Assembly (NCBI GenBank): GCA_022616555.1
Contig: JAKEEG010000056.1
Location: 1 to 64,000, forward strand
Reading direction: 5' to 3'
Source: Ignavibacteriota bacterium
GTDB lineage: Bacteria > Bacteroidota > Ignavibacteria > UBA10030
DNA: 64,000 bases
Both the position numbers and the translations under genes were made by a program. The notes beneath the pieces are model-generated. The model saw only the letters and a program-made list of their open reading frames with translations, was not told the origin of the DNA and made no database searches. Positions 1 through 64,000 of the stretch are shown here, piece after piece; within the stretch, counting starts at the first letter, position 1, and each line of letters starts with the position of its first letter.

Positions 1-17
1 AGGGACTCCTACGGAGG

Positions 18-92
18 AAGGCGTCCCTGCCTACCGGCAGGCAGGTCGCCGAGGATTTTTTAGTAAAAAAACGTGCTCGGCGGGGACGCCTT
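18..92. repeat. Nested inverted repeat upstream of E1 gene
   Basis: Outer arms AAGGCGTCCC (18-27) and GGGACGCCTT (83-92) are exact inverted repeats. Inside them CGCCGAG (47-53) pairs with CTCGGCG (76-82), and a T-run faces an A-run across a three-base centre. The left arm carries a second palindrome, the CCTGCC..GGCAGG motif at 26-45 that recurs at 3657 and 39730. The element ends 40 bp before the E1 start. It could fold as a cruciform, act as a terminator for a gene left of the window, or be a small non-autonomous repeat. Its function is unknown. Confidence 0.6.
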
Positions 93-132
93 CGCGCTAG
101 TTTGAGTTTTTTAAGATAGCTTCCATTAAATT

Positions 133-2145
133 ATGACTTCAGTAATCCCAACAACGACAACCGCCTTGAGCTTCGACAAGCGCAACCTGAGTAACGAGAC
201 GCTTCTCGACCTCTACGAAGCGATTCTGCTTCCCCGCGCCATTGAGGAAAAAATGCTCCTTCTGCTCCGGCAGGGAAAGCTCAGCAAGTGGTTTTCCGGT
301 ATCGGGCAGGAAGCGATCGCCGTTGGCTGTACGAAAGCGTTGCAGGACACTGATTACATCCTGCCTTTGCATCGCAACCTCGGCGTTTTTACTGCACGCG
401 GCTTACCGCTGGAAAAACTGTTCTCGCAGTGGGAGGGAAAACGCCTCGGCTACACCAAAGGGCGCGACCGATCGTTTCACTTCGCCGCACCGGAACACCG
501 CATCATCGGCATGATTTCCCACTTGGGGGCCATGCTGCCGGTCGCGGATGGCCTTGCCCTTGCGAGCAATCTCGACAAAAAGAACGACATTGCGCTTGTG
601 TTCTCCGGCGACGGCGGGACAAGCGAAGGCGATTTCCACGAGGCGGTGAACGTCGCCGCCGTGTGGGATCTGCCTGTGATTTTTCTTGTTGAAAACAACG
701 GCTACGGGCTTTCCACTCCGACGAATGAACAATACCGCTGCAAGCAATTGATCGACAAAGCCATCGGGTACGGCATTGAGGGCATCCGTGTAGACGGCAA
801 CAACGTGCTTGAGATGTATGAAACAACGCGCCATATTGCCGAAAAGATGCGCCGCGACCACAAGCCCGTGCTACTGGAAGCGGCCACGTTCCGCATGCGG
901 GGGCATGAAGAAGCGTCCGGCACGAAGTACGTCCCACCGGAACTGTTTGACCAATGGTCGAAGAAAGACCCGGTGAAAAATTATGAGCAGTATCTCATTG
1001 GGCTGGGGCTGTTGACGAACGAACGCGCAGAAGAACTTCGCGCCCAGTACAAAAAGCAGATTGAAGATGCATGGGAACAAACACAAGCCGAACCGGACAT
1101 TGTGCCGGACGTCGATGCCGAGCTCAGCGAAGTGTACGCCCCGGCAACGTATCAGCTCATTCAACCCAACACCGAAAAACAATCCAAGAAGCGTTTCGTC
1201 AACGCGCTCTCGGACGGTTTACGACAAGCGATGGAGCACGACCCCAAGCTTGTGTTGATGGGACAGGACATTGCTGAATACGGAGGCGTGTTCAAAGTGA
1301 CAGAAGGATTCGTGCAACAATTCGGCAAGGAGCGCGTCCGCAATACCCCGCTGTGCGAGTCGGCAATTCTTGGTTCGTCGCTGGGACTCGCTATTAGCGG
1401 CAGAGCGTCGATGGTCGAAATGCAGTTCGCTGATTTCGTCGCGTGCGGCTACAACCAGATTGTCAACAACCTCGCGAAAACACGTTATCGCTGGGGACAG
1501 TCTGTGAACGTCACCGTGCGCATGCCTACCGGCGCAGGGGCGGGTGCGGGTCCGTTTCATTCTCAGAGCAACGAAGCATGGTTCGCACATGTGCCGGGGC
1601 TGAAAGTCGTTTACCCTTCTACGCCATTCGACGCGAAAGGGCTTATCACGACAAGCCTAATCGAGCCGAATCCGGTGTTATTCTTCGAGCATAAATTTTT
1701 ATACCGCAGTCTTGAAGAATTGGTGCCAGACGACTATTATAATGTACCGATCGGCAAAGCCCGCGTGGTACAGGAAGGCGATGACGTCACCATCATTACT
1801 TACGGCTGGGGCGTGCATTGGGCAACAGAGGCGGCAAAGGAATTTCCTGACACAAGTATTGAGATTATCGACTTACGCACGTTACAGCCATGGGATAAGG
1901 AAGCGACGCTTGTATCAGTACGCAAAACCGGCAAGTGTTTGGTGTTGCACGAGGATACGCTCTTCGGCGGCATAGGCGGGGAGATTTTCGCCGCGATAAC
2001 GGAAGAATGTTTTATGTCCCTCGATGCGCCGGTGATGCGCGTTGCATCACTGGATACGCCTGTGCCGTTTAATGTGGAATTGGAAAAGCAGTTCCTCGCG
2101 AAGAGCCGGTTGAAGCAGAAGCTGGACGAGCTGATAGCGTATTAA
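133..2145 (+). CDS. 2-oxoacid dehydrogenase E1, fused alpha and beta subunits
   Basis: Thiamine-diphosphate-dependent E1 of a pyruvate or branched-chain 2-oxoacid dehydrogenase complex, which decarboxylates the 2-oxoacid and passes the acyl group to the lipoyl E2. The alpha half (about 1-340) shows the ThDP/Mg motif GDGGTSEGDFHEA (159-171) followed by ENNGYGLST. The beta half starts near 355 with the KRFVNALSDGL region and the GQDIAEYGG motif. At 670 aa the length matches a single-chain alpha-beta fusion, common in Bacteroidota/Chlorobiota. No E2 or E3 gene is adjacent, so it is a stand-alone locus and the substrate (pyruvate or branched-chain) cannot be fixed from sequence alone. ATG start at 133. 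Confidence 0.93.
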   Translation: MTSVIPTTTTALSFDKRNLSNETLLDLYEAILLPRAIEEKMLLLLRQGKLSKWFSGIGQEAIAVGCTKALQDTDYILPLHRNLGVFTARGLPLEKLFSQWEGKRLGYTKGRDRSFHFAAPEHRIIGMISHLGAMLPVADGLALASNLDKKNDIALVFSGDGGTSEGDFHEAVNVAAVWDLPVIFLVENNGYGLSTPTNEQYRCKQLIDKAIGYGIEGIRVDGNNVLEMYETTRHIAEKMRRDHKPVLLEAATFRMRGHEEASGTKYVPPELFDQWSKKDPVKNYEQYLIGLGLLTNERAEELRAQYKKQIEDAWEQTQAEPDIVPDVDAELSEVYAPATYQLIQPNTEKQSKKRFVNALSDGLRQAMEHDPKLVLMGQDIAEYGGVFKVTEGFVQQFGKERVRNTPLCESAILGSSLGLAISGRASMVEMQFADFVACGYNQIVNNLAKTRYRWGQSVNVTVRMPTGAGAGAGPFHSQSNEAWFAHVPGLKVVYPSTPFDAKGLITTSLIEPNPVLFFEHKFLYRSLEELVPDDYYNVPIGKARVVQEGDDVTIITYGWGVHWATEAAKEFPDTSIEIIDLRTLQPWDKEATLVSVRKTGKCLVLHEDTLFGGIGGEIFAAITEECFMSLDAPVMRVASLDTPVPFNVELEKQFLAKSRLKQKLDELIAY

Positions 2146-2173
2146 CATCTTACTTATTTTGCCGCATTGGAAA

Positions 2174-2250
2174 ACCTCCCCCTGCGCCCCTTCGGGGCTT
2201 TGTCCCCCTCGTAGAGTGGGATAGTCCGCTTTAGCGGACAGGGGAGGATT
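2174..2250. repeat. C-rich/G-rich palindromic repeat cluster
   Basis: Between the E1 and D-threonine-aldolase-like genes the sequence starts with CCTCCCC and ends with GGGGAGG, enclosing hairpins CCCCTTCGGGG and TCCGCTTTAGCGGA. Related C-rich/G-rich blocks occur at about 36.41-36.54, 39.63-39.75, 45.17-45.26 and 51.35-51.39 kb. It probably doubles as the E1 terminator. Belonging to one repeat family is inferred by eye. Confidence 0.5.
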
Positions 2251-2320
2251 CTGAAGTTGCTGAACCGTCTGAGGTATATATCCAAAGGATTCCCGTGTTG
2301 TAACAGTATCATTGTTCATC

Positions 2321-3463
2321 ATGCCAACAACGACAATCTACGACCTTCCAACGCCCGCGTTGTTGCTTGACGCCGATATCCTCGAGCGCAACATCAAGAC
2401 AACGCAGGGGAAGGCAAACAAGCTCAGCGTTTCTCTACGCCCGCACATCAAAACGCACAAGTGCATAGAGATCGCGCAGAAGCAGAAAAACGCCGGAGCG
2501 AAAGGTATCACCGTCTCGACATTCTACGAAGCGGAGCAATTCGCGAAAGCGGGATTCACTGACATCACCTGGGCGTTTCCCATACCCCCTGTGTATATCG
2601 AACCCGTGCTGAACTTTGACGAGAACGCAACGTTGCGCGTGGTGCTCGACAGTATGGAGGCGAAAGACGCGCTTGAGAAAACTGCGCATGAGAAGGGAAA
2701 GAAAATCCACGTCTGGCTGAAAGTCGATTGCGGCTATCACCGTGCGGGTGTCGACCCCAAGTCCCCGCTCGCCGAAGAACTCGTCAAGGCGCTGGCGACT
2801 TCCGATGCGCTCCATTTCGACGGAATTCTCTCGCACTCCGGTCACGCGTACAACGTGAAAAACAGCAAGGGCAGTCTTGTTGCTGCCGAGCAGGAGCGCG
2901 ACGTGATGGTAGATTTTGCGGAGCGCATGCGCAAGAAAGGCTATGATGTGCTTTCCGTGAGCATCGGCTCCACGCCGGCAGTGTCGGCAATCCAGAATTT
3001 GAAAGGCGTGAAGGAAATCCGCCCCGGCAATTACGCGTTCTACGACTATACGCAGGCGATGATCGGTTCTTGCAGCGTCGGCGACTGCGCTCTAACGGTG
3101 TTGTCGTCCGTCATTTCGCATCAGCCCGGCGCATCGCACTTTCTCCTCGACGCAGGCGCGCTCGCGCTTTCCAAGGATATGGGTCCCACGCACGTCAGCA
3201 ACGATATGGATATGGGAGTGATTTACGACGACTACGAGCGCAAGCGCCTGCACGCGCATATCCATCTGCGCACGCTTTCGCAGGAACACGGCAAGGTTAT
3301 TGCCAATACTCCCGCTATGATCGAAGGAAAGTTTAAAGTCGGCGATAAAGTGCGCATCCTCGAGCATCACTCATGCCTTACCGCCGCACAGTTCGACGAG
3401 TACTACGTTGTGAAGGAAGACCGCGTGGTAGACAAATGGAAGATTTTGAGAGGGCGGAGTTAA
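2321..3463 (+). CDS. D-threonine aldolase / D-serine dehydratase-like PLP enzyme
   Basis: Fold-type III PLP enzyme with an alanine-racemase-like N-terminal barrel. The N-terminus TPALLLDADILERNI and RPHIKTHKC, which carries the PLP lysine, are typical of the DSD1/D-threonine aldolase family. A C-terminal beta domain ends with HSCLTAAQFDEYYVV, where the His and Cys resemble the metal site of D-serine dehydratases. It probably acts on D-hydroxy amino acids in the cytoplasm, but the substrate is not determined. The ORF track begins at a TTG at 2312. I prefer the ATG at 2321 (MPTTTIYDL), which fits family N-termini. About 175 bp of repeat sequence separate it from E1, so it is likely a separate transcript. 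Confidence 0.85.
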   Translation: MPTTTIYDLPTPALLLDADILERNIKTTQGKANKLSVSLRPHIKTHKCIEIAQKQKNAGAKGITVSTFYEAEQFAKAGFTDITWAFPIPPVYIEPVLNFDENATLRVVLDSMEAKDALEKTAHEKGKKIHVWLKVDCGYHRAGVDPKSPLAEELVKALATSDALHFDGILSHSGHAYNVKNSKGSLVAAEQERDVMVDFAERMRKKGYDVLSVSIGSTPAVSAIQNLKGVKEIRPGNYAFYDYTQAMIGSCSVGDCALTVLSSVISHQPGASHFLLDAGALALSKDMGPTHVSNDMDMGVIYDDYERKRLHAHIHLRTLSQEHGKVIANTPAMIEGKFKVGDKVRILEHHSCLTAAQFDEYYVVKEDRVVDKWKILRGRS

Positions 3464-3632
3464 AGCGATTGCGGATTGAAAAAGCTTTGAAAGAAAACCA
3501 CGAAGACACGAAGAACTCGAAGGAAAAAATCATTTCTTTCCTTGGTTATTTTCGGTGTTTATTCACGTTTGTCTTCTGAATTCTGACTCCTCACCACTGA
3601 CTTCTTCTTCATCTGCTTCCTACGACCCAATT

Positions 3633-3744
3633 GGAAATTTCCCAAACGGCTGTGGACCTGCCTGCCGGCAGGTTTTTCCCACAACCTCGGGGTGGTGTCT
3701 TGCATAGGGTCGGCTATTAGTACCCCTCTAAAAGCGGCTAACTG
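3633..3744. repeat. About 110-bp repeat, copy 1 (overlaps end of AraC gene)
   Basis: This block shares an ordered set of motifs with 6543-6642: GGAAATT.CCC, a central hairpin, GGTGGTG, AGGGTCGGCT, ACCCCTCTA and GGC/GCAGCTAA. The central hairpin here is CCTGCCTGCCGGCAGG (3657-3672). It covers the stop codon of the minus-strand AraC gene. The second copy sits just past the end of the HxlR gene, so the two copies bracket the AraC/cyclophilin/hydrolase block. Similarity was judged by eye. Confidence 0.5.
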
Positions 3745-4667
3745 AGAAGTTGATTTTTGTATTCCCTCGGACTCATCCCCACCTCTTTCTTGAAGAGGCG
3801 AGAAAAGTATGGCGGGTTTTCAAAGCCAAGCTGGTAGGCAATCTCAGAAACGCTTCGGTCGCCGACAACGAGCATGTTTTTGGCTTCGGAGATGATATAG
3901 AGATGAATCAATTCCAAAGCAGTTTTGCCAGTTTCTTGCTTCAATAAGTCGCTTAAGTATTTTGGCGACAAATGAAGTTGCGATGCCATGTAGTTCACCG
4001 TCGGCAATCCTTTTTCTTCTGTTTCTCGTTTTTCAACATACGCACTTAGGCACTCATTGAATTTTGTAAGAGTGACGCCCGATAATGGCTTTCGGTCAAT
4101 GAACTGCCTTTTGTAAAACCGTTGGGCGTACTTTAGCATAGAATCCAAATGCGAAAGGATAATGGGTTTACTGAACTCATCGGGATTGTTGTGATACTCT
4201 GTTTCCATCTTGTGGTACAACGACCACATGATTTCTTTTTCGCGCGGTGAAAGATGTAGCGCTTCGTGGATTTCATAATCGAAAAAGTTGAACTTCTTGA
4301 TTTCCGAAAACAGGGGATGCCCCATCAAAAAATCTTCGTGAAGGTGGACGACAAACCCCTTTTCTGCATATTGTAAATCGCGTACGACGAGCACCTGTCT
4401 CGGCCTCATAAAGAACATGTGGCCTGTGTTGTGGTCATATTTTGTCTTGCCGTACCACAACTCACCGGATTTTACTTTCTTGAAACAAATAATGTAGAAA
4501 TCAGCCGTGAGCTCCACAGGCTTCTTCAAAGCAGTCGGTCCGTCAAGCATGTTCAGACTGATCAACGGATGTTCGGGAGGGGGGAAGCCATCCGCTTTAT
4601 CGAGCTCGGCTATTGTTTTAAAGTGTACCATAGAGTTAAAATTACGAAAGGTTATTGTTTTCTCCAA
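3738..4667 (-). CDS. AraC-family transcriptional regulator
   Basis: DNA-binding regulator of 309 aa. The C-terminal third has the double helix-turn-helix of the AraC/XylS family, ending in the signature SVSEIAYQLGFENPPYFSRLFKKEVGMSPREYKNQ. The N-terminal part is a cupin-like sensory region (PPPEHPLISL, later HNTGHMFFMRPRQV) of the kind common in Bacteroidota regulators. The track start at 4667 is a TTG without a visible ribosome site. An ATG at 4634 (MVHFKTIAEL) would also give a complete family N-terminus. It lies next to the cyclophilin-fold/hydrolase pair on the same strand, so it may control them, but this is inference from position. Confidence 0.88.
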   Translation of the reverse strand: MEKTITFRNFNSMVHFKTIAELDKADGFPPPEHPLISLNMLDGPTALKKPVELTADFYIICFKKVKSGELWYGKTKYDHNTGHMFFMRPRQVLVVRDLQYAEKGFVVHLHEDFLMGHPLFSEIKKFNFFDYEIHEALHLSPREKEIMWSLYHKMETEYHNNPDEFSKPIILSHLDSMLKYAQRFYKRQFIDRKPLSGVTLTKFNECLSAYVEKRETEEKGLPTVNYMASQLHLSPKYLSDLLKQETGKTALELIHLYIISEAKNMLVVGDRSVSEIAYQLGFENPPYFSRLFKKEVGMSPREYKNQLLS

Positions 4668-4754
4668 ACCGTGTCTGCGGCAGGAACGTCGACATTGCTA
4701 AACGGGCGTGTTATCCGACTATCGAACTAAGGCTGCCGCGGTACTTTTTCGTCT

Positions 4755-5222
4755 TCACTCCCCCTGCATGAGAAATTCTATTTTCACTTTCATCGTGCCG
4801 GGCGCGCTAAATACTTCTATTCCTTCGTCTAATCTTCCAAGGATGATGAGTCCTCGGGAGTACCCGAAATCTTTATGAAAGATCGCCAGATTACCCCACG
4901 GAGCAAAGTATGCAATATCACTTACTGAAGGATCGCTGCCGGCAGGAGCGTTTTTTGTCGATAGTCTCTTTGGCAGATCACTGATCTTTTCGGTGCCTGC
5001 ATAATCCTCCAACGATAAGGTCAATGGCAGCAGAGACATGAAATCTCTACTCGTTTGGCTGCCGTTCAACGTAGTGGTTAACACCGTGTCGCCCGCAGTG
5101 ATTTTGATCTTCTGATTTTTCATTAACTGCTCCTCTGCTTGTCTATCTCCACCGTGCTTCCCTTGAGCAAATCCCGAAGCAACCAGAGAAAGTGACACGA
5201 CCACCGCGCCCACAGTCTTCAT
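4755..5222 (-). CDS. Cyclophilin-like fold protein, exported
   Basis: Mature part matches the small cyclophilin-like fold family (YwpE/PF18050 type): KIKITAGDTVLTTTL, ARDF-like SRDFMSLLPLTLSLEDYAGTEKISDLP, and AYFAPWGNLAIFHKDFGYSRGLIILGR. These proteins have the cyclophilin barrel but no established isomerase activity. Unlike many relatives this copy starts with a signal peptide (MKTVGAVVVSLSLVASGFAQ), implying periplasmic location. The ATG at 5222 lies two bases after the TAA of the upstream hydrolase, so the two are translationally linked. The longer track ORF starting in the hydrolase gene is rejected. Confidence 0.8.
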   Translation of the reverse strand: MKTVGAVVVSLSLVASGFAQGKHGGDRQAEEQLMKNQKIKITAGDTVLTTTLNGSQTSRDFMSLLPLTLSLEDYAGTEKISDLPKRLSTKNAPAGSDPSVSDIAYFAPWGNLAIFHKDFGYSRGLIILGRLDEGIEVFSAPGTMKVKIEFLMQGE

Positions 5223-5224
5223 CT

Positions 5225-6301
5225 TTATTTCAGATGCGCGGTGAAAAAGGACGTGAGCTTGTCCCATGGGATTAGGTCCACGCGGTCGTACAGATCCACA
5301 TGCACTGCGCCCGGAACAATGTACAGTTCCTTCGGCTCGGCTGCTGCTTTGTAAGCATCTTCGCTGAAATAACGGGAATGTGCATTTTCACCGGCAATCA
5401 ACAAAACTGGTCGAGGCGAGATTTCCTTTATGTAGGTCAGCAGCGGCATATTCATAAACGACAGCGCATTGGTAGCAGTCCACGAACCGTTTGAGTTGGG
5501 CGAACGTGGGTGAAAGCCACGCTGTGTTCGGTAATAATTGAAATAGTCCACAACAAATTGACTTTCGTTACCTTTCAGTTTCTCAGGTAAAATACGTGGG
5601 CCAGGAGCTGGTGTTCCCTTCTCTGCATCTTCCCAACGTTGTTGGCTCATTTGCTCCAGCATGTGTGTCCGTTGTTCATTCGTCAGTTTATCATAATAAC
5701 CTTTTGCCATAACGCGTGACATGTCATACATGCTGGTGGTTGCAACTGCTTTAACACGTTTATCAACAGCGGTAGCGTTTAATCCCATACCTCCGAAACC
5801 ACAAACACCGATAACGCCAATTCGGTTTCTATCGACAAAAGACTGCAGACCGAGATAGTCCACCGCTGCGCTGAAGTCTTCAGTATTTATATCTGGTGAC
5901 GACACATTGCGGGGTTCGCCTCCGCTTTCACCAACATAAGACGGGTCGAACGCAAGAGCAACAAAACCACGCTCTGCCATGTTTTGTGCATACAGTCCGG
6001 AAGATTGTTCTTTTACTGCACCATACGGGCCGCTAATGGCAAGTGCAGCCATAGACTCGCCGCTGCGATTTTTAGGAAGATATAAATCGCCTGTCAGAGT
6101 TATTCCATAACGGTTTTTGAAAGTTACTTTTTCACGAGTAACTTTATCACTTAACTGAAAAGTGTAGTGATCCATTTGTTCTGTTGTTTTCATCCTTTTG
6201 CTTTCTTCTTTTGTAGTTGTTTGTGAATAGACCTGTCCCATCATCATTAACGACAGCATGGTAAAAACTGCAAAAGCTAAAATACCTTTCATTGTTCTCA
6301 T
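5225..6301 (-). CDS. Exported alpha/beta hydrolase with cysteine nucleophile
   Basis: Serine-hydrolase fold protein of 358 aa of the YcjY/dienelactone-hydrolase-like group. An N-terminal signal peptide (ILAFAVFTMLSLMMMGQVYSQ) places it outside the cytoplasm. The nucleophile elbow reads GVCGFGG with Cys at about residue 167 instead of Ser, as in dienelactone hydrolases and their relatives. The catalytic His is probably in PGAVHVDLYD near the C-terminus. The substrate is unknown. It is the first gene of a two-gene unit with the cyclophilin-fold protein. The ATG at 6292 (MKGILAF) has the better-spaced AGGA ribosome site. The ATG at 6301 is the track start. Confidence 0.82.
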   Translation of the reverse strand: MRTMKGILAFAVFTMLSLMMMGQVYSQTTTKEESKRMKTTEQMDHYTFQLSDKVTREKVTFKNRYGITLTGDLYLPKNRSGESMAALAISGPYGAVKEQSSGLYAQNMAERGFVALAFDPSYVGESGGEPRNVSSPDINTEDFSAAVDYLGLQSFVDRNRIGVIGVCGFGGMGLNATAVDKRVKAVATTSMYDMSRVMAKGYYDKLTNEQRTHMLEQMSQQRWEDAEKGTPAPGPRILPEKLKGNESQFVVDYFNYYRTQRGFHPRSPNSNGSWTATNALSFMNMPLLTYIKEISPRPVLLIAGENAHSRYFSEDAYKAAAEPKELYIVPGAVHVDLYDRVDLIPWDKLTSFFTAHLK

Positions 6302-6430
6302 CCTTTCTTATTGTTTTTTTCTGATTTAATCTACGATACTAATATACGGAGGCAACGTCGGTAGGATGTATACAAAAGGCGGAAGTACTGATACATTTTG
6401 ACGTTTTTGAGCTCTTTATTAAAGAAAAAA

Positions 6431-6501
6431 AACCGCTATGAGCACCGAGTTCGCGGAGCAAAATATTCAATTTCTCAGCGTTCCCTGTGTCCTTAGCGGT
6501 T
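6431..6501. repeat. Inverted repeat of the ACCGCTAAGGACAC type
   Basis: The left arm AACCGCTATGAGCACCGAG and the right arm ..CCCTGTGTCCTTAGCGGTT are imperfect inverted copies across an A+T-rich centre. Similar degenerate ACACGAAG/CACGAAG palindromes occur near 3500, 13252, 14630 and 60328. The rest of the 6302-6672 gap holds this element, the second copy of the 110-bp repeat, and the promoter region of the hydrolase gene. I see no gene there. Confidence 0.5.
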
Positions 6502-6542
6502 AAGCAGCTTTTAGTCTTCTCGACAGCCTTCTACAACCCTGT

Positions 6543-6642
6543 CGGAAATTCCCTGAATGCCGTCGGATTTTTCCCGACATCTCAAGGTGGTGAAACTCGC
6601 AAAGGGTCGGCTCAAACCACCCCTCTACGGGCAGCTAATGCC
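6543..6642. repeat. About 110-bp repeat, copy 2
   Basis: Diverged partner of 3633-3744. It shares GGAAATTCCC, GGTGGTG, AAGGGTCGGCT, ACCCCTCTA and GCAGCTAA in the same order, with a different central hairpin (GTCGGATTTTTCCCGAC). It lies just downstream of the HxlR stop codon in the same orientation relative to the regulator gene as copy 1 has to AraC. Confidence 0.5.
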
Positions 6643-6672
6643 CATAACGAGCAAAGCGAGATTTCCATACTG

Positions 6673-7131
6673 TCACGACGAATACTCTCGCGCAAGCGCT
6701 ATTCCCTGTTTTACTTGCTCCTTGGCGGTTTGGCTGATTTTGCGTATTCTGCGGTTATCTTTTCTGATAAGCTCGACCAGCGGGGCAATACGTTTGGCTT
6801 CCGACTGGTTGTCGTACTTAGCGCTCCACAAGATCATCTCGAACAGCAATGGGATGAGGTCAAAACCTTTTTCGGTAAGGGTATAGACGCTTTTCCTTCC
6901 GTCCGTTTTATCCCCTTCGCGCTGCAAAATACCTTGCTCCACCAGATGGTCCAAGCGTGACGCCAGAATGTTGGTGGCAAAACCCTCTTCCGAGCTAAGA
7001 AACTCCCCATACGTGCGCTTTCCTCGAAAAATAATGTCCCGCAGGATCAGGAGCGCCCAGCGGTCGCCGAACGCCTCAAGACCATAGTTCACAGGGCAGT
7101 GAGAACGAAGCTTATTTTTGTCTTTTTTCAT
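6673..7131 (-). CDS. HxlR-family winged-helix regulator
   Basis: A 152-aa MarR/HxlR-type winged-helix protein. The HxlR hallmark CPVNYGLEAFGDRWALLILRDI is present with one Cys near the N-terminus, followed by FLSSEEGFATNILASRLDHLVEQGILQR and the wing DGRKSVYTLTEKG. Such proteins sense reactive carbonyls, quinones or redox change, and the Cys may be the sensor. It is divergent from an SRPBCC gene, and the 117 bp between them contains two copies of a CTTGCN(n)GCAAG palindrome around the promoter, so autoregulation and control of the neighbour are likely. ATG start. Confidence 0.9.
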   Translation of the reverse strand: MKKDKNKLRSHCPVNYGLEAFGDRWALLILRDIIFRGKRTYGEFLSSEEGFATNILASRLDHLVEQGILQREGDKTDGRKSVYTLTEKGFDLIPLLFEMILWSAKYDNQSEAKRIAPLVELIRKDNRRIRKISQTAKEQVKQGIALAREYSS

Positions 7132-7154
7132 AATGCTATACTATAAAAAAATTT

Positions 7155-7206
7155 CTTGCTTTTTGCAAGTGAATGAGGTATATTAAATTACTTGCATTTT
7201 GCAAGT
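7155..7206. promoter_or_regulatory. Promoter with two HxlR-type operator palindromes
   Basis: A TTGCTT (7156-7161)-N17-TATATT (7179-7184) promoter points toward the SRPBCC gene. Palindrome CTTGCTTTTTGCAAG (7155-7169) overlaps the -35 box, and ACTTGCATTTTGCAAGT (7190-7206) sits at the expected transcription start. Their centres are 36 bp apart. Occupation by the adjacent HxlR protein would block this promoter. The binding protein is inferred from position. Confidence 0.7.
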
Positions 7207-7248
7207 TATAATTTTCTTATTCTACAACTTATCGTATTGGAAATTACT

Positions 7249-7707
7249 ATGCCGGACATTATTCATCGTATCGGGATCAAGTCACCAGCGGCTCAAGTCT
7301 ATAAGGCGTTAGCAACTGTAGACGGTGTTGCCCACTGGTGGACCGAGGAGGTTCTCGGAGACAGCCAGGTCGGAGGAAAGATCGAGTTTCGTTTTCGCTC
7401 CAAGGCTGGCGAGGACATCGGCACCATGGTGATGGAGGTGCAGGAGCTGGAGGAACCGACAGAAGTTCGTTGGCGGTGCGTTGAGGGACCTGCCGAGTGG
7501 GTAGGGACCGACATCACCTTCCAGCTCTCAGTACAGGACAACCAAACGATTGTCATCTTCGGCCATAGAAATTGGCGAGAGCAGGTTGAGTTTATGGCTC
7601 ATTGCAGTATGAAGTGGGCTGTTTTCCTCTTGAGTCTTCGCGAGTACGTCGAAACGGGTAAAGGAAAGCCCTCGCCTGACGACCTGAAAATCGATAACTG
7701 GAATTAG
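7249..7707 (+). CDS. SRPBCC (AHSA1/START-like) domain protein
   Basis: Small helix-grip ligand-binding protein of 152 aa. The N-terminus MPDIIHRIGIKSPAAQVYKALATVDGVAHWWTEEV is characteristic of the AHSA1-like SRPBCC group, followed by the GGKIEFRFRSKAGEDIGTMVMEVQELE strands and the long C-terminal helix. No enzymatic residues can be assigned; the fold binds hydrophobic ligands. It is divergent from, and probably controlled by, the HxlR regulator. The track start at 7192 is a TTG inside the operator, and the ATG at 7249 is the true start. Confidence 0.87.
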   Translation: MPDIIHRIGIKSPAAQVYKALATVDGVAHWWTEEVLGDSQVGGKIEFRFRSKAGEDIGTMVMEVQELEEPTEVRWRCVEGPAEWVGTDITFQLSVQDNQTIVIFGHRNWREQVEFMAHCSMKWAVFLLSLREYVETGKGKPSPDDLKIDNWN

Positions 7708-7732
7708 GAATTTCTTAGTAATGAACTTGTCT

Positions 7733-7752
7733 CACATGCGTCAAAAAGGAGA
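7733..7752 (+). repeat. 20-bp leader repeat, left copy
   Basis: CACATGCGTCAAAAAGGAGA matches CACATGCCTCAAAAAGGGGA at 8987-9006 at 18 of 20 positions. A third, shorter relative (TCATCAAAAAGGAGG) precedes the gene at 10025. In all three places the motif carries a Shine-Dalgarno sequence. At this copy the following ATG opens only a five-codon frame that ends directly before the GTTAGGC core of the cassette. Confidence 0.6.
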
Positions 7753-7780
7753 AATAAAAATGCAATGCGTTAATTCTTGA

Positions 7781-7787
7781 GTTAGGC
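7781..7787 (+). other. Integron core site GTTAGGC (cassette left boundary)
   Basis: GTTAGGC matches the GTTRRRY recombination core and precedes the MDR oxidoreductase gene. The matching core GTTAGGC at 8980-8986 ends an attC. No inverted partner core lies upstream of 7781, so the left site looks like a non-attC (secondary or attI-like) junction. Confidence 0.6.
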
Positions 7788-7898
7788 GCAAGCAAAGATT
7801 CATTGGAAAGGCGGTTTGCGGCACACCTGACCCAATGATCGAACAAGTCCACAGAGGGTTATTATCTGGAAACCATAAAAACTACAGTTAGAGCGCAC

Positions 7899-8906
7899 AT
7901 GAAGGAATTCGTCGTCGATAAATATGGCAAGAGTGGCCTGCGTGCCGCCCAAGTCCCAGAGCCCAGAGTTGGGCCGCGTGACGTTCTAGTCCGCGTGAGC
8001 GCTGCCAGCGTCAACCCGCTGGACAAGATGATCCGCAACGGCGAGTTCAAGCTGCTCCTGAAGTACAAGACGCCGTTCGTGCTCGGACACGACGTCGCGG
8101 GCGTCGTGACGCGGGTCGGCGCCGACGTGCGGGACTACAAGGTCGGCGACGAGGTCTACGCCCGCCCTCGCGACCTGCGTATCGGGACCTTTGCGGAGTA
8201 CATCGCCATCGACCATGCCGACATCGCCCTCAAGCCGAACTCCCTCACGATGGAAGAGTCTGCAGCGGTCCCGCTGGTAGCGCTTGCCGCGTGGCAGGCG
8301 TTGGTCGACCTCGCACAGGTCAAGCCGGGGCAGAAGGTCCTCGTTCACGCCGGCGCGGGTGGACTGGGCTCGACAGTCATCCAGCTCGCCAGGCATCTGG
8401 GCGCATACGTCGCCACAACTGCGCACGGCAACGACGAGGAGAAGGTGCGCGGCCTCGGCGCGAGCAAAGTCATCGACTACACGAAGGCAGACTTCGCCGA
8501 TATGCTCTCCGGCTACGACGTCGTGCTCGACTCCCTTGGCGGCGACAACCTCGCGAAGTCGCTGACCGTACTCAAATCTGGTGGCCTTGCGATCAGCGTC
8601 GTCGGCCCGCCGGACACTGCGTTCGCCGAGCAGATCGGCCGGCCACTTCTGAAGCCTGTGATGGCGCTGATGAGCCGCAAGGTTCGGGCACGGGCCAGGA
8701 AGCTGGGCGTACGCTATTCGTTCTTCTTCATGCGGCCTAATGGCGCACAGCTCAAGGGGTTGGCCGCTCTCTACGATGCAGGCACTTTGCGTCCTGTGCT
8801 CGACCGGACGTTCCCATTCGACGACACGGTCGATGCAATGGCATATGTGGAACAGGGTCGCGCGAAGGGCAAGATCGTCATCACTATGGTGCCGTCAGGC
8901 ACGTGA
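7899..8906 (+). CDS. Zinc-less MDR-family NAD(P)H-dependent oxidoreductase (integron cassette gene)
   Basis: Medium-chain dehydrogenase/reductase of 335 aa, quinone-oxidoreductase/zeta-crystallin type. GroES-like N-domain contains ASVNPLDKMIRNGEFKLL and FVLGHDVAGVVTRVGADVRDYKVGDEV. The Rossmann domain has AGAGGLGSTVIQLARHLGA. Catalytic zinc ligands are absent, as expected for quinone/enone reductases. Codon third positions are much richer in G and C than in the neighbours. The gene lies between a GTTAGGC core (7781) and a 59-bp attC (8928-8986), so it is best read as an integron gene cassette. Substrate unknown. ATG at 7899 has only a weak ribosome site, common in cassettes. Confidence 0.9.
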   Translation: MKEFVVDKYGKSGLRAAQVPEPRVGPRDVLVRVSAASVNPLDKMIRNGEFKLLLKYKTPFVLGHDVAGVVTRVGADVRDYKVGDEVYARPRDLRIGTFAEYIAIDHADIALKPNSLTMEESAAVPLVALAAWQALVDLAQVKPGQKVLVHAGAGGLGSTVIQLARHLGAYVATTAHGNDEEKVRGLGASKVIDYTKADFADMLSGYDVVLDSLGGDNLAKSLTVLKSGGLAISVVGPPDTAFAEQIGRPLLKPVMALMSRKVRARARKLGVRYSFFFMRPNGAQLKGLAALYDAGTLRPVLDRTFPFDDTVDAMAYVEQGRAKGKIVITMVPSGT

Positions 8907-8927
8907 CAACACAGACACGCTTGTGCG

Positions 8928-8986
8928 CTCTAACAACCGGTTGTAGCGGACGGCGTCTCCGCCGCCGCTGAACCGGAGCGTTAGGC
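8928..8986 (+). other. attC site (59-base element)
   Basis: Begins with CTCTAAC and ends with the core GTTAGGC (8980-8986). Inner arms CCGGTT (8937-8942) and AACCGG (8971-8976) pair, AGCGG (8945-8949) pairs with CCGCT (8965-8969), and CGGCG (8951-8955) pairs with CGCCG (8960-8964). A50 (8950) is left unpaired, which is the extrahelical base expected in attC bottom-strand folding. The length is exactly 59 bp. No integrase is in the window. Confidence 0.88.
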
Positions 8987-9006
8987 CACATGCCTCAAAA
9001 AGGGGA
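8987..9006 (+). repeat. 20-bp leader repeat, right copy
   Basis: Right copy of the leader at 7733-7752, starting immediately after the attC core. It supplies the AAGGGG ribosome site for the alpha/beta hydrolase at 9012. The pair of copies flanks the cassette. Confidence 0.6.
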
Positions 9007-9011
9007 TCGAT

Positions 9012-9986
9012 ATGGATTTTATTGTTTACCTGATCATTTTTTTCGCGTCGTTTGTCGTCGTCTGGCTCGCCTCGTTCCTGGTTGAAGCGCTCAGGCCGGC
9101 ACCGAAAACACCTGAAGCGATACCATGGGATCCGAGCCTGAAACCCGCGTATGTAACAGTTGATGGAGTAAAGCTACGCTATTTGAAAGTCGGGAAAGGC
9201 CCCGTGCTGCTATTGCTCCACACACTGAGGACCCAACTGGATCTTTTTCACAAGGTGATCCCAGAATTAGCAAGGGACTTTACGGTTTACGTACTCGATT
9301 ATCCTGGGCATGGTTATTCCGATATCCCCGATGGATCATACGACGCTGACTTTTTTGTCAAATACGTCGACGGGTTTCTCGACGAGCTTGATCTAACTGG
9401 TGTAACCCTGTCCGGAGTTTCGATCGGTGCGACTATCTCACTCATTATCGCTGCACGCAACAATCCGCGGGTTGTCCGCATTATTCCCATCAATCCCTAT
9501 GATTACTATAAAGGAAAAGGACTGGCGCGAGCATCGTGGCTGGGACGCCTTTTCGTAAGCTTGAGCGCTATTCCGATTGTCGGTGACACCGTCATGCGGC
9601 TGCGGAGTTACATCATTATGAAAGCCGTTTTATCCGGTGGTGTCCGTGATCCAAAGTCCATCTCTCCTGCATTAATGAAGGAGATGTACATGGTCGGCAA
9701 TCGGCGCGGTCACAACCGCGGTTTCATTAACCTTCTGAGAAATTCATCTAGCTGGGAGCGCACACGATTGGAGTACGGGAATATCAACGTGCCGACGTTC
9801 ATAATCTGGGGAGGAGAGGACTGGTCGCTTCCTGAAGAAAGACGATACGACGAGTCGCTGATTCCCGGTGTCCAGTCCGTCACCGTTGAAGCAGGCGGGC
9901 ATTTTTTGCCTCTTGATGCCCCAAATGACGTAGTACGTCACATTCGGTCTGCAGCCAAAGGGACTGCCGGAGACGCGCACAATTAA
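9012..9986 (+). CDS. Membrane-anchored alpha/beta hydrolase
   Basis: A 324-aa alpha/beta hydrolase with an N-terminal membrane anchor (FIVYLIIFFASFVVVWLASFLV). The substrate domain follows with VLLLLHTLRTQLDLF, where the usual HG oxyanion motif reads HT. Other landmarks are YVLDYPGHGYSD, nucleophile elbow LSGVSIGATIS (Ser near 138), acid region FIIWGGEDWSLP, and His in AGGHFLPLDAP. Function is not determined, but related proteins are esterases, lipases or haloperoxidase-like. Codon use returns to the host average after the G+C-rich cassette. AAGGGG ribosome site six bases before the ATG. Confidence 0.85.
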   Translation: MDFIVYLIIFFASFVVVWLASFLVEALRPAPKTPEAIPWDPSLKPAYVTVDGVKLRYLKVGKGPVLLLLHTLRTQLDLFHKVIPELARDFTVYVLDYPGHGYSDIPDGSYDADFFVKYVDGFLDELDLTGVTLSGVSIGATISLIIAARNNPRVVRIIPINPYDYYKGKGLARASWLGRLFVSLSAIPIVGDTVMRLRSYIIMKAVLSGGVRDPKSISPALMKEMYMVGNRRGHNRGFINLLRNSSSWERTRLEYGNINVPTFIIWGGEDWSLPEERRYDESLIPGVQSVTVEAGGHFLPLDAPNDVVRHIRSAAKGTAGDAHN

Positions 9987-10024
9987 AGACGGCAACAAGA
10001 TTCATCAAAAAGGAGGCCTGTAAC

Positions 10025-10468
10025 ATGGATAAGAATAATTTCACAACTCGCTTTTCCGTTGACCAAAGTCCTGAGGAAGTCTTTAACGCCATCAACAACG
10101 TTCGTGGATGGTGGTCGGGCGAAATTACGGGCGACACCGATAAACTTGGGGCTGCGTTCACGTACCGTGTCCCGGATGTGCACTTTTCCAAGCAAGAGAT
10201 AACCGAATTCACCAGAGGCAAAAAAGTCGTTTGGCGCGTTTTAGACGCTCACCTCAGCTTTGTCAAAGACAAAGCCGAGTGGAAAGGCACGGACATTGTT
10301 TTCGAGATCGATAAAAAAGGAGATAAAACAGAGGTTCGCTTCACGCACAAAGGCTTGGTACCGGCGTATGAATGTTACAAGGACTGCTCGAACGCATGGG
10401 GCATGCTCATAAACGGCAACTTGCGCAAGCTAATCACCACAGGTGAAGTTCAGCCAAGCCCTTGGTAA
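10025..10468 (+). CDS. SRPBCC (AHSA1/START-like) domain protein
   Basis: A 147-aa helix-grip protein. Landmarks are FTTRFSVDQSPEEVFNAINNVRGWWSGEITGDTDKLGAAFTYRVPDVHFSKQEITE, then KTEVRFTHKGLVPAYECYKDCSNAWGMLINGNLRKLI, typical of SRPBCC proteins annotated as activators of Hsp90 ATPase-like. It is a second member of the family within 3 kb, with low similarity to the one at 7249. A strong AAGGAGG ribosome site lies eight bases before the ATG. It is 38 bp from the hydrolase and probably co-transcribed. Confidence 0.87.
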   Translation: MDKNNFTTRFSVDQSPEEVFNAINNVRGWWSGEITGDTDKLGAAFTYRVPDVHFSKQEITEFTRGKKVVWRVLDAHLSFVKDKAEWKGTDIVFEIDKKGDKTEVRFTHKGLVPAYECYKDCSNAWGMLINGNLRKLITTGEVQPSPW

Positions 10469-10483
10469 ACGGCTGCCTAGCTA

Positions 10484-10518
10484 GTTGACATTCCCCCAAT
10501 CCCTTGCTATCATTGCTC
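10484..10518 (+). promoter_or_regulatory. Consensus sigma70 promoter, copy 1 of a 35-bp repeat
   Basis: TTGACA (10485-10490), 17-bp spacer, TATCAT (10508-10513). The whole 35-bp block recurs at 11672-11706 with a single C/T difference in the -10 box. It stands 53 bp before the membrane protein gene. Confidence 0.75.
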
Positions 10519-10570
10519 TCAAGATTTTCTTAATCCCTAATCAGTAATCCGAAATCGGTAATTCATAATC

Positions 10571-10975
10571 ATGAACGAACACGCTGGGCGCATCACGTTA
10601 TACGTGTTAGTCTTGGTACATGTCTTCCTTGGCGTGTGGGCGATTGCCGGGTGGATTGAATGGTTCTCTCCCACTGTGCCGTGGAACAGGCTGAGTAACC
10701 CGGCATTCGACCAGCCAATGCTGTTTGTTCACTGGTCGGCAATTTTGGCGGCGTCGGTTGCGTTTCTTTGGGGTTTCTCCACTCGCTCGCGGCGCCTGCC
10801 GCTTGCTATGACCGTCATTTATATTGCCATGGCAGCAATCTGCGCTGTGCAGACATTCTGGTATATGGAGACCGATACGAAATACTCTGCCATGGCATTG
10901 GAGTACGCCGAGTACAGCATTATTCTTTTGCTGCTCTGGCGGGTGAAATTTTTCCGAGAGTATTTTTCCAAGTAG
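10571..10975 (+). CDS. Four-helix integral membrane protein, unknown function
   Basis: Small membrane protein of 134 aa with four predicted hydrophobic segments: ITLYVLVLVHVFLGVWAIAGWIEW, MLFVHWSAILAASVAFLWGF, LAMTVIYIAMAAICAVQTFW and EYSIILLLLWRVKFF. I recognise no family motif. It is the first gene downstream of a consensus promoter and lies between two copies of the 35-bp promoter repeat together with the MNT/HEPN pair. The ATG at 10571 follows an ATCAGTAATCCG-type repeat and has no clear ribosome site. Confidence 0.7.
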   Translation: MNEHAGRITLYVLVLVHVFLGVWAIAGWIEWFSPTVPWNRLSNPAFDQPMLFVHWSAILAASVAFLWGFSTRSRRLPLAMTVIYIAMAAICAVQTFWYMETDTKYSAMALEYAEYSIILLLLWRVKFFREYFSK

Positions 10976-11057
10976 CAGCTTTTGCTGCTCTGTTTTTAAG
11001 GGATTGATTCTTGGGGGTGAAACAAGTACATTACTTTATATAATTGGACCCCACGCC

Positions 11058-11348
11058 ATGAAAACCGCTCAGGAAATACGATCAATTCTCGCATCGCACC
11101 GGGAAGAACTACGCGCACGCTTTGGCGTAAAAGAGATAGGGATATTTGGGTCGTCTGCACGCGGCGATGCCGGAGCGAAGAGCGATATCGACATCGTCGT
11201 AGATTTTGAAAAACCTATCGGTTTGGAGTTTACCGAGCTGGCAGATTACCTTGAATCGTTGTTGAGCTCAAAGGTAGATGTTGTGTCCAAGCGCGGTATC
11301 AAGCCTCGTTTTTTACCCTCCGTCGAACAAGACCTTATCTATGTCTAA
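11058..11348 (+). CDS. MNT-type minimal nucleotidyltransferase (MntA-like antitoxin)
   Basis: A 96-aa minimal nucleotidyltransferase. The catalytic signature is intact: GIFGSSARGDAGAKSDIDIVVDF, matching GSxxRG..SDID. In HEPN/MNT modules this protein AMP-modifies the HEPN toxin and neutralises it. Overlap of eight bases with the HEPN gene (11341) shows translational coupling. The track start at 11004 is upstream, and the ATG at 11058 (MKTAQEIRSIL) fits the family. Since the partner carries a nonsense codon, this gene may be a relic or an orphan antitoxin. Confidence 0.88.
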   Translation: MKTAQEIRSILASHREELRARFGVKEIGIFGSSARGDAGAKSDIDIVVDFEKPIGLEFTELADYLESLLSSKVDVVSKRGIKPRFLPSVEQDLIYV

Positions 11349-11676
11349 ACGTGACTGGAGACTGTTGCTCGAAGATATACTTGAGAGTATCGACAGGATT
11401 CAGGACTATACGCGGAATATAACTGCAGAGACATTTTCCAGCAATCAGCTGATCATTGACGCGGTTGTGAGAAACCTCGAAATCATCGGTGAAGCTGCCA
11501 ACCACGTGCCCGAGGAAATTCAAGTTCGATATAACAACATTCCTTAGCATAATATCATTGGATTGAGACACAGAGTAATCCATGAGTACTTTGGTGTTGA
11601 TACAAAAATCATCTGGCGTATTGTTGAGAGCGAGTTAGATGGATTAAAAACGAAATTAAAAGAAGCATTACGTTGA
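11341..11676 (+). pseudogene. HEPN-domain toxin (HepT-like) with in-frame amber codon
   Basis: Read straight through, this frame gives a 111-residue HepT-like protein: SKRDWRLLLEDILESIDRI.., DAVVRNLEIIGEAANHVP.., then IGLRHRVIHEYFGVD and a C-terminal helix. A TAG at 11545-11547 interrupts it after 68 codons, where relatives usually have Trp (NIP-W-x-x-I). The RNase/AMPylation motif RHRVIHEY (RX4HXY) lies beyond the stop, so the truncated product lacks the catalytic site. The rest of the frame is intact to TGA at 11674-11676. It is either a recent nonsense mutation, a read-through codon or a sequencing error. Confidence 0.85.
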
Positions 11677-11706
11677 CATTCCCCCAATCCCTTGCTATTA
11701 TTGCTC
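11672..11706 (+). promoter_or_regulatory. Consensus sigma70 promoter, copy 2 of a 35-bp repeat
   Basis: TTGACA (11673-11678), 17-bp spacer, TATTAT (11696-11701). It is 34/35 identical to 10484-10518. The TGA stop of the HEPN frame lies inside the -35 hexamer. It drives the SDR gene starting at 11760. Confidence 0.75.
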
Positions 11707-11759
11707 CCCGGCTGTATTTCTGACACATATCCCATATCTCACATCGGCAATCCATTATT

Positions 11760-12536
11760 ATGATTTCGCTTAAAGACAAGATCATCCTCATCACTGGCGC
11801 AAGCTCGGGCATCGGGCGCGCCTGTGCGGAAGCCTTCGCGCATGCGGGAGCAAAGCTCGTGCTCATGGCTCGGCGCAGAGAGCGTTTGCAGGAACTCTCC
11901 GCCAGCCTCAAAGAAAAACACGGAACAGCGAGTTACATCGTGCAGTTGGATGTGCGCGATCGGAAGGCCGTCCAGCAGGTGTTCAACAAACTGCCGGACG
12001 AGTGGCAGAATGTCGATGTGCTGGTGAACAACGCCGGCTTGAGCCGCGGGCTGGATAAATTGCAGGATGGCTCCATCGACGACTGGGAAGAAATGGTCGA
12101 TACGAATATTAAAGGATTGTTGTATGTGACGCGCGCCGTGTTGCCGGGTATGGTCGCTCGTGATAGTGGCACAGTGGTCAACCTCGGCTCGATAGCAGGA
12201 CATGAAGTCTATCCGAAAGGTAACGTCTACGCCGCCACCAAACATGCCGTGGATGCCATCACTCGCGGCTTGCGGCTGGATTTAGTCGAAACATCCGTGC
12301 GAGTCTGTACCATCGACCCGGGGCTGGTGGAAACAGAGTTCAGCGAGGTGCGCTTCAGGGGTGATAAAGAACGCGCGAAGAAAACATATCTGGGATTGAA
12401 GCCGTTACAGCCCGAGGACATCGCCGACGCCGTACTCTACTGCGCCACGCGTCCGCCGCACGTGCAGATCTCGGGAATGATCATGTTGCCCGTCCACCAA
12501 GGCTCGACAATGTTGGTGCATAGGAAAAATTCATAG
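11760..12536 (+). CDS. SDR-family NAD(P)-dependent oxidoreductase
   Basis: Classical short-chain dehydrogenase of 258 aa, closest in layout to the YdfG/serine (3-hydroxy acid) dehydrogenase group. Cofactor motif TGASSGIG (12-19), NNAG (90-93), catalytic N116, S144 (NLGSIAG), Y157 and K161 (YAATK) are all present. PGLVETEFSEVRF follows as in that group. It probably interconverts a hydroxy acid and its oxo form in the cytoplasm. A consensus promoter sits 60 bp upstream. The stop codon merges with a 28-bp perfect palindrome. Confidence 0.9.
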   Translation: MISLKDKIILITGASSGIGRACAEAFAHAGAKLVLMARRRERLQELSASLKEKHGTASYIVQLDVRDRKAVQQVFNKLPDEWQNVDVLVNNAGLSRGLDKLQDGSIDDWEEMVDTNIKGLLYVTRAVLPGMVARDSGTVVNLGSIAGHEVYPKGNVYAATKHAVDAITRGLRLDLVETSVRVCTIDPGLVETEFSEVRFRGDKERAKKTYLGLKPLQPEDIADAVLYCATRPPHVQISGMIMLPVHQGSTMLVHRKNS

Positions 12537-12572
12537 TAGGGGTTTGATTAATCAAACCCCTACGCGGTTTTT
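12536..12572. terminator. 28-bp perfect palindrome, bidirectional terminator candidate
   Basis: Perfect palindrome 12536-12563 with arms GTAGGGGTTTGATT and its complement, followed by GCGGTTTTT. It separates the convergent SDR and S24 repressor genes. A palindrome of identical length and ends (GTAGGGG..CCCCTAC) lies at 18212-18239, so this is also a dispersed repeat. Confidence 0.65.
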
Positions 12573-12574
12573 CA

Positions 12575-13225
12575 TTACAACGTCTTAATCACCCGCACAA
12601 CTTTCCACACGAACGACACGTCTTTCTTCCGCACGACCATCGGCTCGAACTCCGGGTTCAGCGGCACAAGCTGAATAAACTCCGCGTCGATCTTCACACG
12701 CTTTACCGTATCCTCTTCGTTCACCCGCACAACGCAGATGTCGCCGCTGCGCGCTTCTAATTTCGGACTCACAACAATCACATCGCCGTCCTCGATGCGC
12801 GGCGCCATGCTGTTGCCTTTGACTACGAGCGCGAACGCATTCGCGTCGCTCACGTTATCGACCGTGATGTACTTTTCGACATAATCCGCGTGAAAATATA
12901 AATTCGGCGCGCCGCCGGGCACGGATGAAAGCAATGGCACAGACACTAACTCCACCTTCTTGTATCGGTTCGTCGGCAGGTGCACGACTTTCGTTTCCGT
13001 TGTCGCGCGGGCGAACATATCGCCCTCGCCCGTCAATAGCCAGTGAGCGGTCACACCCGTCATGCGCGCAAGGCGCATCAGGTAGTTGCTGTCCGGCACC
13101 TGCTCGCTATTCTCCCACCTCTGCACGGTCCGGGTGGCAACATCGATCTTGGCGGCGAGCTTTGCCTGGTCCATGCCTTTTGATAAACGCGCTTCGCGTA
13201 TGCGCCGCGCAAGTTTGGTGCTCAT
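12575..13225 (-). CDS. XRE/S24 repressor (LexA/CI-like)
   Basis: A 216-aa repressor with N-terminal XRE helix-turn-helix (residues 5-60: ARRIREARLSKGMDQAKLAAKIDVATRTVQRWE) and C-terminal S24 domain. The catalytic pair is visible: Ser139 in KGNSMAPRIEDGD and Lys175 in DTVKRV. A Gly-Gly/Ala pair at SVPGGAPN is a possible but not typical self-cleavage site. Phage CI-like and SOS-type regulators share this layout. No phage genes are nearby. It is divergent from a radical SAM gene whose promoter contains a perfect-arm palindrome, the likely operator. Confidence 0.88.
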   Translation of the reverse strand: MSTKLARRIREARLSKGMDQAKLAAKIDVATRTVQRWENSEQVPDSNYLMRLARMTGVTAHWLLTGEGDMFARATTETKVVHLPTNRYKKVELVSVPLLSSVPGGAPNLYFHADYVEKYITVDNVSDANAFALVVKGNSMAPRIEDGDVIVVSPKLEARSGDICVVRVNEEDTVKRVKIDAEFIQLVPLNPEFEPMVVRKKDVSFVWKVVRVIKTL

Positions 13226-13305
13226 TTGTTTATTCTCCTAAAAAAATTTCCCGCGAAAGACGCTAAACACACGAAAGCTAGAACACGTCCCACAACGCCT
13301 TCACT

Positions 13306-13374
13306 TGTCATTCCTAAATGCTTTTGTCGGGAATCCAGCAAGTGGATGCCCGCTTAAAATCTGCGGGCATGACA
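13306..13374. repeat. TGTCATTCC..GGAATCC..GGGCATGACA dispersed repeat
   Basis: TGTCAT and ATGACA ends enclose a GGAATCCAGCAAGTGGATGCCCGC centre and a GCCCGC..GCGGGC hairpin. This layout is a familiar intergenic palindrome in many bacterial genomes. Just upstream (13252-13277) is a short CGCGAAAGACGC..ACACGAAAG stretch of the CACGAAG type. The remainder of the 13226-13549 gap holds the promoter/operator below. Confidence 0.6.
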
Positions 13375-13464
13375 TAATTCTTTTATTCAGACCGCAGCAA
13401 AAAAAAAGCTTTTTAGCGTTTTCCGCGTATTTCGCGGGTAATAATATTTTTGTCACATTTGCGC

Positions 13465-13493
13465 TTGACAAGACGACAAATATGTCGTATCAT
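13465..13493 (+). promoter_or_regulatory. Consensus promoter with palindromic operator in the spacer
   Basis: TTGACA (13465-13470), 17-bp spacer, TATCAT (13488-13493). The spacer contains ACGACAAATATGTCGT (13473-13488), with six-base arms ACGACA/TGTCGT around a four-base centre. A protein bound there would exclude RNA polymerase. The divergent S24 repressor is the natural candidate. Confidence 0.75.
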
Positions 13494-13549
13494 CGCGCGA
13501 GCAACATACGGATTTTTTTACATTCTGTCAATTGAAAAATGGGTGCGCA

Positions 13550-14617
13550 ATGCAGTCGATGACGATCAAAGGAAGGGGAGCCGGGTTCAATCCACCAAAT
13601 AGATTTGAGGAGATTTCGGTCGGTCCTCCCCCGGAGGACATCGCCCAGTATTTCGAGGAGCCGGATACCGAGCGCAAAATCCCCACCAAATACTACATGG
13701 ATAAGACCCAGACGATTTTGGCCAGTAACGACAGCCCTGATATAGGCTTCCGCTACAGCATTAACCCCTACCGGGGGTGCGAACACGGCTGTATTTACTG
13801 CTATGCCCGGCCATCGCACGAGTATCTGGGGTTCTCTTCGGGTATGGATTTCGAGACGAAAATCCTTGTCAAAATGGACGCCCCGAAGCTCCTCGAAGAA
13901 GAGCTCCGCAAGCCCTCGTGGGAGCCGCAGGTGGTGGCATTTTCCGGCAACACGGATTGCTATCAGCCTGTGGAGCGCAAGCTGGAAATCACACGCAAGT
14001 GCGTGGAGGTGTTTTTGAAATTCCGCAACCCGTTCGGGATGATCACCAAGAACGCTCTCATCCAGCGGGACGTTGACTTGCTGAAAGAGCTCGCGTCAAT
14101 GAATCTCGTGTGCGCGACGATTAGCATCACGTCTCTGGACAACGAGCTGATCCGCAAACTCGAGCCGCGCACATCCGCGCCGCACAAGCGGCTGGAGACC
14201 GTCGAGGTACTGGCGAAGAACGGGATTCCGGTTGGCGTGAACGCCGCTCCGATTATACCCGGACTGAACGACGTGGAAATCCCCGCCATCCTCAAAGCCG
14301 CGTCGGAGCGCGGAGCAAAATGGGCGGGACATACGATCGTGCGGCTCTCCTACGCGCTGAAAGATTTGTTCGTGGATTGGGCGAACCGCAACGTCCCGGA
14401 AAAAGCTCCAAAGATTATTAATCGTATTAAAGAGGTGCGCGGTGGCAAGCTGTCGAATTCCGATTTCGGTACTCGCATGTCCGGTGAAGGCGAGATTGCC
14501 GAGTCTATCCACCAGTTGTTCGACGCAAGCTGCCGCCGCTACCACCTCAACGAAGAACGCTTTCATCTCAGCACTGCGCACTTCGCACGGAATATTAACC
14601 AGATGGAGATGTTTTGA
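13550..14617 (+). CDS. PA0069-like radical SAM protein
   Basis: Radical SAM protein of the PA0069/SplB-like family, 355 aa. The cluster-binding motif CEHGCIYC (Cys77, 81, 84) follows RYSINPYRG, and YARPSHEYLG, FSGNTDCYQPVERKLEITR, FGMITKNALIQRD are family landmarks. The biochemical role of the family is unknown, though annotation as DNA-repair photolyase is frequent. The start is ambiguous: ATG 13550 (MQSMTIKGRG), ATG 13559, or a TTG at 13532. None has a good ribosome site. An operator-containing promoter lies 57 bp upstream, suggesting control by the divergent S24 repressor and perhaps by stress. Confidence 0.88.
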   Translation: MQSMTIKGRGAGFNPPNRFEEISVGPPPEDIAQYFEEPDTERKIPTKYYMDKTQTILASNDSPDIGFRYSINPYRGCEHGCIYCYARPSHEYLGFSSGMDFETKILVKMDAPKLLEEELRKPSWEPQVVAFSGNTDCYQPVERKLEITRKCVEVFLKFRNPFGMITKNALIQRDVDLLKELASMNLVCATISITSLDNELIRKLEPRTSAPHKRLETVEVLAKNGIPVGVNAAPIIPGLNDVEIPAILKAASERGAKWAGHTIVRLSYALKDLFVDWANRNVPEKAPKIINRIKEVRGGKLSNSDFGTRMSGEGEIAESIHQLFDASCRRYHLNEERFHLSTAHFARNINQMEMF

Positions 14618-14671
14618 GGGTATTTACGACCAAGGAGCAAAGACACCAAGAAATAAGGTGGTTTTGCAGCA

Positions 14672-14719
14672 AGATGTCCGACTTTTTCAAGCGCATGCAA
14701 GGCTAAAAGTCGGACATCT
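14672..14719. terminator. 15-bp perfect inverted repeat, terminator-like
   Basis: AGATGTCCGACTTTT (14672-14686) and its exact complement (14705-14719) bracket an 18-bp loop 55 bp after the radical SAM gene. It probably terminates that transcript. It also resembles a dispersed repeat, since the arms are longer than needed and no T-tail follows. The rest of 14618-14865 shows only a CACCAAG-type repeat. Confidence 0.55.
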
Positions 14720-14865
14720 CCTTCGTCCCCCCTTGAATTTTTCCCTCCTTTTTCGTACACTTTTTGCGCCTTTATGCGTCTATAAGGGTGACTGCGTTGT
14801 GGGCCTGAATTGTGAGCAGTACTCCTAGTATCCCGTTGAACAATAACGAACAATCGTAAGAGACG

Positions 14866-15813
14866 ATGGCAATATCCGTCCAAAACCTGACGAAGTACTA
14901 CGGCCGCGAAAAAGCGGTTGAGAATATCTCGTTCGAGGTGAAGACCGGCGAGATTTTGGGCTTCCTCGGTCCTAACGGCGCGGGTAAAACCACCACGATG
15001 AAGATTATCACCTGCTACATGCCGCCAAGCTCCGGCACGGTGGAAGTGGACGGGTACAATATCTTCGAGCACTCGATGGATGTGCGCCGCAAGATCGGCT
15101 ACCTGCCGGAACTCAACCCTCTCTATTTAGACATGAACGTGGTTGAGTATCTCGACTACGCCGCTCGGCTGCAAGGCATGAACGGCGGCACGATAACCCA
15201 GCGGCTCAAGCACATGGTGGAGGTCTGTGGGTTGGGCAACATGCGGCATAAGGACATCGGCGAGCTTTCCAAAGGCTACCGCCAGCGAGTGGGCCTTGCC
15301 CAAGCGATGATCCACGACCCCGAAATGCTCATCCTCGACGAGCCGACGAGCGGCTTAGACCCCAACCAAATTGTGGAAATCCGCAAGCTTATTAAAGACA
15401 TCGGCGAGAAGAAGACCGTCATCCTCTCCACGCACATTTTGTCCGAGGTGCAGGCGACCTGCGACCGCGTGATCATTATTAATGAGGGAACGATTGTCGC
15501 CGATGGCTCGCCGGAGAAGCTGCAACAAGAGTTCCGCGGCGCTGAAGTGATTACAGTAGAAATTAAATCCAACGAAAGTGCCGATGCAATCGCACAGAAA
15601 CTCAAATCGCTCGCGAATGTTGAATCCGTGGAGAGGATTGCAACGGACGGAGCGCTTTCGCACAGCTTTACGCTCATGACGGCAAAAGGCAGCGACATAC
15701 GCGAGGAACTATTTAACCGAGCTGTGGCGGAACGGTGGGTGCTGCTTGAGCTTACACGTAAGGGTACAAGTTTGGAAGAAATCTTCCACAAGTTGACGCG
15801 CGCGGAATCTTAA
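14866..15813 (+). CDS. ABC transporter ATP-binding protein (GldA-like)
   Basis: ABC ATPase of 315 aa. Walker A is GPNGAGKT (35-42), the signature LSKGYRQRVGLAQA, Walker B MLILDEPTSGLDP, and the switch His in STHILSE. The extra C-terminal domain of about 80 aa (VITVEIKSNESADAIAQKLKSL..) is usual in GldA/NatA-type exporters. It is the first gene of a GldA-GldF-GldG-DUF4340 cluster. In Flavobacteria GldAFG is needed for gliding, but in non-gliders its substrate is unknown. ATG at 14866. Confidence 0.92.
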   Translation: MAISVQNLTKYYGREKAVENISFEVKTGEILGFLGPNGAGKTTTMKIITCYMPPSSGTVEVDGYNIFEHSMDVRRKIGYLPELNPLYLDMNVVEYLDYAARLQGMNGGTITQRLKHMVEVCGLGNMRHKDIGELSKGYRQRVGLAQAMIHDPEMLILDEPTSGLDPNQIVEIRKLIKDIGEKKTVILSTHILSEVQATCDRVIIINEGTIVADGSPEKLQQEFRGAEVITVEIKSNESADAIAQKLKSLANVESVERIATDGALSHSFTLMTAKGSDIREELFNRAVAERWVLLELTRKGTSLEEIFHKLTRAES

Positions 15814-15898
15814 AGACGCAGAGGAGCGGGGCGCAGGGAGATTTCTCCTCAGCCCCTCTGCTCCCCAGCTCCCCTGCGGGTAGAAAAAGAAAAAACCG

Positions 15899-16624
15899 AT
15901 GGAAACAGTGAGTCAATATAAAAACATCGTCCCAATCTTCAAGAAAGAGCTTCGCTCGTACTTCAACTCGGCGGTGGCGTACGTGGTGATCGTTGTGTTT
16001 CTCGGGATTGTCGGGTGGTTTCATTCGAACAGTTTGTTTTTGAACAACGTCGCATCGCTGCGGCTGATGTTCGACATCGTTCCGATGGTTTTCCTGTTCA
16101 TCATCCCCGCTATCACGATGCGCTTGCTCTCGGAAGAGAAAAAATCCGGCACCATCGAGCTGCTCGTCACAAAGCCGTTGAGCGACACCGAAATCGTGCT
16201 GGGCAAATTCCTCGCCGCGTGGGCGCTGGTGGGCATTACACTCGTGCCGACACTCGTCTATTATATTACCGTTGCATCGCTCGGCAACATTGACCACGGT
16301 CCTGTGCTTGGCGGGTACTTCGGCTTGTTGCTGATGGCAGGCGTATTTATTGCAATCGGGTTGTTCGCCTCCAGCCTGACCGAAAATCAGGTTGTTGCGT
16401 TCATCATCGGTTTGGGTATGGTGCTGGCGTTTTTTATGTTCGACAAGATTTTGCCCTTCGTGCCGGCATGGCTCACGACAACCGTTGAATTTCTCGGCGT
16501 CGATTACCACAAAACCAATATCGAGCGCGGCGTTATCGATTCACGGGATATCCTGTACTTCCTTTCGTTGCTTGGGCTGATGCTGTACCTGACGATACTC
16601 TCGCTGGAACGCCGCAAGTGGTAA
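15899..16624 (+). CDS. ABC-2 permease (GldF-like)
   Basis: A 241-aa ABC-2 type membrane subunit with about six transmembrane helices. The start IVPIFKKELRSYFNSAVAYVVIVVF and the cytoplasmic loop MRLLSEEKKSGTIELLVTKPLSDTEIVLGKF are typical of GldF and the NosY/CcmB-like group. It lies 85 bp after the ATPase, across a short inverted repeat, and 56 bp before the GldG-like gene. It should form the channel energised by the GldA-like ATPase. Confidence 0.9.
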   Translation: METVSQYKNIVPIFKKELRSYFNSAVAYVVIVVFLGIVGWFHSNSLFLNNVASLRLMFDIVPMVFLFIIPAITMRLLSEEKKSGTIELLVTKPLSDTEIVLGKFLAAWALVGITLVPTLVYYITVASLGNIDHGPVLGGYFGLLLMAGVFIAIGLFASSLTENQVVAFIIGLGMVLAFFMFDKILPFVPAWLTTTVEFLGVDYHKTNIERGVIDSRDILYFLSLLGLMLYLTILSLERRKW

Positions 16625-16680
16625 AGAAGGCTTGATTACAGAATTCTGATGACCGATTACTGATAACTGATTACTGCTTC

Positions 16681-18204
16681 ATGAATACTAAAAAGACACA
16701 GGCGTTGATTCGGGTGCTACTCGTTGCGGGGATTCTCGCGCTGGTGAATTTCATTTCCATCCGTATCTTTACGCGAGCAGACCTCACTGCGCAGGGAATC
16801 TACACGCTCGCAGAGGCGAGTAAAAACCTTGTCGGCGCGCTGGACGACCGCGTTACGGTGAGAGCGTACTTTACCGAAGACCTCCCTGCCCCGTACAACA
16901 ACAACCGCCGCACGGTGTTGGATATCCTGAACGAGTACAAAGCCTACGCGGGCGGCAACCTGCAACACGAATTTATCAACCCAGAAGGAGAAGAAGGCGA
17001 GCAGGAAGTACAACAACAGGGCATTGCGCCGGTGCAGGTGCAGGTTGTGAATGAAGATAGATTCGAGGTTAAGCGCGGGTACCTTGGCTTGGTGCTGATG
17101 TACGAAGACCGCAAGGAAGTCATCCCCGTTGTACAGAATCTTTCCTCGTTAGAGTACGACATCAGCAGCGCGTTAAAGAAACTCATCACACGAGTGAAGA
17201 AAAAAATCGGCTATACGCAGGGACACGACGAACCGGCACTTCAAACGATCAACGCCGCACAGCAAACAGTAGCCGAACAGTACGAGCTTGTTGCTGTTGA
17301 CTTAAGCACGGGAAATCAGATTCCGGCTGACCTTGCTGCGCTGTTAGTCATTTCGCCGGCGAAAAAACTCGCAGACAGCGCGCTCTATGCAATCGACCAG
17401 TATATCATGGGTGGCGGCAAGGCGGCATTCTACGTGAACCGCATGAATGCCAATCTCAACGCCCGCTTCGCGCAGCCGATTGAGACCGGGCTTGACAGCC
17501 TCCTCGCCCGGTACGGCGTGCGGGTGAATGCGGACCTCATCCGCGACGCGCAGTGCGCCAACATCAGTGTGCAGCAACAACAAGGCCCATTTATGGTCCG
17601 CAGTCAGTTGCCATTCGTATACTTGCCGATGGCGTCGAATTTCAGCGAGGAGAATGCCATCGTGAAAGATTTGGAAAGCATCGTCTTCCCGTTTGTCAGC
17701 TCGCTCGATACGACGCTCGCCGCGCCCTTAGGATTGAAATCAGAAGTGCTGATCAGCTCCTCGTCGCGTGCCGGGCGCCAATCCGGATTTATGATGATCG
17801 ACCCATTCCAAAAATACACGGCGGAAGACTTGCCGGAAGCAAACATCCCCATGGCAGTTCTGGTGGAGGGGTCGTTCAACAGTTATTTTGCCGAATCTTC
17901 CAGCCCGGAGACGCGCATTGTCGTCGTTGGTGACGGCGATTTTATGAGGGATGAATACCTGGGCGGAGCTGGTAATATCACGTTTTTCGCGAACGTCGTC
18001 GATTATCTTGCCGACGACACAGGGCTGATCACCATCCGATCCAAAAATGTCGGTATGCCGCCTCTGGAAGAAGTCTCGGACGGCACGAAGAAACTCCTGA
18101 AGTACGCCAACCTGCTCGCGCCGCCGTTGCTCATCGTCGGGTACGGGTTGTTCAGGTGGCGCAGGCGCCTGGCATTAAAGCGGGCGTTGGAAGCACATAT
18201 TTAA
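16681..18204 (+). CDS. GldG-like ABC transporter auxiliary protein
   Basis: A 507-aa GldG-family protein with an N-terminal membrane anchor (ALIRVLLVAGILALVNFISIRIF) and a C-terminal helix (LLAPPLLIVGYGLFRWRRRL). In between is the ABC-type uncharacterised transport domain seen in GldG/IFT52-like proteins: RVTVRAYFTEDLPAPYNNNRRTVLDILNEY, GYTQGHDEPALQ, YIMGGGKAAFYVN, RIVVVGDGDFMRDEYL. The extracytoplasmic domain presumably engages substrate or sugar. A GATTACTGATAACTGATTACTG repeat immediately precedes the ATG at 16681. Confidence 0.9.
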   Translation: MNTKKTQALIRVLLVAGILALVNFISIRIFTRADLTAQGIYTLAEASKNLVGALDDRVTVRAYFTEDLPAPYNNNRRTVLDILNEYKAYAGGNLQHEFINPEGEEGEQEVQQQGIAPVQVQVVNEDRFEVKRGYLGLVLMYEDRKEVIPVVQNLSSLEYDISSALKKLITRVKKKIGYTQGHDEPALQTINAAQQTVAEQYELVAVDLSTGNQIPADLAALLVISPAKKLADSALYAIDQYIMGGGKAAFYVNRMNANLNARFAQPIETGLDSLLARYGVRVNADLIRDAQCANISVQQQQGPFMVRSQLPFVYLPMASNFSEENAIVKDLESIVFPFVSSLDTTLAAPLGLKSEVLISSSSRAGRQSGFMMIDPFQKYTAEDLPEANIPMAVLVEGSFNSYFAESSSPETRIVVVGDGDFMRDEYLGGAGNITFFANVVDYLADDTGLITIRSKNVGMPPLEEVSDGTKKLLKYANLLAPPLLIVGYGLFRWRRRLALKRALEAHI

Positions 18205-18211
18205 TTTTTCT

Positions 18212-18239
18212 GTAGGGGCGTATAATTATACGCCCCTAC
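18212..18239. repeat. 28-bp perfect palindrome (GTAGGGG..CCCCTAC)
   Basis: Perfect palindrome in the 43-bp gap between the GldG-like and DUF4340 genes, with arms GTAGGGGCGTATAA and its complement. It has the same length and outer seven bases as the palindrome at 12536-12563 but a different core. It may attenuate transcription within the operon. Confidence 0.6.
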
Positions 18240-18247
18240 CAAACAAT

Positions 18248-19135
18248 ATGAAGAAAAACACCATAATACTTCTTCTCTTGTTCGTTGTGCTGCTCGGTGC
18301 GGCGTATCTTGTCACCATGAAGCCGGGCGAGCAAAGTGTTTCCTCGGATGAGGGGGAGCCTGTCGTGGAAGTCGATTCTGCCATGGTAGATAAAATCGAA
18401 ATCCGCGCGCCGCTTTCATCCGTTGTGCTGGTCAAGCGCGGGTCTGAGTGGTTCCTCGAACAACCCATCTCGTACAAAGCGAACCAGGCCAACGTCACAA
18501 GCGCTATCAAACAGGCGAGAGATATGAAAGTGAAGAACGTCGTGTCAACAAACGCAGAAAAGCATGGCATGTTCGAGGTGGATTCCACAGGCACGAGCGT
18601 AACGCTATACGAGAACGGCGAGCAGGCGGCGAGTTTCATCCTCGGCAAAACGGGTCCTGCATTTTCCGACAGCTACGCGCGGCTCGCATCCTCGAACGAC
18701 GTCCTCCTTGTCGGCGATGGACAATCATTCGTCTTTAATAAAGCGCTCAAAGAGTGGCGCGACAGAACGATCTTCACCGCTCCCAAAGAGACAATCACTG
18801 AGATAGCGTTCCAGTACGGCAACGAGCGTTTTATGCTTGCGTTCAAGGATAGTGTATGGATGGTCGGCGGCGACCCCGCAGATGATAACACTGTGCAGAG
18901 TTTTCTCACGTCGCTATCAAAAATCGAGGCTGATGAGTTTGTTGACACTGCGCCTACACTGCTTCCCAAGCTCACCGCTCAGATCGCTGTCAGCAGTACG
19001 CAACTGCGTTTCCACGAAGCCTCCGATAAGTCAAAATACTACGTGCAAAGTTCCGCATCCCCGCAATGGTACGAGCTTCAAAACTGGCGCGTCAATCAAC
19101 TGCTGAAGAGGAAGAGCGATTTTGTAAAGAAGTGA
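18248..19135 (+). CDS. DUF4340 domain protein
   Basis: A 295-aa protein with an N-terminal membrane anchor (TIILLLLFVVLLGAAYLVTM) and a periplasmic DUF4340 region: VDSAMVDKIEIRAPLSSVVLVKRGSEWFLEQPISYKANQANV.., FILGKTGPAFSDSYARLASSNDVLLV. DUF4340 genes are regularly the fourth gene of GldAFG-like clusters, as here. Role unknown, probably an accessory part of the exporter. ATG at 18248, nine bases after the palindrome. Confidence 0.87.
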   Translation: MKKNTIILLLLFVVLLGAAYLVTMKPGEQSVSSDEGEPVVEVDSAMVDKIEIRAPLSSVVLVKRGSEWFLEQPISYKANQANVTSAIKQARDMKVKNVVSTNAEKHGMFEVDSTGTSVTLYENGEQAASFILGKTGPAFSDSYARLASSNDVLLVGDGQSFVFNKALKEWRDRTIFTAPKETITEIAFQYGNERFMLAFKDSVWMVGGDPADDNTVQSFLTSLSKIEADEFVDTAPTLLPKLTAQIAVSSTQLRFHEASDKSKYYVQSSASPQWYELQNWRVNQLLKRKSDFVKK

Positions 19136-19268
19136 CAGCTTGAGACGTGCGTGTTTGTTGGAGCATATCGTTGGTTGTAACACCACCCTAATCTTCTTGA
19201 TTCGCTAGGCATTTTTGGTTACCTTTTTAACTGTCTTATCACCTATTTTTCCACATTTTTTATCATTT

Positions 19269-21305
19269 ATGATGGATATGAACCGAATTTCAACACCACT
19301 GCTTGTCGTCACTGGCTTCCTTTTGCTCGGCGGCTGCGCCGGCACCGGACGGAACGCGCAGACGGAAGATAACAGCCCTGTTGTCGCAGTCATTGCAGAC
19401 GAGCGAATGACGCTCAAGAATTTCGAAGACGCGTATGCTAAAAATAACGGCGGCTGGGAAAAGGGAGCGGCCGCTTCGCTGGAGGAACGCGAGCGGTTCC
19501 TCGACCTGCTGGTCAAGTTTAAGCTGAAAGTGCGCGAAGCCCGCGAGCGCGGGCTGGAGCGCGATTCCTCCATCCAGCAAGAGCTTGAAAGCTACGGCGC
19601 GTCTATCGCAACGTCGTACATGCTGGATAAGGAGCTTGTCGAGCCGAACATCAAGAAGCTCTACGAACGCAGGGAGGTGGAAATCCGTGCAAGTCATATC
19701 CTGATTCGTTTCGCGAATACTCCGCCTACGCCGGAAGATACTGCTGTCGCTTATCAAAAAGCGAAAGAGGTCATCGCCCTTGTTCCCACGTTACCGTTTG
19801 ACTCGCTCGCCATGCAATACTCGCGCGATCAAAGCGTTATGATGAACCGCGGCGACCTCGGTTATTTCTCCTCGGGCAGAATGGTGAAGGAATTTGAGGA
19901 CGCGGCCTATGGCATGAACGTCGGGGAATATAACCGGGTGCCGGTGCGGACGCAGTTCGGCTACCATATCATCAAAATAACCGACCGCCGGCCTGCTTCG
20001 GGCTCTATTCGCGTCAGCCATATTCTCAGGCGCTTTTCGCCCACGAGGGAGGACTCGACAGCGGTGAGCGATTCCGCCCAGGCTATCTATAAACTCATTG
20101 TTGGGGGACTGGACTTCGCTAAAGCCGCGCAACAGTTTTCTGAGGACCCCACGACAGCCACGCGCGGCGGAGACCTCGGGTTTATCGACCGCTCGCGCAT
20201 TCCCGAGCACATCGCTGCGGATTTTTACAGCAAACCGGTTGGCACTGTCTTCGAGCCCATGCGGTTTCCGTACGGTTATCATATCTTTAAAACAATTGAG
20301 AAAAAGCCGGTTCTTCCGTTTTCCGAGGTTGAGCGCGAACTTCGAAATCAGTATCAAGCCAACCGCTACACAGACGATTATACGGCGTACCTGCACGGGC
20401 TGAAAAAGAAGCTCCAGTTCTCGCTCGACATTAACACGATGTACACATTTACTCATGCGTTCGATACCGCCACAACGCCTTCGCGGGAAGGATGGAGCGA
20501 CACGCTGGATACGGACTTCTTACAGCGACGGCTTCTCACCATTGGCGGGTCGGGTTACAGTGTAGGGGACGCCGTGGCGTACATCAAGGCGAGCGAAGAA
20601 TTTAAAAAAACGCTGCTCAGCTCACAAAATGTTGAGAAGGTCATCGAGCGTTTTACGGAGATTAAAGCGCTCGAGCACGAGGCGAAAAATCTCGCTGAGA
20701 GGCACCCGGAGTTCGATAGGCTGATGAAAGAGTACGAAGACGGCGTGCTGCTCTTTAAAATTGAACAAGACGAGGTGTGGAATAAAATCGACACTTCGCA
20801 TGCCGCTTTACGCGCTTACTATGAAGCAAACCTTCAACAATACCAGCTTCTGGACCGGGTCAATGCCCAGGAGATCCTCGTGAAAGACACACTCCGCGCT
20901 GACTCTCTCTATAAGCGACTGAAGAAGGGGGAGGATTTTGGAAAACTCGCCCAAGAATACACCGTCAGGGAAGGCAAGATTAAAGCCTCGAAAGGTGTAT
21001 GGGGCGACCTCGACCCGCAGACTCACCCGGTGACGGAAAAGGCTTGGGCAATGGTTGTCGATTCGATCTGCGCTCCATTCAAACTTCCCGAAGGCTGGGC
21101 AATCGTTAAAACGCTCTCCAAGCAACACGCGCGAACAAAGCCGTTTGATGAAGTAGCCACGGAGGTTGCAAACAGTTATCGCGAGTATGCTTCAAAACAG
21201 CGCGAGCAAGAATGGGTGGACGAACTCAAGAATAAATACGGCGTTACACTTTCAAAAGGCTCGCTCGTCGAGGCGTTCCGCAGGAATCAGGGTGAGACGA
21301 ACTAG
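19269..21305 (+). CDS. Triple-parvulin PpiC-type peptidyl-prolyl isomerase lipoprotein
   Basis: Periplasmic folding factor of about 678 aa. The lipobox LLLGGC|A marks an outer-membrane or periplasmic lipoprotein. Three parvulin-like regions are visible: EIRASHILIRFA.., SIRVSHILRRFS.., and a diverged RVNAQEILVKDTLRADSLYKRL. Each is followed by a GGDLG/RGDLGYF-type glycine block in the first two, and GVWGDLDPQTHP in the third. It begins a run of three related genes. The track start at 19215 lacks a signal sequence. ATG 19269 (MMDMNRIST) gives a normal lipoprotein signal. Confidence 0.88.
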   Translation: MMDMNRISTPLLVVTGFLLLGGCAGTGRNAQTEDNSPVVAVIADERMTLKNFEDAYAKNNGGWEKGAAASLEERERFLDLLVKFKLKVREARERGLERDSSIQQELESYGASIATSYMLDKELVEPNIKKLYERREVEIRASHILIRFANTPPTPEDTAVAYQKAKEVIALVPTLPFDSLAMQYSRDQSVMMNRGDLGYFSSGRMVKEFEDAAYGMNVGEYNRVPVRTQFGYHIIKITDRRPASGSIRVSHILRRFSPTREDSTAVSDSAQAIYKLIVGGLDFAKAAQQFSEDPTTATRGGDLGFIDRSRIPEHIAADFYSKPVGTVFEPMRFPYGYHIFKTIEKKPVLPFSEVERELRNQYQANRYTDDYTAYLHGLKKKLQFSLDINTMYTFTHAFDTATTPSREGWSDTLDTDFLQRRLLTIGGSGYSVGDAVAYIKASEEFKKTLLSSQNVEKVIERFTEIKALEHEAKNLAERHPEFDRLMKEYEDGVLLFKIEQDEVWNKIDTSHAALRAYYEANLQQYQLLDRVNAQEILVKDTLRADSLYKRLKKGEDFGKLAQEYTVREGKIKASKGVWGDLDPQTHPVTEKAWAMVVDSICAPFKLPEGWAIVKTLSKQHARTKPFDEVATEVANSYREYASKQREQEWVDELKNKYGVTLSKGSLVEAFRRNQGETN

Positions 21306-22176
21306 CGCATTCGGCATGGTAGGCAATCACTCTGCCCGCGGTGCGGCTGCCTTGTTCGCCGCGCTTGCCTGTATCGGTTGCGGTGAGCGAACCCCGCCGG
21401 AAACACCCGTGGCGCGTGTAGACGGACAGACGTTGACGCTGGAGCATATTCGCGCGCGGTTCGATTCGGCACGGGGGGTGTCGGATGCCCAAGTGCACGG
21501 TTACTTGCAGCAGTGGATTACAGATGAGATGTTGTATCGTGAAGCTGTGCGTCGCGGGCTTGATAAGCAGCCTTCTCTTGCCGCCCGATTAGAAGACGTC
21601 CGGAGGCAGCTGGTCATTAACGCGCTGATGGACCAGGAAATTTACAACGCCCAAACCGCCGCAAGTGCATCCGGCGAGATTGCCGCTTATTATGAAGAAC
21701 ATAAAAGCGAGTTTATTCTCACGAACGACGTCGTACTGGTAAGCTTTACCCTGTTTGCCGAGCGCGACGAGGCAAATCAATTTCGCTCGGCCGTCCTTCG
21801 CGGAACCCCGTGGGGAACCGCCGTTCGCGACTCGATACAAGGCACAGCTATTCTCGCGCGCATCGATTCGACGTACTTTACGCAACAAACGCTCTTCCCG
21901 CCTGAGCTTTGGCGCGCAGCGCGGGGCATCGGTACGGGCAGCCCGTCGTTTCCCATTCCCACAGATGAGGGGTATTATGTGCTCGTTGTCTGGCGGTACG
22001 CACGGCAGGGACAGCAAGCCGAGCTGGCGTACGTCGAGCCGGAAATTCGCAGCAGGCTTGCCATTCAACGCAGGCAGGCGCGTTTTGACTCGCTGCTGGA
22101 GAACCTTCGCGCCCGGCATACTGTTGAAATATTAGTTGAACCCGATACGGCAACACCGGAAAATGAACAAGAGTAA
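21292..22176 (+). CDS. SurA-N/parvulin-like lipoprotein
   Basis: About 294 aa. Starting from GTG at 21292, VRRTSAFGMVGNHSARGAAALFAALACIGCGE gives a positively charged n-region and a lipobox (ACIGC). A downstream ATG at 21316 is the alternative. The GTG has a well-spaced AGGA and overlaps the preceding stop, so translation is coupled. The mature part has a SurA-type N-domain (PVARVDGQTLTLEHIRARF..) and a weak parvulin-like region without the usual active-site motifs, so it may act as a chaperone only. The track ORF start at 21166 is inside the upstream gene and rejected. Confidence 0.78.
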   Translation: MRRTSAFGMVGNHSARGAAALFAALACIGCGERTPPETPVARVDGQTLTLEHIRARFDSARGVSDAQVHGYLQQWITDEMLYREAVRRGLDKQPSLAARLEDVRRQLVINALMDQEIYNAQTAASASGEIAAYYEEHKSEFILTNDVVLVSFTLFAERDEANQFRSAVLRGTPWGTAVRDSIQGTAILARIDSTYFTQQTLFPPELWRAARGIGTGSPSFPIPTDEGYYVLVVWRYARQGQQAELAYVEPEIRSRLAIQRRQARFDSLLENLRARHTVEILVEPDTATPENEQE

Positions 22177-22212
22177 CTCTCCGGTTATTTTTTTACAGTT
22201 GAGAAAGAATGT

Positions 22213-23490
22213 ATGAAAACCCTGAGCATCACTGCTCTCATCGCAACCTGCGCCGTCCTGGCAACAACGACAACGACGGCGCAAACGCTCATCGATCGCA
22301 TTGTCGCCGTCGTCGATAAGGAAATTATCACCGAATCCGAGCTGACTGAACGCACTACCCTGGTGGCATTGCAAAACCGGCTCACCCCTTCCGACCCAGA
22401 GCTGCGCCGGCAAATACTGGATGCGCTCATCGCTGAAAAACTGGTGCTTGCCCAGGCCTTCATCGACAGCGTTGTTGTGACCGATGAAGAAGTATCGCGC
22501 GAACTGGACCAACAGGTTGACAATTTGATCCGCCGCGCAGGCTCACAAGAACGGCTGGAACAAATTTACGGCATGCCGCTTTCACGCATTAAACGCGAAT
22601 CGCGCGAGATCATGCGCAAGCAGATGTTGGTGTCGCGCGTGAGGCAGGCGAAGGAAAGCTCAATCCAAATTTCACGGCGTGAAGTCGAGGAATTTTTTGA
22701 GGAGTACAAAGACAGCCTTGAGACCGTGCCGGAAGAATTCGAGCTCAGTCATATTTTTATCAAGCCGAAAGCCGATACGACGGTCGAGCGGCAAACACGA
22801 GCCGTTATGACGGCGATACTCGACAGCCTCCGTGCGGGTGCAAGCTTTACGGACTTTGCCAAGCGGTATTCCGACGACGGTTCATCGGCGGCCGGCGGAG
22901 ACCTTGGGTGGGCGAAACGAGGCGACTACGTACAAGAATTTGAGCAGGCACTCTTTTCGCTGCGCGAGAACCAAATCTCCGACATCGTGAAAACCCAGTT
23001 CGGCTTTCATATCATCCAACTCATCGAACGGCGCGGCGAATCCGTCCATGCCCGGCACATTTTGAAACGCATTGAGACAGGCCCGGCAAGCGATTCGGCA
23101 ACGGTGGAATTTTTGAACGCCTTGCGGGATAGCCTGCAGAACGGGGCTGTATTTTCCGACCTTGCCAAACGGTACTCCGAGGATGAAGAGACCAAAGCTA
23201 CTGGAGGAGACCTCGGCACCGTCGCGCTCGATATGCTGCAACCGGAGCTTGCCAACATCGTAAGAGACTTACAGGAGGGCGAGGTTAGCCAGCCTCAACG
23301 TGTGCCGCAAGGATCCGCGTATGGTTACCAAATCGTAAAGGTCAAAAAACGGATACCGGCACATCCCCCCACACTTAAAAGCGATTATCGCCGTATCGAG
23401 CAAATCGCGTTGCAGCTCAAGCGCGCGCGCGAAGGCGACGAGTGGATGGAAGACTTAAAGAAAAACATTTATTGGGAAGTACGGCTGTAG
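22213..23490 (+). CDS. SurA-like periplasmic chaperone/prolyl isomerase
   Basis: A 425-aa SurA-type protein with a signal peptide (MKTLSITALIATCAVLATTTTTAQ). The SurA N-domain begins LIDRIVAVVDKEIITESELTER. Two parvulin domains follow: FELSHIFIKPKADTTVERQTR.. GGDLGWAKRGDYVQEFE and VHARHILKRIETG.. GGDLGTVALDMLQPEL. SurA escorts outer-membrane proteins through the periplasm. It is the third of three consecutive parvulin-family genes, 36 bp after the second, forming a likely operon for outer-membrane protein biogenesis. Confidence 0.9.
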   Translation: MKTLSITALIATCAVLATTTTTAQTLIDRIVAVVDKEIITESELTERTTLVALQNRLTPSDPELRRQILDALIAEKLVLAQAFIDSVVVTDEEVSRELDQQVDNLIRRAGSQERLEQIYGMPLSRIKRESREIMRKQMLVSRVRQAKESSIQISRREVEEFFEEYKDSLETVPEEFELSHIFIKPKADTTVERQTRAVMTAILDSLRAGASFTDFAKRYSDDGSSAAGGDLGWAKRGDYVQEFEQALFSLRENQISDIVKTQFGFHIIQLIERRGESVHARHILKRIETGPASDSATVEFLNALRDSLQNGAVFSDLAKRYSEDEETKATGGDLGTVALDMLQPELANIVRDLQEGEVSQPQRVPQGSAYGYQIVKVKKRIPAHPPTLKSDYRRIEQIALQLKRAREGDEWMEDLKKNIYWEVRL

Positions 23491-23680
23491 TTCCCACAGA
23501 GCGGTTTGTTTCAATCGGTTCTGTATCCTATTACATGCGAACTGTATGCTGGTGTACCTGTAGGGGTGCAGAGGTGCCGGGGAGGAAAGCTTTTTCACCC
23601 CCGCTCCTTCGTACTGTGGAGATAGTAAACCGGTATTAAACAAAAACTGTTCATAGAACAATGAAAATTGGTAGTAGATA

Positions 23681-24661
23681 ATGAGCGACGTCGAATCCGT
23701 TAAAAAACTTTCCCAGGCTTACGAGAGCCTTCGTTCCGAAGTTGGGAAAGTGATCGTAGGACAGGACCAAACGATTGAGCAATTGATTATCGCTCTGCTC
23801 GCCCGCGGGCATTGCTTGCTCGTCGGCGTGCCGGGGTTAGCCAAAACGCTGCTGATTAAAACGCTCGCTGAAGCGCTCGATTTGAAATTCAGCCGCATCC
23901 AGTTTACGCCGGACCTCATGCCGAGCGATATTACGGGCACGGAAATCATCGAAGAGAACGTTTCGACGGGGCAAAAATCGTTCAAGTTCATCAAAGGCCC
24001 GGTCTTCGCCAACATCATCCTTGCCGATGAAATCAACCGCACTCCTCCGAAAACCCAGGCCGCTCTCCTGGAGGCAATGCAAGAACACCGCGTGACTGCC
24101 GCCGGAGAAACCCACGTGCTCGAAGAGCCGTTCTTCGTGCTTGCTACGCAGAACCCCATCGAGCAGGAGGGAACCTATCCGTTGCCCGAAGCACAACTCG
24201 ACCGGTTTATGTTCAACTTATGGCTTGATTATCCGAGCTTTCAGGAGGAGGTTGCTATCGTTAAGGCGACAACCAGCCCGTACTCGGCAACGCTAAAGCA
24301 TGTATTGAATGCTAGCGACATTATCGCTTTTCAGGACCTTGTACGCCGCGTTCCGGTGGCGGATAACGTCATCCAATATGCCGTAGCTTTAGTGGAACGC
24401 TCCAGGCCCCAGACGAACGGCGCGCTGCCGTTTGTGAAGAACTGGATCCGCTGGGGAGCAGGCCCGCGCGCATCACAATTTTTGATTCTCGGCGCGAAAA
24501 CTCGCGCCATCCTCTCCGGCAGGCACACTCCGGATATTAATGATGTCAAAGCAATAGCCGCTCCGGTGCTGCGGCACAGGCTGGTAACGAGCTTCAACGC
24601 CGAGGCGGAAGGCATCTCCCCACTGATGATTATCGAGAAGCTGTTAGAACACTCCGATTAA
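23681..24661 (+). CDS. MoxR-family AAA+ ATPase
   Basis: A 326-aa MoxR ATPase. Walker A GVPGLAKT (49-56), Walker B ILADEINRTPPKTQAALLEAMQE, sensor 1 FFVLATQNPIEQEGTYPLPEAQLDRF and the C-terminal lid RAILSGRHTPDINDVKAIA are all standard. MoxR proteins act as chaperones for VWA proteins. Here the usual DUF58 gene is missing, and the VWA membrane protein appears two genes downstream after a subtilase. ATG at 23681 follows a 190-bp gap with no gene. Confidence 0.93.
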   Translation: MSDVESVKKLSQAYESLRSEVGKVIVGQDQTIEQLIIALLARGHCLLVGVPGLAKTLLIKTLAEALDLKFSRIQFTPDLMPSDITGTEIIEENVSTGQKSFKFIKGPVFANIILADEINRTPPKTQAALLEAMQEHRVTAAGETHVLEEPFFVLATQNPIEQEGTYPLPEAQLDRFMFNLWLDYPSFQEEVAIVKATTSPYSATLKHVLNASDIIAFQDLVRRVPVADNVIQYAVALVERSRPQTNGALPFVKNWIRWGAGPRASQFLILGAKTRAILSGRHTPDINDVKAIAAPVLRHRLVTSFNAEAEGISPLMIIEKLLEHSD

Positions 24662-24691
24662 CTTAGGTAAATCACCCTTGGGGGAGGCTGT

Positions 24692-26737
24692 GTGATACGT
24701 ACGTCCCGACTGTATCTTGTGCTGCTGCTCGTGTCGCTTTGTGCCGACTCCGCTATTTCACAGTCCTCTTCGTCCCTCACGTGGATATTTTTTAAGGATC
24801 GCGGCTCAGCGGCCGTAGACGTTAGCGCTCTCTCGCCTAACGTGCTGGGAATTTCCAAGCGCGCCCTCTGGCGGCGCGCAAAGGTACTGCCGCCCGGCCG
24901 GTTGATCGATGAACGCGATTTGCCCGTTGCCGCCGAGAATATCGATGCCATTCGTGCAACTGGAGCGAGAATCCGCGCAACCTCCCGGTGGTTCAACGCC
25001 GTTTCCATTGAAGCAACGCCGAACCAACTACAGGCGTGCAGGCAACTACCCTTCGTTCAACACTCTCAACCCGTTGCCCTATCTTACAGGCGAAAGCCGG
25101 AAGTATCTGTCGCTCCACCTCTTCTCCGGAAACGTGCAACGGCAGCAGCGTTGGATTACGGACTTTCGATCACACAGATTGAAAATATCAACGCAGTCGG
25201 ACTTCACGACCTCGGCATCAATGGCTATGGAGTGATTGTGGGTATGGTGGACGACGGGTACAACAACCACCGCGTGCACGAAGCAATGAAGGACATCCGC
25301 GTGCTGGCGGAGTACGATTTCATACAACGAGACAGTAATACCTCCGTTGAGCCGGGAGAAAACGCTTCGCGGGGCAGTCATGGAGCACTGACACTTTCCA
25401 CACTCGCGGGGTTTAAAGAAGGCGAGCTTATTGGAGCTGCGTACGGAGCTTCTCTGCTTCTTGCGAAAACTGAAGTCGCTGAGAGTGAAACACAAATTGA
25501 AGAGGACTACTATGTTGAAGGATTGGAGTGGCTTGATTCGTTAGGCGCTGACATTATTTCCAGTTCGCTTGGGTACATTGATTGGTACGATTACGACGAC
25601 CTTGATGGCAACACCGCGGTAACAACACAAGCGGCACGGATACTCGCCCAACGGGGCATTCTCCTGGTCACTGCGATGGGAAATGAGCAGCATTTCCGTA
25701 CATTCGATCCCAACAGCACCGGCACGCTCATAGCCCCGGCAGATGCGGATAGTATTATCGCCGTGGGCGCGGTTGCTTCCAACAATATTATCGCGAGTTT
25801 CAGTTCAACAGGACCGACATTCGACGGACGAATTAAACCAGAGGTTGTTGCGCAGGGGGTTAGCGTACGGTCAGCAATTGGAAGTACTATTTCTAATTAT
25901 GCATTTGTGAACGGCACCTCGTTATCAACACCGCTCACGGCCGGTGCGGCGGCGCTAGTGCTCTCCGCGCATCCGGAATTAACTCCCATGCAAATCCGCG
26001 AGGCATTGATAGAGACTGCGCAGCAGGTAAACGATCCTCAACGTGCGGCCGAATGGCCCAATAATTATTACGGATGGGGGAAGGTCGATGCCTATGCTGC
26101 GGTTCTCTATCACGGACTGGTGTTCAGCAACAAGCCGGTTGTGGCGCAATCCGGCGGCAATCTGATTATCACGACCGCTATCGTGCCAAACCCCTCAACG
26201 CCCTTGACGGGTGATTCGTTGTTTCTCTATTACCGGGCGCCGTCAGAGACAGAATTTCAGCGCGTGCCGCTGAGTCCAACGGGCCAACAGAATATGTACT
26301 CTGCGTCGGTCGCGGCAACGGATAGCGTGCTCGAAGGTTACTTCTCGGCAAGGGATAATTCCGGCGCGGTACGAACAAATCCCTACGACGCTCCCAACAG
26401 CTTATTAACATTGGAAGTAGATTCAAACCAAACAGGGATACCGCCTAACCCCACTATTCCAGACAAGTTTATACTTCACGCCAATTACCCGAATCCGTTC
26501 AACTCGGGCACGATTATCCGGTTTGATGCCCCGCAGGTGGTTGAAGTCGAATTGGCAATCTATAATGTGTTAGGACAGAAAATACGCACGCTCTTTAGAG
26601 GCCTTTCGACGCAAGGAACAAATCAATACTCGTGGGATGGTACAGTGGACGGGGTGCCGACAGCGAGCGGCGTATACTTCTCCCGCTTGACGACACCGAC
26701 AACAACGTTGACCGGAAAAATGGTGTACATTAGATAA
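24692..26737 (+). CDS. Secreted S8 subtilase with T9SS sorting domain
   Basis: A 681-aa subtilisin-like protease. Signal peptide LYLVLLLVSLCADSAISQ. A prodomain precedes the catalytic triad: Asp near 187 (GMVDDGYNNH), His230 (RGSHG) and Ser410 (NGTSLSTPL). A C-terminal beta domain of about 80 aa (FILHANYPNPFNSGTIIRF .. YNVLGQKIRTLF .. GVYFSRL .. GKMVYIR) is a type A T9SS sorting domain, so it should be exported by the Por secretion system and anchored or released at the surface. GTG start with GGGGGAGG ribosome site. Stop and the next ATG overlap by one base (TAATG). Confidence 0.92.
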   Translation: MIRTSRLYLVLLLVSLCADSAISQSSSSLTWIFFKDRGSAAVDVSALSPNVLGISKRALWRRAKVLPPGRLIDERDLPVAAENIDAIRATGARIRATSRWFNAVSIEATPNQLQACRQLPFVQHSQPVALSYRRKPEVSVAPPLLRKRATAAALDYGLSITQIENINAVGLHDLGINGYGVIVGMVDDGYNNHRVHEAMKDIRVLAEYDFIQRDSNTSVEPGENASRGSHGALTLSTLAGFKEGELIGAAYGASLLLAKTEVAESETQIEEDYYVEGLEWLDSLGADIISSSLGYIDWYDYDDLDGNTAVTTQAARILAQRGILLVTAMGNEQHFRTFDPNSTGTLIAPADADSIIAVGAVASNNIIASFSSTGPTFDGRIKPEVVAQGVSVRSAIGSTISNYAFVNGTSLSTPLTAGAAALVLSAHPELTPMQIREALIETAQQVNDPQRAAEWPNNYYGWGKVDAYAAVLYHGLVFSNKPVVAQSGGNLIITTAIVPNPSTPLTGDSLFLYYRAPSETEFQRVPLSPTGQQNMYSASVAATDSVLEGYFSARDNSGAVRTNPYDAPNSLLTLEVDSNQTGIPPNPTIPDKFILHANYPNPFNSGTIIRFDAPQVVEVELAIYNVLGQKIRTLFRGLSTQGTNQYSWDGTVDGVPTASGVYFSRLTTPTTTLTGKMVYIR

Positions 26738-28911
26738 TGCCCGACCTTCATCTTTCGCTTTCCTATCATTCACTTCTTCTGGGCGCCGCCGCTGTTGCAG
26801 CATTTGTGCTTGCATGGTTTGTCTATCGTATCACAGTGCCTCCTGTCTCAAGCCGGCTGAGATGGCTTCTTACTGTTGTCCGCTGGCTCGCGCTATTTCT
26901 GTTGATTTTGTTTGTCGGCGAGCCGTTGCTCTCCCTGCTCAACCGTACGACACTGCCCCCGACAACGATGGTGCTCGTGGATAACTCCCGCAGCATGACG
27001 ATGAAAGACGGAAGCGGCGAGCGCGAAACCGTACTGAAGAATTTGGTTTCATCCGGCAACATAGGGGGCATTGCTTCGGCCGGGGCTATCCGTCACGCCT
27101 TGTTTGCAACAAAGGCGCGCGTGTTGGAATCGTTCACCGCTGATTCGCTGACGCTGGCAGGAAAGGGAACTGATATCGCCGCCGCGCTCAAGGAAATTAA
27201 AACGCTCTCAGCAACGAATAACATTCAAGCTGTTGTGCTTGTGACCGACGGAAACGTTACCGTCGGCAGCAGCCCTCTCTACGAAGCGGAGGAGCTCTCC
27301 CTGCCCGTGTTTACTATCGGCATCGGCGATACGAGCGAGCAACGCGACGTGCTCGTGCGAAAAGTGTTGACCAACTCCATCACGTACGTCGGCAACAACG
27401 TGCCCGTGCAAGTAACATTGAAAAGCTCTGGGTTCAACGGCGAACGCGTGGAAGTCACGCTGAACGGCGCAGAAGGCGAGCTCGACCGTAAAATCGTTAC
27501 GCTGCAAAATGGCACGCGAGAATATTCCGTTCCGCTCTCGATGACGCCCCGACAGGAGGGCACGCAGAAGTTCACCGTGGATGTCTCCCGCCTGAAGGAT
27601 GAGCTGACGTACGAAAACAACCGGCATAGCTTCTTCACCAAAGTTCTGAAGAGCAAAATGCGTGTTGCGCTTATCGCCGGGGCACCCAGCCCGGATGTCG
27701 CGTTTGTTCGCCGCGCGCTCGAATCAGACCCAAATATAGAAGTGCGCACGTTCATCGAGCGGGAAGGAGGACAATTGTACGAAGGCGCCTTGACTTCTGC
27801 CATCCTGAGAGAAGCAGAATGCCTCGTGCTCATCGGATTCCCGGAGGCTCAAAGCCCCGCCTCTGCCGTTGCGGCGATTGCTGAAGCAGCAGGCAACGGC
27901 ACTCCCGTGTTCTTTTTAGTCTCTCGCAGGTTGGATCTCGCGAAACTTCGCGCTCTGGAACCCAGCCTGCCGTTCTCGGTGCAAGGCATGTCAACGGACG
28001 AATCCCAGGCGTTCATCACCGTACCCGACGCTCAACGGAATAACGCGCTGTTGAAGCTTTCAACAAGCGACGGCACCGACCAATGGACGCAATTAGCGCC
28101 GGTCTTCAAGCTGCAAGCAAATTTCCGAGCGAAGCCTGAAGCAGAGGTGCTCGCCACGACGCGGATTCAAAACTTCGCGACAGCGGAGCCGTTCCTGCTT
28201 AGCCGCAACATCAACCGGAGAAAATCGCTGGCAATTCTGGGCTACGGCATCTGGCGGTGGACGATGCTTGCCGATAACACATCCGGCTCGAATACATTAC
28301 TGGAAGAGTTTTTAAGCAACGCCGTGCGATGGCTGACTACGAGAGAAGACGACCGCCGAGTGCGAGTCCAACCTGTGCGCGAAACCTTCGGTGGAACGGA
28401 GCCTGTTGAATTCGCCGCGCAAGTGTACGACGAAAATTACAGGCCGGTCGATAATGCCGATGTAACGGTGAGCATGCGCCAGTCCGGCGCGTCTGGTGAC
28501 GCGCAAGATGAAATGAAACTCTCACCCGTCGGTAACGGCCAGTACGAAGGCTCACTGGATTTTCTCAATGAAGGCGATTACCGCTACAGCGCAACTGCGC
28601 GCGTCAACGGCGATGTTGCCGGAGAAGACAACGGCACATTCTCCGTCGGCGGGCTGAACATCGAATTTCTTGAAACCCGCATGAACAAAGAGCTTCTGCA
28701 ACAAATTGCGTCGCGGACGGGAGGAGCTTACTATTCCCCGGGCGACGTCGCCTCTCTTGCCTCAGACATCGCCGCATTACCCGGCTTTAAGCCGCGTGAA
28801 TCCGTACAATCCGAGGACATCGAGCTCTGGAATAAAAGCTGGATGCTAGGGTTGGTGGTAGGGTTATTTTCCCTCGAGTGGTTTGTACGAAAACGAAATG
28901 GCATGCTGTAA
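26737..28911 (+). CDS. VWA-domain membrane protein
   Basis: A 724-aa protein with two N-terminal transmembrane segments (LLLGAAAVAAFVLAWFVYRI, WLLTVVRWLALFLLILFVGEPLL), a VWA-like domain with MIDAS motif DNSRSM and later VLVTDGNVTVGSSP, then glutamine-amidotransferase-like and Ig-like regions, and a C-terminal helix (SWMLGLVVGLFSLEWFV). The layout is shared with BatA-like proteins served by MoxR ATPases. The ATG overlaps the stop of the subtilase gene, so they are co-translated. Role unknown, perhaps in envelope stress or surface assembly. Confidence 0.88.
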   Translation: MPDLHLSLSYHSLLLGAAAVAAFVLAWFVYRITVPPVSSRLRWLLTVVRWLALFLLILFVGEPLLSLLNRTTLPPTTMVLVDNSRSMTMKDGSGERETVLKNLVSSGNIGGIASAGAIRHALFATKARVLESFTADSLTLAGKGTDIAAALKEIKTLSATNNIQAVVLVTDGNVTVGSSPLYEAEELSLPVFTIGIGDTSEQRDVLVRKVLTNSITYVGNNVPVQVTLKSSGFNGERVEVTLNGAEGELDRKIVTLQNGTREYSVPLSMTPRQEGTQKFTVDVSRLKDELTYENNRHSFFTKVLKSKMRVALIAGAPSPDVAFVRRALESDPNIEVRTFIEREGGQLYEGALTSAILREAECLVLIGFPEAQSPASAVAAIAEAAGNGTPVFFLVSRRLDLAKLRALEPSLPFSVQGMSTDESQAFITVPDAQRNNALLKLSTSDGTDQWTQLAPVFKLQANFRAKPEAEVLATTRIQNFATAEPFLLSRNINRRKSLAILGYGIWRWTMLADNTSGSNTLLEEFLSNAVRWLTTREDDRRVRVQPVRETFGGTEPVEFAAQVYDENYRPVDNADVTVSMRQSGASGDAQDEMKLSPVGNGQYEGSLDFLNEGDYRYSATARVNGDVAGEDNGTFSVGGLNIEFLETRMNKELLQQIASRTGGAYYSPGDVASLASDIAALPGFKPRESVQSEDIELWNKSWMLGLVVGLFSLEWFVRKRNGML

Positions 28912-29058
28912 AAAAAGTATTAAGTATAGAGTAGCAAGTATTTTGAATTGTGATGGAGAATAGATTTCTTCGTGCTGCTTTGTGCCTGTACGCCGGAGTG
29001 CGTTTTGGCACGCAGGCGTATCCTTCGTGGATAAAAATATTCTGCACACCCGTACCGT

Positions 29059-30303
29059 ATGAACATTCCCGTCCTGACTCTTGCTGCCGTGTTCGTGCTC
29101 ATCGCGGTCAGGCAAGTCGGCACCCTCCGTCTTCAGATATGGCAAATCATGGCGCTAGGCGCTTCCGTCGTTTTGGTTGCCGGAAGCATTTCACCGCGCG
29201 AAGCCCTCACCGCCATCGACCTGGATGTGATGGCGTTCTTGTTCGGCATGTTTGTTGTCGGACAAGCGCTGGAGGAAAGCGGTTACCTTGCGCATCTTTC
29301 TTACAAATATATCAAGCGGGCAAAGACTATCGACAGCCTGCTGCTTGCGATACTCTTCGGTGCCGGAGCGGCGTCTGCGTTCCTTATGAACGACACGCTT
29401 GCCATCATCGGAACACCTGTCGTCTTGCTTCTCGCCCGCAAACACGCGATGTCGCCAAAGCTTCTGCTCATCACCCTGTGCGTTGCCATCACCATTGGTA
29501 GCGTGACAAGCCCTATCGGTAACCCACAGAACCTGCTCATCGCACTCAACGGAAATATGCCGAATCCTTTTGTAACGTTTTTGAGCTGGCTGTTTATCCC
29601 CACTGTCATCAACCTCTTGATTGCCCATCGTGTGCTCAAACATTATTTCCGTGAAGAGTTTCATGAAACTGAATTATCGCACTCGCAGGAACCCATCCGA
29701 AACCATGAGCTTGCGTTCCTTGCGCGGATTGCTCTCGGCATCGTGCTTGTGCTCGTCGCCGTGAAGATTCTCGCCGTTGTTATTCTTCCGTCTGTTAATA
29801 TCCCGCTGACCTCAATCGCACTTATCGCTGCGTTGCCGGTACTGCTCGGCAGCAAGCAGCGGCTGCATATTCTGCGGCGGGTTGACTGGCAGACGCTCGC
29901 GTTTTTCGCCGCCATGTTTGTGTTGATGGAAAGCGTGTGGCTGACCGGTTTTTTTCAAAACATCATCGCGCGCATGAACCTCGACCTCGGCGCTGTTCCC
30001 GTTATTATTGGCTTGAGCGTGATAGTGAGCCAATTCATTTCCAACGTGCCGCTTGTTGCGTTATTCCAGCCAGCGCTCGTTCAAGCCGGCGCCGGTGCGC
30101 AAGTGTTGATGGCGCTCGCCGCCGGAAGCACCATCGCCGGCAATCTGTTTATCCTCGGCGCGGCGAGCAACGTCATCGTCATCCAAACAGCAGAGAAGCG
30201 CGCGGGGGAGACGGTGACATTTTGGGAATTTGCGCGTATCGGCATCCCGTTAACAGCGCTCAATGTGCTTGTGTATTGGCTCTTTATTATTCTTATGTCA
30301 TAG
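29059..30303 (+). CDS. SLC13/ArsB-type permease
   Basis: A 414-aa membrane protein with about eleven transmembrane helices. The motif FLMNDTLAIIGTPVVLLLARKHAMSPKLLLI and GSVTSPIGNPQNLLI mark the ion transporter superfamily members of the ArsB/NhaD/SLC13 type. A second repeat half has VSQFISNVPLVALFQPAL and GSTIAGNLFILGAASNVIVIQ. Substrate (arsenite, sodium or dicarboxylate) cannot be decided by eye, and no arsenic genes are nearby. ATG at 29059 follows a gap with a TGCGTTTTGGCACGCAGG palindrome-like sequence. The 30304-30661 gap after it holds no supported gene. Confidence 0.88.
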   Translation: MNIPVLTLAAVFVLIAVRQVGTLRLQIWQIMALGASVVLVAGSISPREALTAIDLDVMAFLFGMFVVGQALEESGYLAHLSYKYIKRAKTIDSLLLAILFGAGAASAFLMNDTLAIIGTPVVLLLARKHAMSPKLLLITLCVAITIGSVTSPIGNPQNLLIALNGNMPNPFVTFLSWLFIPTVINLLIAHRVLKHYFREEFHETELSHSQEPIRNHELAFLARIALGIVLVLVAVKILAVVILPSVNIPLTSIALIAALPVLLGSKQRLHILRRVDWQTLAFFAAMFVLMESVWLTGFFQNIIARMNLDLGAVPVIIGLSVIVSQFISNVPLVALFQPALVQAGAGAQVLMALAAGSTIAGNLFILGAASNVIVIQTAEKRAGETVTFWEFARIGIPLTALNVLVYWLFIILMS

Positions 30304-30661
30304 GTCGCAGGTTGAAATGAGCGTTTCTCAAGATATTTTTGAAACCTTGTTTATTCTCCCTATCAAATTCTTTCCATAGAGCCTTTTAGAGCAACTTTCT
30401 CTGCCGACTCTAGTAAGATACCACCCAGAGATGATGGGGAAAATCCATCGCCGATTGGGGAATTTCCATCGGGGTCGCAGGAAGCAGTCAGGATGGTCAG
30501 AACGGGCTTTTCGTTTCGATAACGTGTTTTCGCCGCATTTTTCGCATTATAACATACAACCTGCGCACCTACAACAGTTCTGGTAACTCTCCAAAAGTTT
30601 TGAGATATTTCTTCCCCTGTACACGCAGTGCTGGATTTACTCAATCTGAAAAAGGAATTTC

Positions 30662-32272
30662 ATGCGTACATTATTCGCTTTTTCTCTGCTGCTGTTGCTC
30701 GGCTGGCAAAGTCCTCAAGACCCACCGTATGATTTCATCATCAAAGGCGCACGCATTATCGACGGAAGCGGCAACCCATGGTACGCGGGAGATATCGGCA
30801 TTACGGACGGGAAAATTGCCGCCATCGGCAGACTGGATACGGATCTCGCGAAAAACTTCAAAGACGTGCACGAGCTTATCGTCGCACCCGGCTTCATCGA
30901 TGTGCACACGCACGTGGAGCGCAGCATACGCGAGCAACCGACCGCGGATAATTACCTGTTCGACGGCGTTACATCGATCATCACGGGCAACTGCGGTGGA
31001 TCTGTCACCGACCTCGACGCGTTCTTTGCAGAGCTGCGCGATAGCGCCATTTCGCTTAACGTCGCGACACTCATCGGGCATAACAGCGTGCGCCGCGCGG
31101 TCATGGGTTTGGCGCAACGCGACCCGACACCGGAAGAGCAGACACAAATGGAGGAGCTTGTCGATACAGCTATGCGTTCCGGAGCCGTGGGATTCTCAAC
31201 AGGCTTGATTTACCTCCCCGGCACATACTCCAAAACTCCGGAAGTCCTCGGCATGGCGAAGGCCGCCTCGCGGCGCAACGGCGTGTATGCGTCACACATC
31301 CGCAACGAAGGGAACGATGAGCAGATGGATATTTTCGGCGCGATCGCCGAGGCGATCAATATCGGCCGCGAGGCACACATGCCCGTGGAGATTTCGCATT
31401 TCAAGGTCTCCAGCAAAAAGCTCTGGGGACAGAGTGTAAAAACAATCGGGTTTATCGAAAAAGCGCGGGCGGAGGGGCTCGACGTTACGGTCGACCAGTA
31501 CCCCTACACCGCCTCGAGCACAAATTTAGGCGTTCTCGCTCCGTCGTGGGCGCTGGCAGACGGCGACAGCGCTATGAAAATGCGCTTCAACGACCCTGCA
31601 ACGCGGAAGAAGATCGTCGCCGATATGAAAAAGTCGCTCGACCGCGCGGGCAGAAACAACTACAGCTACGCGTTTGTTGCACGCTGCCGCTGGGATTCCA
31701 CGCTCGAAGGCAAATCTATCTCGCAAATCAACAAAGAGCTGAAGCGCAAAGCCACGCTGGATAATGAAATCAAAACTGTGCTGGAGATGATCGAGAAAGG
31801 CGGCGCGAGCATGATTTACCATACAATGGGCGACGAGGACGTCAAGCGCATCATGCAATACCCGTATTCCATGGTCGCATCGGACGGCGGTGTGATTAAA
31901 TTCGGAGACGGCATGCCGCACCCGCGCAACTACGGCACGAATGCCCGCGTGCTCGGGCATTTCGTGCGCGAGAAGAAAATCCTGCGCCTAGAAGAAGCAA
32001 TCCGCAAGATGACGTCACTCCCAGCGCAGCGTTTCGGCTTCACTGACCGCGGGCTTATACGCCCCGGTATGTGGGCGGATTTAGTGGTATTTGATGAGAA
32101 GACTGTGACCGACCGCTCAACGTTTGAAAAACCGCACGCGTATTCGACAGGCATTCATTATGTCTTCGTGAACGGCATCGCCGTTATCAACCACGAGAGC
32201 CATACCGGCGCGCGCCCCGGGCAGATTATTTTAGGTCCGGCAACAGAGAAAAAAATTTCTATGTCAGAATAG
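30662..32272 (+). CDS. N-acyl-D-amino-acid deacylase (D-aminoacylase family)
   Basis: A 536-aa amidohydrolase. The N-terminus MRTLFAFSLLLLLGWQS suggests export. Metal-binding and catalytic landmarks of D-aminoacylases are present: GFIDVHTHVE, TGNCGGS (Cys ligand), GFSTGLIYLPGTY, YASHIRNEG, VEISHFKVSSKKLWG, DGGVIKFGDGMPHPRNYG and the C-terminal strand GMWADLVVFDEKT. The enzyme removes acyl groups from N-acyl-D-amino acids. It may help recycle peptidoglycan or peptide products. A strong-SD small gene follows after 11 bp. Confidence 0.92.
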   Translation: MRTLFAFSLLLLLGWQSPQDPPYDFIIKGARIIDGSGNPWYAGDIGITDGKIAAIGRLDTDLAKNFKDVHELIVAPGFIDVHTHVERSIREQPTADNYLFDGVTSIITGNCGGSVTDLDAFFAELRDSAISLNVATLIGHNSVRRAVMGLAQRDPTPEEQTQMEELVDTAMRSGAVGFSTGLIYLPGTYSKTPEVLGMAKAASRRNGVYASHIRNEGNDEQMDIFGAIAEAINIGREAHMPVEISHFKVSSKKLWGQSVKTIGFIEKARAEGLDVTVDQYPYTASSTNLGVLAPSWALADGDSAMKMRFNDPATRKKIVADMKKSLDRAGRNNYSYAFVARCRWDSTLEGKSISQINKELKRKATLDNEIKTVLEMIEKGGASMIYHTMGDEDVKRIMQYPYSMVASDGGVIKFGDGMPHPRNYGTNARVLGHFVREKKILRLEEAIRKMTSLPAQRFGFTDRGLIRPGMWADLVVFDEKTVTDRSTFEKPHAYSTGIHYVFVNGIAVINHESHTGARPGQIILGPATEKKISMSE

Positions 32273-32283
32273 GAGGAACTCGT

Positions 32284-32538
32284 ATGAATCGCTATTTGGT
32301 CGTATCACCGCACACGCAGGAAGATTGCGCCAAAGCCATTAAAATTGTCGAAGCTGCAAGCGGTCTTACGCGCTGGGATTGGGGCTGCAAGGATGGCGAG
32401 CACTGCGGTTGGGTGGTCGTCGAAGCGGAGAGCAACCAGCAGGCGCTGCTCGTTGTGCCACCGCTTGAGCGTCATAAGGCGCGGGCAATCAAGTTAGTGC
32501 GCTTCACACCGGAAGAAATCCGGGCAATGCACGCGTAA
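32284..32538 (+). CDS. Small conserved-looking protein, unknown function
   Basis: An 84-aa protein with an excellent ribosome site (TAGGAGGAACTCGT-ATG) eleven bases after the D-aminoacylase stop. It is rich in Trp, Cys and Glu around DWGCKDGEHCGWVVVEAE, a ferredoxin-like alpha/beta pattern (YLVVSPHTQEDCAKAIKIVEAA) with no metal motif. I do not recognise a family with certainty. Coupling suggests a partner role for the deacylase, which is inference. Confidence 0.75.
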   Translation: MNRYLVVSPHTQEDCAKAIKIVEAASGLTRWDWGCKDGEHCGWVVVEAESNQQALLVVPPLERHKARAIKLVRFTPEEIRAMHA

Positions 32539-32613
32539 GTTAAGAATAGGACGCGGAAAGAGCGGATAAGTTTGTTTTTTGCATCTCGCGACATTTGTAA
32601 CTAAGTTATTCTC

Positions 32614-32712
32614 ATGACCCAGAATCAAAAACTCCGTATCGCTATAGCATTAGCATTAATCATTGGTTGGGTTGCCGTAGTCTTCTTCCGCTCCGGGACC
32701 GCGTGGGGCTAA
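32614..32712 (+). CDS. Possible 32-aa membrane peptide
   Basis: ATG at 32614 opens a 32-codon frame, MTQNQKLRIAIALALIIGW.., with one transmembrane segment and a short polar tail. It lies in the 230-bp gap before the acyltransferase gene and is too short for the ORF track. There is no strong ribosome site, so it may be chance. Directly after it an ATTGACGATTG-type repeat precedes the next gene. Confidence 0.3.
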   Translation: MTQNQKLRIAIALALIIGWVAVVFFRSGTAWG

Positions 32713-32767
32713 ACCCCCGACAAAATTGACGATCTGCACATTGCCGATTGACGATTGAACATGCCTC

Positions 32768-33919
32768 ATGTCTGCCCTGCCTAATACCCGCCCCGTTTCG
32801 CTTGATGTTTTCCGCGGCGCCACCATAGCGGGCATGATGCTGGTGAATAACCCCGGCGACTGGAGCTATGTGTACCCGCCTTTCCGGCACGCCGCGTGGC
32901 ACGGCTGGACATACACCGACACGGTCTTCCCATTTTTCCTTTGGATCGTCGGCGTCGCAATGACGTTCTCCTTCGCCAAACGCATCGAGCGCGGAGAAAA
33001 CGCCGCTACTCTCGCTCTTCACATAACCAAACGCTCAGCCATCATTTTCGTACTCGGTCTGTTGCTCGCGGCATTCCCGTTTGGGCTTGTGTTCAATAAC
33101 AATTTTTCATTCGCAACGTTGCGCATCCCCGGCGTGCTGCAGCGCATCGCTGTGTGCTATTTCGTGGTTGGCTTACTGTTTCTCCGCTCAAACTACAAGC
33201 AACAATTGCTCATCACCGCTGCGCTGCTTGTGTTCTACTGGCTGGCTATGATGCTCATCCCGGTGCCCGGCTATGGAGCGGGCGTACTGGAACCGACCGG
33301 AAATCTCTGCTGGTACATCGATTCAAACCTCCTTGCGGGACACACATGGACGGGCGCGCCTGTTCCGGGTTTCGATCCCGAGGGAATCTTCAGCACCATA
33401 CCGGCAATCGCTACGACGCTCTTCGGCGTGTTGACCGGACATTTGCTGCGCTCCGAAAAAACAGCGGAAGAAAAAACCATCTGGCTGTTTGTGTACGGAA
33501 GCCTCCTGCTTTTTGCCGGTGCTGTGATGGACCTCTGGTTTCCGATTAACAAGAATCTATGGACAAGCTCGTACGCAGTCTTCATGGCGGGCATGTCGAT
33601 GGTGGTGTTGGGCGTTTGTTATTGGCTTATCGATGTGCGCGGGCTGATAAAAAACCTTACGAAGCCGCTTGAGATTTATGGCATCAACGCCATCACCGTC
33701 TATGTGCTCGCGGGGTTGTTTGCCAAGCTTTCCTGGCTTATCAAATTTGAGAATGCTGACGGGACGCTTATTTCGTTGAAAAGCTGGTATTATGAGACAC
33801 TCTTCCTGCCGCTTGGCGACCCGATGGTTGTCTCGTTTCTCCATTCGCTGGCGTATGTTGCAGGCTTGTATCTTGTTGCGTATGTTATGTATCGTTACAA
33901 ATGGATTATCAAGGTGTAA
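32768..33919 (+). CDS. NagX/DUF5009-type membrane acyltransferase
   Basis: A 383-aa membrane protein with about ten helices. The N-terminus RPVSLDVFRGATIAGMMLVNNPGDWSYVYPPFRHAAWHGWTYTDTVFPFFLWIVGVAM is the signature of heparan-alpha-glucosaminide N-acetyltransferase-like (HGSNAT/NagX) proteins. The conserved His in RHAAWHGW is the likely acetyl-transfer residue. It may acetylate amino sugars from the outside with cytosolic acetyl-CoA. The next gene starts eight bases after its stop, but function there (CDF) is unrelated. Confidence 0.9.
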   Translation: MSALPNTRPVSLDVFRGATIAGMMLVNNPGDWSYVYPPFRHAAWHGWTYTDTVFPFFLWIVGVAMTFSFAKRIERGENAATLALHITKRSAIIFVLGLLLAAFPFGLVFNNNFSFATLRIPGVLQRIAVCYFVVGLLFLRSNYKQQLLITAALLVFYWLAMMLIPVPGYGAGVLEPTGNLCWYIDSNLLAGHTWTGAPVPGFDPEGIFSTIPAIATTLFGVLTGHLLRSEKTAEEKTIWLFVYGSLLLFAGAVMDLWFPINKNLWTSSYAVFMAGMSMVVLGVCYWLIDVRGLIKNLTKPLEIYGINAITVYVLAGLFAKLSWLIKFENADGTLISLKSWYYETLFLPLGDPMVVSFLHSLAYVAGLYLVAYVMYRYKWIIKV

Positions 33920-33926
33920 CTCCTTC

Positions 33927-34883
33927 ATGCACAACCCGCTCATAGAACCCGCATCGTCTTCACGCCACAACGGAAGCTCCGTCTCCCAGCAAAAGTTCGC
34001 CATCTCGCTCTCGCTCATCGTCGGCTTCCTGATGCTCGCGGGGAAAACCTACGCCTACGCCATCACCGGATCGGCAGCAATTCTCTCGGATGCGGCGGAA
34101 TCCGTCGTGCACGTCTTTGCCGTTGCGTTCGCTGCATTCAGCCTCTGGCTCAGCTTGAAGCCACCCGATACGAGTCACCCCTACGGGCACGAGAAAATCA
34201 GTTTCTTCTCCGCTGGGATGGAAGGGATGATGATTGTGCTCGCAGCGATCTTCATTATCTACGAAGCGATACAAAAATGGCTGGGCGGAATGGAATTACA
34301 GAATCTCGGCACGGGCACGGTCTACACCGCGGCAGCGACTGCCATCAACGCGGCGCTTGGCGGCTATCTTGTGTGGCAGGGCAAGCGGCATAAATCGATC
34401 ATCCTCATCGCCAACGGCAAGCATGTGTTGACCGACTCGTGGACAAGCTTTGGGGTTATCGTAGGGTTGTTGCTCACCATTTGGACGGGCTGGCTGCCGT
34501 TCGACCCGATACTCGCGATACTTGTTGCATTCAACATTCTGTGGTCCGGCAGCAAACTCTTGCGGCAATCTGTGGGAGGATTGATGGACGAGGGCGACCC
34601 GGAATTGGAACGGCAACTGCGCGCGTTGCTCGACGCCGAGACGCAAAAGCGCGGACTCTGGTACCATGAGTTGCGCTATAGGCAAAGCGGCGCGTCGCTG
34701 TGGGTGGAAGCGCATCTGTTGTTTCCCCGTGGAGAGATGATCGAAGACGCTCACCGCAAGGCGACAGAAATCGAAGCAGCAGTGAAGCAAGCCTTCTCGC
34801 TTCCGGTTAACATTATCACGCACTTAGAACCGCGCGAAGGACACGACGAGATCCACCAGAAAATTAAAGCCGCGAAAGACTAA
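33927..34883 (+). CDS. Cation diffusion facilitator transporter
   Basis: A 318-aa CDF transporter. Six transmembrane helices include the metal-site motifs LSDAAESVVHV (helix 2) and HPYGHEKISFFSAGMEG, then LTDSWTSFGVIVGL (helix 5), and a C-terminal cytoplasmic domain LRYRQSGASLWVEAHLLFP .. ITHLEPREGHDE. It exports divalent cations such as zinc, iron or manganese by proton antiport. The track ORF extends upstream into the acyltransferase gene. ATG 33927 (MHNPLIEPAS) is the true start. Confidence 0.92.
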   Translation: MHNPLIEPASSSRHNGSSVSQQKFAISLSLIVGFLMLAGKTYAYAITGSAAILSDAAESVVHVFAVAFAAFSLWLSLKPPDTSHPYGHEKISFFSAGMEGMMIVLAAIFIIYEAIQKWLGGMELQNLGTGTVYTAAATAINAALGGYLVWQGKRHKSIILIANGKHVLTDSWTSFGVIVGLLLTIWTGWLPFDPILAILVAFNILWSGSKLLRQSVGGLMDEGDPELERQLRALLDAETQKRGLWYHELRYRQSGASLWVEAHLLFPRGEMIEDAHRKATEIEAAVKQAFSLPVNIITHLEPREGHDEIHQKIKAAKD

Positions 34884-34886
34884 TAC

Positions 34887-35897
34887 CTACCTGTTAAACT
34901 TCGTCGCCAGCAATTCTCCCTCTCCCGAAAACTCAAACACGAGAATAAACGGCTGCCGGCGCTCGGACTCTGCGACACCTAACGCATTGCCGATGGCCTC
35001 CGTCATCTTCGGGTCGAATGAGAACTGCATATCCCGCATCCCCACAATGTGCCCTTTATCTGTTTCCCTGGATTGTATCAGAGGATGCCGGGCAAATTTC
35101 ATAAACCACTTCGCTTCTTCTGTCTCTAACGCACGCTCGACAAACTCATCTGAGGCTTGTGTCGATTTCGTGAATGCCGGCGGCTCCGGGTTATCGAAGA
35201 TGGAAAAGTGAGCTTGATAAACGCCATCGCTTGCCTGCACTAATCCCATCCAGCGAAAGATACTGAGCGGCTGGGCGAGAGCGGAGATACGCTCCGCCTC
35301 AATTCCGCGTTCCTTGGCGGTTTGGGTGACACGGTTGACGGCAATGCCGTGAGAGGCCATTTCCACCAACAGATACGAAACCACAAACACACCGCCTGCG
35401 AGCGTAAACGCACGGCTATGCCTCTTGATACGTTTCCCGAGGAACATCAAAATGATGAGGGTAATCGTGAACAGCGGGTCGATGATAAACATCCAGTCAA
35501 GCGAGTACCGTTCCGCCGAGAGCGGAGCGAATAACTGTGTGCCGAACGCGGTGATCAAATCGAAAAAGATGTGGAGATAAACGCCGATGAGCGCGGTAAG
35601 CCAGAGCAGTTTAAGATTCTTCACTGAAGTAACAAGGTAAGCTACGAGAGCGGGGAGAAACGCGAGCACCGGCGCAAACAGAAGCGAGTGTGTGATACTC
35701 CGGTGATGCTTAATGACAAAAAACGGGTCTCCAGCCCAATTGAACAGCGCGTCGATGTCCGGCAGGTTCGCGCAGATAACGGTCAGCCAAAATACCGTGC
35801 GATACATGGATTTCTGCTCCGGCTGCGCTGCATGCCTGTTGGTCTCGATAATCTTCGCCGCGAGCGCGCCGGTAAGGCTGTGCGTGATGTTATCCAT
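34887..35897 (-). CDS. YdjM-type membrane-bound metal-dependent hydrolase
   Basis: A 336-aa membrane protein of the YdjM/PF04307 family. The N-terminal signature MDNITHSLTGALAAKIIE, then NLPDIDAL and KHHRSITHSLLFAPVL gives the His/Asp metal ligands. Several transmembrane helices follow, and a soluble tail is present. In Escherichia coli YdjM is SOS-induced, but its activity is unknown. The track ORF starts at 35936 and would include MLRHRAPRNDNFL, which is translated from the GTCATTGCGAGG repeat (35905-35992). ATG 35897 is the real start. Confidence 0.9.
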   Translation of the reverse strand: MDNITHSLTGALAAKIIETNRHAAQPEQKSMYRTVFWLTVICANLPDIDALFNWAGDPFFVIKHHRSITHSLLFAPVLAFLPALVAYLVTSVKNLKLLWLTALIGVYLHIFFDLITAFGTQLFAPLSAERYSLDWMFIIDPLFTITLIILMFLGKRIKRHSRAFTLAGGVFVVSYLLVEMASHGIAVNRVTQTAKERGIEAERISALAQPLSIFRWMGLVQASDGVYQAHFSIFDNPEPPAFTKSTQASDEFVERALETEEAKWFMKFARHPLIQSRETDKGHIVGMRDMQFSFDPKMTEAIGNALGVAESERRQPFILVFEFSGEGELLATKFNR

Positions 35898-35904
35898 AAG
35901 GAAA

Positions 35905-35992
35905 TTGTCATTGCGAGGCGCTCTATGCCGAAGCAATCTAACCGCAGAAGAAAAACGAGATTGCTTCGCTGGAAAACGCTCGCAATGACAAA
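35905..35992. repeat. GTCATTGCGAG..CTCGCAATGACA repeat, copy A
   Basis: Inverted repeat beginning TTGTCATTGCGAGG and ending CTCGCAATGACAA, with inner GAAGCAATCT and AGATTGCTTCG arms. A second copy in the opposite order of inner segments is at 41185-41268. This palindrome is known by appearance from many unrelated bacterial genomes. It touches the start region of the YdjM-like gene. Confidence 0.75.
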
Positions 35993-36015
35993 TTTAAGTT
36001 ATTTTGAGAAGGCTT

Positions 36016-36339
36016 TTAGTGTTTTTGCTGAACGGCGATGGAGTATGACCGCTGAAGAAGGGCAATCGCTTCTTCGACATCCGCTCCCTCGCGAATGTAA
36101 AAGCTCACCCAGCCGCTTTCGGGCAACACATGGTGCGGCTCGACCTTCCCGCTCTCAATTAATTCATTGCGGATATTCATCGGAAACGGAATATCCACCA
36201 GCGAATCACCGTGGATATGTCCCAACTCCCGTTTCCCCAGCCTGAACTCCACGCCGCCGAATCGGTGCGGATGAACGGTGACGCCTTCCCATCCCTTTGC
36301 AGCATCTTGTATCTTCTGTTGTGCTCCAACGATTGACAT
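36016..36339 (-). CDS. DUF5519/luciferase-domain-like small protein
   Basis: A 107-aa cytoplasmic protein. The pattern GWEGVTVHPHRFGGVEFRLGKRELGHIHGDSLVDIPFPMNIRNELI and HHVLPESGWVSFYIREGADVEEAIALLQRSY matches the small proteins annotated as DUF5519 or luciferase-domain family. Conserved His residues (HPHRF, HIHGD, HHVLP) are notable, but no activity is assigned to this family. ATG at 36339. Confidence 0.82.
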   Translation of the reverse strand: MSIVGAQQKIQDAAKGWEGVTVHPHRFGGVEFRLGKRELGHIHGDSLVDIPFPMNIRNELIESGKVEPHHVLPESGWVSFYIREGADVEEAIALLQRSYSIAVQQKH

Positions 36340-36407
36340 AGTTTAATTGGTACTGATTTGAATGAATCATCACGTATACTAAACATAAGACGAAAGCGAC
36401 CACCCCG

Positions 36408-36540
36408 TCCCACTGTAAAACAGCGGGACACCCCTCCTTAGGTAAGGAGGGGAAAAAAGCTCCGGACTAAAGTATTTTTGTCCCCCTAAACAAGGGGACG
36501 TGTTCTGTCCGCCGCGGCGGATGGAACGCAGGGGGTCTCT
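36408..36540. repeat. Cluster of hairpins of the C-rich/G-rich repeat family
   Basis: Four consecutive hairpins in the gap between the DUF5519-like and S1C protease genes: GTCCCACTGT..ACAGCGGGAC, CCCCTCC..GGAGGGG, GTCCCC..GGGGAC and TCCGCCGCGGCGGA. The block shares elements with those at 2174, 39630, 45171 and 51350. The 240-bp gap contains no gene. Confidence 0.55.
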
Positions 36541-36578
36541 TTATGCACAGAGCATAACAAGATCACTCCTTGCACTCA

Positions 36579-37631
36579 TTAATCCACCACAGCCGGCGCT
36601 TCGGTGGGAGTAATCTTCACGTCAACCTTGTCAGTCCAACGCAGCACGGTCATCGTCGCTTCCTTGCCGATCCAATCTTCCGTCAGCAGCTTGTGCAAAT
36701 CGTCGATGCCGCGAATCGATTGTCCGTTGAACGAGATTATAATGTCGCCATTCAAAAGCTTCGCGCGGTGCGCGGGACTTCCATTTTCCACTGTAATCAC
36801 GCGCACGCCGGTTTCAGCATCTAGATGATGAAACCGCACCACCTTGCGCGGGATGGGCACGTTTTGCCCGCCAACGCCGATGAAACTCCGGCGAATCAAT
36901 CCGTTCTTGATAAGCAATGCGGCGATGTGCCGCGCTGTGTTGCTCGCAATCGCGAAGCAAATTCCCTGCGCGGGGAGAATAATCGCCGTGTTGACTCCGA
37001 TGACCTCGCCCTGCGACGTCACGAGCGGGCCTCCGGAGTTGCCGGGGTTCAGCGCCGCGTCCGTTTGGATAACGTTATCGATCAACCTGCCCGAGCGAGA
37101 GCGCAATGACCTTCCGAGCGCGCTCACAACTCCTGTGGTGACCGTTGCTTGAAAACCGTACGGGCTTCCCAATGCTATGGCAAGCTGTCCAACACGGATT
37201 GCCTGTGAATCCCCAAATTGCACAGCTGTCAGCTCCGGCGCGCTCGCATCATGGACAGGATGAATGCGCACAACGGCAAGGTCTGTGTGTGGGTCGTCGC
37301 CGACCAATTGAGCATCGAATTTTCTGCCGTCCGCTAACACCACGTCGATCTTGCTCGCGCCGTGGACAACGTGGCTGTTTGTGAGAATAAACCCGTCCGG
37401 CGTGAAAATGAACCCGGAGCCGCTTCCGCCGTTCGAGCGCTGTGGCTGTCTTCCTCGCTGTGCAACGTGCTGGACTTCAATGTTAACAACCGACGGACTT
37501 ACTTTCTCCACCGCCCGCACAACGGCTCGAGAATACGCATCGAGCAATGCAATATCGGTAAGATGAGCGGGTTGCGCTGCATTCCCCTGCGTATACGAAT
37601 TTGAAATCGATATGGGATGAATATTCTGCAT
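36579..37631 (-). CDS. S1C trypsin-like PDZ protease (HtrA family) without signal peptide
   Basis: A 350-aa DegP/HtrA-type serine protease. The triad is visible: His87 (LTNSHVVHG), Asp117 (HTDLAVV) and Ser199 (NPGNSGGPLV). A single PDZ domain follows (about 255-340: RVITVENGSPAHRAKLLNGDIIISFNGQ). Unlike DegP, the N-terminus (MQNIHPISISNSYTQGNAAQPAHL) has no signal peptide or transmembrane helix, so a cytoplasmic location is suggested. ATG at 37631 lies eleven bases after the metallophosphoesterase stop on the same strand, so they may share a transcript. Confidence 0.92.
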   Translation of the reverse strand: MQNIHPISISNSYTQGNAAQPAHLTDIALLDAYSRAVVRAVEKVSPSVVNIEVQHVAQRGRQPQRSNGGSGSGFIFTPDGFILTNSHVVHGASKIDVVLADGRKFDAQLVGDDPHTDLAVVRIHPVHDASAPELTAVQFGDSQAIRVGQLAIALGSPYGFQATVTTGVVSALGRSLRSRSGRLIDNVIQTDAALNPGNSGGPLVTSQGEVIGVNTAIILPAQGICFAIASNTARHIAALLIKNGLIRRSFIGVGGQNVPIPRKVVRFHHLDAETGVRVITVENGSPAHRAKLLNGDIIISFNGQSIRGIDDLHKLLTEDWIGKEATMTVLRWTDKVDVKITPTEAPAVVD

Positions 37632-37641
37632 GGTATTTCTC

Positions 37642-38853
37642 CTACGCGTTATCTTTCTCAGTCAATGTAATCACTGTAATTTCGGAGCGCGCGCCGAGCC
37701 GCACCGGCGGACCCCAGTAGCCCGTTCCTTTGCTCACGTACACCCACGTACCCTTATGGTCATGCAATCCAGAGATATACGGCTGCGCGAGCGCGGCGAC
37801 AAGATTCCAGGGGAAAAACTGTCCGCCATGCGTATGCCCGGAGAGCATCAGGTGATAGCCTAACGGTTGCGCCTCAAAGACTTCCTTTGGCTGGTGCGCC
37901 AGCAGGATTTTCACTGAATCCTGGGGTGCGCTGGCAATCGCCGCTTTCGAATCCGGTGTATGCGTTTGCGGCATCATTTGTGCGCCGGTCGGGTCGGTTA
38001 CTCCTGCCACCACAAGAGCGGAGCCGTTGCGCTGAACGAGCCGGTGCTCATTCAACAGCACATCGTACCCAAGCCGCCGCGCCTCATCAACCCATTGCTC
38101 CACGCCTGAATAATATTCATGGTTGCCGGTGACGAAAAATTTCCCATGCGGCGCCTGTAGCTCGCCGAGCGGGGCGACATCATTGCGGAGATGTGGCACA
38201 GAACCGTCCGCCAAATCGCCGGTGAAGGCAATCAAATCCGGCTTGAGGTCGGCAACTTCCTTTGCAATGGTCTCCACCCAGTCCCGCTTCACGGTAAGCC
38301 CTGCGTGAATGTCCGTAATCTGCACAATTTTGAATCCTGCAAAATCTTTCGGGAGTCCGGCAATCGGAACGGAAATATTCACAATGCCCGGCCTGCGCCG
38401 CGCTTCGTACACGCCGTAGGCAGTCAAAATCCCGGCAGCGCCAATCACTCCGAGATTTGACACATGGAGAAGAAACTCTCTCCGCGCGGGATTGACCTGT
38501 GCAATTGCATCCTTACCGGAAAATAGTTTTTGGAGAACAGGGTAGACTTTCTCAACCCCAAGAGAGCCTAGCCAAATCATATCACGTGCAAACAGCAGGA
38601 CGAACACAAACGAGAGAAACCCCATCCCAACAAACGTTACCCACGCCCACCAGGACCCCAATTGCTCCGAATAGCGAATGAGGAACATCGTCCCCAGCGT
38701 AAGGGTAATCATGGAAATAAGCAGAATACGCGCGCCGAGTTTCCATGCATCGGGCATCGTGGTTGTGCCAATCAGCCGTTTGCTGATAAAGAAATAACCA
38801 CCGCCCCAGACGATAAGTAAAATCGAAATCCAGATAACCCATTGCCAAGCCAT
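37642..38853 (-). CDS. Membrane metallophosphoesterase (YaeI/YkuE-like)
   Basis: About 403 aa. Four N-terminal transmembrane helices precede a twin-arginine-like segment ARREFLLHVSNLGVIGAAGIL and the calcineurin-like phosphoesterase domain: QITDIHAG, FTGDLADG, VTGNHEYYSG, LLAHQP, LSGHTHGGQFFPWNL. All expected metal ligands are visible. Related enzymes cleave UDP-diacylglucosamine or other phosphodiesters at the membrane. The ATG at 38853 has an AGGA ribosome site, and the track start 38889 is the alternative. The last gene product tail ITLTEKDNA ends just before the protease start. Confidence 0.9.
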   Translation of the reverse strand: MAWQWVIWISILLIVWGGGYFFISKRLIGTTTMPDAWKLGARILLISMITLTLGTMFLIRYSEQLGSWWAWVTFVGMGFLSFVFVLLFARDMIWLGSLGVEKVYPVLQKLFSGKDAIAQVNPARREFLLHVSNLGVIGAAGILTAYGVYEARRRPGIVNISVPIAGLPKDFAGFKIVQITDIHAGLTVKRDWVETIAKEVADLKPDLIAFTGDLADGSVPHLRNDVAPLGELQAPHGKFFVTGNHEYYSGVEQWVDEARRLGYDVLLNEHRLVQRNGSALVVAGVTDPTGAQMMPQTHTPDSKAAIASAPQDSVKILLAHQPKEVFEAQPLGYHLMLSGHTHGGQFFPWNLVAALAQPYISGLHDHKGTWVYVSKGTGYWGPPVRLGARSEITVITLTEKDNA

Positions 38854-38899
38854 AGTAAGTCCTGTTCGTTCGTTGCCGGTCGTGCTCATGCTGTTCTGC

Positions 38900-39547
38900 T
38901 TATCGCACGATTTTATAATTAAAATTTGTCGTTTGCAAGGAACCCCACAAACGCAACCAGAGCATAATCACCATTTCCATCCCGCGCGCGGCAGTGATAT
39001 CCCCAAGGTCAATAACGGATTTCCACCCGAACCAGTTCTTCAAGATATCCGCCACCTGCTGTTTCGCGCCGCCATCGTTGCCGCAGAGAAACATATCGTG
39101 CTCACCTTTCAGTAACGACGGATTGACCATAATGTTGCAGTTTGTGGTGTTAAGCGTCTTGACGACTTTCGAGTCGGGGAATGCCCGCTGGATTCGCTCA
39201 CCGAGAGAATCCGTATTGTTGACGAACAACGTCGGCGGCATGCCCTTGGAAAAATCCAGCGGGTTGCTGATATCCACGATAATTTTTCCTTTGAGATTCT
39301 GCGCTCCCGCCGCTTTCAACGCCTCGAGCGAGCCTGCGCCGCTCGTGCAATTGAAAATAATTTCTCCGAATGAAGCGGCGTCGGCAAATGTACCCTGCGA
39401 AGCATGCGAACCGACCGACGTTACCCATGCCCCGGCTTTTTCGTTGTTCGCCGTCCGCGAGCCCATTTTCACCGTGTGCCCTAGCTGGACAAGCTTTGTG
39501 CCGATGGTATTCCCAACAATCCCAGTCCCCAGAACTCCGATATTCAT
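38900..39547 (-). CDS. NADP-dependent oxidoreductase, F420-reductase-like
   Basis: A 215-aa Rossmann protein. The dinucleotide motif MNIGVLGTGIVGNTIGTKLVQLGH and GSRTANNEKA (NADP-preferring basic residue) are typical of the coenzyme F420-dependent NADP reductase-like (NPD/CofG-associated) group. Other marks are KGKIIVDISNPLDF and VVKTLNTTNCNIMVNP. In bacteria lacking F420 the electron partner is unknown. ATG at 39547. The 39548-39855 gap after it contains only C-rich repeats and the CCTGCC..GGCAGG palindrome at 39730-39746. Confidence 0.88.
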   Translation of the reverse strand: MNIGVLGTGIVGNTIGTKLVQLGHTVKMGSRTANNEKAGAWVTSVGSHASQGTFADAASFGEIIFNCTSGAGSLEALKAAGAQNLKGKIIVDISNPLDFSKGMPPTLFVNNTDSLGERIQRAFPDSKVVKTLNTTNCNIMVNPSLLKGEHDMFLCGNDGGAKQQVADILKNWFGWKSVIDLGDITAARGMEMVIMLWLRLWGSLQTTNFNYKIVR

Positions 39548-39629
39548 AGAAGGCTCCTAGTACTGTTTCAAAAAAATAATCTTGTAGTTCTTTGTGCGTG
39601 AAGAAACCCCCTGCTCGCTGGAAAAATGC

Positions 39630-39770
39630 TCGCGTCCCCCCTTGGTGAGGGAGACAAAATGCCTTTTCAAAGCCCTTTCCCCTCCTGACTAAGTCCCATA
39701 GGGATCCCTTTGGGAGAGGGGTGTCCTGACCTGCCTGCCGGCAGGCGGGCGTTTTTGTCGGGACGGGTGG
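39630..39770. repeat. C-rich repeat block with CCTGCCTGCCGGCAGG palindrome
   Basis: Contains CCCCCTTGGTGAGGGAG, CCTTTCCCCTCCTGAC..GGGAGAGGGG and, at 39730-39746, CCTGCCTGCCGGCAGGC, the third copy of the palindrome also present at 26-45 and 3657-3672. It fills most of the gene-free 39548-39855 gap. Confidence 0.6.
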
Positions 39771-39855
39771 TTACTTTTCTTCCAAGTTCAAACACAATAT
39801 AATTTATTAGACCCGGCACTGGCATACTACGACAGGTGAAATATTCGTTCTAGGG

Positions 39856-41160
39856 TTATGTAATTTCCTCGTTGGCGATCGTCGCCGCAACAACTTCAGG
39901 TGATGAGGCTTCAGCCGATACAGTTTCTCGATGAGAGTCGATGTGCACGCCCTCCACAAACTTGAGCTTGCGGGCAAGAATAATACAAAGGACCGTCATA
40001 GCCGTTGCGAGAATGCCGACAATCCCATAATTGGTAAGCGAGCCATCAGCCGCCTCGCCGAGTATCAATCCAGCCCCGTAGGAAGCAATCCCCGCGGAAA
40101 GTTGCTGAACAGAAGCATTAAGGCTCATGAAACTCCCGCGCCGCCGCGGCTCAACTGTTGCCGTCACCATCGCCATCGCGGGCGTCATCCTGCCGGAAAC
40201 AAGGATAAAAAACAACGTTGTCACAACCAGAACAGCCGCCAGCGACATGTTCGGCATATTCGTGACAAACAAAATCGGAATGATTGAAAGCCCCGCTATC
40301 CACATAAACACATTTAGCTTGCCATGGCGGTCTGCAAGCTGGCCGATATACCGCGCGGTGAAGATCGTCGCTCCACCACCGAAGAAGTACACGAGCGGCA
40401 AGTCTTCCTCTGCAAACCCAATCGTGCTGACCATGTACGGAGCGATATAGGGAATAACCGAGAACCCCGCTACAATCATCGTCATCATAAACGCCAACGT
40501 GCGCAGATGGTCCGGGTGCGTTAGCAACGAAAGCAGAGAGCGCACAGGGTTCTCGCCTGTCGCGTGCGCCTTGTGTGTGCCCATCGCGGGAAGAACGCGG
40601 TATGCGAGAGCGAAGAGAACCGCGCTAGACACTGCGAGCAACACAAAGGGCATGTGCCAGCCGTACAGGTTTGCAAAGTAGAGTCCCAAGGGAACGCCAA
40701 ACACCGACGCCGCGGAAAACGAAGTCATGATCACACCCATCGCCGCGCCGCGTCGGGCTTCAGGAATTACATCCGCTACGACGGCAAGAACCGTCGCTCC
40801 CAACACCCCGCCAAACGCGCCGGCGACAACGCGGGCAGCGACAAGAAAACCGTAGGTTGGAGCGACAGCGCAGAGCAGCGTGCCTACAGCGAAACCACCG
40901 TAGAGCGTGAGCAGAGCTGTCTTTCGGTCGAACCGATCAAGGAATAACGCGCCTAAAATTCCCGTCGTCCCGGCGCTGAAGGTATACGCAGAAACCGCCA
41001 AGCCAAACTCCTGCGGTGAAATGGAGAAGACCCGCATCAGTTGCGGGCCGAGCGGCATCATGATGACAAAGTCGAGGATGTTGGTAAATTGTACTGCGGC
41101 GAGCACCAGCAACAACTGCCATTCTCCTTTCGGAGCGGCGTCCTTCGAAAAAAACTTCAT
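39856..41160 (-). CDS. MFS transporter
   Basis: A 434-aa major facilitator of the DHA1-like group, twelve hydrophobic segments. The loop 2-3 motif is GALFLDRFDRKTALL, and motif C appears as GAFGGVLGATVLAVVADVIPEARRGAAMG. N-terminus MKFFSKDAAPKGEWQLLLVLAAVQFTNILDFVIMMPLGPQLMR resembles sugar or multidrug efflux members. Substrate unknown. ATG at 41160. Confidence 0.9.
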   Translation of the reverse strand: MKFFSKDAAPKGEWQLLLVLAAVQFTNILDFVIMMPLGPQLMRVFSISPQEFGLAVSAYTFSAGTTGILGALFLDRFDRKTALLTLYGGFAVGTLLCAVAPTYGFLVAARVVAGAFGGVLGATVLAVVADVIPEARRGAAMGVIMTSFSAASVFGVPLGLYFANLYGWHMPFVLLAVSSAVLFALAYRVLPAMGTHKAHATGENPVRSLLSLLTHPDHLRTLAFMMTMIVAGFSVIPYIAPYMVSTIGFAEEDLPLVYFFGGGATIFTARYIGQLADRHGKLNVFMWIAGLSIIPILFVTNMPNMSLAAVLVVTTLFFILVSGRMTPAMAMVTATVEPRRRGSFMSLNASVQQLSAGIASYGAGLILGEAADGSLTNYGIVGILATAMTVLCIILARKLKFVEGVHIDSHRETVSAEASSPEVVAATIANEEIT

Positions 41161-41184
41161 TCAATCTCCTGTCTAAAAATCATC

Positions 41185-41268
41185 TGTCATTGCGAGCGTT
41201 CCCCAGCGAAGCAATCTCGTTTTTCACAAGAAGGGATTGCTTCGGCAAAGAGCGCCTCGCAATGACAA
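41185..41268. repeat. GTCATTGCGAG..CTCGCAATGACA repeat, copy B
   Basis: TGTCATTGCGAGC (left) and GCGCCTCGCAATGACA (right), with inner GAAGCAATCTC and GGGATTGCTTCGG arms. Same family as 35905-35992. It lies between the MFS gene and the small membrane gene of the sigma locus. Confidence 0.75.
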
Positions 41269-41286
41269 GTATTTGTTTCTTCACAT

Positions 41287-41652
41287 TCACACATTCGCTT
41301 GCTGTTCCTTGTGTTCTTCCCACTCGCCGGGGTAATACCCACAACGGCGCTTCCATTCCTCTTTAAACTTCTCGCGCTCCTCCGGCGACATCGCGGCGAG
41401 CTTTTCTTCAAAGCGCCGCTTCCACCGGTCGTGTTTCCAGCCGCCACCGTGCCGCCACGGAGCCCATCCGCGCAGCAGCAAGTGCGAGAGCACAAGCAAG
41501 CCGACCGCCTGCCAGAAGCTCAGCTCCGGACCGCTAAAGACGTCAGGAACGACAGCATTCCAGAGCAACATCACGGCGTAGCCAAAGATAGCGACAGCAA
41601 GAGTGAGAAAAATGACGCCCTTGGCGATTTTAGCAAGCCACCAGCGTTTCAT
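41287..41652 (-). CDS. Small membrane protein linked to ECF sigma gene
   Basis: A 121-aa protein with two transmembrane helices (IFLTLAVAIFGYAVMLLWNAV, FWQAVGLLVLSHLLLRGW) and a charged C-terminal tail with an MSPEEREKFKEEWKRR helix. It starts 12 bp after the sigma-factor stop on the same strand. Small membrane proteins in this place often modulate ECF sigma factors, but no zinc-binding anti-sigma motif is present. Function not established. Confidence 0.78.
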   Translation of the reverse strand: MKRWWLAKIAKGVIFLTLAVAIFGYAVMLLWNAVVPDVFSGPELSFWQAVGLLVLSHLLLRGWAPWRHGGGWKHDRWKRRFEEKLAAMSPEEREKFKEEWKRRCGYYPGEWEEHKEQQANV

Positions 41653-41664
41653 AGTTGTCCCTTT

Positions 41665-42267
41665 CTACAAAGTAAAAAATTCGTCATACAATTCCTGTAA
41701 TTGTTCGCGCAAATACAATACTGCGTAGCGCTTGCGTGAAAGTAATGTGTTGATCGGTTCCCCGGTCATCTCAGCCATCTCCTTAAAACTTTTTCCTTCC
41801 AACTCGTGCATGACGAACACCTCGCGTTGTTCATCCGGCAGTTCGTCCAGCGCGTCCGCCAACTGCGTCCACACCAGAGACCGGGCATAGGTTTCATCAG
41901 GGCTTTGAGACCTGTCGAACAATATCTGCTCCAGGTTCACCGGCATCGAATCGTCGTCCCTGTCGGTGGGCAGGGGTTCCGGCTTTCGTTTCCGGTACCA
42001 ATCGATAATTTTATTGCGAGCCACCGTGAACAGCCATGACGTCAATTTCTCAATCGGCTCGGTAACGCTGTACCCCGTCGCCAACTGGTAGAAGACATCT
42101 TGCAGAATATCTTCCGCGTCTTCATCTGTACGCACACGGCGGCGGATGAAGTCCAACAGGCGTTTCCGCTCCGAGCGGAACGCGCGCTCCACGGTACTAT
42201 CCCCCGAACTAGGCCGAACGGGTTGACCTGCTGTCTGTATCGCCGCTATGTCGTTGGAACCGGTCAC
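41665..42267 (-). CDS. ECF RNA polymerase sigma factor
   Basis: A 200-aa sigma70-type ECF factor. Region 2 is RSERKRLLDFIRRRVRTDEDAEDILQDVFYQLA and LTSWLFTVARNKIIDWYRKRKPE. Region 4 is DALDELPDEQREVFVMHELEGKSFKEMAEMTGEPINTLLSRKRYAVLYLREQL. The start is GTG at 42267 with a good AGGAAAG ribosome site. A small membrane protein follows 12 bp downstream and may be part of its control. Target promoters are not evident here. Confidence 0.92.
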   Translation of the reverse strand: MTGSNDIAAIQTAGQPVRPSSGDSTVERAFRSERKRLLDFIRRRVRTDEDAEDILQDVFYQLATGYSVTEPIEKLTSWLFTVARNKIIDWYRKRKPEPLPTDRDDDSMPVNLEQILFDRSQSPDETYARSLVWTQLADALDELPDEQREVFVMHELEGKSFKEMAEMTGEPINTLLSRKRYAVLYLREQLQELYDEFFTL

Positions 42268-42404
42268 TCAGTAGCTTTCCTTCTAAAAGACGAACTATCG
42301 AGACTAATATTGTAAGGGTTTCCGGGCTGGAATAAAAGCGAAATCCCGCACTCCAGACAATGAAGAGCGGGATTGGCTTTATGACGAATTTCTTACAGCA
42401 GGGA

Positions 42405-42995
42405 TTAGGTGCTTTCTTTAACGAGTTCGAGATTCACGGTGATTTTCACCTTATCGCCCGCCACGAGCCCACCTGCCTCCGTTGCCATATTCCACTTCAA
42501 CCCGAAGTCAAAGCGATTGATTTCCGTCGTTGCCTTCCACCCTGAGCGTGTCCCCATCCGTGGGTCACTGATAGTGCCAAGAATCTCCGCGTCAAATGTC
42601 ACGGGCTTCGTAATATTCCGGATGGTAAGGTCGCCGGAAATTTTGTACTTGTTCTCGCCGACCTTTTCAAACTTCGTGCTGACGAATTTCATTTCGGGAA
42701 ATTTTTCGGCATTGAAGAAATCGTCGGACTTTAAATGTCCGTCGCGCCGTTCGTTCTCCGTGTTGATACTGCCCGTTTTAATAACAGCGCTTACAGTGGC
42801 GTCCGACCAGTCGTCTTTTTTCGATGCCACCGTGACATCCCACTCCTTGAAATTTCCCACCACTTCGGAAATCACCAAATGGCGAACGGCAAACGCGACG
42901 TTGGAATGTGCTTTATCGGTACTCCACCCGCCTTGCGCCATCGCCGTCGATGCCGCTATCCCTGCTACTAGCAAGGCAAACACAATGCGCTTCAT
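42405..42995 (-). CDS. YceI-family lipid-binding protein
   Basis: A 196-aa periplasmic lipocalin-like protein. Signal peptide MKRIVFALLVAGIAASTAMAQ. The YceI domain starts GGWSTDKAHSNVAFAVRHLVISEVVGNFKEWDVTV and contains DDFFNAEKFPEMKFVSTKFE and GDLTIRNITKPVTFDAEIL. Family members bind polyisoprenoids such as ubiquinone precursors. It ends the likely stress-related minus-strand run behind MarR, pirin, thioredoxin and the VOC enzyme, though there is a 41-bp gap before it. Confidence 0.92.
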   Translation of the reverse strand: MKRIVFALLVAGIAASTAMAQGGWSTDKAHSNVAFAVRHLVISEVVGNFKEWDVTVASKKDDWSDATVSAVIKTGSINTENERRDGHLKSDDFFNAEKFPEMKFVSTKFEKVGENKYKISGDLTIRNITKPVTFDAEILGTISDPRMGTRSGWKATTEINRFDFGLKWNMATEAGGLVAGDKVKITVNLELVKEST

Positions 42996-43036
42996 GATAT
43001 TTCTCCTTCTTTAAGGTTGAACATGATGTGAATGAG

Positions 43037-43915
43037 TTACTGGCTTCCAACAACTACCTCAACAACAATTCCATCGTCATCTCTCGCACGAATGACTCCG
43101 TTCCGGTTTTCAACCAGTGCACCCGCATCACTCAGATGTTTCGCGAGCGTGTCTCCAAAACCGATTTCCGGCACTCGAATGCGGAGCGATGCTAAACCGA
43201 GCGTGTCGCCTTGAGCCGGAGCGGACCCGCGGCTGTTCCAGATATTCAAGCCGATATGGTGGTGATATCCGCCCGCTGCGACAAACAGCGCGCCCGGATA
43301 TGATTTCTGGGTGATGTCAAACCCAAGCGCACCATGATAAAACCGCTCGGCTTTCTGCAAGTCAGATACTTGCAGGTGTATGTGCCCGATACGCGTCTCA
43401 GGATGAATACCTGCCCACTCCCTGGTATCGCTGTCGAGTTCGGCAAGCAGATTATCGAGATTCAACTCCGCGGTCATCATTGCTAGTCCATTGCTGTCAA
43501 ATTTCCATTGCTCGCGTGGACGGTCGGCATACAACTCGACGCCGTTGCCTTCGGGATCGGCGAGATAGATCGCCTCACTCACTCCGTGGTCGGAGAATCC
43601 CTGAAACCTGTACCGCTCTTCGTATAACCGTTTGAATGCACGGGCAAGTTCCTTGCGACTTGGATAGAGAATAGCCGTGTGGAATAACCCGGGCGTTCGC
43701 CAGGACCGCGGCTTGGCGCCAGGATGCTCAGTTAATACGACTTGCGCAGAAGCCTTCCCAGAGGCTGAAAGCAATGCCGTTTTCCCCTCATGCCGCACTT
43801 CGTTGAACCCAAGCAAGTCCCGGTAAAACTTCAGCGACTCCTCCAGCGAGCTGACGCGCAAATGCACGCTCTCAATGTGCGTTTGTGCCGGGAGCGTGAA
43901 TATTCCGTTGTTCAC
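43037..43915 (-). CDS. Two-domain VOC dioxygenase (CatE-like)
   Basis: About 292 aa with two glyoxalase/VOC modules. Module 1 begins HIESVHLRVSSLEESLKFYRDLLGF and contains DPEGNGVELYADRP. Module 2 begins IGHIHLQVSDLQKAERFYHGALGF and contains YHHHIGLNIWNSRG. The His/Glu positions fit catechol 2,3-dioxygenase (CatE/MhqE-like). The track start lies in the thioredoxin gene. I prefer GTG 43915 (VNNGIFTLPAQTHIE), with a GGGAG ribosome site 11 bp after the thioredoxin stop. Confidence 0.85.
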   Translation of the reverse strand: MNNGIFTLPAQTHIESVHLRVSSLEESLKFYRDLLGFNEVRHEGKTALLSASGKASAQVVLTEHPGAKPRSWRTPGLFHTAILYPSRKELARAFKRLYEERYRFQGFSDHGVSEAIYLADPEGNGVELYADRPREQWKFDSNGLAMMTAELNLDNLLAELDSDTREWAGIHPETRIGHIHLQVSDLQKAERFYHGALGFDITQKSYPGALFVAAGGYHHHIGLNIWNSRGSAPAQGDTLGLASLRIRVPEIGFGDTLAKHLSDAGALVENRNGVIRARDDDGIVVEVVVGSQ

Positions 43916-43925
43916 TGAGATCTCC

Positions 43926-44261
43926 CTACGCAACAACCATGTGCCGCGAATCCTCAATGCGGCGCTTCAACTCATCCTTCGGCATGTAGCCGATAATTCT
44001 ATTGACGGGCTTTCCGTTGCGGAAGACTATCAGCGTCGGGATGCTGCGGACACTGAATGCCATCGCTGTGGAGGGGTTTTCGTCCACGTCCAGCTTGGTG
44101 AATTTCACTTCGCCCTTATACTCAGCCGAAAGCTCGTCCAAAATAGGAGCGATGAGGCGGCAGGGCCCGCACCATTCAGCCCAAAAATCGACCAGCGTTA
44201 GCGTGTTGCTTTCAACGACTTCTTTCTTAAATGTATCGTCAGTGATGTGAATCGGTTTCAT
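43926..44261 (-). CDS. trxA: Thioredoxin
   Basis: A 111-aa thioredoxin with the redox centre WCGPCR (Cys31/Cys34) in FWAEWCGPCRLIAPILDELSAEY and the cis-Pro loop VRSIPTLIVFRNGK. No signal peptide, so it is cytoplasmic. It lies between pirin and the VOC dioxygenase in one minus-strand run, suggesting thiol/quinone stress response. ATG at 44261. Confidence 0.95.
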   Translation of the reverse strand: MKPIHITDDTFKKEVVESNTLTLVDFWAEWCGPCRLIAPILDELSAEYKGEVKFTKLDVDENPSTAMAFSVRSIPTLIVFRNGKPVNRIIGYMPKDELKRRIEDSRHMVVA

Positions 44262-44288
44262 GGTGTTATCCTTTCTTAGCTTTTATAG

Positions 44289-45158
44289 CTAAACAGTAAT
44301 CGTTCCAAATTTCCCTTCTTGGTAATCCAATATTGTTTGCCGGATCTCGCCTTGAGTATTCATCACAAAAGGCCCGTATGTTGCAACCGGTTCGTTGAGC
44401 GGCTCGCCGCCAAGGACAATGATGTCGGCAGGCTGGTCTTGCATTGCAGAGAGTAGCACAGACTCTCCATCATTCTTAAACAGTGCCAACTCTCCAAGTA
44501 TGAGCGGTTTCTGCTCGGCGCCGACACTTCCCGAGCCTGCCATCCCGTAGGCAAAAGCGTTAAACGTATTCGGAACGGGAATCTCGATACTCTTGCCGGC
44601 AGGGAGATGCACATGATAAAACAACACCGGCGTAAACGTTTTGACGGATGATTTTTTGCCCTGAAATTCCCCGGCAAGAATTTTCACTCTTGCACCTTCG
44701 GGCGTTTCCACCGTCGGGATATCCTCTGCTTTCACAGGTGAAAGCGTTGGCGGCGTCATCTTATGAGCGCGTGGGAGATTCAGCCAAATTTGAAAACCGT
44801 GCACCGTACCGCCACGCTGACGGAAATCCTCCTCGTACAATTCCGAATGCAGAATCCCTGACCCGGTCACCATCCAATCAAGGTCGCCCGGACCCACGAG
44901 CACTTTGTTCCCAACGGAGTCTTTGTGCTCGATATAGCCATCCAGCAAGTACGTGATGGCAATAAACCCGCGGTGCGGGTGTTCCGGAACGCCCTCGCCG
45001 CCGTTCGGATCGAGAGGCTGGGGACCGAAATGGTCGAGCAGCAAGAACGGGTCGATCATTTGGATGTCGTTCAACGGCAGAGGTCGCCGCACTCGGAAAC
45101 CCGGCGCGACTTCCACTTTAACGCTTTGGACAACTTTTTCAACTGTGCGTGTGTTCAT
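44289..45158 (-). CDS. Pirin-family cupin protein
   Basis: A 289-aa pirin. The N-terminal cupin carries the metal site PHRGFIAITYLLDGYIEHKDSVGN (His, His, His) preceded by DPFLLLDHFGP. The second cupin-like half is LFYHVHLPAGKSIEIPVPNTFNAFAYGMAGSGSVG. Bacterial pirins show quercetin dioxygenase activity or act as redox sensors. It follows MarR after 134 bp containing a C-rich repeat. Confidence 0.93.
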   Translation of the reverse strand: MNTRTVEKVVQSVKVEVAPGFRVRRPLPLNDIQMIDPFLLLDHFGPQPLDPNGGEGVPEHPHRGFIAITYLLDGYIEHKDSVGNKVLVGPGDLDWMVTGSGILHSELYEEDFRQRGGTVHGFQIWLNLPRAHKMTPPTLSPVKAEDIPTVETPEGARVKILAGEFQGKKSSVKTFTPVLFYHVHLPAGKSIEIPVPNTFNAFAYGMAGSGSVGAEQKPLILGELALFKNDGESVLLSAMQDQPADIIVLGGEPLNEPVATYGPFVMNTQGEIRQTILDYQEGKFGTITV

Positions 45159-45170
45159 ATCATTTCCCTG

Positions 45171-45265
45171 TTTGAGACCTCTCCCTGTCCCTCTCCTAAC
45201 AGAAGAGGGAACAAAGTCCCTTCCCCTCTTAGTGGAAGGTAAGGATGGGGGGTCTGCTTTTTTAG
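45171..45265. repeat. C-rich/G-rich repeat block between MarR and pirin
   Basis: CTCCCTGTCCCTCTCC..GAGAGGGA-like and CCCCTCTTAGTGG..GGATGGGG segments of the dispersed C-rich family, placed between the MarR stop and the pirin start. It may influence transcription within the run. Confidence 0.45.
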
Positions 45266-45292
45266 CTTTAAATCTCCGCGAATTAAAAAACG

Positions 45293-45751
45293 CTATAATC
45301 TTTTTTGCAGCGACATCCCTAATTTTTTCGACAACCTGCCGAGCTCATCTTGCTCCTCTTCCGTCAGCACTGAGGCAAGGTCGGCAACACATTGCGCATG
45401 CTGGACGAAAATCTCGTCGAACAGCCTTTTCCCTTTTTTCGTCAACTGTACGAGCACAACCCTGCGGTCTTCGGTGCTGGGAATGCGCTCGACCAATTCT
45501 TCTTTCTCCAAATTATCCACCACGACTGTCATGTTACCGCCGCTGACGAGCTGCTTCTTGCACAGCTCGCCGAGCGTGAGGGGACCGAGGTGCCCGAGCG
45601 TTTCCAACGCTCCGAATTGCGCTTGCGTCACGCCATAGCGCCGGATATCCTCGTCCGTTAACTGACCGAACGTCGCCGCGGCGCGGGCGAGCTTCACCCA
45701 CATGCTCAGCGCTTTATCGGCTTTCTTGCCGTATTGTTTTGTCGTTTTCAT
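45293..45751 (-). CDS. MarR-family regulator
   Basis: A 152-aa MarR protein with winged helix VTQAQFGALETLGHLGPLTLGELCKKQLVSGGNMTVVVDNLEKEELVERIPSTEDRRVVLVQLTKKG. Cys in LCKK is a possible redox sensor as in some MhqR/OhrR relatives. It heads a run with pirin, thioredoxin, a CatE-like dioxygenase and YceI, a set matching quinone or electrophile detoxification. A TTCAAAT-N7-ATTTGAA operator lies 16 bp before its start. Confidence 0.92.
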   Translation of the reverse strand: MKTTKQYGKKADKALSMWVKLARAAATFGQLTDEDIRRYGVTQAQFGALETLGHLGPLTLGELCKKQLVSGGNMTVVVDNLEKEELVERIPSTEDRRVVLVQLTKKGKRLFDEIFVQHAQCVADLASVLTEEEQDELGRLSKKLGMSLQKRL

Positions 45752-45766
45752 GGGTTTCTGAATTAC

Positions 45767-45787
45767 TTCAAATTTAAACTATTTGAA
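45767..45787. promoter_or_regulatory. MarR-type operator candidate
   Basis: TTCAAAT (45767-45773) and ATTTGAA (45781-45787) form a 7-7-7 inverted repeat directly upstream of the MarR start codon (45751). Spacing and A+T richness fit MhqR/MarR operators. Autorepression is inferred. Confidence 0.55.
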
Positions 45788-45851
45788 TTGAAATTAAGTT
45801 CCCTCAAAATCCACAAGTTGGTAACATACTGCTAAACTATTGATTTTATTG

Positions 45852-48800
45852 CTACTTAAGGAGGCCTTGGAGGAATGCTTTCGCCGACGAAATTACCTTA
45901 GCCGTCTCGGTATCACGCTCTAGCGTGGCATGCAACCGCAGGCGCTTGTTGTCTTGCTTAAGCTGCGGTTTATAGGATTTGAGGCTTTGTGTTTTAGCCA
46001 TGATAGATTGAAAGGACGAGTCCTCGCCATCCTTGCCATAGAACCACTCCTCTTCCGTCGAAGGAAAATCCAGCACGAGAAGATTTCCGCGTAGATCCAC
46101 TTTCGTGCATCCAAGCTGCCGCGCGAGGATTTTCAACTCAACGGTCGCGAACATATTTTCGACTTCCTCCGGGTACTCCCCAAACCGATCTCGCATCTCA
46201 TCGCGCATGGATTGTATTTCCGCGTCCGTTTCTATCTTATAGAGTCGCCGGTAAATATCCAGACGCTCTGCATCTGACTCGATGTAAAAATCCGGAATGA
46301 ACGCTTCTATATCTGTCTCAATAATTGTTTCTGCTTTTGACGGCTTACCATCTGTTTTCTGCTCCGTAAATACTTCGCTGAATTCCTTCTCCTTCAACTC
46401 CGCTACGGCTTCTTCGACAATCTTTTGATAAAGCTCAAATCCCATTTCAATAATAAACCCGGACTGCTCCGCGCCCAGCAAATTGCCCGCGCCGCGGATT
46501 TCCAGGTCGCGCATCGCCAGGTTAAATCCAGACCCAAGCTCCGTAAATTCCTGCAATGCTTGTAAACGCCTGAGCGTGGGCCGCGGCAGTACAGAAAGCG
46601 GCGGCGTGAGCAAATACGCGTACGCTTGCTCGTTCGACCGCCCTACGCGCCCGCGAAGCTGATACAGCTCAGCTAACCCAAACCGGTCCGCTCGGTTAAT
46701 AATGATGGTATTGACGCTGGGAATGTCGATACCGGATTCGATGATCTTCGTGCATATCAGGACGTCGTACTTCTTTTCAAGGAATGCCATCATCGTCGCT
46801 TCGAGCTCGTGGCCTTTCATTTGTCCGTGGGCGACGTGGAACCGCGCCTCGGGCACATGCTCTTCCAGCATCCGTTGAATATCCTCAATGCTCTGTATGC
46901 GGTCGTGTACGAAATACACCTGCCCGCCGCGGCGCATTTCTCGGAGAATAGCTTCGCGAATGAGCTTCATCTCGAACTGCGCTATCTCAGTCTGGATGGG
47001 TCTCCGGTTGCGAGGCGGCGTGTTGATAAGCGATAGATCCCGCGCACCCATCAGCGAAAAATGCAGCGTGCGGGGAATCGGCGTAGCGGTAAGCGTCAGC
47101 GTATCCACGTTGGCGCGCATCTGCCGCAGCTTCTCTTTGGCGGAAACGCCGAAGCGCTGCTCCTCGTCGATCACCAGCAGCCCGATGTCCTTAAACTGCA
47201 CATCCTTTGAGAGCAGTCTGTGAGTGCCGATGATAACGTCAACCTTGCCGTCCTTTAAGTGCTCCAGCACCGATGTCTGTTCCTTCTTCGCTCTAAACCT
47301 GTGCAAAGCTTCGATTTTCACGGAATACCGCCCCAGCCGGTCAAGGAATGTATTATAGTGCTGCTGCGCCAGGATGGTTGTCGGCACCAACACACCGACC
47401 TGCTTTCCGCTCAATACTGCCTTAAACGCGGCGCGGACGGCGACCTCCGTCTTGCCGAAACCGACGTCCCCACACACCAGCCTGTCCATCGGTGAAGGCT
47501 GCTCCATATCCTGCTTTACTTGCAAAGTCGCCTGCGCCTGGTCGGGGGTATCTTCATACATGAATGACGCTTCCATTTCCTTCTGCCAGTGCGTATCGGG
47601 CGCGAACGCGAATCCCAGCTCCATCTTGCGCCGCGCGTACAGCGCAATGAGCTTGCGGGCAATGTCTTTGACACGCTTTTTGGCTTTCTCTTTTAACCGG
47701 TCCCATTGCGGCGCACCTAACTTGGTAAGTGTTGGCACGTGCCCCTCGCGTGAGGAATACTTCTGCACGCGGTTGACGTAATTCAGGTTGACGTAGAGCG
47801 CATCGCCGTCCAGATAGAGGACCTTCATCACTTCCTGCTCAGCGCCGCGAACCTTGATTTTCTCCAGCCCGGAAAATTTTCCCACGCCGTAATCGACGTG
47901 CACAACAAAATCGCCGCGGCGAAGCTGGCTCAGCTCCTTCTGCGTGATGCCTTTGAACCTCGTCCTCTTCGCAATGGCTTGCCGCTTCAGTCTGCCAAAA
48001 ATTTCGTGCTCAGTGAGCACCACGATGTTTGCGGCGGGATAGGTGAAGCCAGCATGCACAGCATCGGTGAAGAGCGTGTAGCGCAGCTCGAAGTTCGACC
48101 TTCGCGCTTCGTCGTTCTGCAGTTCTTCGTTTGGCGCTGTCTGCTCCTCATCAAACAATTCTTTTAGCCGTCGCTCCTCTTCCTGCGTGTCGCAGGCAAT
48201 GAGTACTTCGTATTTCATCTCGTTTAGATCGCGTATGCGTTGGACGGCAAGCTTGATGTTTCCGTTCAAACTCGCCTGCGCTGTGGAAGAGAATCGAATC
48301 GCATCGGTAAATTCAAATGACGAATGTACCACGCGCGCGAAACGGTTGACGGCGCTCCCAACCTCCTCCCATGAACTCCGCTCGCCGCCGAATTTATGAA
48401 ACTCATCAACTTCTTTTTGGAGTAGAGCGGGTTCGTCCAACAAGAGTATAGCATCGTTCTTCAGATAATCAAAGAGCGATACGTGCGGCGTTTCGGCATG
48501 TCCTCCTTGCGCGCTTGATCCAAAGCCCGGCACCCAAAAACCTGGTAAAATGTGCGCGGCTTCGAGCCGCCGGATTGAGCGCTGTGAGAGCGCGTCGAAC
48601 TCGCGAATCGATTCAACGGAGTCGCCCCAGAACTCGACGCGCACGGGATTATCGCCGATGAACGGAAACACATCCACGATGCCGCCGCGCACCGCAAAAT
48701 CCCCGTACCCTTCGACGAACTCTTTACGCTCGAAACCAAGCTCAACGAGTTTCGCGAGAAACGGCTCGAACGGCTGCTCGCTACCTGCCCGCACCTGCAT

Positions 48801-49220
48801 GCTCTGCCGCTTAAACAACTCCGGCTGAGGCACGCTACTCGCTATCCCTTCCGCAGACGCCACAACGAGACACGGCTTGCCCTCCCCGAGCGCACGTAGT
48901 GTTTCGACCATCGCAATCGACGTGCTCACGTCGAGCGCTTCGGAGTGGTGGCTTCCGTCGTATACCGCAAGGCGCACGGCGTCTTCTCCAAGCAATAACG
49001 CGCAATCATCCCGTACTCGCTCGGCTTTTTCCTCGTCGGTAACGATCACCACCAGCTGTGAACGGCACTGTTCAAAAACAGACGCCGCGACAAACGCCAG
49101 CAGCGAACCGCTCACACCGCTGAGGTGAATCGGCACATTGTTGGTAATACCCTTCAACTGTTCGGATAACAGTTGTAACGGCTCAGACCGAAATATTTTT
49201 TGCTTGAGCTGACGTATCAT
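45852..49220 (-). CDS. mfd: Transcription-repair coupling factor Mfd
   Basis: A 1122-aa Mfd that removes stalled RNA polymerase and recruits UvrA. Domain order is the UvrB-like homology region (DNALLLG-type N-part to VRVEFWGDSVESIREFD), the CarD-like polymerase interaction domain (LRRGDFVVHVDYGVGKFSGLEKI), the RecG-like motor (CGDVGFGKTEVAVRAAF Walker A, DEEQRFGV motif II, LTATPIPRTLH, QLRGRVGRS) and the TRCF C-terminal domain (EEQ..LDIYRRLYKIE). The track start at 49328 adds a non-conserved leader. ATG 49220 (MIRQLKQKIF) is preferred. Divergent from the DUF6588 gene. Confidence 0.95.
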   Translation of the reverse strand: MIRQLKQKIFRSEPLQLLSEQLKGITNNVPIHLSGVSGSLLAFVAASVFEQCRSQLVVIVTDEEKAERVRDDCALLLGEDAVRLAVYDGSHHSEALDVSTSIAMVETLRALGEGKPCLVVASAEGIASSVPQPELFKRQSMQVRAGSEQPFEPFLAKLVELGFERKEFVEGYGDFAVRGGIVDVFPFIGDNPVRVEFWGDSVESIREFDALSQRSIRRLEAAHILPGFWVPGFGSSAQGGHAETPHVSLFDYLKNDAILLLDEPALLQKEVDEFHKFGGERSSWEEVGSAVNRFARVVHSSFEFTDAIRFSSTAQASLNGNIKLAVQRIRDLNEMKYEVLIACDTQEEERRLKELFDEEQTAPNEELQNDEARRSNFELRYTLFTDAVHAGFTYPAANIVVLTEHEIFGRLKRQAIAKRTRFKGITQKELSQLRRGDFVVHVDYGVGKFSGLEKIKVRGAEQEVMKVLYLDGDALYVNLNYVNRVQKYSSREGHVPTLTKLGAPQWDRLKEKAKKRVKDIARKLIALYARRKMELGFAFAPDTHWQKEMEASFMYEDTPDQAQATLQVKQDMEQPSPMDRLVCGDVGFGKTEVAVRAAFKAVLSGKQVGVLVPTTILAQQHYNTFLDRLGRYSVKIEALHRFRAKKEQTSVLEHLKDGKVDVIIGTHRLLSKDVQFKDIGLLVIDEEQRFGVSAKEKLRQMRANVDTLTLTATPIPRTLHFSLMGARDLSLINTPPRNRRPIQTEIAQFEMKLIREAILREMRRGGQVYFVHDRIQSIEDIQRMLEEHVPEARFHVAHGQMKGHELEATMMAFLEKKYDVLICTKIIESGIDIPSVNTIIINRADRFGLAELYQLRGRVGRSNEQAYAYLLTPPLSVLPRPTLRRLQALQEFTELGSGFNLAMRDLEIRGAGNLLGAEQSGFIIEMGFELYQKIVEEAVAELKEKEFSEVFTEQKTDGKPSKAETIIETDIEAFIPDFYIESDAERLDIYRRLYKIETDAEIQSMRDEMRDRFGEYPEEVENMFATVELKILARQLGCTKVDLRGNLLVLDFPSTEEEWFYGKDGEDSSFQSIMAKTQSLKSYKPQLKQDNKRLRLHATLERDTETAKVISSAKAFLQGLLK

Positions 49221-49575
49221 ATTTAACTCAAATCTCCAATCCCAAATCCGGGGGCATTGAGCATGGGGAAAACAGCCCACCCCTCCCGCGAAGAGTTTCG
49301 TCAACTCTCCCCAGGAAGGGTCGTTCAAAAATAACTTATTTGTGGGGCGGCTGTGGGAATCGACCTACCCGCCGTCCCCTATTGAGACAACAATAAATTA
49401 CTGGAAAATTCCCCTATTCGCAACTTCCTGTAAATGTGATAGGCGTCAGCTTAGCGTCTTGCATTAAAGCACTTCATTCTCCATATTCATCGGTCACGTT
49501 GAGACCGATCGCACCGTAAGCAGTTCGGCTTCATTGCACCGTTTGTAACACGTTCACTTCCCCGGGAGGTTTTTC

Positions 49576-50727
49576 ATGTACAGCAGAACCCTTGTTCTAC
49601 TCGCTGCACTCGTATTGCTCGCGTTGCCGCTTGCGGCCCAAGAGCAAAATAACGGAGAGAATGGAGACGGAGAAAATCTCCAGGAGACACTCGGGCGGCT
49701 TTCACTCGACCTTGCGAAAGGATACGTCGGCCCGGTGGTCTCTGGCTTCGGCTCCGATTTGAACGCCGGTTGGTTCCGCCGCTCGCCCAGACCCACGTAC
49801 TTTGAATTCAATCTTGAGTTCGGTCTTGTGGCGATGGCCACAGTTTTCAAAGATGAGCACAAACATTTCAGTGCGGACGGAATCTTCCAGTTCGATTCCT
49901 CGCAAGCGGATAAACTCGTTTCGGAGACCATTGACTCGGAATACAGCAACCTGCCTCAAAACTATAGAGACGATGCTCGAAGAAAAATCATCGACCTGAT
50001 CCGTGGAAAAGATTTTACTGTCGGCGTCTCCGGCGCAACGATCATCGGCTCGAAAGACGACAGCATACGGGTGCGGTTCGGCGGTGGACAATTCACATTC
50101 CAAGACCAATTCGGGCAACAGCAAACAGTGACGATCCCGGATACGAGCCTCGCGCTGCCGGTCGGCGGATTGTTGGAAGACGCAAAGATCTTCGGCCGAC
50201 AAATGGTTCCTCTCGCCGCGCCTCAGGTCACGTTTGGAACGATCTTCGGAACAAATATATCCCTCCGGTACTTGCCGGAAGTTAAACTGAATGACGAGAT
50301 CGGCAAAACAAAATACGTTGGCTGGGGAATACAGCACAATCCAATGGTGTGGTTCGGAGAGGACTTCCTCCCACTCGATGTCTCTGTCAACTTCTACACG
50401 CAGACGCTGAGTGTCGGGTCATTGTTCGAAGCTAAAGCCACCACCTGGGGGGCGAGCGCCAGCAAACAACTGGGATGGAGCGCGCTCAACCTGACACCGT
50501 ATGTCGGGTTCATGTTTGAAAGTTCCACGCTGAAATTTTCCTACGACTACGAGCTTGATACACCAACGGGGCCGGTTCCGCAGAACGTCACCTTTGAAAT
50601 CGACGGAGAAAATTCATCTCGCCTCACGATGGGGATGAATGTCAAGCTGCTCTTCATCAACATTAATGCCGACTATAATATCGGTAAGTATAACTCTTTT
50701 ACCGCAGGCATGATGCTGAGTTTGTGA
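49576..50727 (+). CDS. DUF6588-family envelope protein
   Basis: A 383-aa exported protein. The signal peptide MYSRTLVLLAALVLLALPLAAQ precedes LGRLSLDLAKGYVGPVVSGFGSDLNAGWF, a signature I associate with DUF6588 proteins of Ignavibacteria and Bacteroidota. Repeated amphipathic strands (YVGWGIQHNPMVWFG, VSVNFYTQTLSVGSLFEAKATTWGASASKQLG, FTAGMMLSL at the end) and a C-terminal hydrophobic Leu suggest an outer-membrane beta-barrel. Function unknown. It has its own terminator. Confidence 0.85.
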   Translation: MYSRTLVLLAALVLLALPLAAQEQNNGENGDGENLQETLGRLSLDLAKGYVGPVVSGFGSDLNAGWFRRSPRPTYFEFNLEFGLVAMATVFKDEHKHFSADGIFQFDSSQADKLVSETIDSEYSNLPQNYRDDARRKIIDLIRGKDFTVGVSGATIIGSKDDSIRVRFGGGQFTFQDQFGQQQTVTIPDTSLALPVGGLLEDAKIFGRQMVPLAAPQVTFGTIFGTNISLRYLPEVKLNDEIGKTKYVGWGIQHNPMVWFGEDFLPLDVSVNFYTQTLSVGSLFEAKATTWGASASKQLGWSALNLTPYVGFMFESSTLKFSYDYELDTPTGPVPQNVTFEIDGENSSRLTMGMNVKLLFININADYNIGKYNSFTAGMMLSL

Positions 50728-50777
50728 TAAAGCAAAATACAGTCATTGTCGACGGTCTCCCGACCGAGACCAACACG

Positions 50778-50808
50778 GGGCGTTCTCATGAACGCCCTTC
50801 TTTTTTTA
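50778..50808 (+). terminator. Rho-independent terminator of the DUF6588 gene
   Basis: Perfect eight-base stem GGGCGTTC/GAACGCCC (50778-50785 and 50790-50797) with a TCAT loop and a TTCTTTTTTT tail, 50 bp past the stop codon. Confidence 0.88.
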
Positions 50809-50931
50809 TCCTCATCCCAGCGTATCCACTGTTGTATCGCTTTTCGCTCACATCTCATATCCCCTTAAAACCAGTTCATTTTCTTAATGTTTCCAGTGAT
50901 TTTACATTTTCAAATTTTATTTATTTTTTAC

Positions 50932-50960
50932 TTGACAATGTAATTTTACTATATTATATT
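50932..50960 (+). promoter_or_regulatory. Consensus sigma70 promoter without a protein gene
   Basis: TTGACA (50932-50937), 17-bp spacer, TATATT (50955-50960). No coding sequence with a ribosome site follows for almost 700 bp. It stands directly before the structured segment 50993-51248. Confidence 0.75.
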
Positions 50961-50966
50961 AATATA

Positions 50967-51248
50967 CATTAAATAAATAACATTGATTCTGACGGATTAC
51001 GCAAACGCTCGTACCCAGAACGGCCACCTGGGTTTTTCTGCGTATTCCGGACAAATCCGCGCAACATCATCCTTTGCAAAGGCGTCCCTCTCAGGGTCCT
51101 CTGTAGGGGCCTACGACACGTGGCATAGCGCTACGGGCTCTGGACTCTCTGGGTCCGACAGGCGGTAGCAACACTCTCCGCCGCGTCGCGCCGAGTGAAT
51201 TTATTTGTCGTCAACTTCTTCTTAGCCTCGGTGCGACGCCTTTTGCTT
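50967..51248 (+). ncRNA. Candidate structured non-coding RNA
   Basis: A roughly 280-nt transcript is predicted between the promoter at 50932 and a terminator-like hairpin. Stem 1: CGGATTACGCA (50993-51003) pairs with TGCGTATTCCG (51039-51049) with one mismatch and encloses the hairpin ACCCAG/CTGGGT (51013-51018/51028-51033). The middle part contains several further G+C-rich short inverted repeats. The 3' stem is 13 bp (51183-51195 with 51227-51239, one G-U) followed by CTTTTGCTT. The segment is G+C-rich inside an A+T-rich gap. No tmRNA, 6S, SRP or RNase P motif is recognised. It could instead be an eroded insertion-sequence remnant. Confidence 0.5.
51183..51248 (+). terminator. Terminator-like 13-bp stem at the 3' end of the candidate RNA
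   Basis: GCGTCGCGCCGAG (51183-51195) pairs with CTCGGTGCGACGC (51227-51239), 31-nt loop, then CTTTTGCTT. The long loop is unusual for a plain terminator, so it may also be a functional domain. Confidence 0.5.
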
Positions 51249-51349
51249 AGGATATTGAATAAAGTAAGGAAGAAACAAAGCAGCAGTAAACAGCAAGTAT
51301 GAAGTAGTTGAGTAACGACAAATACCGATAATGAGGCACGCGGGATGCT

Positions 51350-51370
51350 ATCCCCCTCTAAGAGGGGGAT
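51350..51370. repeat. ATCCCCCTCT/AGAGGGGGAT hairpin of the C-rich family
   Basis: Perfect inverted repeat of ten bases per arm with one central base, followed by AAAGGGGGAGG and a T-run. It belongs to the dispersed C-rich/G-rich family. With the GTCCCTTCGGGAC hairpin near 51445 it fills the rest of the 50728-51633 gap. Confidence 0.55.
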
Positions 51371-51633
51371 AAAGGGGGAGGTATTTTTTTAAACTTCGCG
51401 CTTCTGCTTAAGGCATCCCTCGGGAGTACTTTCTCCGAAGAAGTCCCTTCGGGACAGGAGAAGATATTCATCTTAGACTTGAAACTTTGGACTTTAAACC
51501 TGAGACTTCATTATGCGTCCGCCGGAATTTGCGTCGTACAACAAAAAAAATAGTACGCAGCGAACCGTTTTTTGTTGAACTCTTCCGCGCGAATATGTAT
51601 CTTAGGTGTAGTGTATTTCAGCTCAGGGGAACT

Positions 51634-51807
51634 ATGAAAAAATATATTATGTTCGGATTCCTTGCCGGACTCACAATCTCCGCTATGGTCCTCTACCTCC
51701 GGCGGAAAGACCTCTACGGCACGGAGTTTCAAGGTATTTTCGATTCTTCAACGGTGGCAGACGACCTGTTTGGCGACGCGTTCGAAGAACTGCCCGACCA
51801 TCCCTAA
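51634..51807 (+). CDS. 57-aa single-pass membrane protein
   Basis: Small protein with one N-terminal transmembrane helix (YIMFGFLAGLTISAMVLYLRR) and an acidic tail ending FEELPDHP. ATG 51634 has a good ribosome site (CAGGGGAACT). The longer track ORF starting at 51487 is not supported. No family recognised. It is the only protein gene between the candidate RNA and the helicase-like gene. Confidence 0.6.
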   Translation: MKKYIMFGFLAGLTISAMVLYLRRKDLYGTEFQGIFDSSTVADDLFGDAFEELPDHP

Positions 51808-52048
51808 CACGACCGTCTCCACTTCCGACCGTTTAGGTACGGTCGAGTCGACACGATTTTCTTTTTATCATCACGAAGACCTCGCGGAAGCGCGCCTGCG
51901 TCTCATTTCGTTACCAATCATTTGCGAATAGCTGCTCGCTTCATGTTCGGGTTTGCAAAAAGACGCGGAAAATTTTTTTCGTGCTTTGCATTTGTACGGA
52001 TTTCCCGTAGTTTACGTGCTCTCGATGTGAATCCGATAGCAGACCCTT

Positions 52049-52060
52049 GTTAACGTTAAC
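52049..52060. promoter_or_regulatory. GTTAACGTTAAC palindrome before the UPF1-like gene
   Basis: Perfect 12-bp palindrome three bases before the first possible start codon of the helicase-like gene. It could be an operator or an RNA hairpin at the ribosome site. No protein can be assigned. Confidence 0.35.
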
Positions 52061-52062
52061 TC

Positions 52063-54933
52063 TTGTACGTGCCCACGGAATCAACGACATCCCCGCAGTT
52101 GTTCCAAACGCTTGCCGCCGCGTTGAACGGCGAGCTCGCGCAGCTCTCGAAATTTCGCCAGCGCGCAACACTGATGAGCGGCGAGTATCTTCGCTCGTAC
52201 GCCGGCTTCTATTATTATCGCTTTGAAATTTCAGAAGACCTGTTTCTGTACGGTATCGACCGTGTCAAGCTTGTCGTAGGACAGTTTGAGCCGATGGAGC
52301 TGCCCTCAAAAGTCATTTGTCTCGAGAATCAGTTTCTCACGCTCGCCGTCCCGGTTGATATGGGCCCTGTTATCCCCGAAGTTACGTGCACATGGAATTA
52401 CGAGGAATCGCTCAAGCCGGTCATTGACAGGCTTGCAACGCTCGGGAAAACGACACCGCTGTCAGAGCTGCTGTTCGCACCTTGGGACGTAGCAAATAGT
52501 GCGAAAGCATCGATCGAGCTTCAGACACTGCCGACAACGCCGGCAGAACAGCAATCTGCGCTGCAGCGCATCATGCAAAACCGCGTCAGCTTGCTCTGGG
52601 GTCCCGTGCGCACTGGCAAAACGCACTTGCTCGCATTGCTTGCCGCAAACTATGTTAAGGCGGGTAAGAAGGTACTCTTCGTTGCACCCACCAGCGGGCG
52701 TGTCGATGATACTGTGATGAAAGCAATCGCGCTTGGTAACGAGATCGGCATTGATATGCTCGAGAAGACAACGCGCGTCGGCTTGCCGCTCTTCATCGAA
52801 TCCGACCTGACAACAAAACTTTCTTTCGAGCACCAAGTAGACGAAGAGAAGAAAAAACTGTTCAAGGAGCGCTTTCAGCTTCTCGAAGAATATTGGCGCG
52901 TGCGCGTCAAGCAAACGCTCCATGAAGATTATTATCTGAAGCTGAACGACCTCCGCACCCGCGCGGAACAGAGCAAGCTGCAATTCGACCGCACGACTCA
53001 GGAGCTTTCCTCAGCGAGAGAGGCCGTGAAGAAACTCGAGAGCGCCTCGATGTTCGAAAAAATGAAGTCCGGTTACAAGGATAGCCTTGTCGCCGCGCAA
53101 AAACTGGTCTCCGATAAACTTGCGGCGCAAAAACGGCTTCAGACCTTATCCGGAACACTCGCAAATGAAGTCTTGAAGCTCGAAGCCCAAGCCCCAGTTC
53201 GGGGCGAAGAGCCTAAAACGTTTCAGGCGACGGCTAAACGCATCGAGGACCTAGGCGGGCTGGATATATTGCGCAAGGCGGTGGAAGAATCCGGGCTGGT
53301 GAATGAAACGAAACTGCTCGATGCGAAACAGTTTATCGGAACCACCCTTTCAACCGCGCTGGCGGACGCACGTCTGCGGGAAACGCCGTTTGACCTTGTG
53401 ATGGTGGATGATGCCGAGGTGATTAATCTCCCCAGCCTCGCCGCGCTCGCTGCGCACGCCAAGGAAAAGCTCGTCATCGCGGGCGACCCGTTTCAAGTCG
53501 ACCCTGAATCTGCCACGAACACCGAGGCGTCACAGCTCTGGCTCCAGCGGGATATTTTCATGTACGCAGCACAGACAGAAGACCTGCCGAAACTCTTCGA
53601 AGCGTCTCAACGGAACGACCATTGGCTTATCTTTTTCTCTGCTCAGTACGCGACGACGCCGAAACTTGCCCAGTTTGTCGCGTCAACACTCTTTGAAAAC
53701 AAAGTGCAGGCAACTGCTTCAGCAAATGCAAAGGGGAGGATCTATTTCTTCGACACATCATCGCTCAAGGGCGAATGCCAGCAGTACGCCGGTCGGAAGC
53801 GGGTTCTTCCCTTCAATAACCTTCAGGCTCAAAAAGCCGTCGAGTGCGTGAAGCATGCACTGATGGAATCGGGTAGGTCGGCGATAGACATCGGCGTCAT
53901 CACTCCCTTCAACGGGCAAACGCTCTCTATCAAACAACTCCTACGGCTGGAAGGCATTAAAAACGTCGAAGTCGGGACGCCGCAAACATTCCGCGGGAGA
54001 CGCAAGAAAGCAATCATCTTCGACACAACGATGGCCGGGGTGGATTACACCGTGCGCCACCTCGACGACCGAAAAGTCGGCGAACAGAAAGTCGCCTCGC
54101 TCCTGAACACCGTATTTTCCTGCACGAACGAAGACCTCTATGTTCTCGCGGATATGGGGCATTTTCAATCCGTCTACAAAGAGCGCTACTTTCCAAAGTT
54201 GCTCGTGCAGTTGCAATCGCAATCGGATGGCATGGCGCCGCTGCCGAAGTCGGTCAGGCATTTTGATGACCTCGAGTGGGACAAGCGTGCGCCATTGTTC
54301 GACATCAAGAGTAAAATCGGGAAAGTGGAAGAGCCTGTCGCTATGAAGGAGCAACACGACCCAGCGAAAACGGACCCTGAGCTCGCCTACAAAATGAAAA
54401 TGCTGGAGCGTAGGCAGCAAGCCGACCCTGGAGCACAGAGCGTCGAGCAGGAAACGTTCCTTGCTGTGCTGCGCGTGCTCGGCCGCCTGCACGACAACAA
54501 CCTGCTCTCGCAGTTCATCGGCGGCGAGCCGCTCTTTCACCATAGCCTCACGACCGAACAGGCAACGGAGCACCTGCTGATTGATTTCTGCCAGAACGAA
54601 AAGGATTTCCGCGAGATTATGGAGCGGTGGAATTTGCTGATTTACGAAAAATCCGGCGGGCACAAAAACACCACCGCGTTTTATACGAAGCCCGCGCCCG
54701 AAACGCGCGTACGGCAGGATATCTACAATTTCAAAAGTTATTACTCTCAGGATGTAGAGGCGGCACTCGAAGAGGGAAAACAAAAACTCGCCGTCGCTGT
54801 CTCGCGGGTGTTTCAGGAAACGCTCGGCAAGCCGAATCCATCAAGTCCAGCGGAATGGTCGAAGGGCTACGTCGGAATTCTCGGTAAGCTCGACTCGTAC
54901 CTTGCGTGGATATCCTCGCAACTGCGGAAGTAA
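52063..54933 (+). CDS. UPF1-like superfamily 1 helicase/ATPase, degenerate C-terminal motifs
   Basis: A 956-aa protein with the order of SF1B UPF1/DNA2-like helicases. Motif I GPVRTGKT (180-187) keeps GxxxxGKT, motif II is VMVDDAEV (446-453), motif III AGDPFQVDP (473-481), motif IV DIGVITPFNGQ (609-619) and motif V GTPQTFRGRRKKAIIFD (638-654). Motif VI, normally LNVALTRAR, reads LLNTVFSCTNEDLYVLAD and lacks the arginine finger. A charged, probably coiled-coil insertion (about 260-375) separates motifs Ia and II. About 250 residues after the motor have no recognised domain. Start is TTG 52063 or GTG 52069, with no clear ribosome site. Probably a single-gene unit. Function unknown. Confidence 0.8.
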   Translation: MYVPTESTTSPQLFQTLAAALNGELAQLSKFRQRATLMSGEYLRSYAGFYYYRFEISEDLFLYGIDRVKLVVGQFEPMELPSKVICLENQFLTLAVPVDMGPVIPEVTCTWNYEESLKPVIDRLATLGKTTPLSELLFAPWDVANSAKASIELQTLPTTPAEQQSALQRIMQNRVSLLWGPVRTGKTHLLALLAANYVKAGKKVLFVAPTSGRVDDTVMKAIALGNEIGIDMLEKTTRVGLPLFIESDLTTKLSFEHQVDEEKKKLFKERFQLLEEYWRVRVKQTLHEDYYLKLNDLRTRAEQSKLQFDRTTQELSSAREAVKKLESASMFEKMKSGYKDSLVAAQKLVSDKLAAQKRLQTLSGTLANEVLKLEAQAPVRGEEPKTFQATAKRIEDLGGLDILRKAVEESGLVNETKLLDAKQFIGTTLSTALADARLRETPFDLVMVDDAEVINLPSLAALAAHAKEKLVIAGDPFQVDPESATNTEASQLWLQRDIFMYAAQTEDLPKLFEASQRNDHWLIFFSAQYATTPKLAQFVASTLFENKVQATASANAKGRIYFFDTSSLKGECQQYAGRKRVLPFNNLQAQKAVECVKHALMESGRSAIDIGVITPFNGQTLSIKQLLRLEGIKNVEVGTPQTFRGRRKKAIIFDTTMAGVDYTVRHLDDRKVGEQKVASLLNTVFSCTNEDLYVLADMGHFQSVYKERYFPKLLVQLQSQSDGMAPLPKSVRHFDDLEWDKRAPLFDIKSKIGKVEEPVAMKEQHDPAKTDPELAYKMKMLERRQQADPGAQSVEQETFLAVLRVLGRLHDNNLLSQFIGGEPLFHHSLTTEQATEHLLIDFCQNEKDFREIMERWNLLIYEKSGGHKNTTAFYTKPAPETRVRQDIYNFKSYYSQDVEAALEEGKQKLAVAVSRVFQETLGKPNPSSPAEWSKGYVGILGKLDSYLAWISSQLRK

Positions 54934-54946
54934 ACTGGTTTTTAAC

Positions 54947-55630
54947 TCATCTTTCTTGCTTGTCCACCCGTTGCAATTTCCATTTTCGTTGCCACAGGTG
55001 GCCGGCGATGCCCAGCGCGGCGAGCGACATTGTCGCGGTGACTGTCTGCCAGTTGAGCGCATCCAGCACGCTGGTGGCGTTGACGCTATTGGAGATGGCG
55101 ACGGCGTACAGGTAGCCCTTAATACTAATGGCGATGAGCGTGGCAATCAAAAATTTGAGGAACGGAATCTTCACCAGGCCCGCACCGTAGTTGAGAGGCC
55201 CATGCCACGAACCCGGCATAATTCGGACGGCAAACAGGCTGGGAAACGTCGCATGTCGTTCGATGAACTTTGTAAGGCGGTGGTCTTTGAATCGCTCAAC
55301 CCACGGGCCTCCGACGTAGCGCGCGGCGACATAGCCCAGTGTTGTGCCTCCTGCGCTCCCGATACAAATGACCGCCGTGGCCATCAGCGGAGAAAATAAT
55401 AACGGTGTGATGAAAAAAAATACGGAAGCCGGAAGCGAGTACGCCCATGCTCCTGTCATTGCAATGATGATCAACGCGGGAGTCCATGGGTTGGAGCCGA
55501 GCGCACGAAGGTTTTCTATCGACATTTCGTCGTACAAACCACTGTCCAGGAACAGCACCAGTACGGCTGCCAGTAGCAAAATCCCAAACAATGATTGAAC
55601 GCGCTTGCGCTGTATGTCGGTGAGTGCCAT
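54947..55630 (-). CDS. VTT/DedA-like membrane protein (TVP38/TMEM64 family)
   Basis: A 227-aa membrane protein with about five hydrophobic segments. The VTT-domain signature runs from ALIIIAMTGAWAYSLPASVFFFITPLLFSPLMATAVICIGSAGGTTLGYVAARYVGG to FPSLFAVRIMPGSWHGPLNYGAGLVKIPFLKFL. These proteins are lipid scramblases or flippase-like. It is convergent with the helicase-like gene, stops 13 bp apart. ATG 55630 (MALTDIQRKR) replaces the track start at 55672. Divergent from the CorC-like gene. Confidence 0.87.
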   Translation of the reverse strand: MALTDIQRKRVQSLFGILLLAAVLVLFLDSGLYDEMSIENLRALGSNPWTPALIIIAMTGAWAYSLPASVFFFITPLLFSPLMATAVICIGSAGGTTLGYVAARYVGGPWVERFKDHRLTKFIERHATFPSLFAVRIMPGSWHGPLNYGAGLVKIPFLKFLIATLIAISIKGYLYAVAISNSVNATSVLDALNWQTVTATMSLAALGIAGHLWQRKWKLQRVDKQER

Positions 55631-55728
55631 ATCAGTATGAGTATGCTCAAAAATTGGCTGGATTTCAAGCAATTGCCGTATTTAAGACGGCTTTCCTTGA
55701 AGGCGAGTCGATTAAAGGATATATTTCG

Positions 55729-57048
55729 ATGAACACTATGCTGGGAACGCTACTCGAAATATTGCTCGTGTTGTTCTTCGTTCTGCTGAACGGCTTTTTC
55801 GTCGCGGCAGAGTTTGCTATCGTCAAAGTCCGGGCAACGCAAATCGAACCCTTGGTGGGAAGGAGAAATCTCCGCGCCAAAATAGCGAAGGATATCGTCA
55901 AACATCTCGACGCTTATCTCTCGGCGACGCAACTCGGGATTACGATGGCAAGCCTCGCACTCGGGTGGATCGGCGAACCGTTTGTCGCTGAGAGGCTTCG
56001 TAGTCCATTGGAAAGTCTCGGCGTCACGAATCCGCAAATTCTGCAAGCGGTCTCGTTCGGCCTGGCGTTTTCGATCATCACGTTTTTACATATTGTCATC
56101 GGTGAGCTGGCTCCAAAATCGCTCGCAATCCAAAAAGCGCTCGGCACGACGCTCTTCATTAGTTACCCGCTCCAGTTGTTCTACATCGTCTTCAAGCCTA
56201 TTATCTGGGCGTTGAATTCACTCGCCAACACGATCTTGCGCGCCGTCGGCATTGCGGCAGTAAGCGAATCCGAGCTTGCGCACTCTCAGGAGGAATTGCG
56301 GCTCTTGCACACGCAGGATAAGGAGACTTCGGCAATCAGCAAGGCGCTCGTTTTGAACGCAATGGATTTCCGCCTCAAGCAAGCGCGGCACGCGATGGTG
56401 TCTCGCCGGGATATTACCGCGCTCTCTCTTAACGCTCCGGTAGCCGAGAACGTGCAGTTGATGCGCTCCAATAAATTCTCGCGCTACCCGGTGTTCCGCG
56501 AGACCATCGATAACGTCGTCGGCATTGTGCACACGAAGGATATTTTCAAACACGACCGGCATCTCCAGCCTAATTTCTCTATCGAGTCGGTGCTGCGCGA
56601 TGCGGCGTTTCTGCCCGAAACCGTCAGCCTTGAGAGTGCGCTTGAAACGATGCTCCAGCGCAAGACGCACATGATCATCCTCGGTGACGAGTACGGCGGC
56701 ACAGCGGGACTCATCACACTGGAAAATGTCTTGGAGGAGTTGGTCGGTACGATACAAGACGAGTTCGACCGCGAAACACCTGAAGTAACCAAGGTGAGTG
56801 AGTCGGAGTTCGTGGTCGATGCCAGCGTTACGACGAACGACGTGGAGCGGCTGCTCAACCAGGAGCTTTCTGCGCGCGATATTCTTTCTATCGGAGCATT
56901 TATTACCGAGCGATTGGGACATATCCCCAAGCGAGGCGAGAATCTGAAAGTCAACGGCGCGGAGTTTTCCGTGGAAGAGGTCGGCAACAATGTTATCGAA
57001 CGCGTGCGCGTGCGAAAGGTGGAACAACGGCAGGAAGCGGAAGAGTAG
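55729..57048 (+). CDS. CNNM/CorC-type hemolysin-family protein
   Basis: A 439-aa membrane protein: DUF21 domain with four helices (LLEILLVLFFVLLNGFFVAAEFAIVKVRATQI .. LGWIGEPFVAERL .. IGELAPKSLAIQKA), two CBS domains (MVSRRDITALSLNAPVAENVQLM.., FLPETVSLESALETMLQRKTHMIILGDEYGGTAGLITLENVLEELVGTIQDEFD) and a CorC_HlyC domain. Members export magnesium or cobalt. ATG 55729 with AAAGGA is preferred to the track start. Confidence 0.92.
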   Translation: MNTMLGTLLEILLVLFFVLLNGFFVAAEFAIVKVRATQIEPLVGRRNLRAKIAKDIVKHLDAYLSATQLGITMASLALGWIGEPFVAERLRSPLESLGVTNPQILQAVSFGLAFSIITFLHIVIGELAPKSLAIQKALGTTLFISYPLQLFYIVFKPIIWALNSLANTILRAVGIAAVSESELAHSQEELRLLHTQDKETSAISKALVLNAMDFRLKQARHAMVSRRDITALSLNAPVAENVQLMRSNKFSRYPVFRETIDNVVGIVHTKDIFKHDRHLQPNFSIESVLRDAAFLPETVSLESALETMLQRKTHMIILGDEYGGTAGLITLENVLEELVGTIQDEFDRETPEVTKVSESEFVVDASVTTNDVERLLNQELSARDILSIGAFITERLGHIPKRGENLKVNGAEFSVEEVGNNVIERVRVRKVEQRQEAEE

Positions 57049-57118
57049 AAGAACAGGAGTTGGAAGCCAGAGGTCAGAAGTCAACAGAAGATCGCCGCTG
57101 ATAGTGCATCGCCCCATA

Positions 57119-57844
57119 TCACATGTGCTGCCCGTGTCCGCCCGCTTCCGGAACAACGAACGCCCGCCACAGCAGGGCGAGTCCCATCGCTATAATAGTG
57201 ATGGCTGCGATTTTATCGCCCCAGTAGCGCAGTTTGTTACCCCCTTTGTTCCAAAAGTACGAGCTCGCGAATCCGGTAATGACCAGCGCCGGAACAATCC
57301 CCGCGCCGAAGCTCGCCATCACCAGCGCGCCTTGCAGCAGGCTCGCGGTGCTTGCCGCTTTCAGGAACATCGAATACAGCAATCCGCATGGCAACAGGGG
57401 AGTAAGCAAGCCAATATAGAATTTCGATTCAAGCCCTTGTTGAGCGATAAGCGAGCCGTACACAGCCTGATAAATTCGGAACAGCATATTGCGCGCGCGA
57501 CTCTCAAGCGCAAGCGTGGCGGATGTCGCAAAGCTGGGGATAATTCTTAAAAGCGAAATTCCCAAAAGTAATAACAACGACCCGGCAACAACCGAAAACC
57601 CAAAGGCAATGTCCTGAAGCGTAGCAATTCCAGCGCCGAGACTGCCCAGAATTCCCCCGACAATCGCGTATGAAAGCACACGTCCAGCGTTGTAGGTTAT
57701 ATGTGCGGCAAATGCGTACGGCGTGGATGGTTGAGAGGCAATTCCCTGTGTCGAATACCCCATCACAATCATGCCGCACATGCCGACACAGTGCATGCTG
57801 CCGAAGAGTCCTGCAATGAATGAGAGCCAGTAGTCCAAAAGCAA
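57119..57844 (-). CDS. SafE-type membrane protein linked to cbb3 oxidase
   Basis: A 241-aa membrane protein of the TauE/SafE-like (urease accessory UreH-like) group. GLFGSMHCVGMCGMIVMGYS at the N-terminus has the His-Cys-Met-Cys pattern typical of members next to cbb3 oxidase genes, probably concerned with copper. LLTPLLPCGLLYSMFLKAASTAS is the matching second half. Six helices. The start is TTG at 57844, and no ATG is available before the motif. It is divergent from ccoS, sharing a 186-bp intergenic region with tandem TCAGTTATCAGTAA repeats. Confidence 0.85.
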   Translation of the reverse strand: MLLDYWLSFIAGLFGSMHCVGMCGMIVMGYSTQGIASQPSTPYAFAAHITYNAGRVLSYAIVGGILGSLGAGIATLQDIAFGFSVVAGSLLLLLGISLLRIIPSFATSATLALESRARNMLFRIYQAVYGSLIAQQGLESKFYIGLLTPLLPCGLLYSMFLKAASTASLLQGALVMASFGAGIVPALVITGFASSYFWNKGGNKLRYWGDKIAAITIIAMGLALLWRAFVVPEAGGHGQHM

Positions 57845-57900
57845 TAGTCAGTTATCAGTAGTCAGTTATCAGTAATCAGCTATCAGTAAAACGTACTTAA
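57845..57900. repeat. Tandem TCAGTTATCAGTAA-type repeat
   Basis: Four degenerate copies of a GTCAGTTATCAGTAATCAG unit. The same wording appears once upstream of the GldG-like gene (about 16643-16676) and of the small membrane gene (about 10536-10560). Confidence 0.6.
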
Positions 57901-57929
57901 TCATTCCGTTGAAAGCAATCGGGTTTGTC

Positions 57930-57958
57930 TTGCGCTAATAGTTTTGAGTTTGTATCTT
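57930..57958 (+). promoter_or_regulatory. Promoter candidate for the cco operon
   Basis: TTGCGC (57930-57935)-N17-TATCTT (57953-57958), 73 bp before the ccoS start. It is weaker than the other promoters but has the same spacing and orientation. Confidence 0.4.
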
Positions 57959-58030
57959 ATTTGTAGCTGTTCAATCCGCAATCTTGCCGAAGGCATTCCT
58001 TCGGGAGAATTCCCAATTCTGCAATCGGCC

Positions 58031-58279
58031 ATGGCACTTCCGTTCGCCGTCATCATCGTATTAATTATCGCGCTCATCGCTGGAGCGCTTGCCCTCTCTG
58101 CATTCATCTGGTCAATCCGCACGAAACAATTTTCTGTCGAGCGATTGAACCGCGGCGCGCTTCTTATCTTTGACGACGAGGAGCCGGTCGGCACGCCGCA
58201 GGATATGATGTTTACCGAAAAACCGAACCATGGCAAAGGCCAAGTTAACAAAGACGCGAAAACACGCCGACCCGCCTAG
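58031..58279 (+). CDS. ccoS: cbb3 oxidase assembly protein CcoS
   Basis: An 82-aa protein starting MALPFAVIIVLIIALIAGALALSAFIWSIRTKQF, one transmembrane helix, followed by the CcoS signature DDEEP. It is needed to insert cofactors into cbb3 oxidase. The C-terminal 30 residues are an extra tail, and the gene overlaps ccoN by 50 bp. ATG 58031 is preferred over the upstream track start at 57944. Confidence 0.85.
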   Translation: MALPFAVIIVLIIALIAGALALSAFIWSIRTKQFSVERLNRGALLIFDDEEPVGTPQDMMFTEKPNHGKGQVNKDAKTRRPA

Positions 58280-59720
58280 CGAGCCGCGCGCGATACCCAC
58301 AGTACAAGATCAAGAGCAACGCATCGTTATCGACGATGCCGCCCGCACACCGACAGTTGTTTATTTTATCTCCGGAATTTTCTGGTTGCTTGCCGGCTCG
58401 CTGTTCGGCATGGTGACGTCGCTGAAGTTTAATCTGCCGGATTGGCTTGGCGAAACGGCCGCGCTCACATTCGGACGTATCCGTCCCGCACATCTGAACA
58501 CAGTAGCGTACGGCTGGATTTCACTTACCGGAGCCGGGATGATTGCCTGGCTTACCGCGCGACTGTGTCGAGTACCACTTCAACTGGCGTGGCTGCACTA
58601 CATTGCAGCAATTCTCTGGAACCTCGGCGTGCTCGCTGGTACGGTTGCAATCCTCGCAGGCTACAGTCAGGGGTTTGAGTGGTTGGAGTTCCCACGCGCG
58701 GCGGGAGCGCCTATCGCGTTGGCGTTTGTTCTCTTCGCCATCTCCATCTTCCAGACGTTCCGCAAACGGCAGGTTGACCACCTGTACGTGAGCCTTTGGT
58801 ACATTCTCGCGTCGATGCTGTGGTTCCCATATTTGTATGTTGTAGCAAACCTCGGCATTTATCAAGGCGTTGTAGAAGCCGCTATGAATTGGTGGTACGG
58901 CCACAACGCCATTGCAACATGGTTCACGCCTATCGGTTTGGCAGGAGCGTATTACTTCATCCCGAAAGTCATTGGCCGCCCGATCTATAGCTACTATTTG
59001 GGATTACTCGGTTTCTGGGCGTTCGCTCTCTTCTATAATTGGAACGGCATTCACCATTTGGTTGGGGGGCCGTTGCCTACATGGCTCATCACAGTCTCCA
59101 TCGTTGCGAGCGTAATGATGGTGATACCGGTGATGGCGGTGGCGGTAAACCACCATCTCACGACAGTCAATCATTTTCAGATGTTGAAATACAGCCCCAC
59201 GCTGCGATTCGTCGTTTTCGGTTCGATGTGCTATACGGCAGTGAGCTTCCAAGGCTCGCTTGAATCCATCCGTTCGTTCCAGGAGGTCGCGCACTTTACG
59301 CATTATACCATCGGCCACGCGCATCTCGGCTTATACGCGTTTACTTCGATGGTGCTCTTCGGCGCCATCTATTATATCATGCCGCGCCTTGCACGCTGGG
59401 AATGGCCCTATCCCGGTTTGATAAAAGCGCACTTCTGGATGGCGGCAATCGGCGTGTTCATTTATGTAGTCGCAATGAGCATCGGGGGGTGGTACCAGGG
59501 GGAGATGATGAACAACGCAGCGATTCCCTTTATCGAAGTCGTAAGCTTCACTGAGATATACCTGTGGGCTCGGAGCATCGGCGGCGCGTTAATGGTGATT
59601 TCGCATTTCATTTTTGCATTCCAGTTTTTCATGATCATCAAGCACGCTGGGCCGCGGCGTTTCGCCCCCGCATTGTTCCGCGACCGTGCACCGATGGAAC
59701 AGGAGGAGCGCGAGCCATGA
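58230..59720 (+). CDS. ccoN: cbb3-type cytochrome c oxidase subunit I
   Basis: A 496-aa heme-copper oxidase subunit with twelve helices. Ligands are visible in order: low-spin heme His in RPAHLNTVAYGW, CuB His in NWWYGHNAIATWF with the Tyr equivalent nearby, the CuB His pair in WNGIHHLVGGPLP, and the high-/low-spin heme His in FTHYTIGHAHLGLYAF. It reduces oxygen to water with high affinity and pumps protons. The start ATG overlaps the end of ccoS. The stop overlaps the ccoO ATG (ATGA). Confidence 0.95.
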   Translation: MAKAKLTKTRKHADPPSEPRAIPTVQDQEQRIVIDDAARTPTVVYFISGIFWLLAGSLFGMVTSLKFNLPDWLGETAALTFGRIRPAHLNTVAYGWISLTGAGMIAWLTARLCRVPLQLAWLHYIAAILWNLGVLAGTVAILAGYSQGFEWLEFPRAAGAPIALAFVLFAISIFQTFRKRQVDHLYVSLWYILASMLWFPYLYVVANLGIYQGVVEAAMNWWYGHNAIATWFTPIGLAGAYYFIPKVIGRPIYSYYLGLLGFWAFALFYNWNGIHHLVGGPLPTWLITVSIVASVMMVIPVMAVAVNHHLTTVNHFQMLKYSPTLRFVVFGSMCYTAVSFQGSLESIRSFQEVAHFTHYTIGHAHLGLYAFTSMVLFGAIYYIMPRLARWEWPYPGLIKAHFWMAAIGVFIYVVAMSIGGWYQGEMMNNAAIPFIEVVSFTEIYLWARSIGGALMVISHFIFAFQFFMIIKHAGPRRFAPALFRDRAPMEQEEREP

Positions 59721-60325
59721 TGTTCATCCGCTCATTTATTTTCTTTTTCGGCGTGCTGGCAACTGTCCTGCTTGGGTGGGCAGCGCTCGTCGGTGTGCCC
59801 GATTTCATGATTTCTGAAATCCAGCCGCCCGAAGGTTTACAGCGCTACACAGACGAACAGCTCTACGGACGGTCGGTATATATCCGCGAGGGCTGCATGT
59901 ACTGCCACAGCCAGCAAGTGCGGCCGGAAGGTTACGGCTCCGACCAGGATCGCTTCTGGGGGCGTCCATCAGTGCCGGCAGATTATGTGTTCGATAAGCC
60001 GCATCTATTGGGAACGATGCGCACAGGCCCCGACCTGATGAATATCGGTGTCCGGCAATCAAGCGAGGATTGGCACTTGATGCATTTATATAATCCACGC
60101 ATCGTTGTGCCCGGCTCGATTATGCCGCCGTTCCCGTGGTTGTTCGAGGAAAAGCTCAGTCCGGGACCGAAAGACAAGGTGTTAGCGTTGCCCGATTCCC
60201 TCGCGCCGCAGGGCAAGGTCATCATAGCGGGGCGTGATGCCATCGCATTGACTGAGTATTTGTTGAGTCTTAACCGCTCGTATCCCGTTGCACAGGGCAA
60301 GCCGGATACGACAGCAAAAAAGTAA
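59717..60325 (+). CDS. ccoO: cbb3-type cytochrome c oxidase subunit II (monoheme)
   Basis: A 202-aa membrane-anchored c-type cytochrome. One N-terminal helix (SFIFFFGVLATVLLGWAALV) precedes the heme motif CMYCH (60-64) in YIREGCMYCHSQQVRPEGYG and the axial Met region RIVVPGSIMPPFPWLFE. ATG 59717 overlaps the ccoN stop as ATGA, so translation is coupled. The longer track ORF from 59564 is rejected. Confidence 0.94.
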   Translation: MMFIRSFIFFFGVLATVLLGWAALVGVPDFMISEIQPPEGLQRYTDEQLYGRSVYIREGCMYCHSQQVRPEGYGSDQDRFWGRPSVPADYVFDKPHLLGTMRTGPDLMNIGVRQSSEDWHLMHLYNPRIVVPGSIMPPFPWLFEEKLSPGPKDKVLALPDSLAPQGKVIIAGRDAIALTEYLLSLNRSYPVAQGKPDTTAKK

Positions 60326-60327
60326 AA

Positions 60328-60394
60328 TCCACTAAGCGCACGAAGTAACACGAAAACAAAAATGTCTTAGTGAGCTTCGTGTCCTTCGTGGATG
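60328..60394. repeat. CACGAAG-type inverted repeat between ccoO and cytochrome c
   Basis: Left arm ATCCACTAAGCGCACGAAG and right arm CTTCGTGTCCTTCGTGGAT are near-complements. It fills the 81-bp gap inside the operon. The same CACGAAG vocabulary occurs near 3497, 13252 and 14640. Confidence 0.6.
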
Positions 60395-60406
60395 TGGTTG
60401 ATAACA

Positions 60407-61048
60407 ATGGCTGACGAACAACAAAATTCCCAGCAGTTCCGCGATTCGGATGAATACCGTGTCGATGAAGTTCATCGCCGCATCGTCGCGCGCGAACAAC
60501 TTGAGCCTGAGGAGGGCTTCGAGAAGCCGCCGTGGTGGGTATGGACAGTGAGCGTGTTAGTGCTTTTTGCAATGGGATTTTATATGGGCAAATATGGCGG
60601 GTCGTGGTCAAACACTGCTCACGAGGTAGAACAGCCGTCGCTCGCAGCCGCGGGCGCAATCAAAAAAGTCGTGAAGGGCGACCAAGTCTATATCGGCGTG
60701 TGCCAGACATGCCACCAGGCAACGGGCGTTGGCGTGCCGGGACAATACCCGCCGCTTGTCGGTTCGGAGTGGCTGTTGCGTGACGCCGAGACGCCGATTC
60801 GCATTGTGCTCTACGGACTCGAGGGTCCCATCACCGTCAAGGGAAGCGCCTATAACAATAAAATGACGCCGTTCCACGATAAACTCTCAGATGACGAAAT
60901 CGCTGCCGTGCTCACACACGTGCGCTCGTCGTGGAGTAATGAGGCATCGCCAGTAACATCTGAGCAGGTTGAGGCGATTCGCACACAGCTTGGCGTGCGA
61001 GCGCCGTGGAGCGCGACAGAGCTTTCTGCACTGAGAACAAACCAATAG
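60407..61048 (+). CDS. Monoheme membrane cytochrome c (CcoP-like)
   Basis: A 213-aa protein. An acidic N-terminal segment (EYRVDEVHRRIVAREQLEPEEGFEKPP) resembles the CcoP N-terminus, followed by one transmembrane helix (WVWTVSVLVLFAMGFYMG) and a cytochrome c domain with CQTCH (99-103), axial Met probably in NKMTPFHDKLSDDEIAAVLTHVRSSW. Canonical CcoP has two hemes, and only one is present here. It directly precedes actA, three bases apart, so it may link the oxidase with alternative complex III. Confidence 0.88.
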   Translation: MADEQQNSQQFRDSDEYRVDEVHRRIVAREQLEPEEGFEKPPWWVWTVSVLVLFAMGFYMGKYGGSWSNTAHEVEQPSLAAAGAIKKVVKGDQVYIGVCQTCHQATGVGVPGQYPPLVGSEWLLRDAETPIRIVLYGLEGPITVKGSAYNNKMTPFHDKLSDDEIAAVLTHVRSSWSNEASPVTSEQVEAIRTQLGVRAPWSATELSALRTNQ

Positions 61049-61051
61049 TAC

Positions 61052-61567
61052 GTGGCACCGGAATCTCGACATACATTTTCTCTTTATGCGTTCGTTGCTC
61101 TTAGTGCACTCACCGCCAGCACGATCGCCGCATGCCAGCGCCAGGAAACAGGCCCGCGCCAGCCGATTGCGTTCAGTCACGCCAAACACGCGGGCGAATA
61201 CCAAATCGCTTGCCAGTATTGCCACAGCGGAGTGCGCCGCGGACCGCACGCGTACATCCCATCACTGCAAACGTGCATGGGCTGCCATCAATTAACGGCG
61301 GCGACGAAACCGGAGATTATCAAAGTGCGGCAAGCGTGGGAGAATAAACAGCCAATCGAGTGGATGAAAGTCAACCGTGTGGCGGATTTCGTGTACTTCA
61401 ACCACTATCCGCACATCGCGAAAGGCGTTCAGTGCATTGCGTGCCACGGCGATGTCGCCACGATGGAAGAGGTCAAGCCGCCGTTCGAGCTGAACAATAT
61501 GACCTTTTGTGTCGATTGCCACCGCGAGCAAAAAGCGAGCATTGACTGTTATACATGTCATCGATAA
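61052..61567 (+). CDS. actA: Pentaheme cytochrome c, alternative complex III subunit ActA
   Basis: A 171-aa c-type multiheme protein with five CXXCH motifs: CQYCH (54), CMGCH (75), CIACH (128), CVDCH (153) and CYTCH (166). The N-terminus LYAFVALSALTASTIAACQ has a lipobox-like IAAC, giving a membrane-anchored lipoprotein. Five hemes and the position upstream of actB fit ActA of alternative complex III, the quinol:cytochrome c oxidoreductase. Start is GTG 61052, three bases after the previous stop. Confidence 0.88.
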   Translation: MAPESRHTFSLYAFVALSALTASTIAACQRQETGPRQPIAFSHAKHAGEYQIACQYCHSGVRRGPHAYIPSLQTCMGCHQLTAATKPEIIKVRQAWENKQPIEWMKVNRVADFVYFNHYPHIAKGVQCIACHGDVATMEEVKPPFELNNMTFCVDCHREQKASIDCYTCHR

Positions 61568-61583
61568 AGCAGGAGGTAGAATC

Positions 61584-61604
61584 AAGGAGCAAGAATTAAG
61601 AATA
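61584..61604. repeat. S23-cassette inverted repeat, left
   Basis: AGGAGCAAGAATTAAGAATAC, 19 of 21 positions complementary to the right arm at 61953-61973. The arms tightly bracket the S23-like gene remnant. Confidence 0.75.
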
Positions 61605-61605
61605 C

Positions 61606-61975
61606 TATTAAGCGAGAACCGGCAAAAAGTTTTGAGGACTTAATTGTTTGGCAAAGGGCGCATGAATTTGTTCTGGTCGTTTATAAGTTTACAGAAGGGT
61701 TTCTTAAAAGCGAGACCTATGGCTTACTTTCGCAATTACGGAGAGCAGCGGTTTCGATACCCGCCAACATCGCTGAAGGTTTCAAGAAAAGAGGTAAAGC
61801 GGACAAGGTTCGATTCATGAACATTAGCGAAGGCTCAGTAGAAGAATGTCGATATTACTTAAGTCTGTCCAAGGATTTGGGATATGCCGATGTAAGCAAA
61901 GCAATGGGTTTATTGGAAGAAGTCAGTAAATTGCTTCGCGCTTATACAGCCTCTATTCTTAATTCTTACTCCTAA
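61606..61975 (+). pseudogene. S23 (23S rRNA intervening sequence-type) four-helix-bundle protein, broken
   Basis: Absent from the ORF track. From 61606 the frame reads (I)KREPAKSFEDLIVWQRAHE.., then GLLSQLRRAAVSIPANIAEGF and SEGSVEECRYYLSLSKDLGY, the classic S23/four-helix-bundle family. The expected initiator codon is ATT, and no ATG, GTG or TTG lies in frame before it. A single extra A in the run at about 61918-61921 ends the frame at 61927-61929. Without it the natural ending EEVSKLLRAYTASI..S-stop at 61973-61975 is recovered. It is flanked by 21-bp inverted repeats and sits inside the cco/act locus, so it looks like an inserted and decaying cassette. Confidence 0.85.
61953..61973. repeat. 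S23-cassette inverted repeat, right
   Basis: CTATTCTTAATTCTTACTCCT, inverted partner of 61584-61604. It overlaps the end of the restored S23 frame. Confidence 0.75.
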
Positions 61976-61995
61976 CTCCTTTATTCTGATTTATT

Positions 61996-62508
61996 ATGCC
62001 CGAAACTACCGAACAATACATCACCCGCATCACCGGCTACGTAGCCGGGAAGGATCATTTCAAGGAATTTCAGGCAGCACCGAAAAAGCTGCGCGCTCTG
62101 GCGAAAAAAGCCAAGGGTAAAAAAATGACCGACCGTCCTTCACCGGACAAATGGTCGATTGCGGAGATCATCACCCACCTCGCTGAAAGTGAGCTGGTCA
62201 TCTCCTTTCGATTACGGATGATGCTTGCATCGAATGGCGTGTTGATTCAGGTTGTCGATCAAAACGCCTGGCAGGCGAACGCCGGGCACTTGATGAGAGA
62301 ACCGAAAAAGGCGCTTGACTTGTTTGAAATGCTCCGTATGTATAACGTTTCGCTTCTCAAGTCGATTACAAAAGAGCAGTGGGAGATGTTCGGCATGCAC
62401 CAGGAGCGCGGAAAGGAAACTGTCGCGCGAGTAGTTGAGATGTACGCCGGTCACGATATCAATCATATGCTGCAAATCGAAGGCATTCTGAACGGAACCC
62501 GGAAATAA
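61996..62508 (+). CDS. DinB-like four-helix-bundle protein
   Basis: A 170-aa protein of the DinB/YfiT-type superfamily: RPSPDKWSIAEIITHLAESELVISFRLRMMLASNG, then VVEMYAGHDINHMLQIEGIL. Three His (ITHLAE, GMHQERG, GHDINH) are suitable for a metal site. Members are thiol S-transferases or metal-binding proteins of unknown role. It is not a normal part of alternative complex III but lies six bases before actB. ATG at 61996. Confidence 0.88.
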   Translation: MPETTEQYITRITGYVAGKDHFKEFQAAPKKLRALAKKAKGKKMTDRPSPDKWSIAEIITHLAESELVISFRLRMMLASNGVLIQVVDQNAWQANAGHLMREPKKALDLFEMLRMYNVSLLKSITKEQWEMFGMHQERGKETVARVVEMYAGHDINHMLQIEGILNGTRK

Positions 62509-62514
62509 CGTACG

Positions 62515-64000
62515 ATGGAACTGAAGCGTAGAGACTTTTTGAAAATCCTCGGCGGAGCGACGGTCGCTACCGCGTTGCCCGGCTGTGTGGAAAACAAGCC
62601 GCAGTCGTTGATTCCGTACGTCATCCCGCACGAGGAAATTATTCCCGGCAAGGCTTTGTGGTACGCAAGCGTGTGCCGCGAGTGTCCCGCAGGCTGTGGC
62701 ATCCATGTGCGCGTGCGCGAAGGCCGCGCTGTGAAAGTCGAGGGCAATCCACTACACCCCGTCAACCAGGGCACGCTCTGCGCGCGCGGGCAGGCGTCGT
62801 TGCACGGGTTGTATAATCCAGACCGGATTCAGCATCCACTCCGCAAACGCGCCGACGGAACGTGGGAGCAACTTTCGTGGCAGGACGCAGAAGAGTTTTT
62901 GATGACGGAGCTGAATAAAATTATCGCCGCCGGTAAAGGCTCAAACATCGCGTTCATGTCGCAGCATACGACTGGCTCGCTCAATGCGCTCATTGATGAT
63001 TTTCTTGGAGTCTTTGGTTCGCGACGTCGCCTGCGGTACGAACCTATCGCGTACGAAGCTCACAAGAAGGCGAACGAAATTGCATTCGATATCGCCGAGA
63101 TTCCTTCGCACGACTTCGCTTCTGCAAAAATGGTATTGTCGTTTGGCGCGGATTATTTGGAAACGTGGCACTCCCCCACGCAGAATACGCGCGGCTATAC
63201 GGCTATGCGGGGATTCGATGGAGAGAAGGTTAACCGCTCAGTATACGTTGGACCACGTCTCTCTATGACAGCCGCGAACGCCGACGAATGGATCGCTCCC
63301 AGACCCGGCACCGAAGGCGCTCTCGCGCTAGGACTGGTGAACGTTGTGCTCACCTCAGGCATGGCGGATGGTATTCGCCTTGCCGACGCGAATGAAATTC
63401 TCGCCGTCACGCGCGGATTTGCACCAAGCCGAGTTGCCGAAATCACGGGCGTGAGTGTGGAAAAAATCCGAGAGCTTGCCGAAGAATTTGTCTCCGCCAA
63501 ACCGAGCCTCGCGATCGGCGGCAGTCCCGCCATCGGCGACGAGCATGAATTCGCCACGCTGACTGCGGTCAATCTGCTCAACTACGTATGCGGAAACATC
63601 GGCAAGACCGTGCGATTCGATAAGCCGTCAACACTCAGTAACCTGAATAGGTACGCAGACTTGACTGCATTCCTTGGTTCGATGTCAAACGGTGAAATCT
63701 CTGCTCTGTTCTTCACGGATACTAATCCCGTTTTCACCGCTCCTGCAGGCGCCAACGTTGCTGAGGCAATGCAAAAGACACCGCTAACAGTCGCGCTCTC
63801 CAGCTACATGGATGAAACGACCGCGCTCGCAACACTAGTGCTTCCGATCCATACGCCGCTCGAGAGCTGGGGCGATTACGAGCCGAACATGGGCACATAC
63901 GGACTTATGCAGCCTGTCATGCAGCCAGTATTCAAAACGACGAAAATGCTCGGCGATGTATTGATAACGTGGAGAGGCAAACTAAGCAAACGGACATCTG
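62515..64000 (+). CDS. actB: Alternative complex III subunit ActB, molybdopterin-oxidoreductase-like N-part (cut by window end)
   Basis: Open frame from ATG 62515 to the window end (495 codons, no stop), missing from the track because it is incomplete. The Tat signal RRDFLKILGG is followed by LPGC, a lipobox-like end at Cys24. C54-x2-C57-x3-C61-x27-C89 (CRECPAGC .. LCARG) resembles the cluster motif of molybdopterin oxidoreductases. The catalytic-domain-like part continues with FGADYLETWHSPTQNTRG and ATLVLPIHTPLESWGDYEPNMGTYGLMQPVMQP. This is the B1 portion of ActB, whose Mo-like domain is thought to carry no Mo cofactor. Ferredoxin-like B2 must lie beyond the window. Confidence 0.88.
   Translation, partial: MELKRRDFLKILGGATVATALPGCVENKPQSLIPYVIPHEEIIPGKALWYASVCRECPAGCGIHVRVREGRAVKVEGNPLHPVNQGTLCARGQASLHGLYNPDRIQHPLRKRADGTWEQLSWQDAEEFLMTELNKIIAAGKGSNIAFMSQHTTGSLNALIDDFLGVFGSRRRLRYEPIAYEAHKKANEIAFDIAEIPSHDFASAKMVLSFGADYLETWHSPTQNTRGYTAMRGFDGEKVNRSVYVGPRLSMTAANADEWIAPRPGTEGALALGLVNVVLTSGMADGIRLADANEILAVTRGFAPSRVAEITGVSVEKIRELAEEFVSAKPSLAIGGSPAIGDEHEFATLTAVNLLNYVCGNIGKTVRFDKPSTLSNLNRYADLTAFLGSMSNGEISALFFTDTNPVFTAPAGANVAEAMQKTPLTVALSSYMDETTALATLVLPIHTPLESWGDYEPNMGTYGLMQPVMQPVFKTTKMLGDVLITWRGKLSKRTS

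Follow-up and report, generated by a model that had tools for sequence, protein, structure and literature searches.

A lineage-specific family of dispersed, self-promoted putative structured-RNA genes with exchangeable cores and a self-complementary hairpin apex in an Ignavibacteriota bacterium

We report a lineage-specific family of about 23 dispersed genes for a putative structured RNA in the genome of an Ignavibacteriota bacterium, each with a promoter of its own, whose products most likely act in trans as homodimers or small homo-oligomers, a reading that we hold with reasonable, though far from full, confidence. One copy lies in the window, the 64,000-nucleotide stretch of contig JAKEEG010000056.1 analyzed here, where a sequence-only reading had pointed to a hitherto undescribed structured RNA transcribed from a consensus promoter and closed by a terminator. 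Taken alone, this segment constitutes moderate evidence, as its 282-nt fold has a z of -2.74 and the promoter-like sites around it number two against 2.0 expected from shuffles; the matching copies in its own genome, which keep both promoter and fold, place it far above chance. In their light the undescribed structured RNA is supported, whereas the proposed length and terminator do not, and the 23-copy recurrence, the exchangeable parts and the self-complementary apex had been missed.

The genome searched was the window's own, a draft of 2.99 Mb in 99 contigs that is 98% complete. Positions 50900-51300 used as a query against it recovered 22 further matches, either to the promoter part or to the folded part, and sequence search, a covariance model and a search with the class D core together define 23 distinct dispersed intergenic loci. 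These display a common anatomy: an A+T-rich stretch, a promoter resembling TTGACA-16/17-TATATT, a 5' domain with a hairpin, the motif TCCTAAC, a G+C-rich core, the motif GTTAGGA, a purine-rich linker (AAAGAAAGTAGTAAGTAG...), and finally ACATAYC...GGTGTGT. The cores, about 100-335 nt long across the family, are of four types, distributed by contig as follows:

Class A, 11 copies: C9 (window), C64, C10, C6, C82, C31, C49, C71, C40, C21, C70
Class B, 8 copies: C26, C74, C43, C20, C5, C69, C87, C84
Class C, 2 copies: C30, C42, with two dissimilar short cores
Class D, 2 copies: C35, C85, with a core of about 335 nt

The unit on C20 reaches its contig end. The two copies on C31 (24926, minus strand, and 100216, plus strand) are identical, including their flanks, and were counted as one because this contig (center 62663 of 125326) appears to repeat itself in inverted orientation around its midpoint, an assembly artefact.

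The window copy and its immediate surroundings are laid out thus:

50777..50808, plus strand: terminator-like hairpin of the upstream DUF6588 gene, with a 9-bp stem and a T run as tail; a boundary lying outside the RNA unit
50903..50931, plus strand: A+T-rich stretch 5' of the promoter, common to the copies on C87, C26, C74 and C30
50932..50960, plus strand: promoter TTGACA-17-TATATT (TTGACA 50932-50937, 17 nt, TATATT 50955-50960)
50993..51049, plus strand: 5' hairpin, with an 11-bp outer stem (50993-51003/51039-51049, one mismatch) and the inner ACCCAG/CTGGGT hairpin (51013-51018/51028-51033, loop AACGGCCAC)
51019..51027, plus strand: apical loop AACGGCCAC of the 5' hairpin, the proposed kissing-loop site
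51070..51076, plus strand: closing stem, 5' half; TCCTTTG in the window, TCCTAAC in most copies
51081..51240, plus strand: class A core, matched by covariance model R1 with 161.5 bits and showing covariation
51081-51086/51235-51240, plus strand: core helix P1, GGCGTC with GACGCC
51088-51099/51142-51153, plus strand: core helix P2
51106-51111/51136-51141, plus strand: core helix P3
51113..51118, plus strand: 5' strand (ACGACA) of a proposed pseudoknot, with partner TGTCGT at 51206-51211
51119-51135, plus strand: core hairpin P3a
51157-51187, plus strand: core hairpin P4
51188-51195/51227-51234, plus strand: core helix P5, the inner 8 bp of a 13-bp stem (51183-51195/51227-51239)
51246..51252, plus strand: closing stem, 3' half; CTTAGGA in the window, GTTAGGA in sister copies
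51253..51319, plus strand: purine-rich linker GAATAAAGTAAGGAAGAAAC..., of similar character in sister copies
51320..51390, plus strand: probable 3' end, an ATCCCCC/GGGGGAT hairpin enclosed by AAATACC...GGTATTT, with seven T behind it

The promoter can be read directly in the sequence, as had been claimed; it agrees with the consensus at 11 of 12 positions, its TTGAC is kept in all 18 lined-up copies, and the promoter region aligns with that of the C87 copy at a z of 16.7. Many copies additionally display an imperfect dyad, AATGTAATTT...TACATTA, at the promoter. The 11-bp stem with one mismatch enclosing the ACCCAG/CTGGGT hairpin is likewise present. The 13-bp stem proposed to end the unit does exist, but only its inner 8 bp form a conserved helix, the outer part (GACGCC, 51235-51240) pairing in the family with GGCGTC at 51081-51086. 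The CTTTTGCTT that follows it was misread as the tail of a terminator; CTTAGGA (51246-51252) instead supplies the closing stem with its 3' half. Hence, a unit of about 280 nt ending near 51246 is not supported, and the RNA unit of the window probably extends to about 51390. Its 3' end, where sister copies have ACATAYC...GGTGTGT in place of AAATACC...GGTATTT, is the least certain part and a weakly supported one, the minimum-energy fold of this candidate forming the inner hairpin only. Downstream of the unit, at 51478-51515, the window carries a low-complexity GACTTGAAACTTTGGACTTTAAACCTGAGACTTC string.

The structure of the class A core was drawn from nine sequences and comprises seven helices, namely P1, P2, P3, P3a, P4, P5 and the proposed pseudoknot. 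Standard pairs make up 93.8% of its pairs, both sides have changed in 15 of 56 pairs, a count that none of 500 shuffles attains (7.1 +/- 1.8), and shifting the partners by one column reduces the pairing to 46% or less. Greater weight attaches to the model R1, made from class A only, which finds the class B cores over its full length (E = 1e-6 to 5e-9), because the class A structure was drawn from the very sequences on which its pair statistics were computed. Across the 19 copies of classes A and B, in an alignment that leans towards the model to which it was fitted, both sides have changed in 24 of 50 pairs, a number reached by none of 500 shuffles, and 97 cells stand against 29.7 in shuffles; these shuffle statistics are optimistic, since the copies are related to each other. 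Thus, compensatory base changes at homologous loci, which had been named beforehand as the test by which the structured RNA might be refuted, are found among the paralogues. The same alignment retains G-U pairs at many helix positions, which favors an RNA of this strand over DNA. The pseudoknot ACGACA/TGTCGT does not vary among the nine class A copies aligned and is not apparent in class B cores, and is thus offered as a proposal compatible with the class A sequences. The closing stem forms five of its seven pairs in the window copy and six to seven in sister copies, and in C85 (TTCCTAAG/CTTAGGAA) it displays a C-G to G-C exchange.

The apex of the 5' hairpin sets itself apart by self-complementarity. 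In a 13-nt window at this apex, with the expectation taken from dinucleotide shuffles, palindromes of at least 6 nt occur in 17 of 22 copies against 6.4 expected, and those of at least 8 nt in 11 of 22 against 1.8, figures that the relatedness of the copies renders optimistic. Counting palindromes in the unpaired loop only gives 6/22 against 2.1; this count is low because the apex palindromes fold on themselves, and the apex-window test was used instead. Control hairpins of the core in the same RNAs carry a palindrome in 2/19 (P3a) and 3/19 (P4) cases. The palindromes themselves differ, including GTGGCCAC (C87), AGAGCTCT (C71), CGAGCTCG, GCGGCCGC, ATGGCCAT, CTAGCTAG, GGGCCC, CTGCAG and ACGCGT, the last in the AACGCGTA loop of C85, a copy beyond those 22. 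The palindrome of the window copy is only 4 nt long, the GGCC at the center of its apical loop (51022-51025), and C82 lacks one. Several unrelated palindromes at one site point to the pairing of that site with itself and are hard to explain otherwise; hence, we posit that the RNA products probably pair with themselves via the apex. In the OLE RNA, a loop tetranucleotide that may be GGCC, GAUC or AGCU served as evidence for a symmetric kissing contact between the subunits of its dimer seen by cryo-EM (PMC12286853); the sequences of the apical loop in the present family switch between palindromes likewise.

Alignment z-scores computed separately for the promoter region, the 5' domain and the core reveal that the similarities of the three are uncoupled between copies. 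The class D copies on C35 and C85 share a core (z 44) but neither promoter (-1.5) nor 5' domain (0.3), and their BLAST similarity starts right at the core and extends into the linker. Conversely, C49 (class A) and C85 (class D) share a promoter (z 18.5; core 2.8), as do C30 (class C) and C87 (class B; promoter z 16.9, core 0.2). The 5' domain is common to C42 (class C), C26 (class B) and C71 (class A) at z 12-16 against 2-6 for their cores, the pair C42 and C26 scoring 16.2 and 3.4, respectively. Parts have therefore been exchanged between loci, frequently with the closing stem as the border, and recombination or gene conversion would account for this. In C49 (L015) and C85 (L292) a second consensus promoter, TTGACAAATACCATTTCCCGGTATATATTGG in C49, lies about 150-190 bp upstream of the RNA-proximal one, with TGTAA/TTACA repeats between the two.

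The family is neither a protein gene nor a leader. Codon-scored gene calls place no coding ORF over the RNA unit in any of 22 copies, in keeping with the independent, protein-free structured unit originally proposed. With codon-scored genes, 14 of 20 upstream genes share the strand of the RNA, a ratio of 14 to 6 that does not reach significance, as do 12 of 18 downstream genes, which indicates the lack of a fixed target gene; an orientation bias of the upstream gene, apparent at first, was gone once such genes were used. The copies have no neighbor gene in common, and no Pfam family occurs in more than three of 75 neighboring proteins. These proteins are of ordinary kinds, among them signal peptidase, thymidylate synthase, glycosyltransferases and ABC transporters, and their commonest Pfam families include no transposase. 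Por_Secre_tail also occurs among them, in keeping with the FCB group named in the sequence-only reading. As the genome, moreover, has neither a reverse transcriptase nor a TnpB zinc domain, the earlier alternative of an eroded insertion-element end finds no support. In the window, the upstream neighbor encodes a DUF6588 protein (49576-50724), with Mfd (TRCF domain) beyond it, and the downstream one an AAA_11/AAA_12 helicase. Another family of intergenic repeats, in which CCGAAATCGARGNGGTGTGCGCG precedes a long palindrome (for example GCATCGAAATT...AATTTCGATGC), was observed at L025:3745-3975, C40:11582-11786, C26:10005-10219 and C64:6118-6302 and on C35, C30, C80, C54, C1 and C21. It often adjoins an RNA copy and also stands alone, and related units occur four times behind a copy in L151.

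All homologues recovered are paralogues in this one draft genome. Rfam 15 at gathering thresholds has no match in the window and, even at E<=1, nothing relevant in the window segment or in nine sister loci; the lack of a match to known RNA families noted in the sequence-only reading is thus borne out. Neither R1 nor R2 matches anything in the 31 other genomes of the taxonomic family or, with few candidates scored per genome, in 390 genomes of the class and 395 of the phylum, sets that hold no second genome of the same genus. Phage and plasmid records likewise gave no match. Four matches of a 16-base core string in viral contigs were rejected, R1 scoring them as isolated short matches, and so were at least 80 loci hit by a loose pattern in a large collection of genome contigs, which are chance matches among which R1 finds nothing credible. 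Outside its own genome, the class D core yielded only a short CCTGCCTACCGGCAGG-type hairpin recurring in the class. A CCTGCCTACCGGCAGGCAGG-type hairpin, present in this genome (L026, around 2186-2207) and in other genomes of the class, is a small separate repeat. The rarity of the RNA family thus holds for the genomes searched, not in general, and literature searches found no description of it.

The main rival is that the copies represent a non-autonomous mobile repeat, akin to MITEs or the bcr repeats, whose fold aids its own spread or shields its neighbors against it, with no benefit to the host; we consider this possible, though clearly the less likely reading. It would fit the 23 dispersed intergenic copies, their confinement to one genome among those searched, their varying neighbors, the other repeat that often adjoins them, and both the copy number and the part-swapping, and no orthologue shows that the loci are kept by selection. 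The repeats bcr1-bcr18 of the Bacillus cereus group are likewise lineage-specific, intergenic and dispersed, some with a conserved RNA fold and transcribed, and, in the passages describing them, bcr1-bcr3 are termed MITE-like and transcription is given for about half of the bcr copies overall (PMC3446304). Their sequences are unrelated to the present family, and the same passages, in which they appear as MITE-like elements or parts of UTRs, mention no shared promoter, swappable cores or palindromic loop (PMC3446304). Against a mobile repeat, no terminal inverted repeats or target duplications were seen by eye, the limits of similarity vary from one pair of copies to another, the promoter belongs to the unit, parts swap inside the unit rather than only as whole copies, and the divergence of copies that keep their fold argues for a working RNA. 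Nevertheless, the two readings are not exclusive, as a working RNA gene can also spread.

That the conserved entity is DNA, either protein-binding dyads or folded single-stranded DNA such as recombination sites of the integron attC kind, is improbable. Dyads do occur in the promoter and at the hairpin apex, and TCCTAAC/GTTAGGA resembles attC core boxes; but the copies are single and dispersed rather than in arrays, the promoter is always on one side, the retained G-U pairs speak for RNA, and the recombinase genes of the genome are of the XerC/D type only, none scoring over the integron-integrase cut-off. An integron attC site was accordingly rejected, there being neither integron integrase nor cassette array. 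One XerC/XerD-type recombinase gene is split between C32 (L161:2-307) and C50 (L162:2-733), the ends of which overlap.

The HEARO or IscB omega RNAs show that structured RNAs can be multi-copy and dispersed; nevertheless, descent from an insertion element or a role as the guide RNA of an IscB/TnpB-type transposon is very improbable, since the TnpB zinc domain (PF07282), the nuclease mark searched for, is absent from the genome, the units lack an ORF, Rfam gives no HEARO match even at E<=1, and the RNA would begin with a hairpin of the unit itself rather than with a guide from flanking DNA. Least probable of all is a part of a retron, group II intron or diversity-generating retroelement, in spite of the structured RNA with inverted-repeat ends, as no reverse transcriptase (PF00078) is found in the 98%-complete genome, as against three positives among 14 control genomes, and no Rfam model matches.

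OLE, GOLLD and ROOL are large structured bacterial RNAs of unknown job that turned out to be homo-oligomers. With them the present family would share kissing contacts between copies of a structured RNA (PMC12286853), but it matches none of their Rfam models, its cores measure only about 100-335 nt, and, whereas each of the three follows one conserved design, some 23 copies here differ in loop, promoter and core. The SmelA075/SmelA099 group of trans-encoded sRNAs in Rhizobiales likewise has several paralogues per genome built from hairpin modules; unlike the present family, it is shared across the order, its modules repeat one hairpin rather than being exchangeable cores, and a block of ribosome binding sites has been proposed for it (PMC3927594).

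Returning to the family as a set of RNA genes, we propose that a sigma-70-type promoter belonging to each copy would drive the synthesis of a structured RNA some 300-600 nt long. From its 5' end, this would comprise the hairpin whose apex is self-complementary, the closing stem with the exchangeable folded core that it presents, the purine-rich stretch in single-stranded form, and a 3' hairpin as the transcript end, which in the window may lie near 51390 at the T run after GGTATTT. Copies of one transcript would pair through the palindromic apex loop, the core would carry the activity or bind a protein, and recombination between loci would both disperse the copies and exchange their parts. A more speculative extension, which we think unlikely, is that promoters, palindromic dimerization loops and cores are interchangeable parts of a combinatorial set, in which pairing would be confined to RNAs of one kind and would exclude their siblings; if true, one genome would hold several distinct RNA homo-oligomers that differ in their cores. 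The present case illustrates the expansion and recombination of a structured RNA family inside one lineage, and indicates that such families escape annotation when no other sequenced genus carries them. Moreover, the genome appears to hold some two dozen related RNAs whose loop, promoter and core vary independently of one another, a natural mix-and-match set with which each part may be tested.
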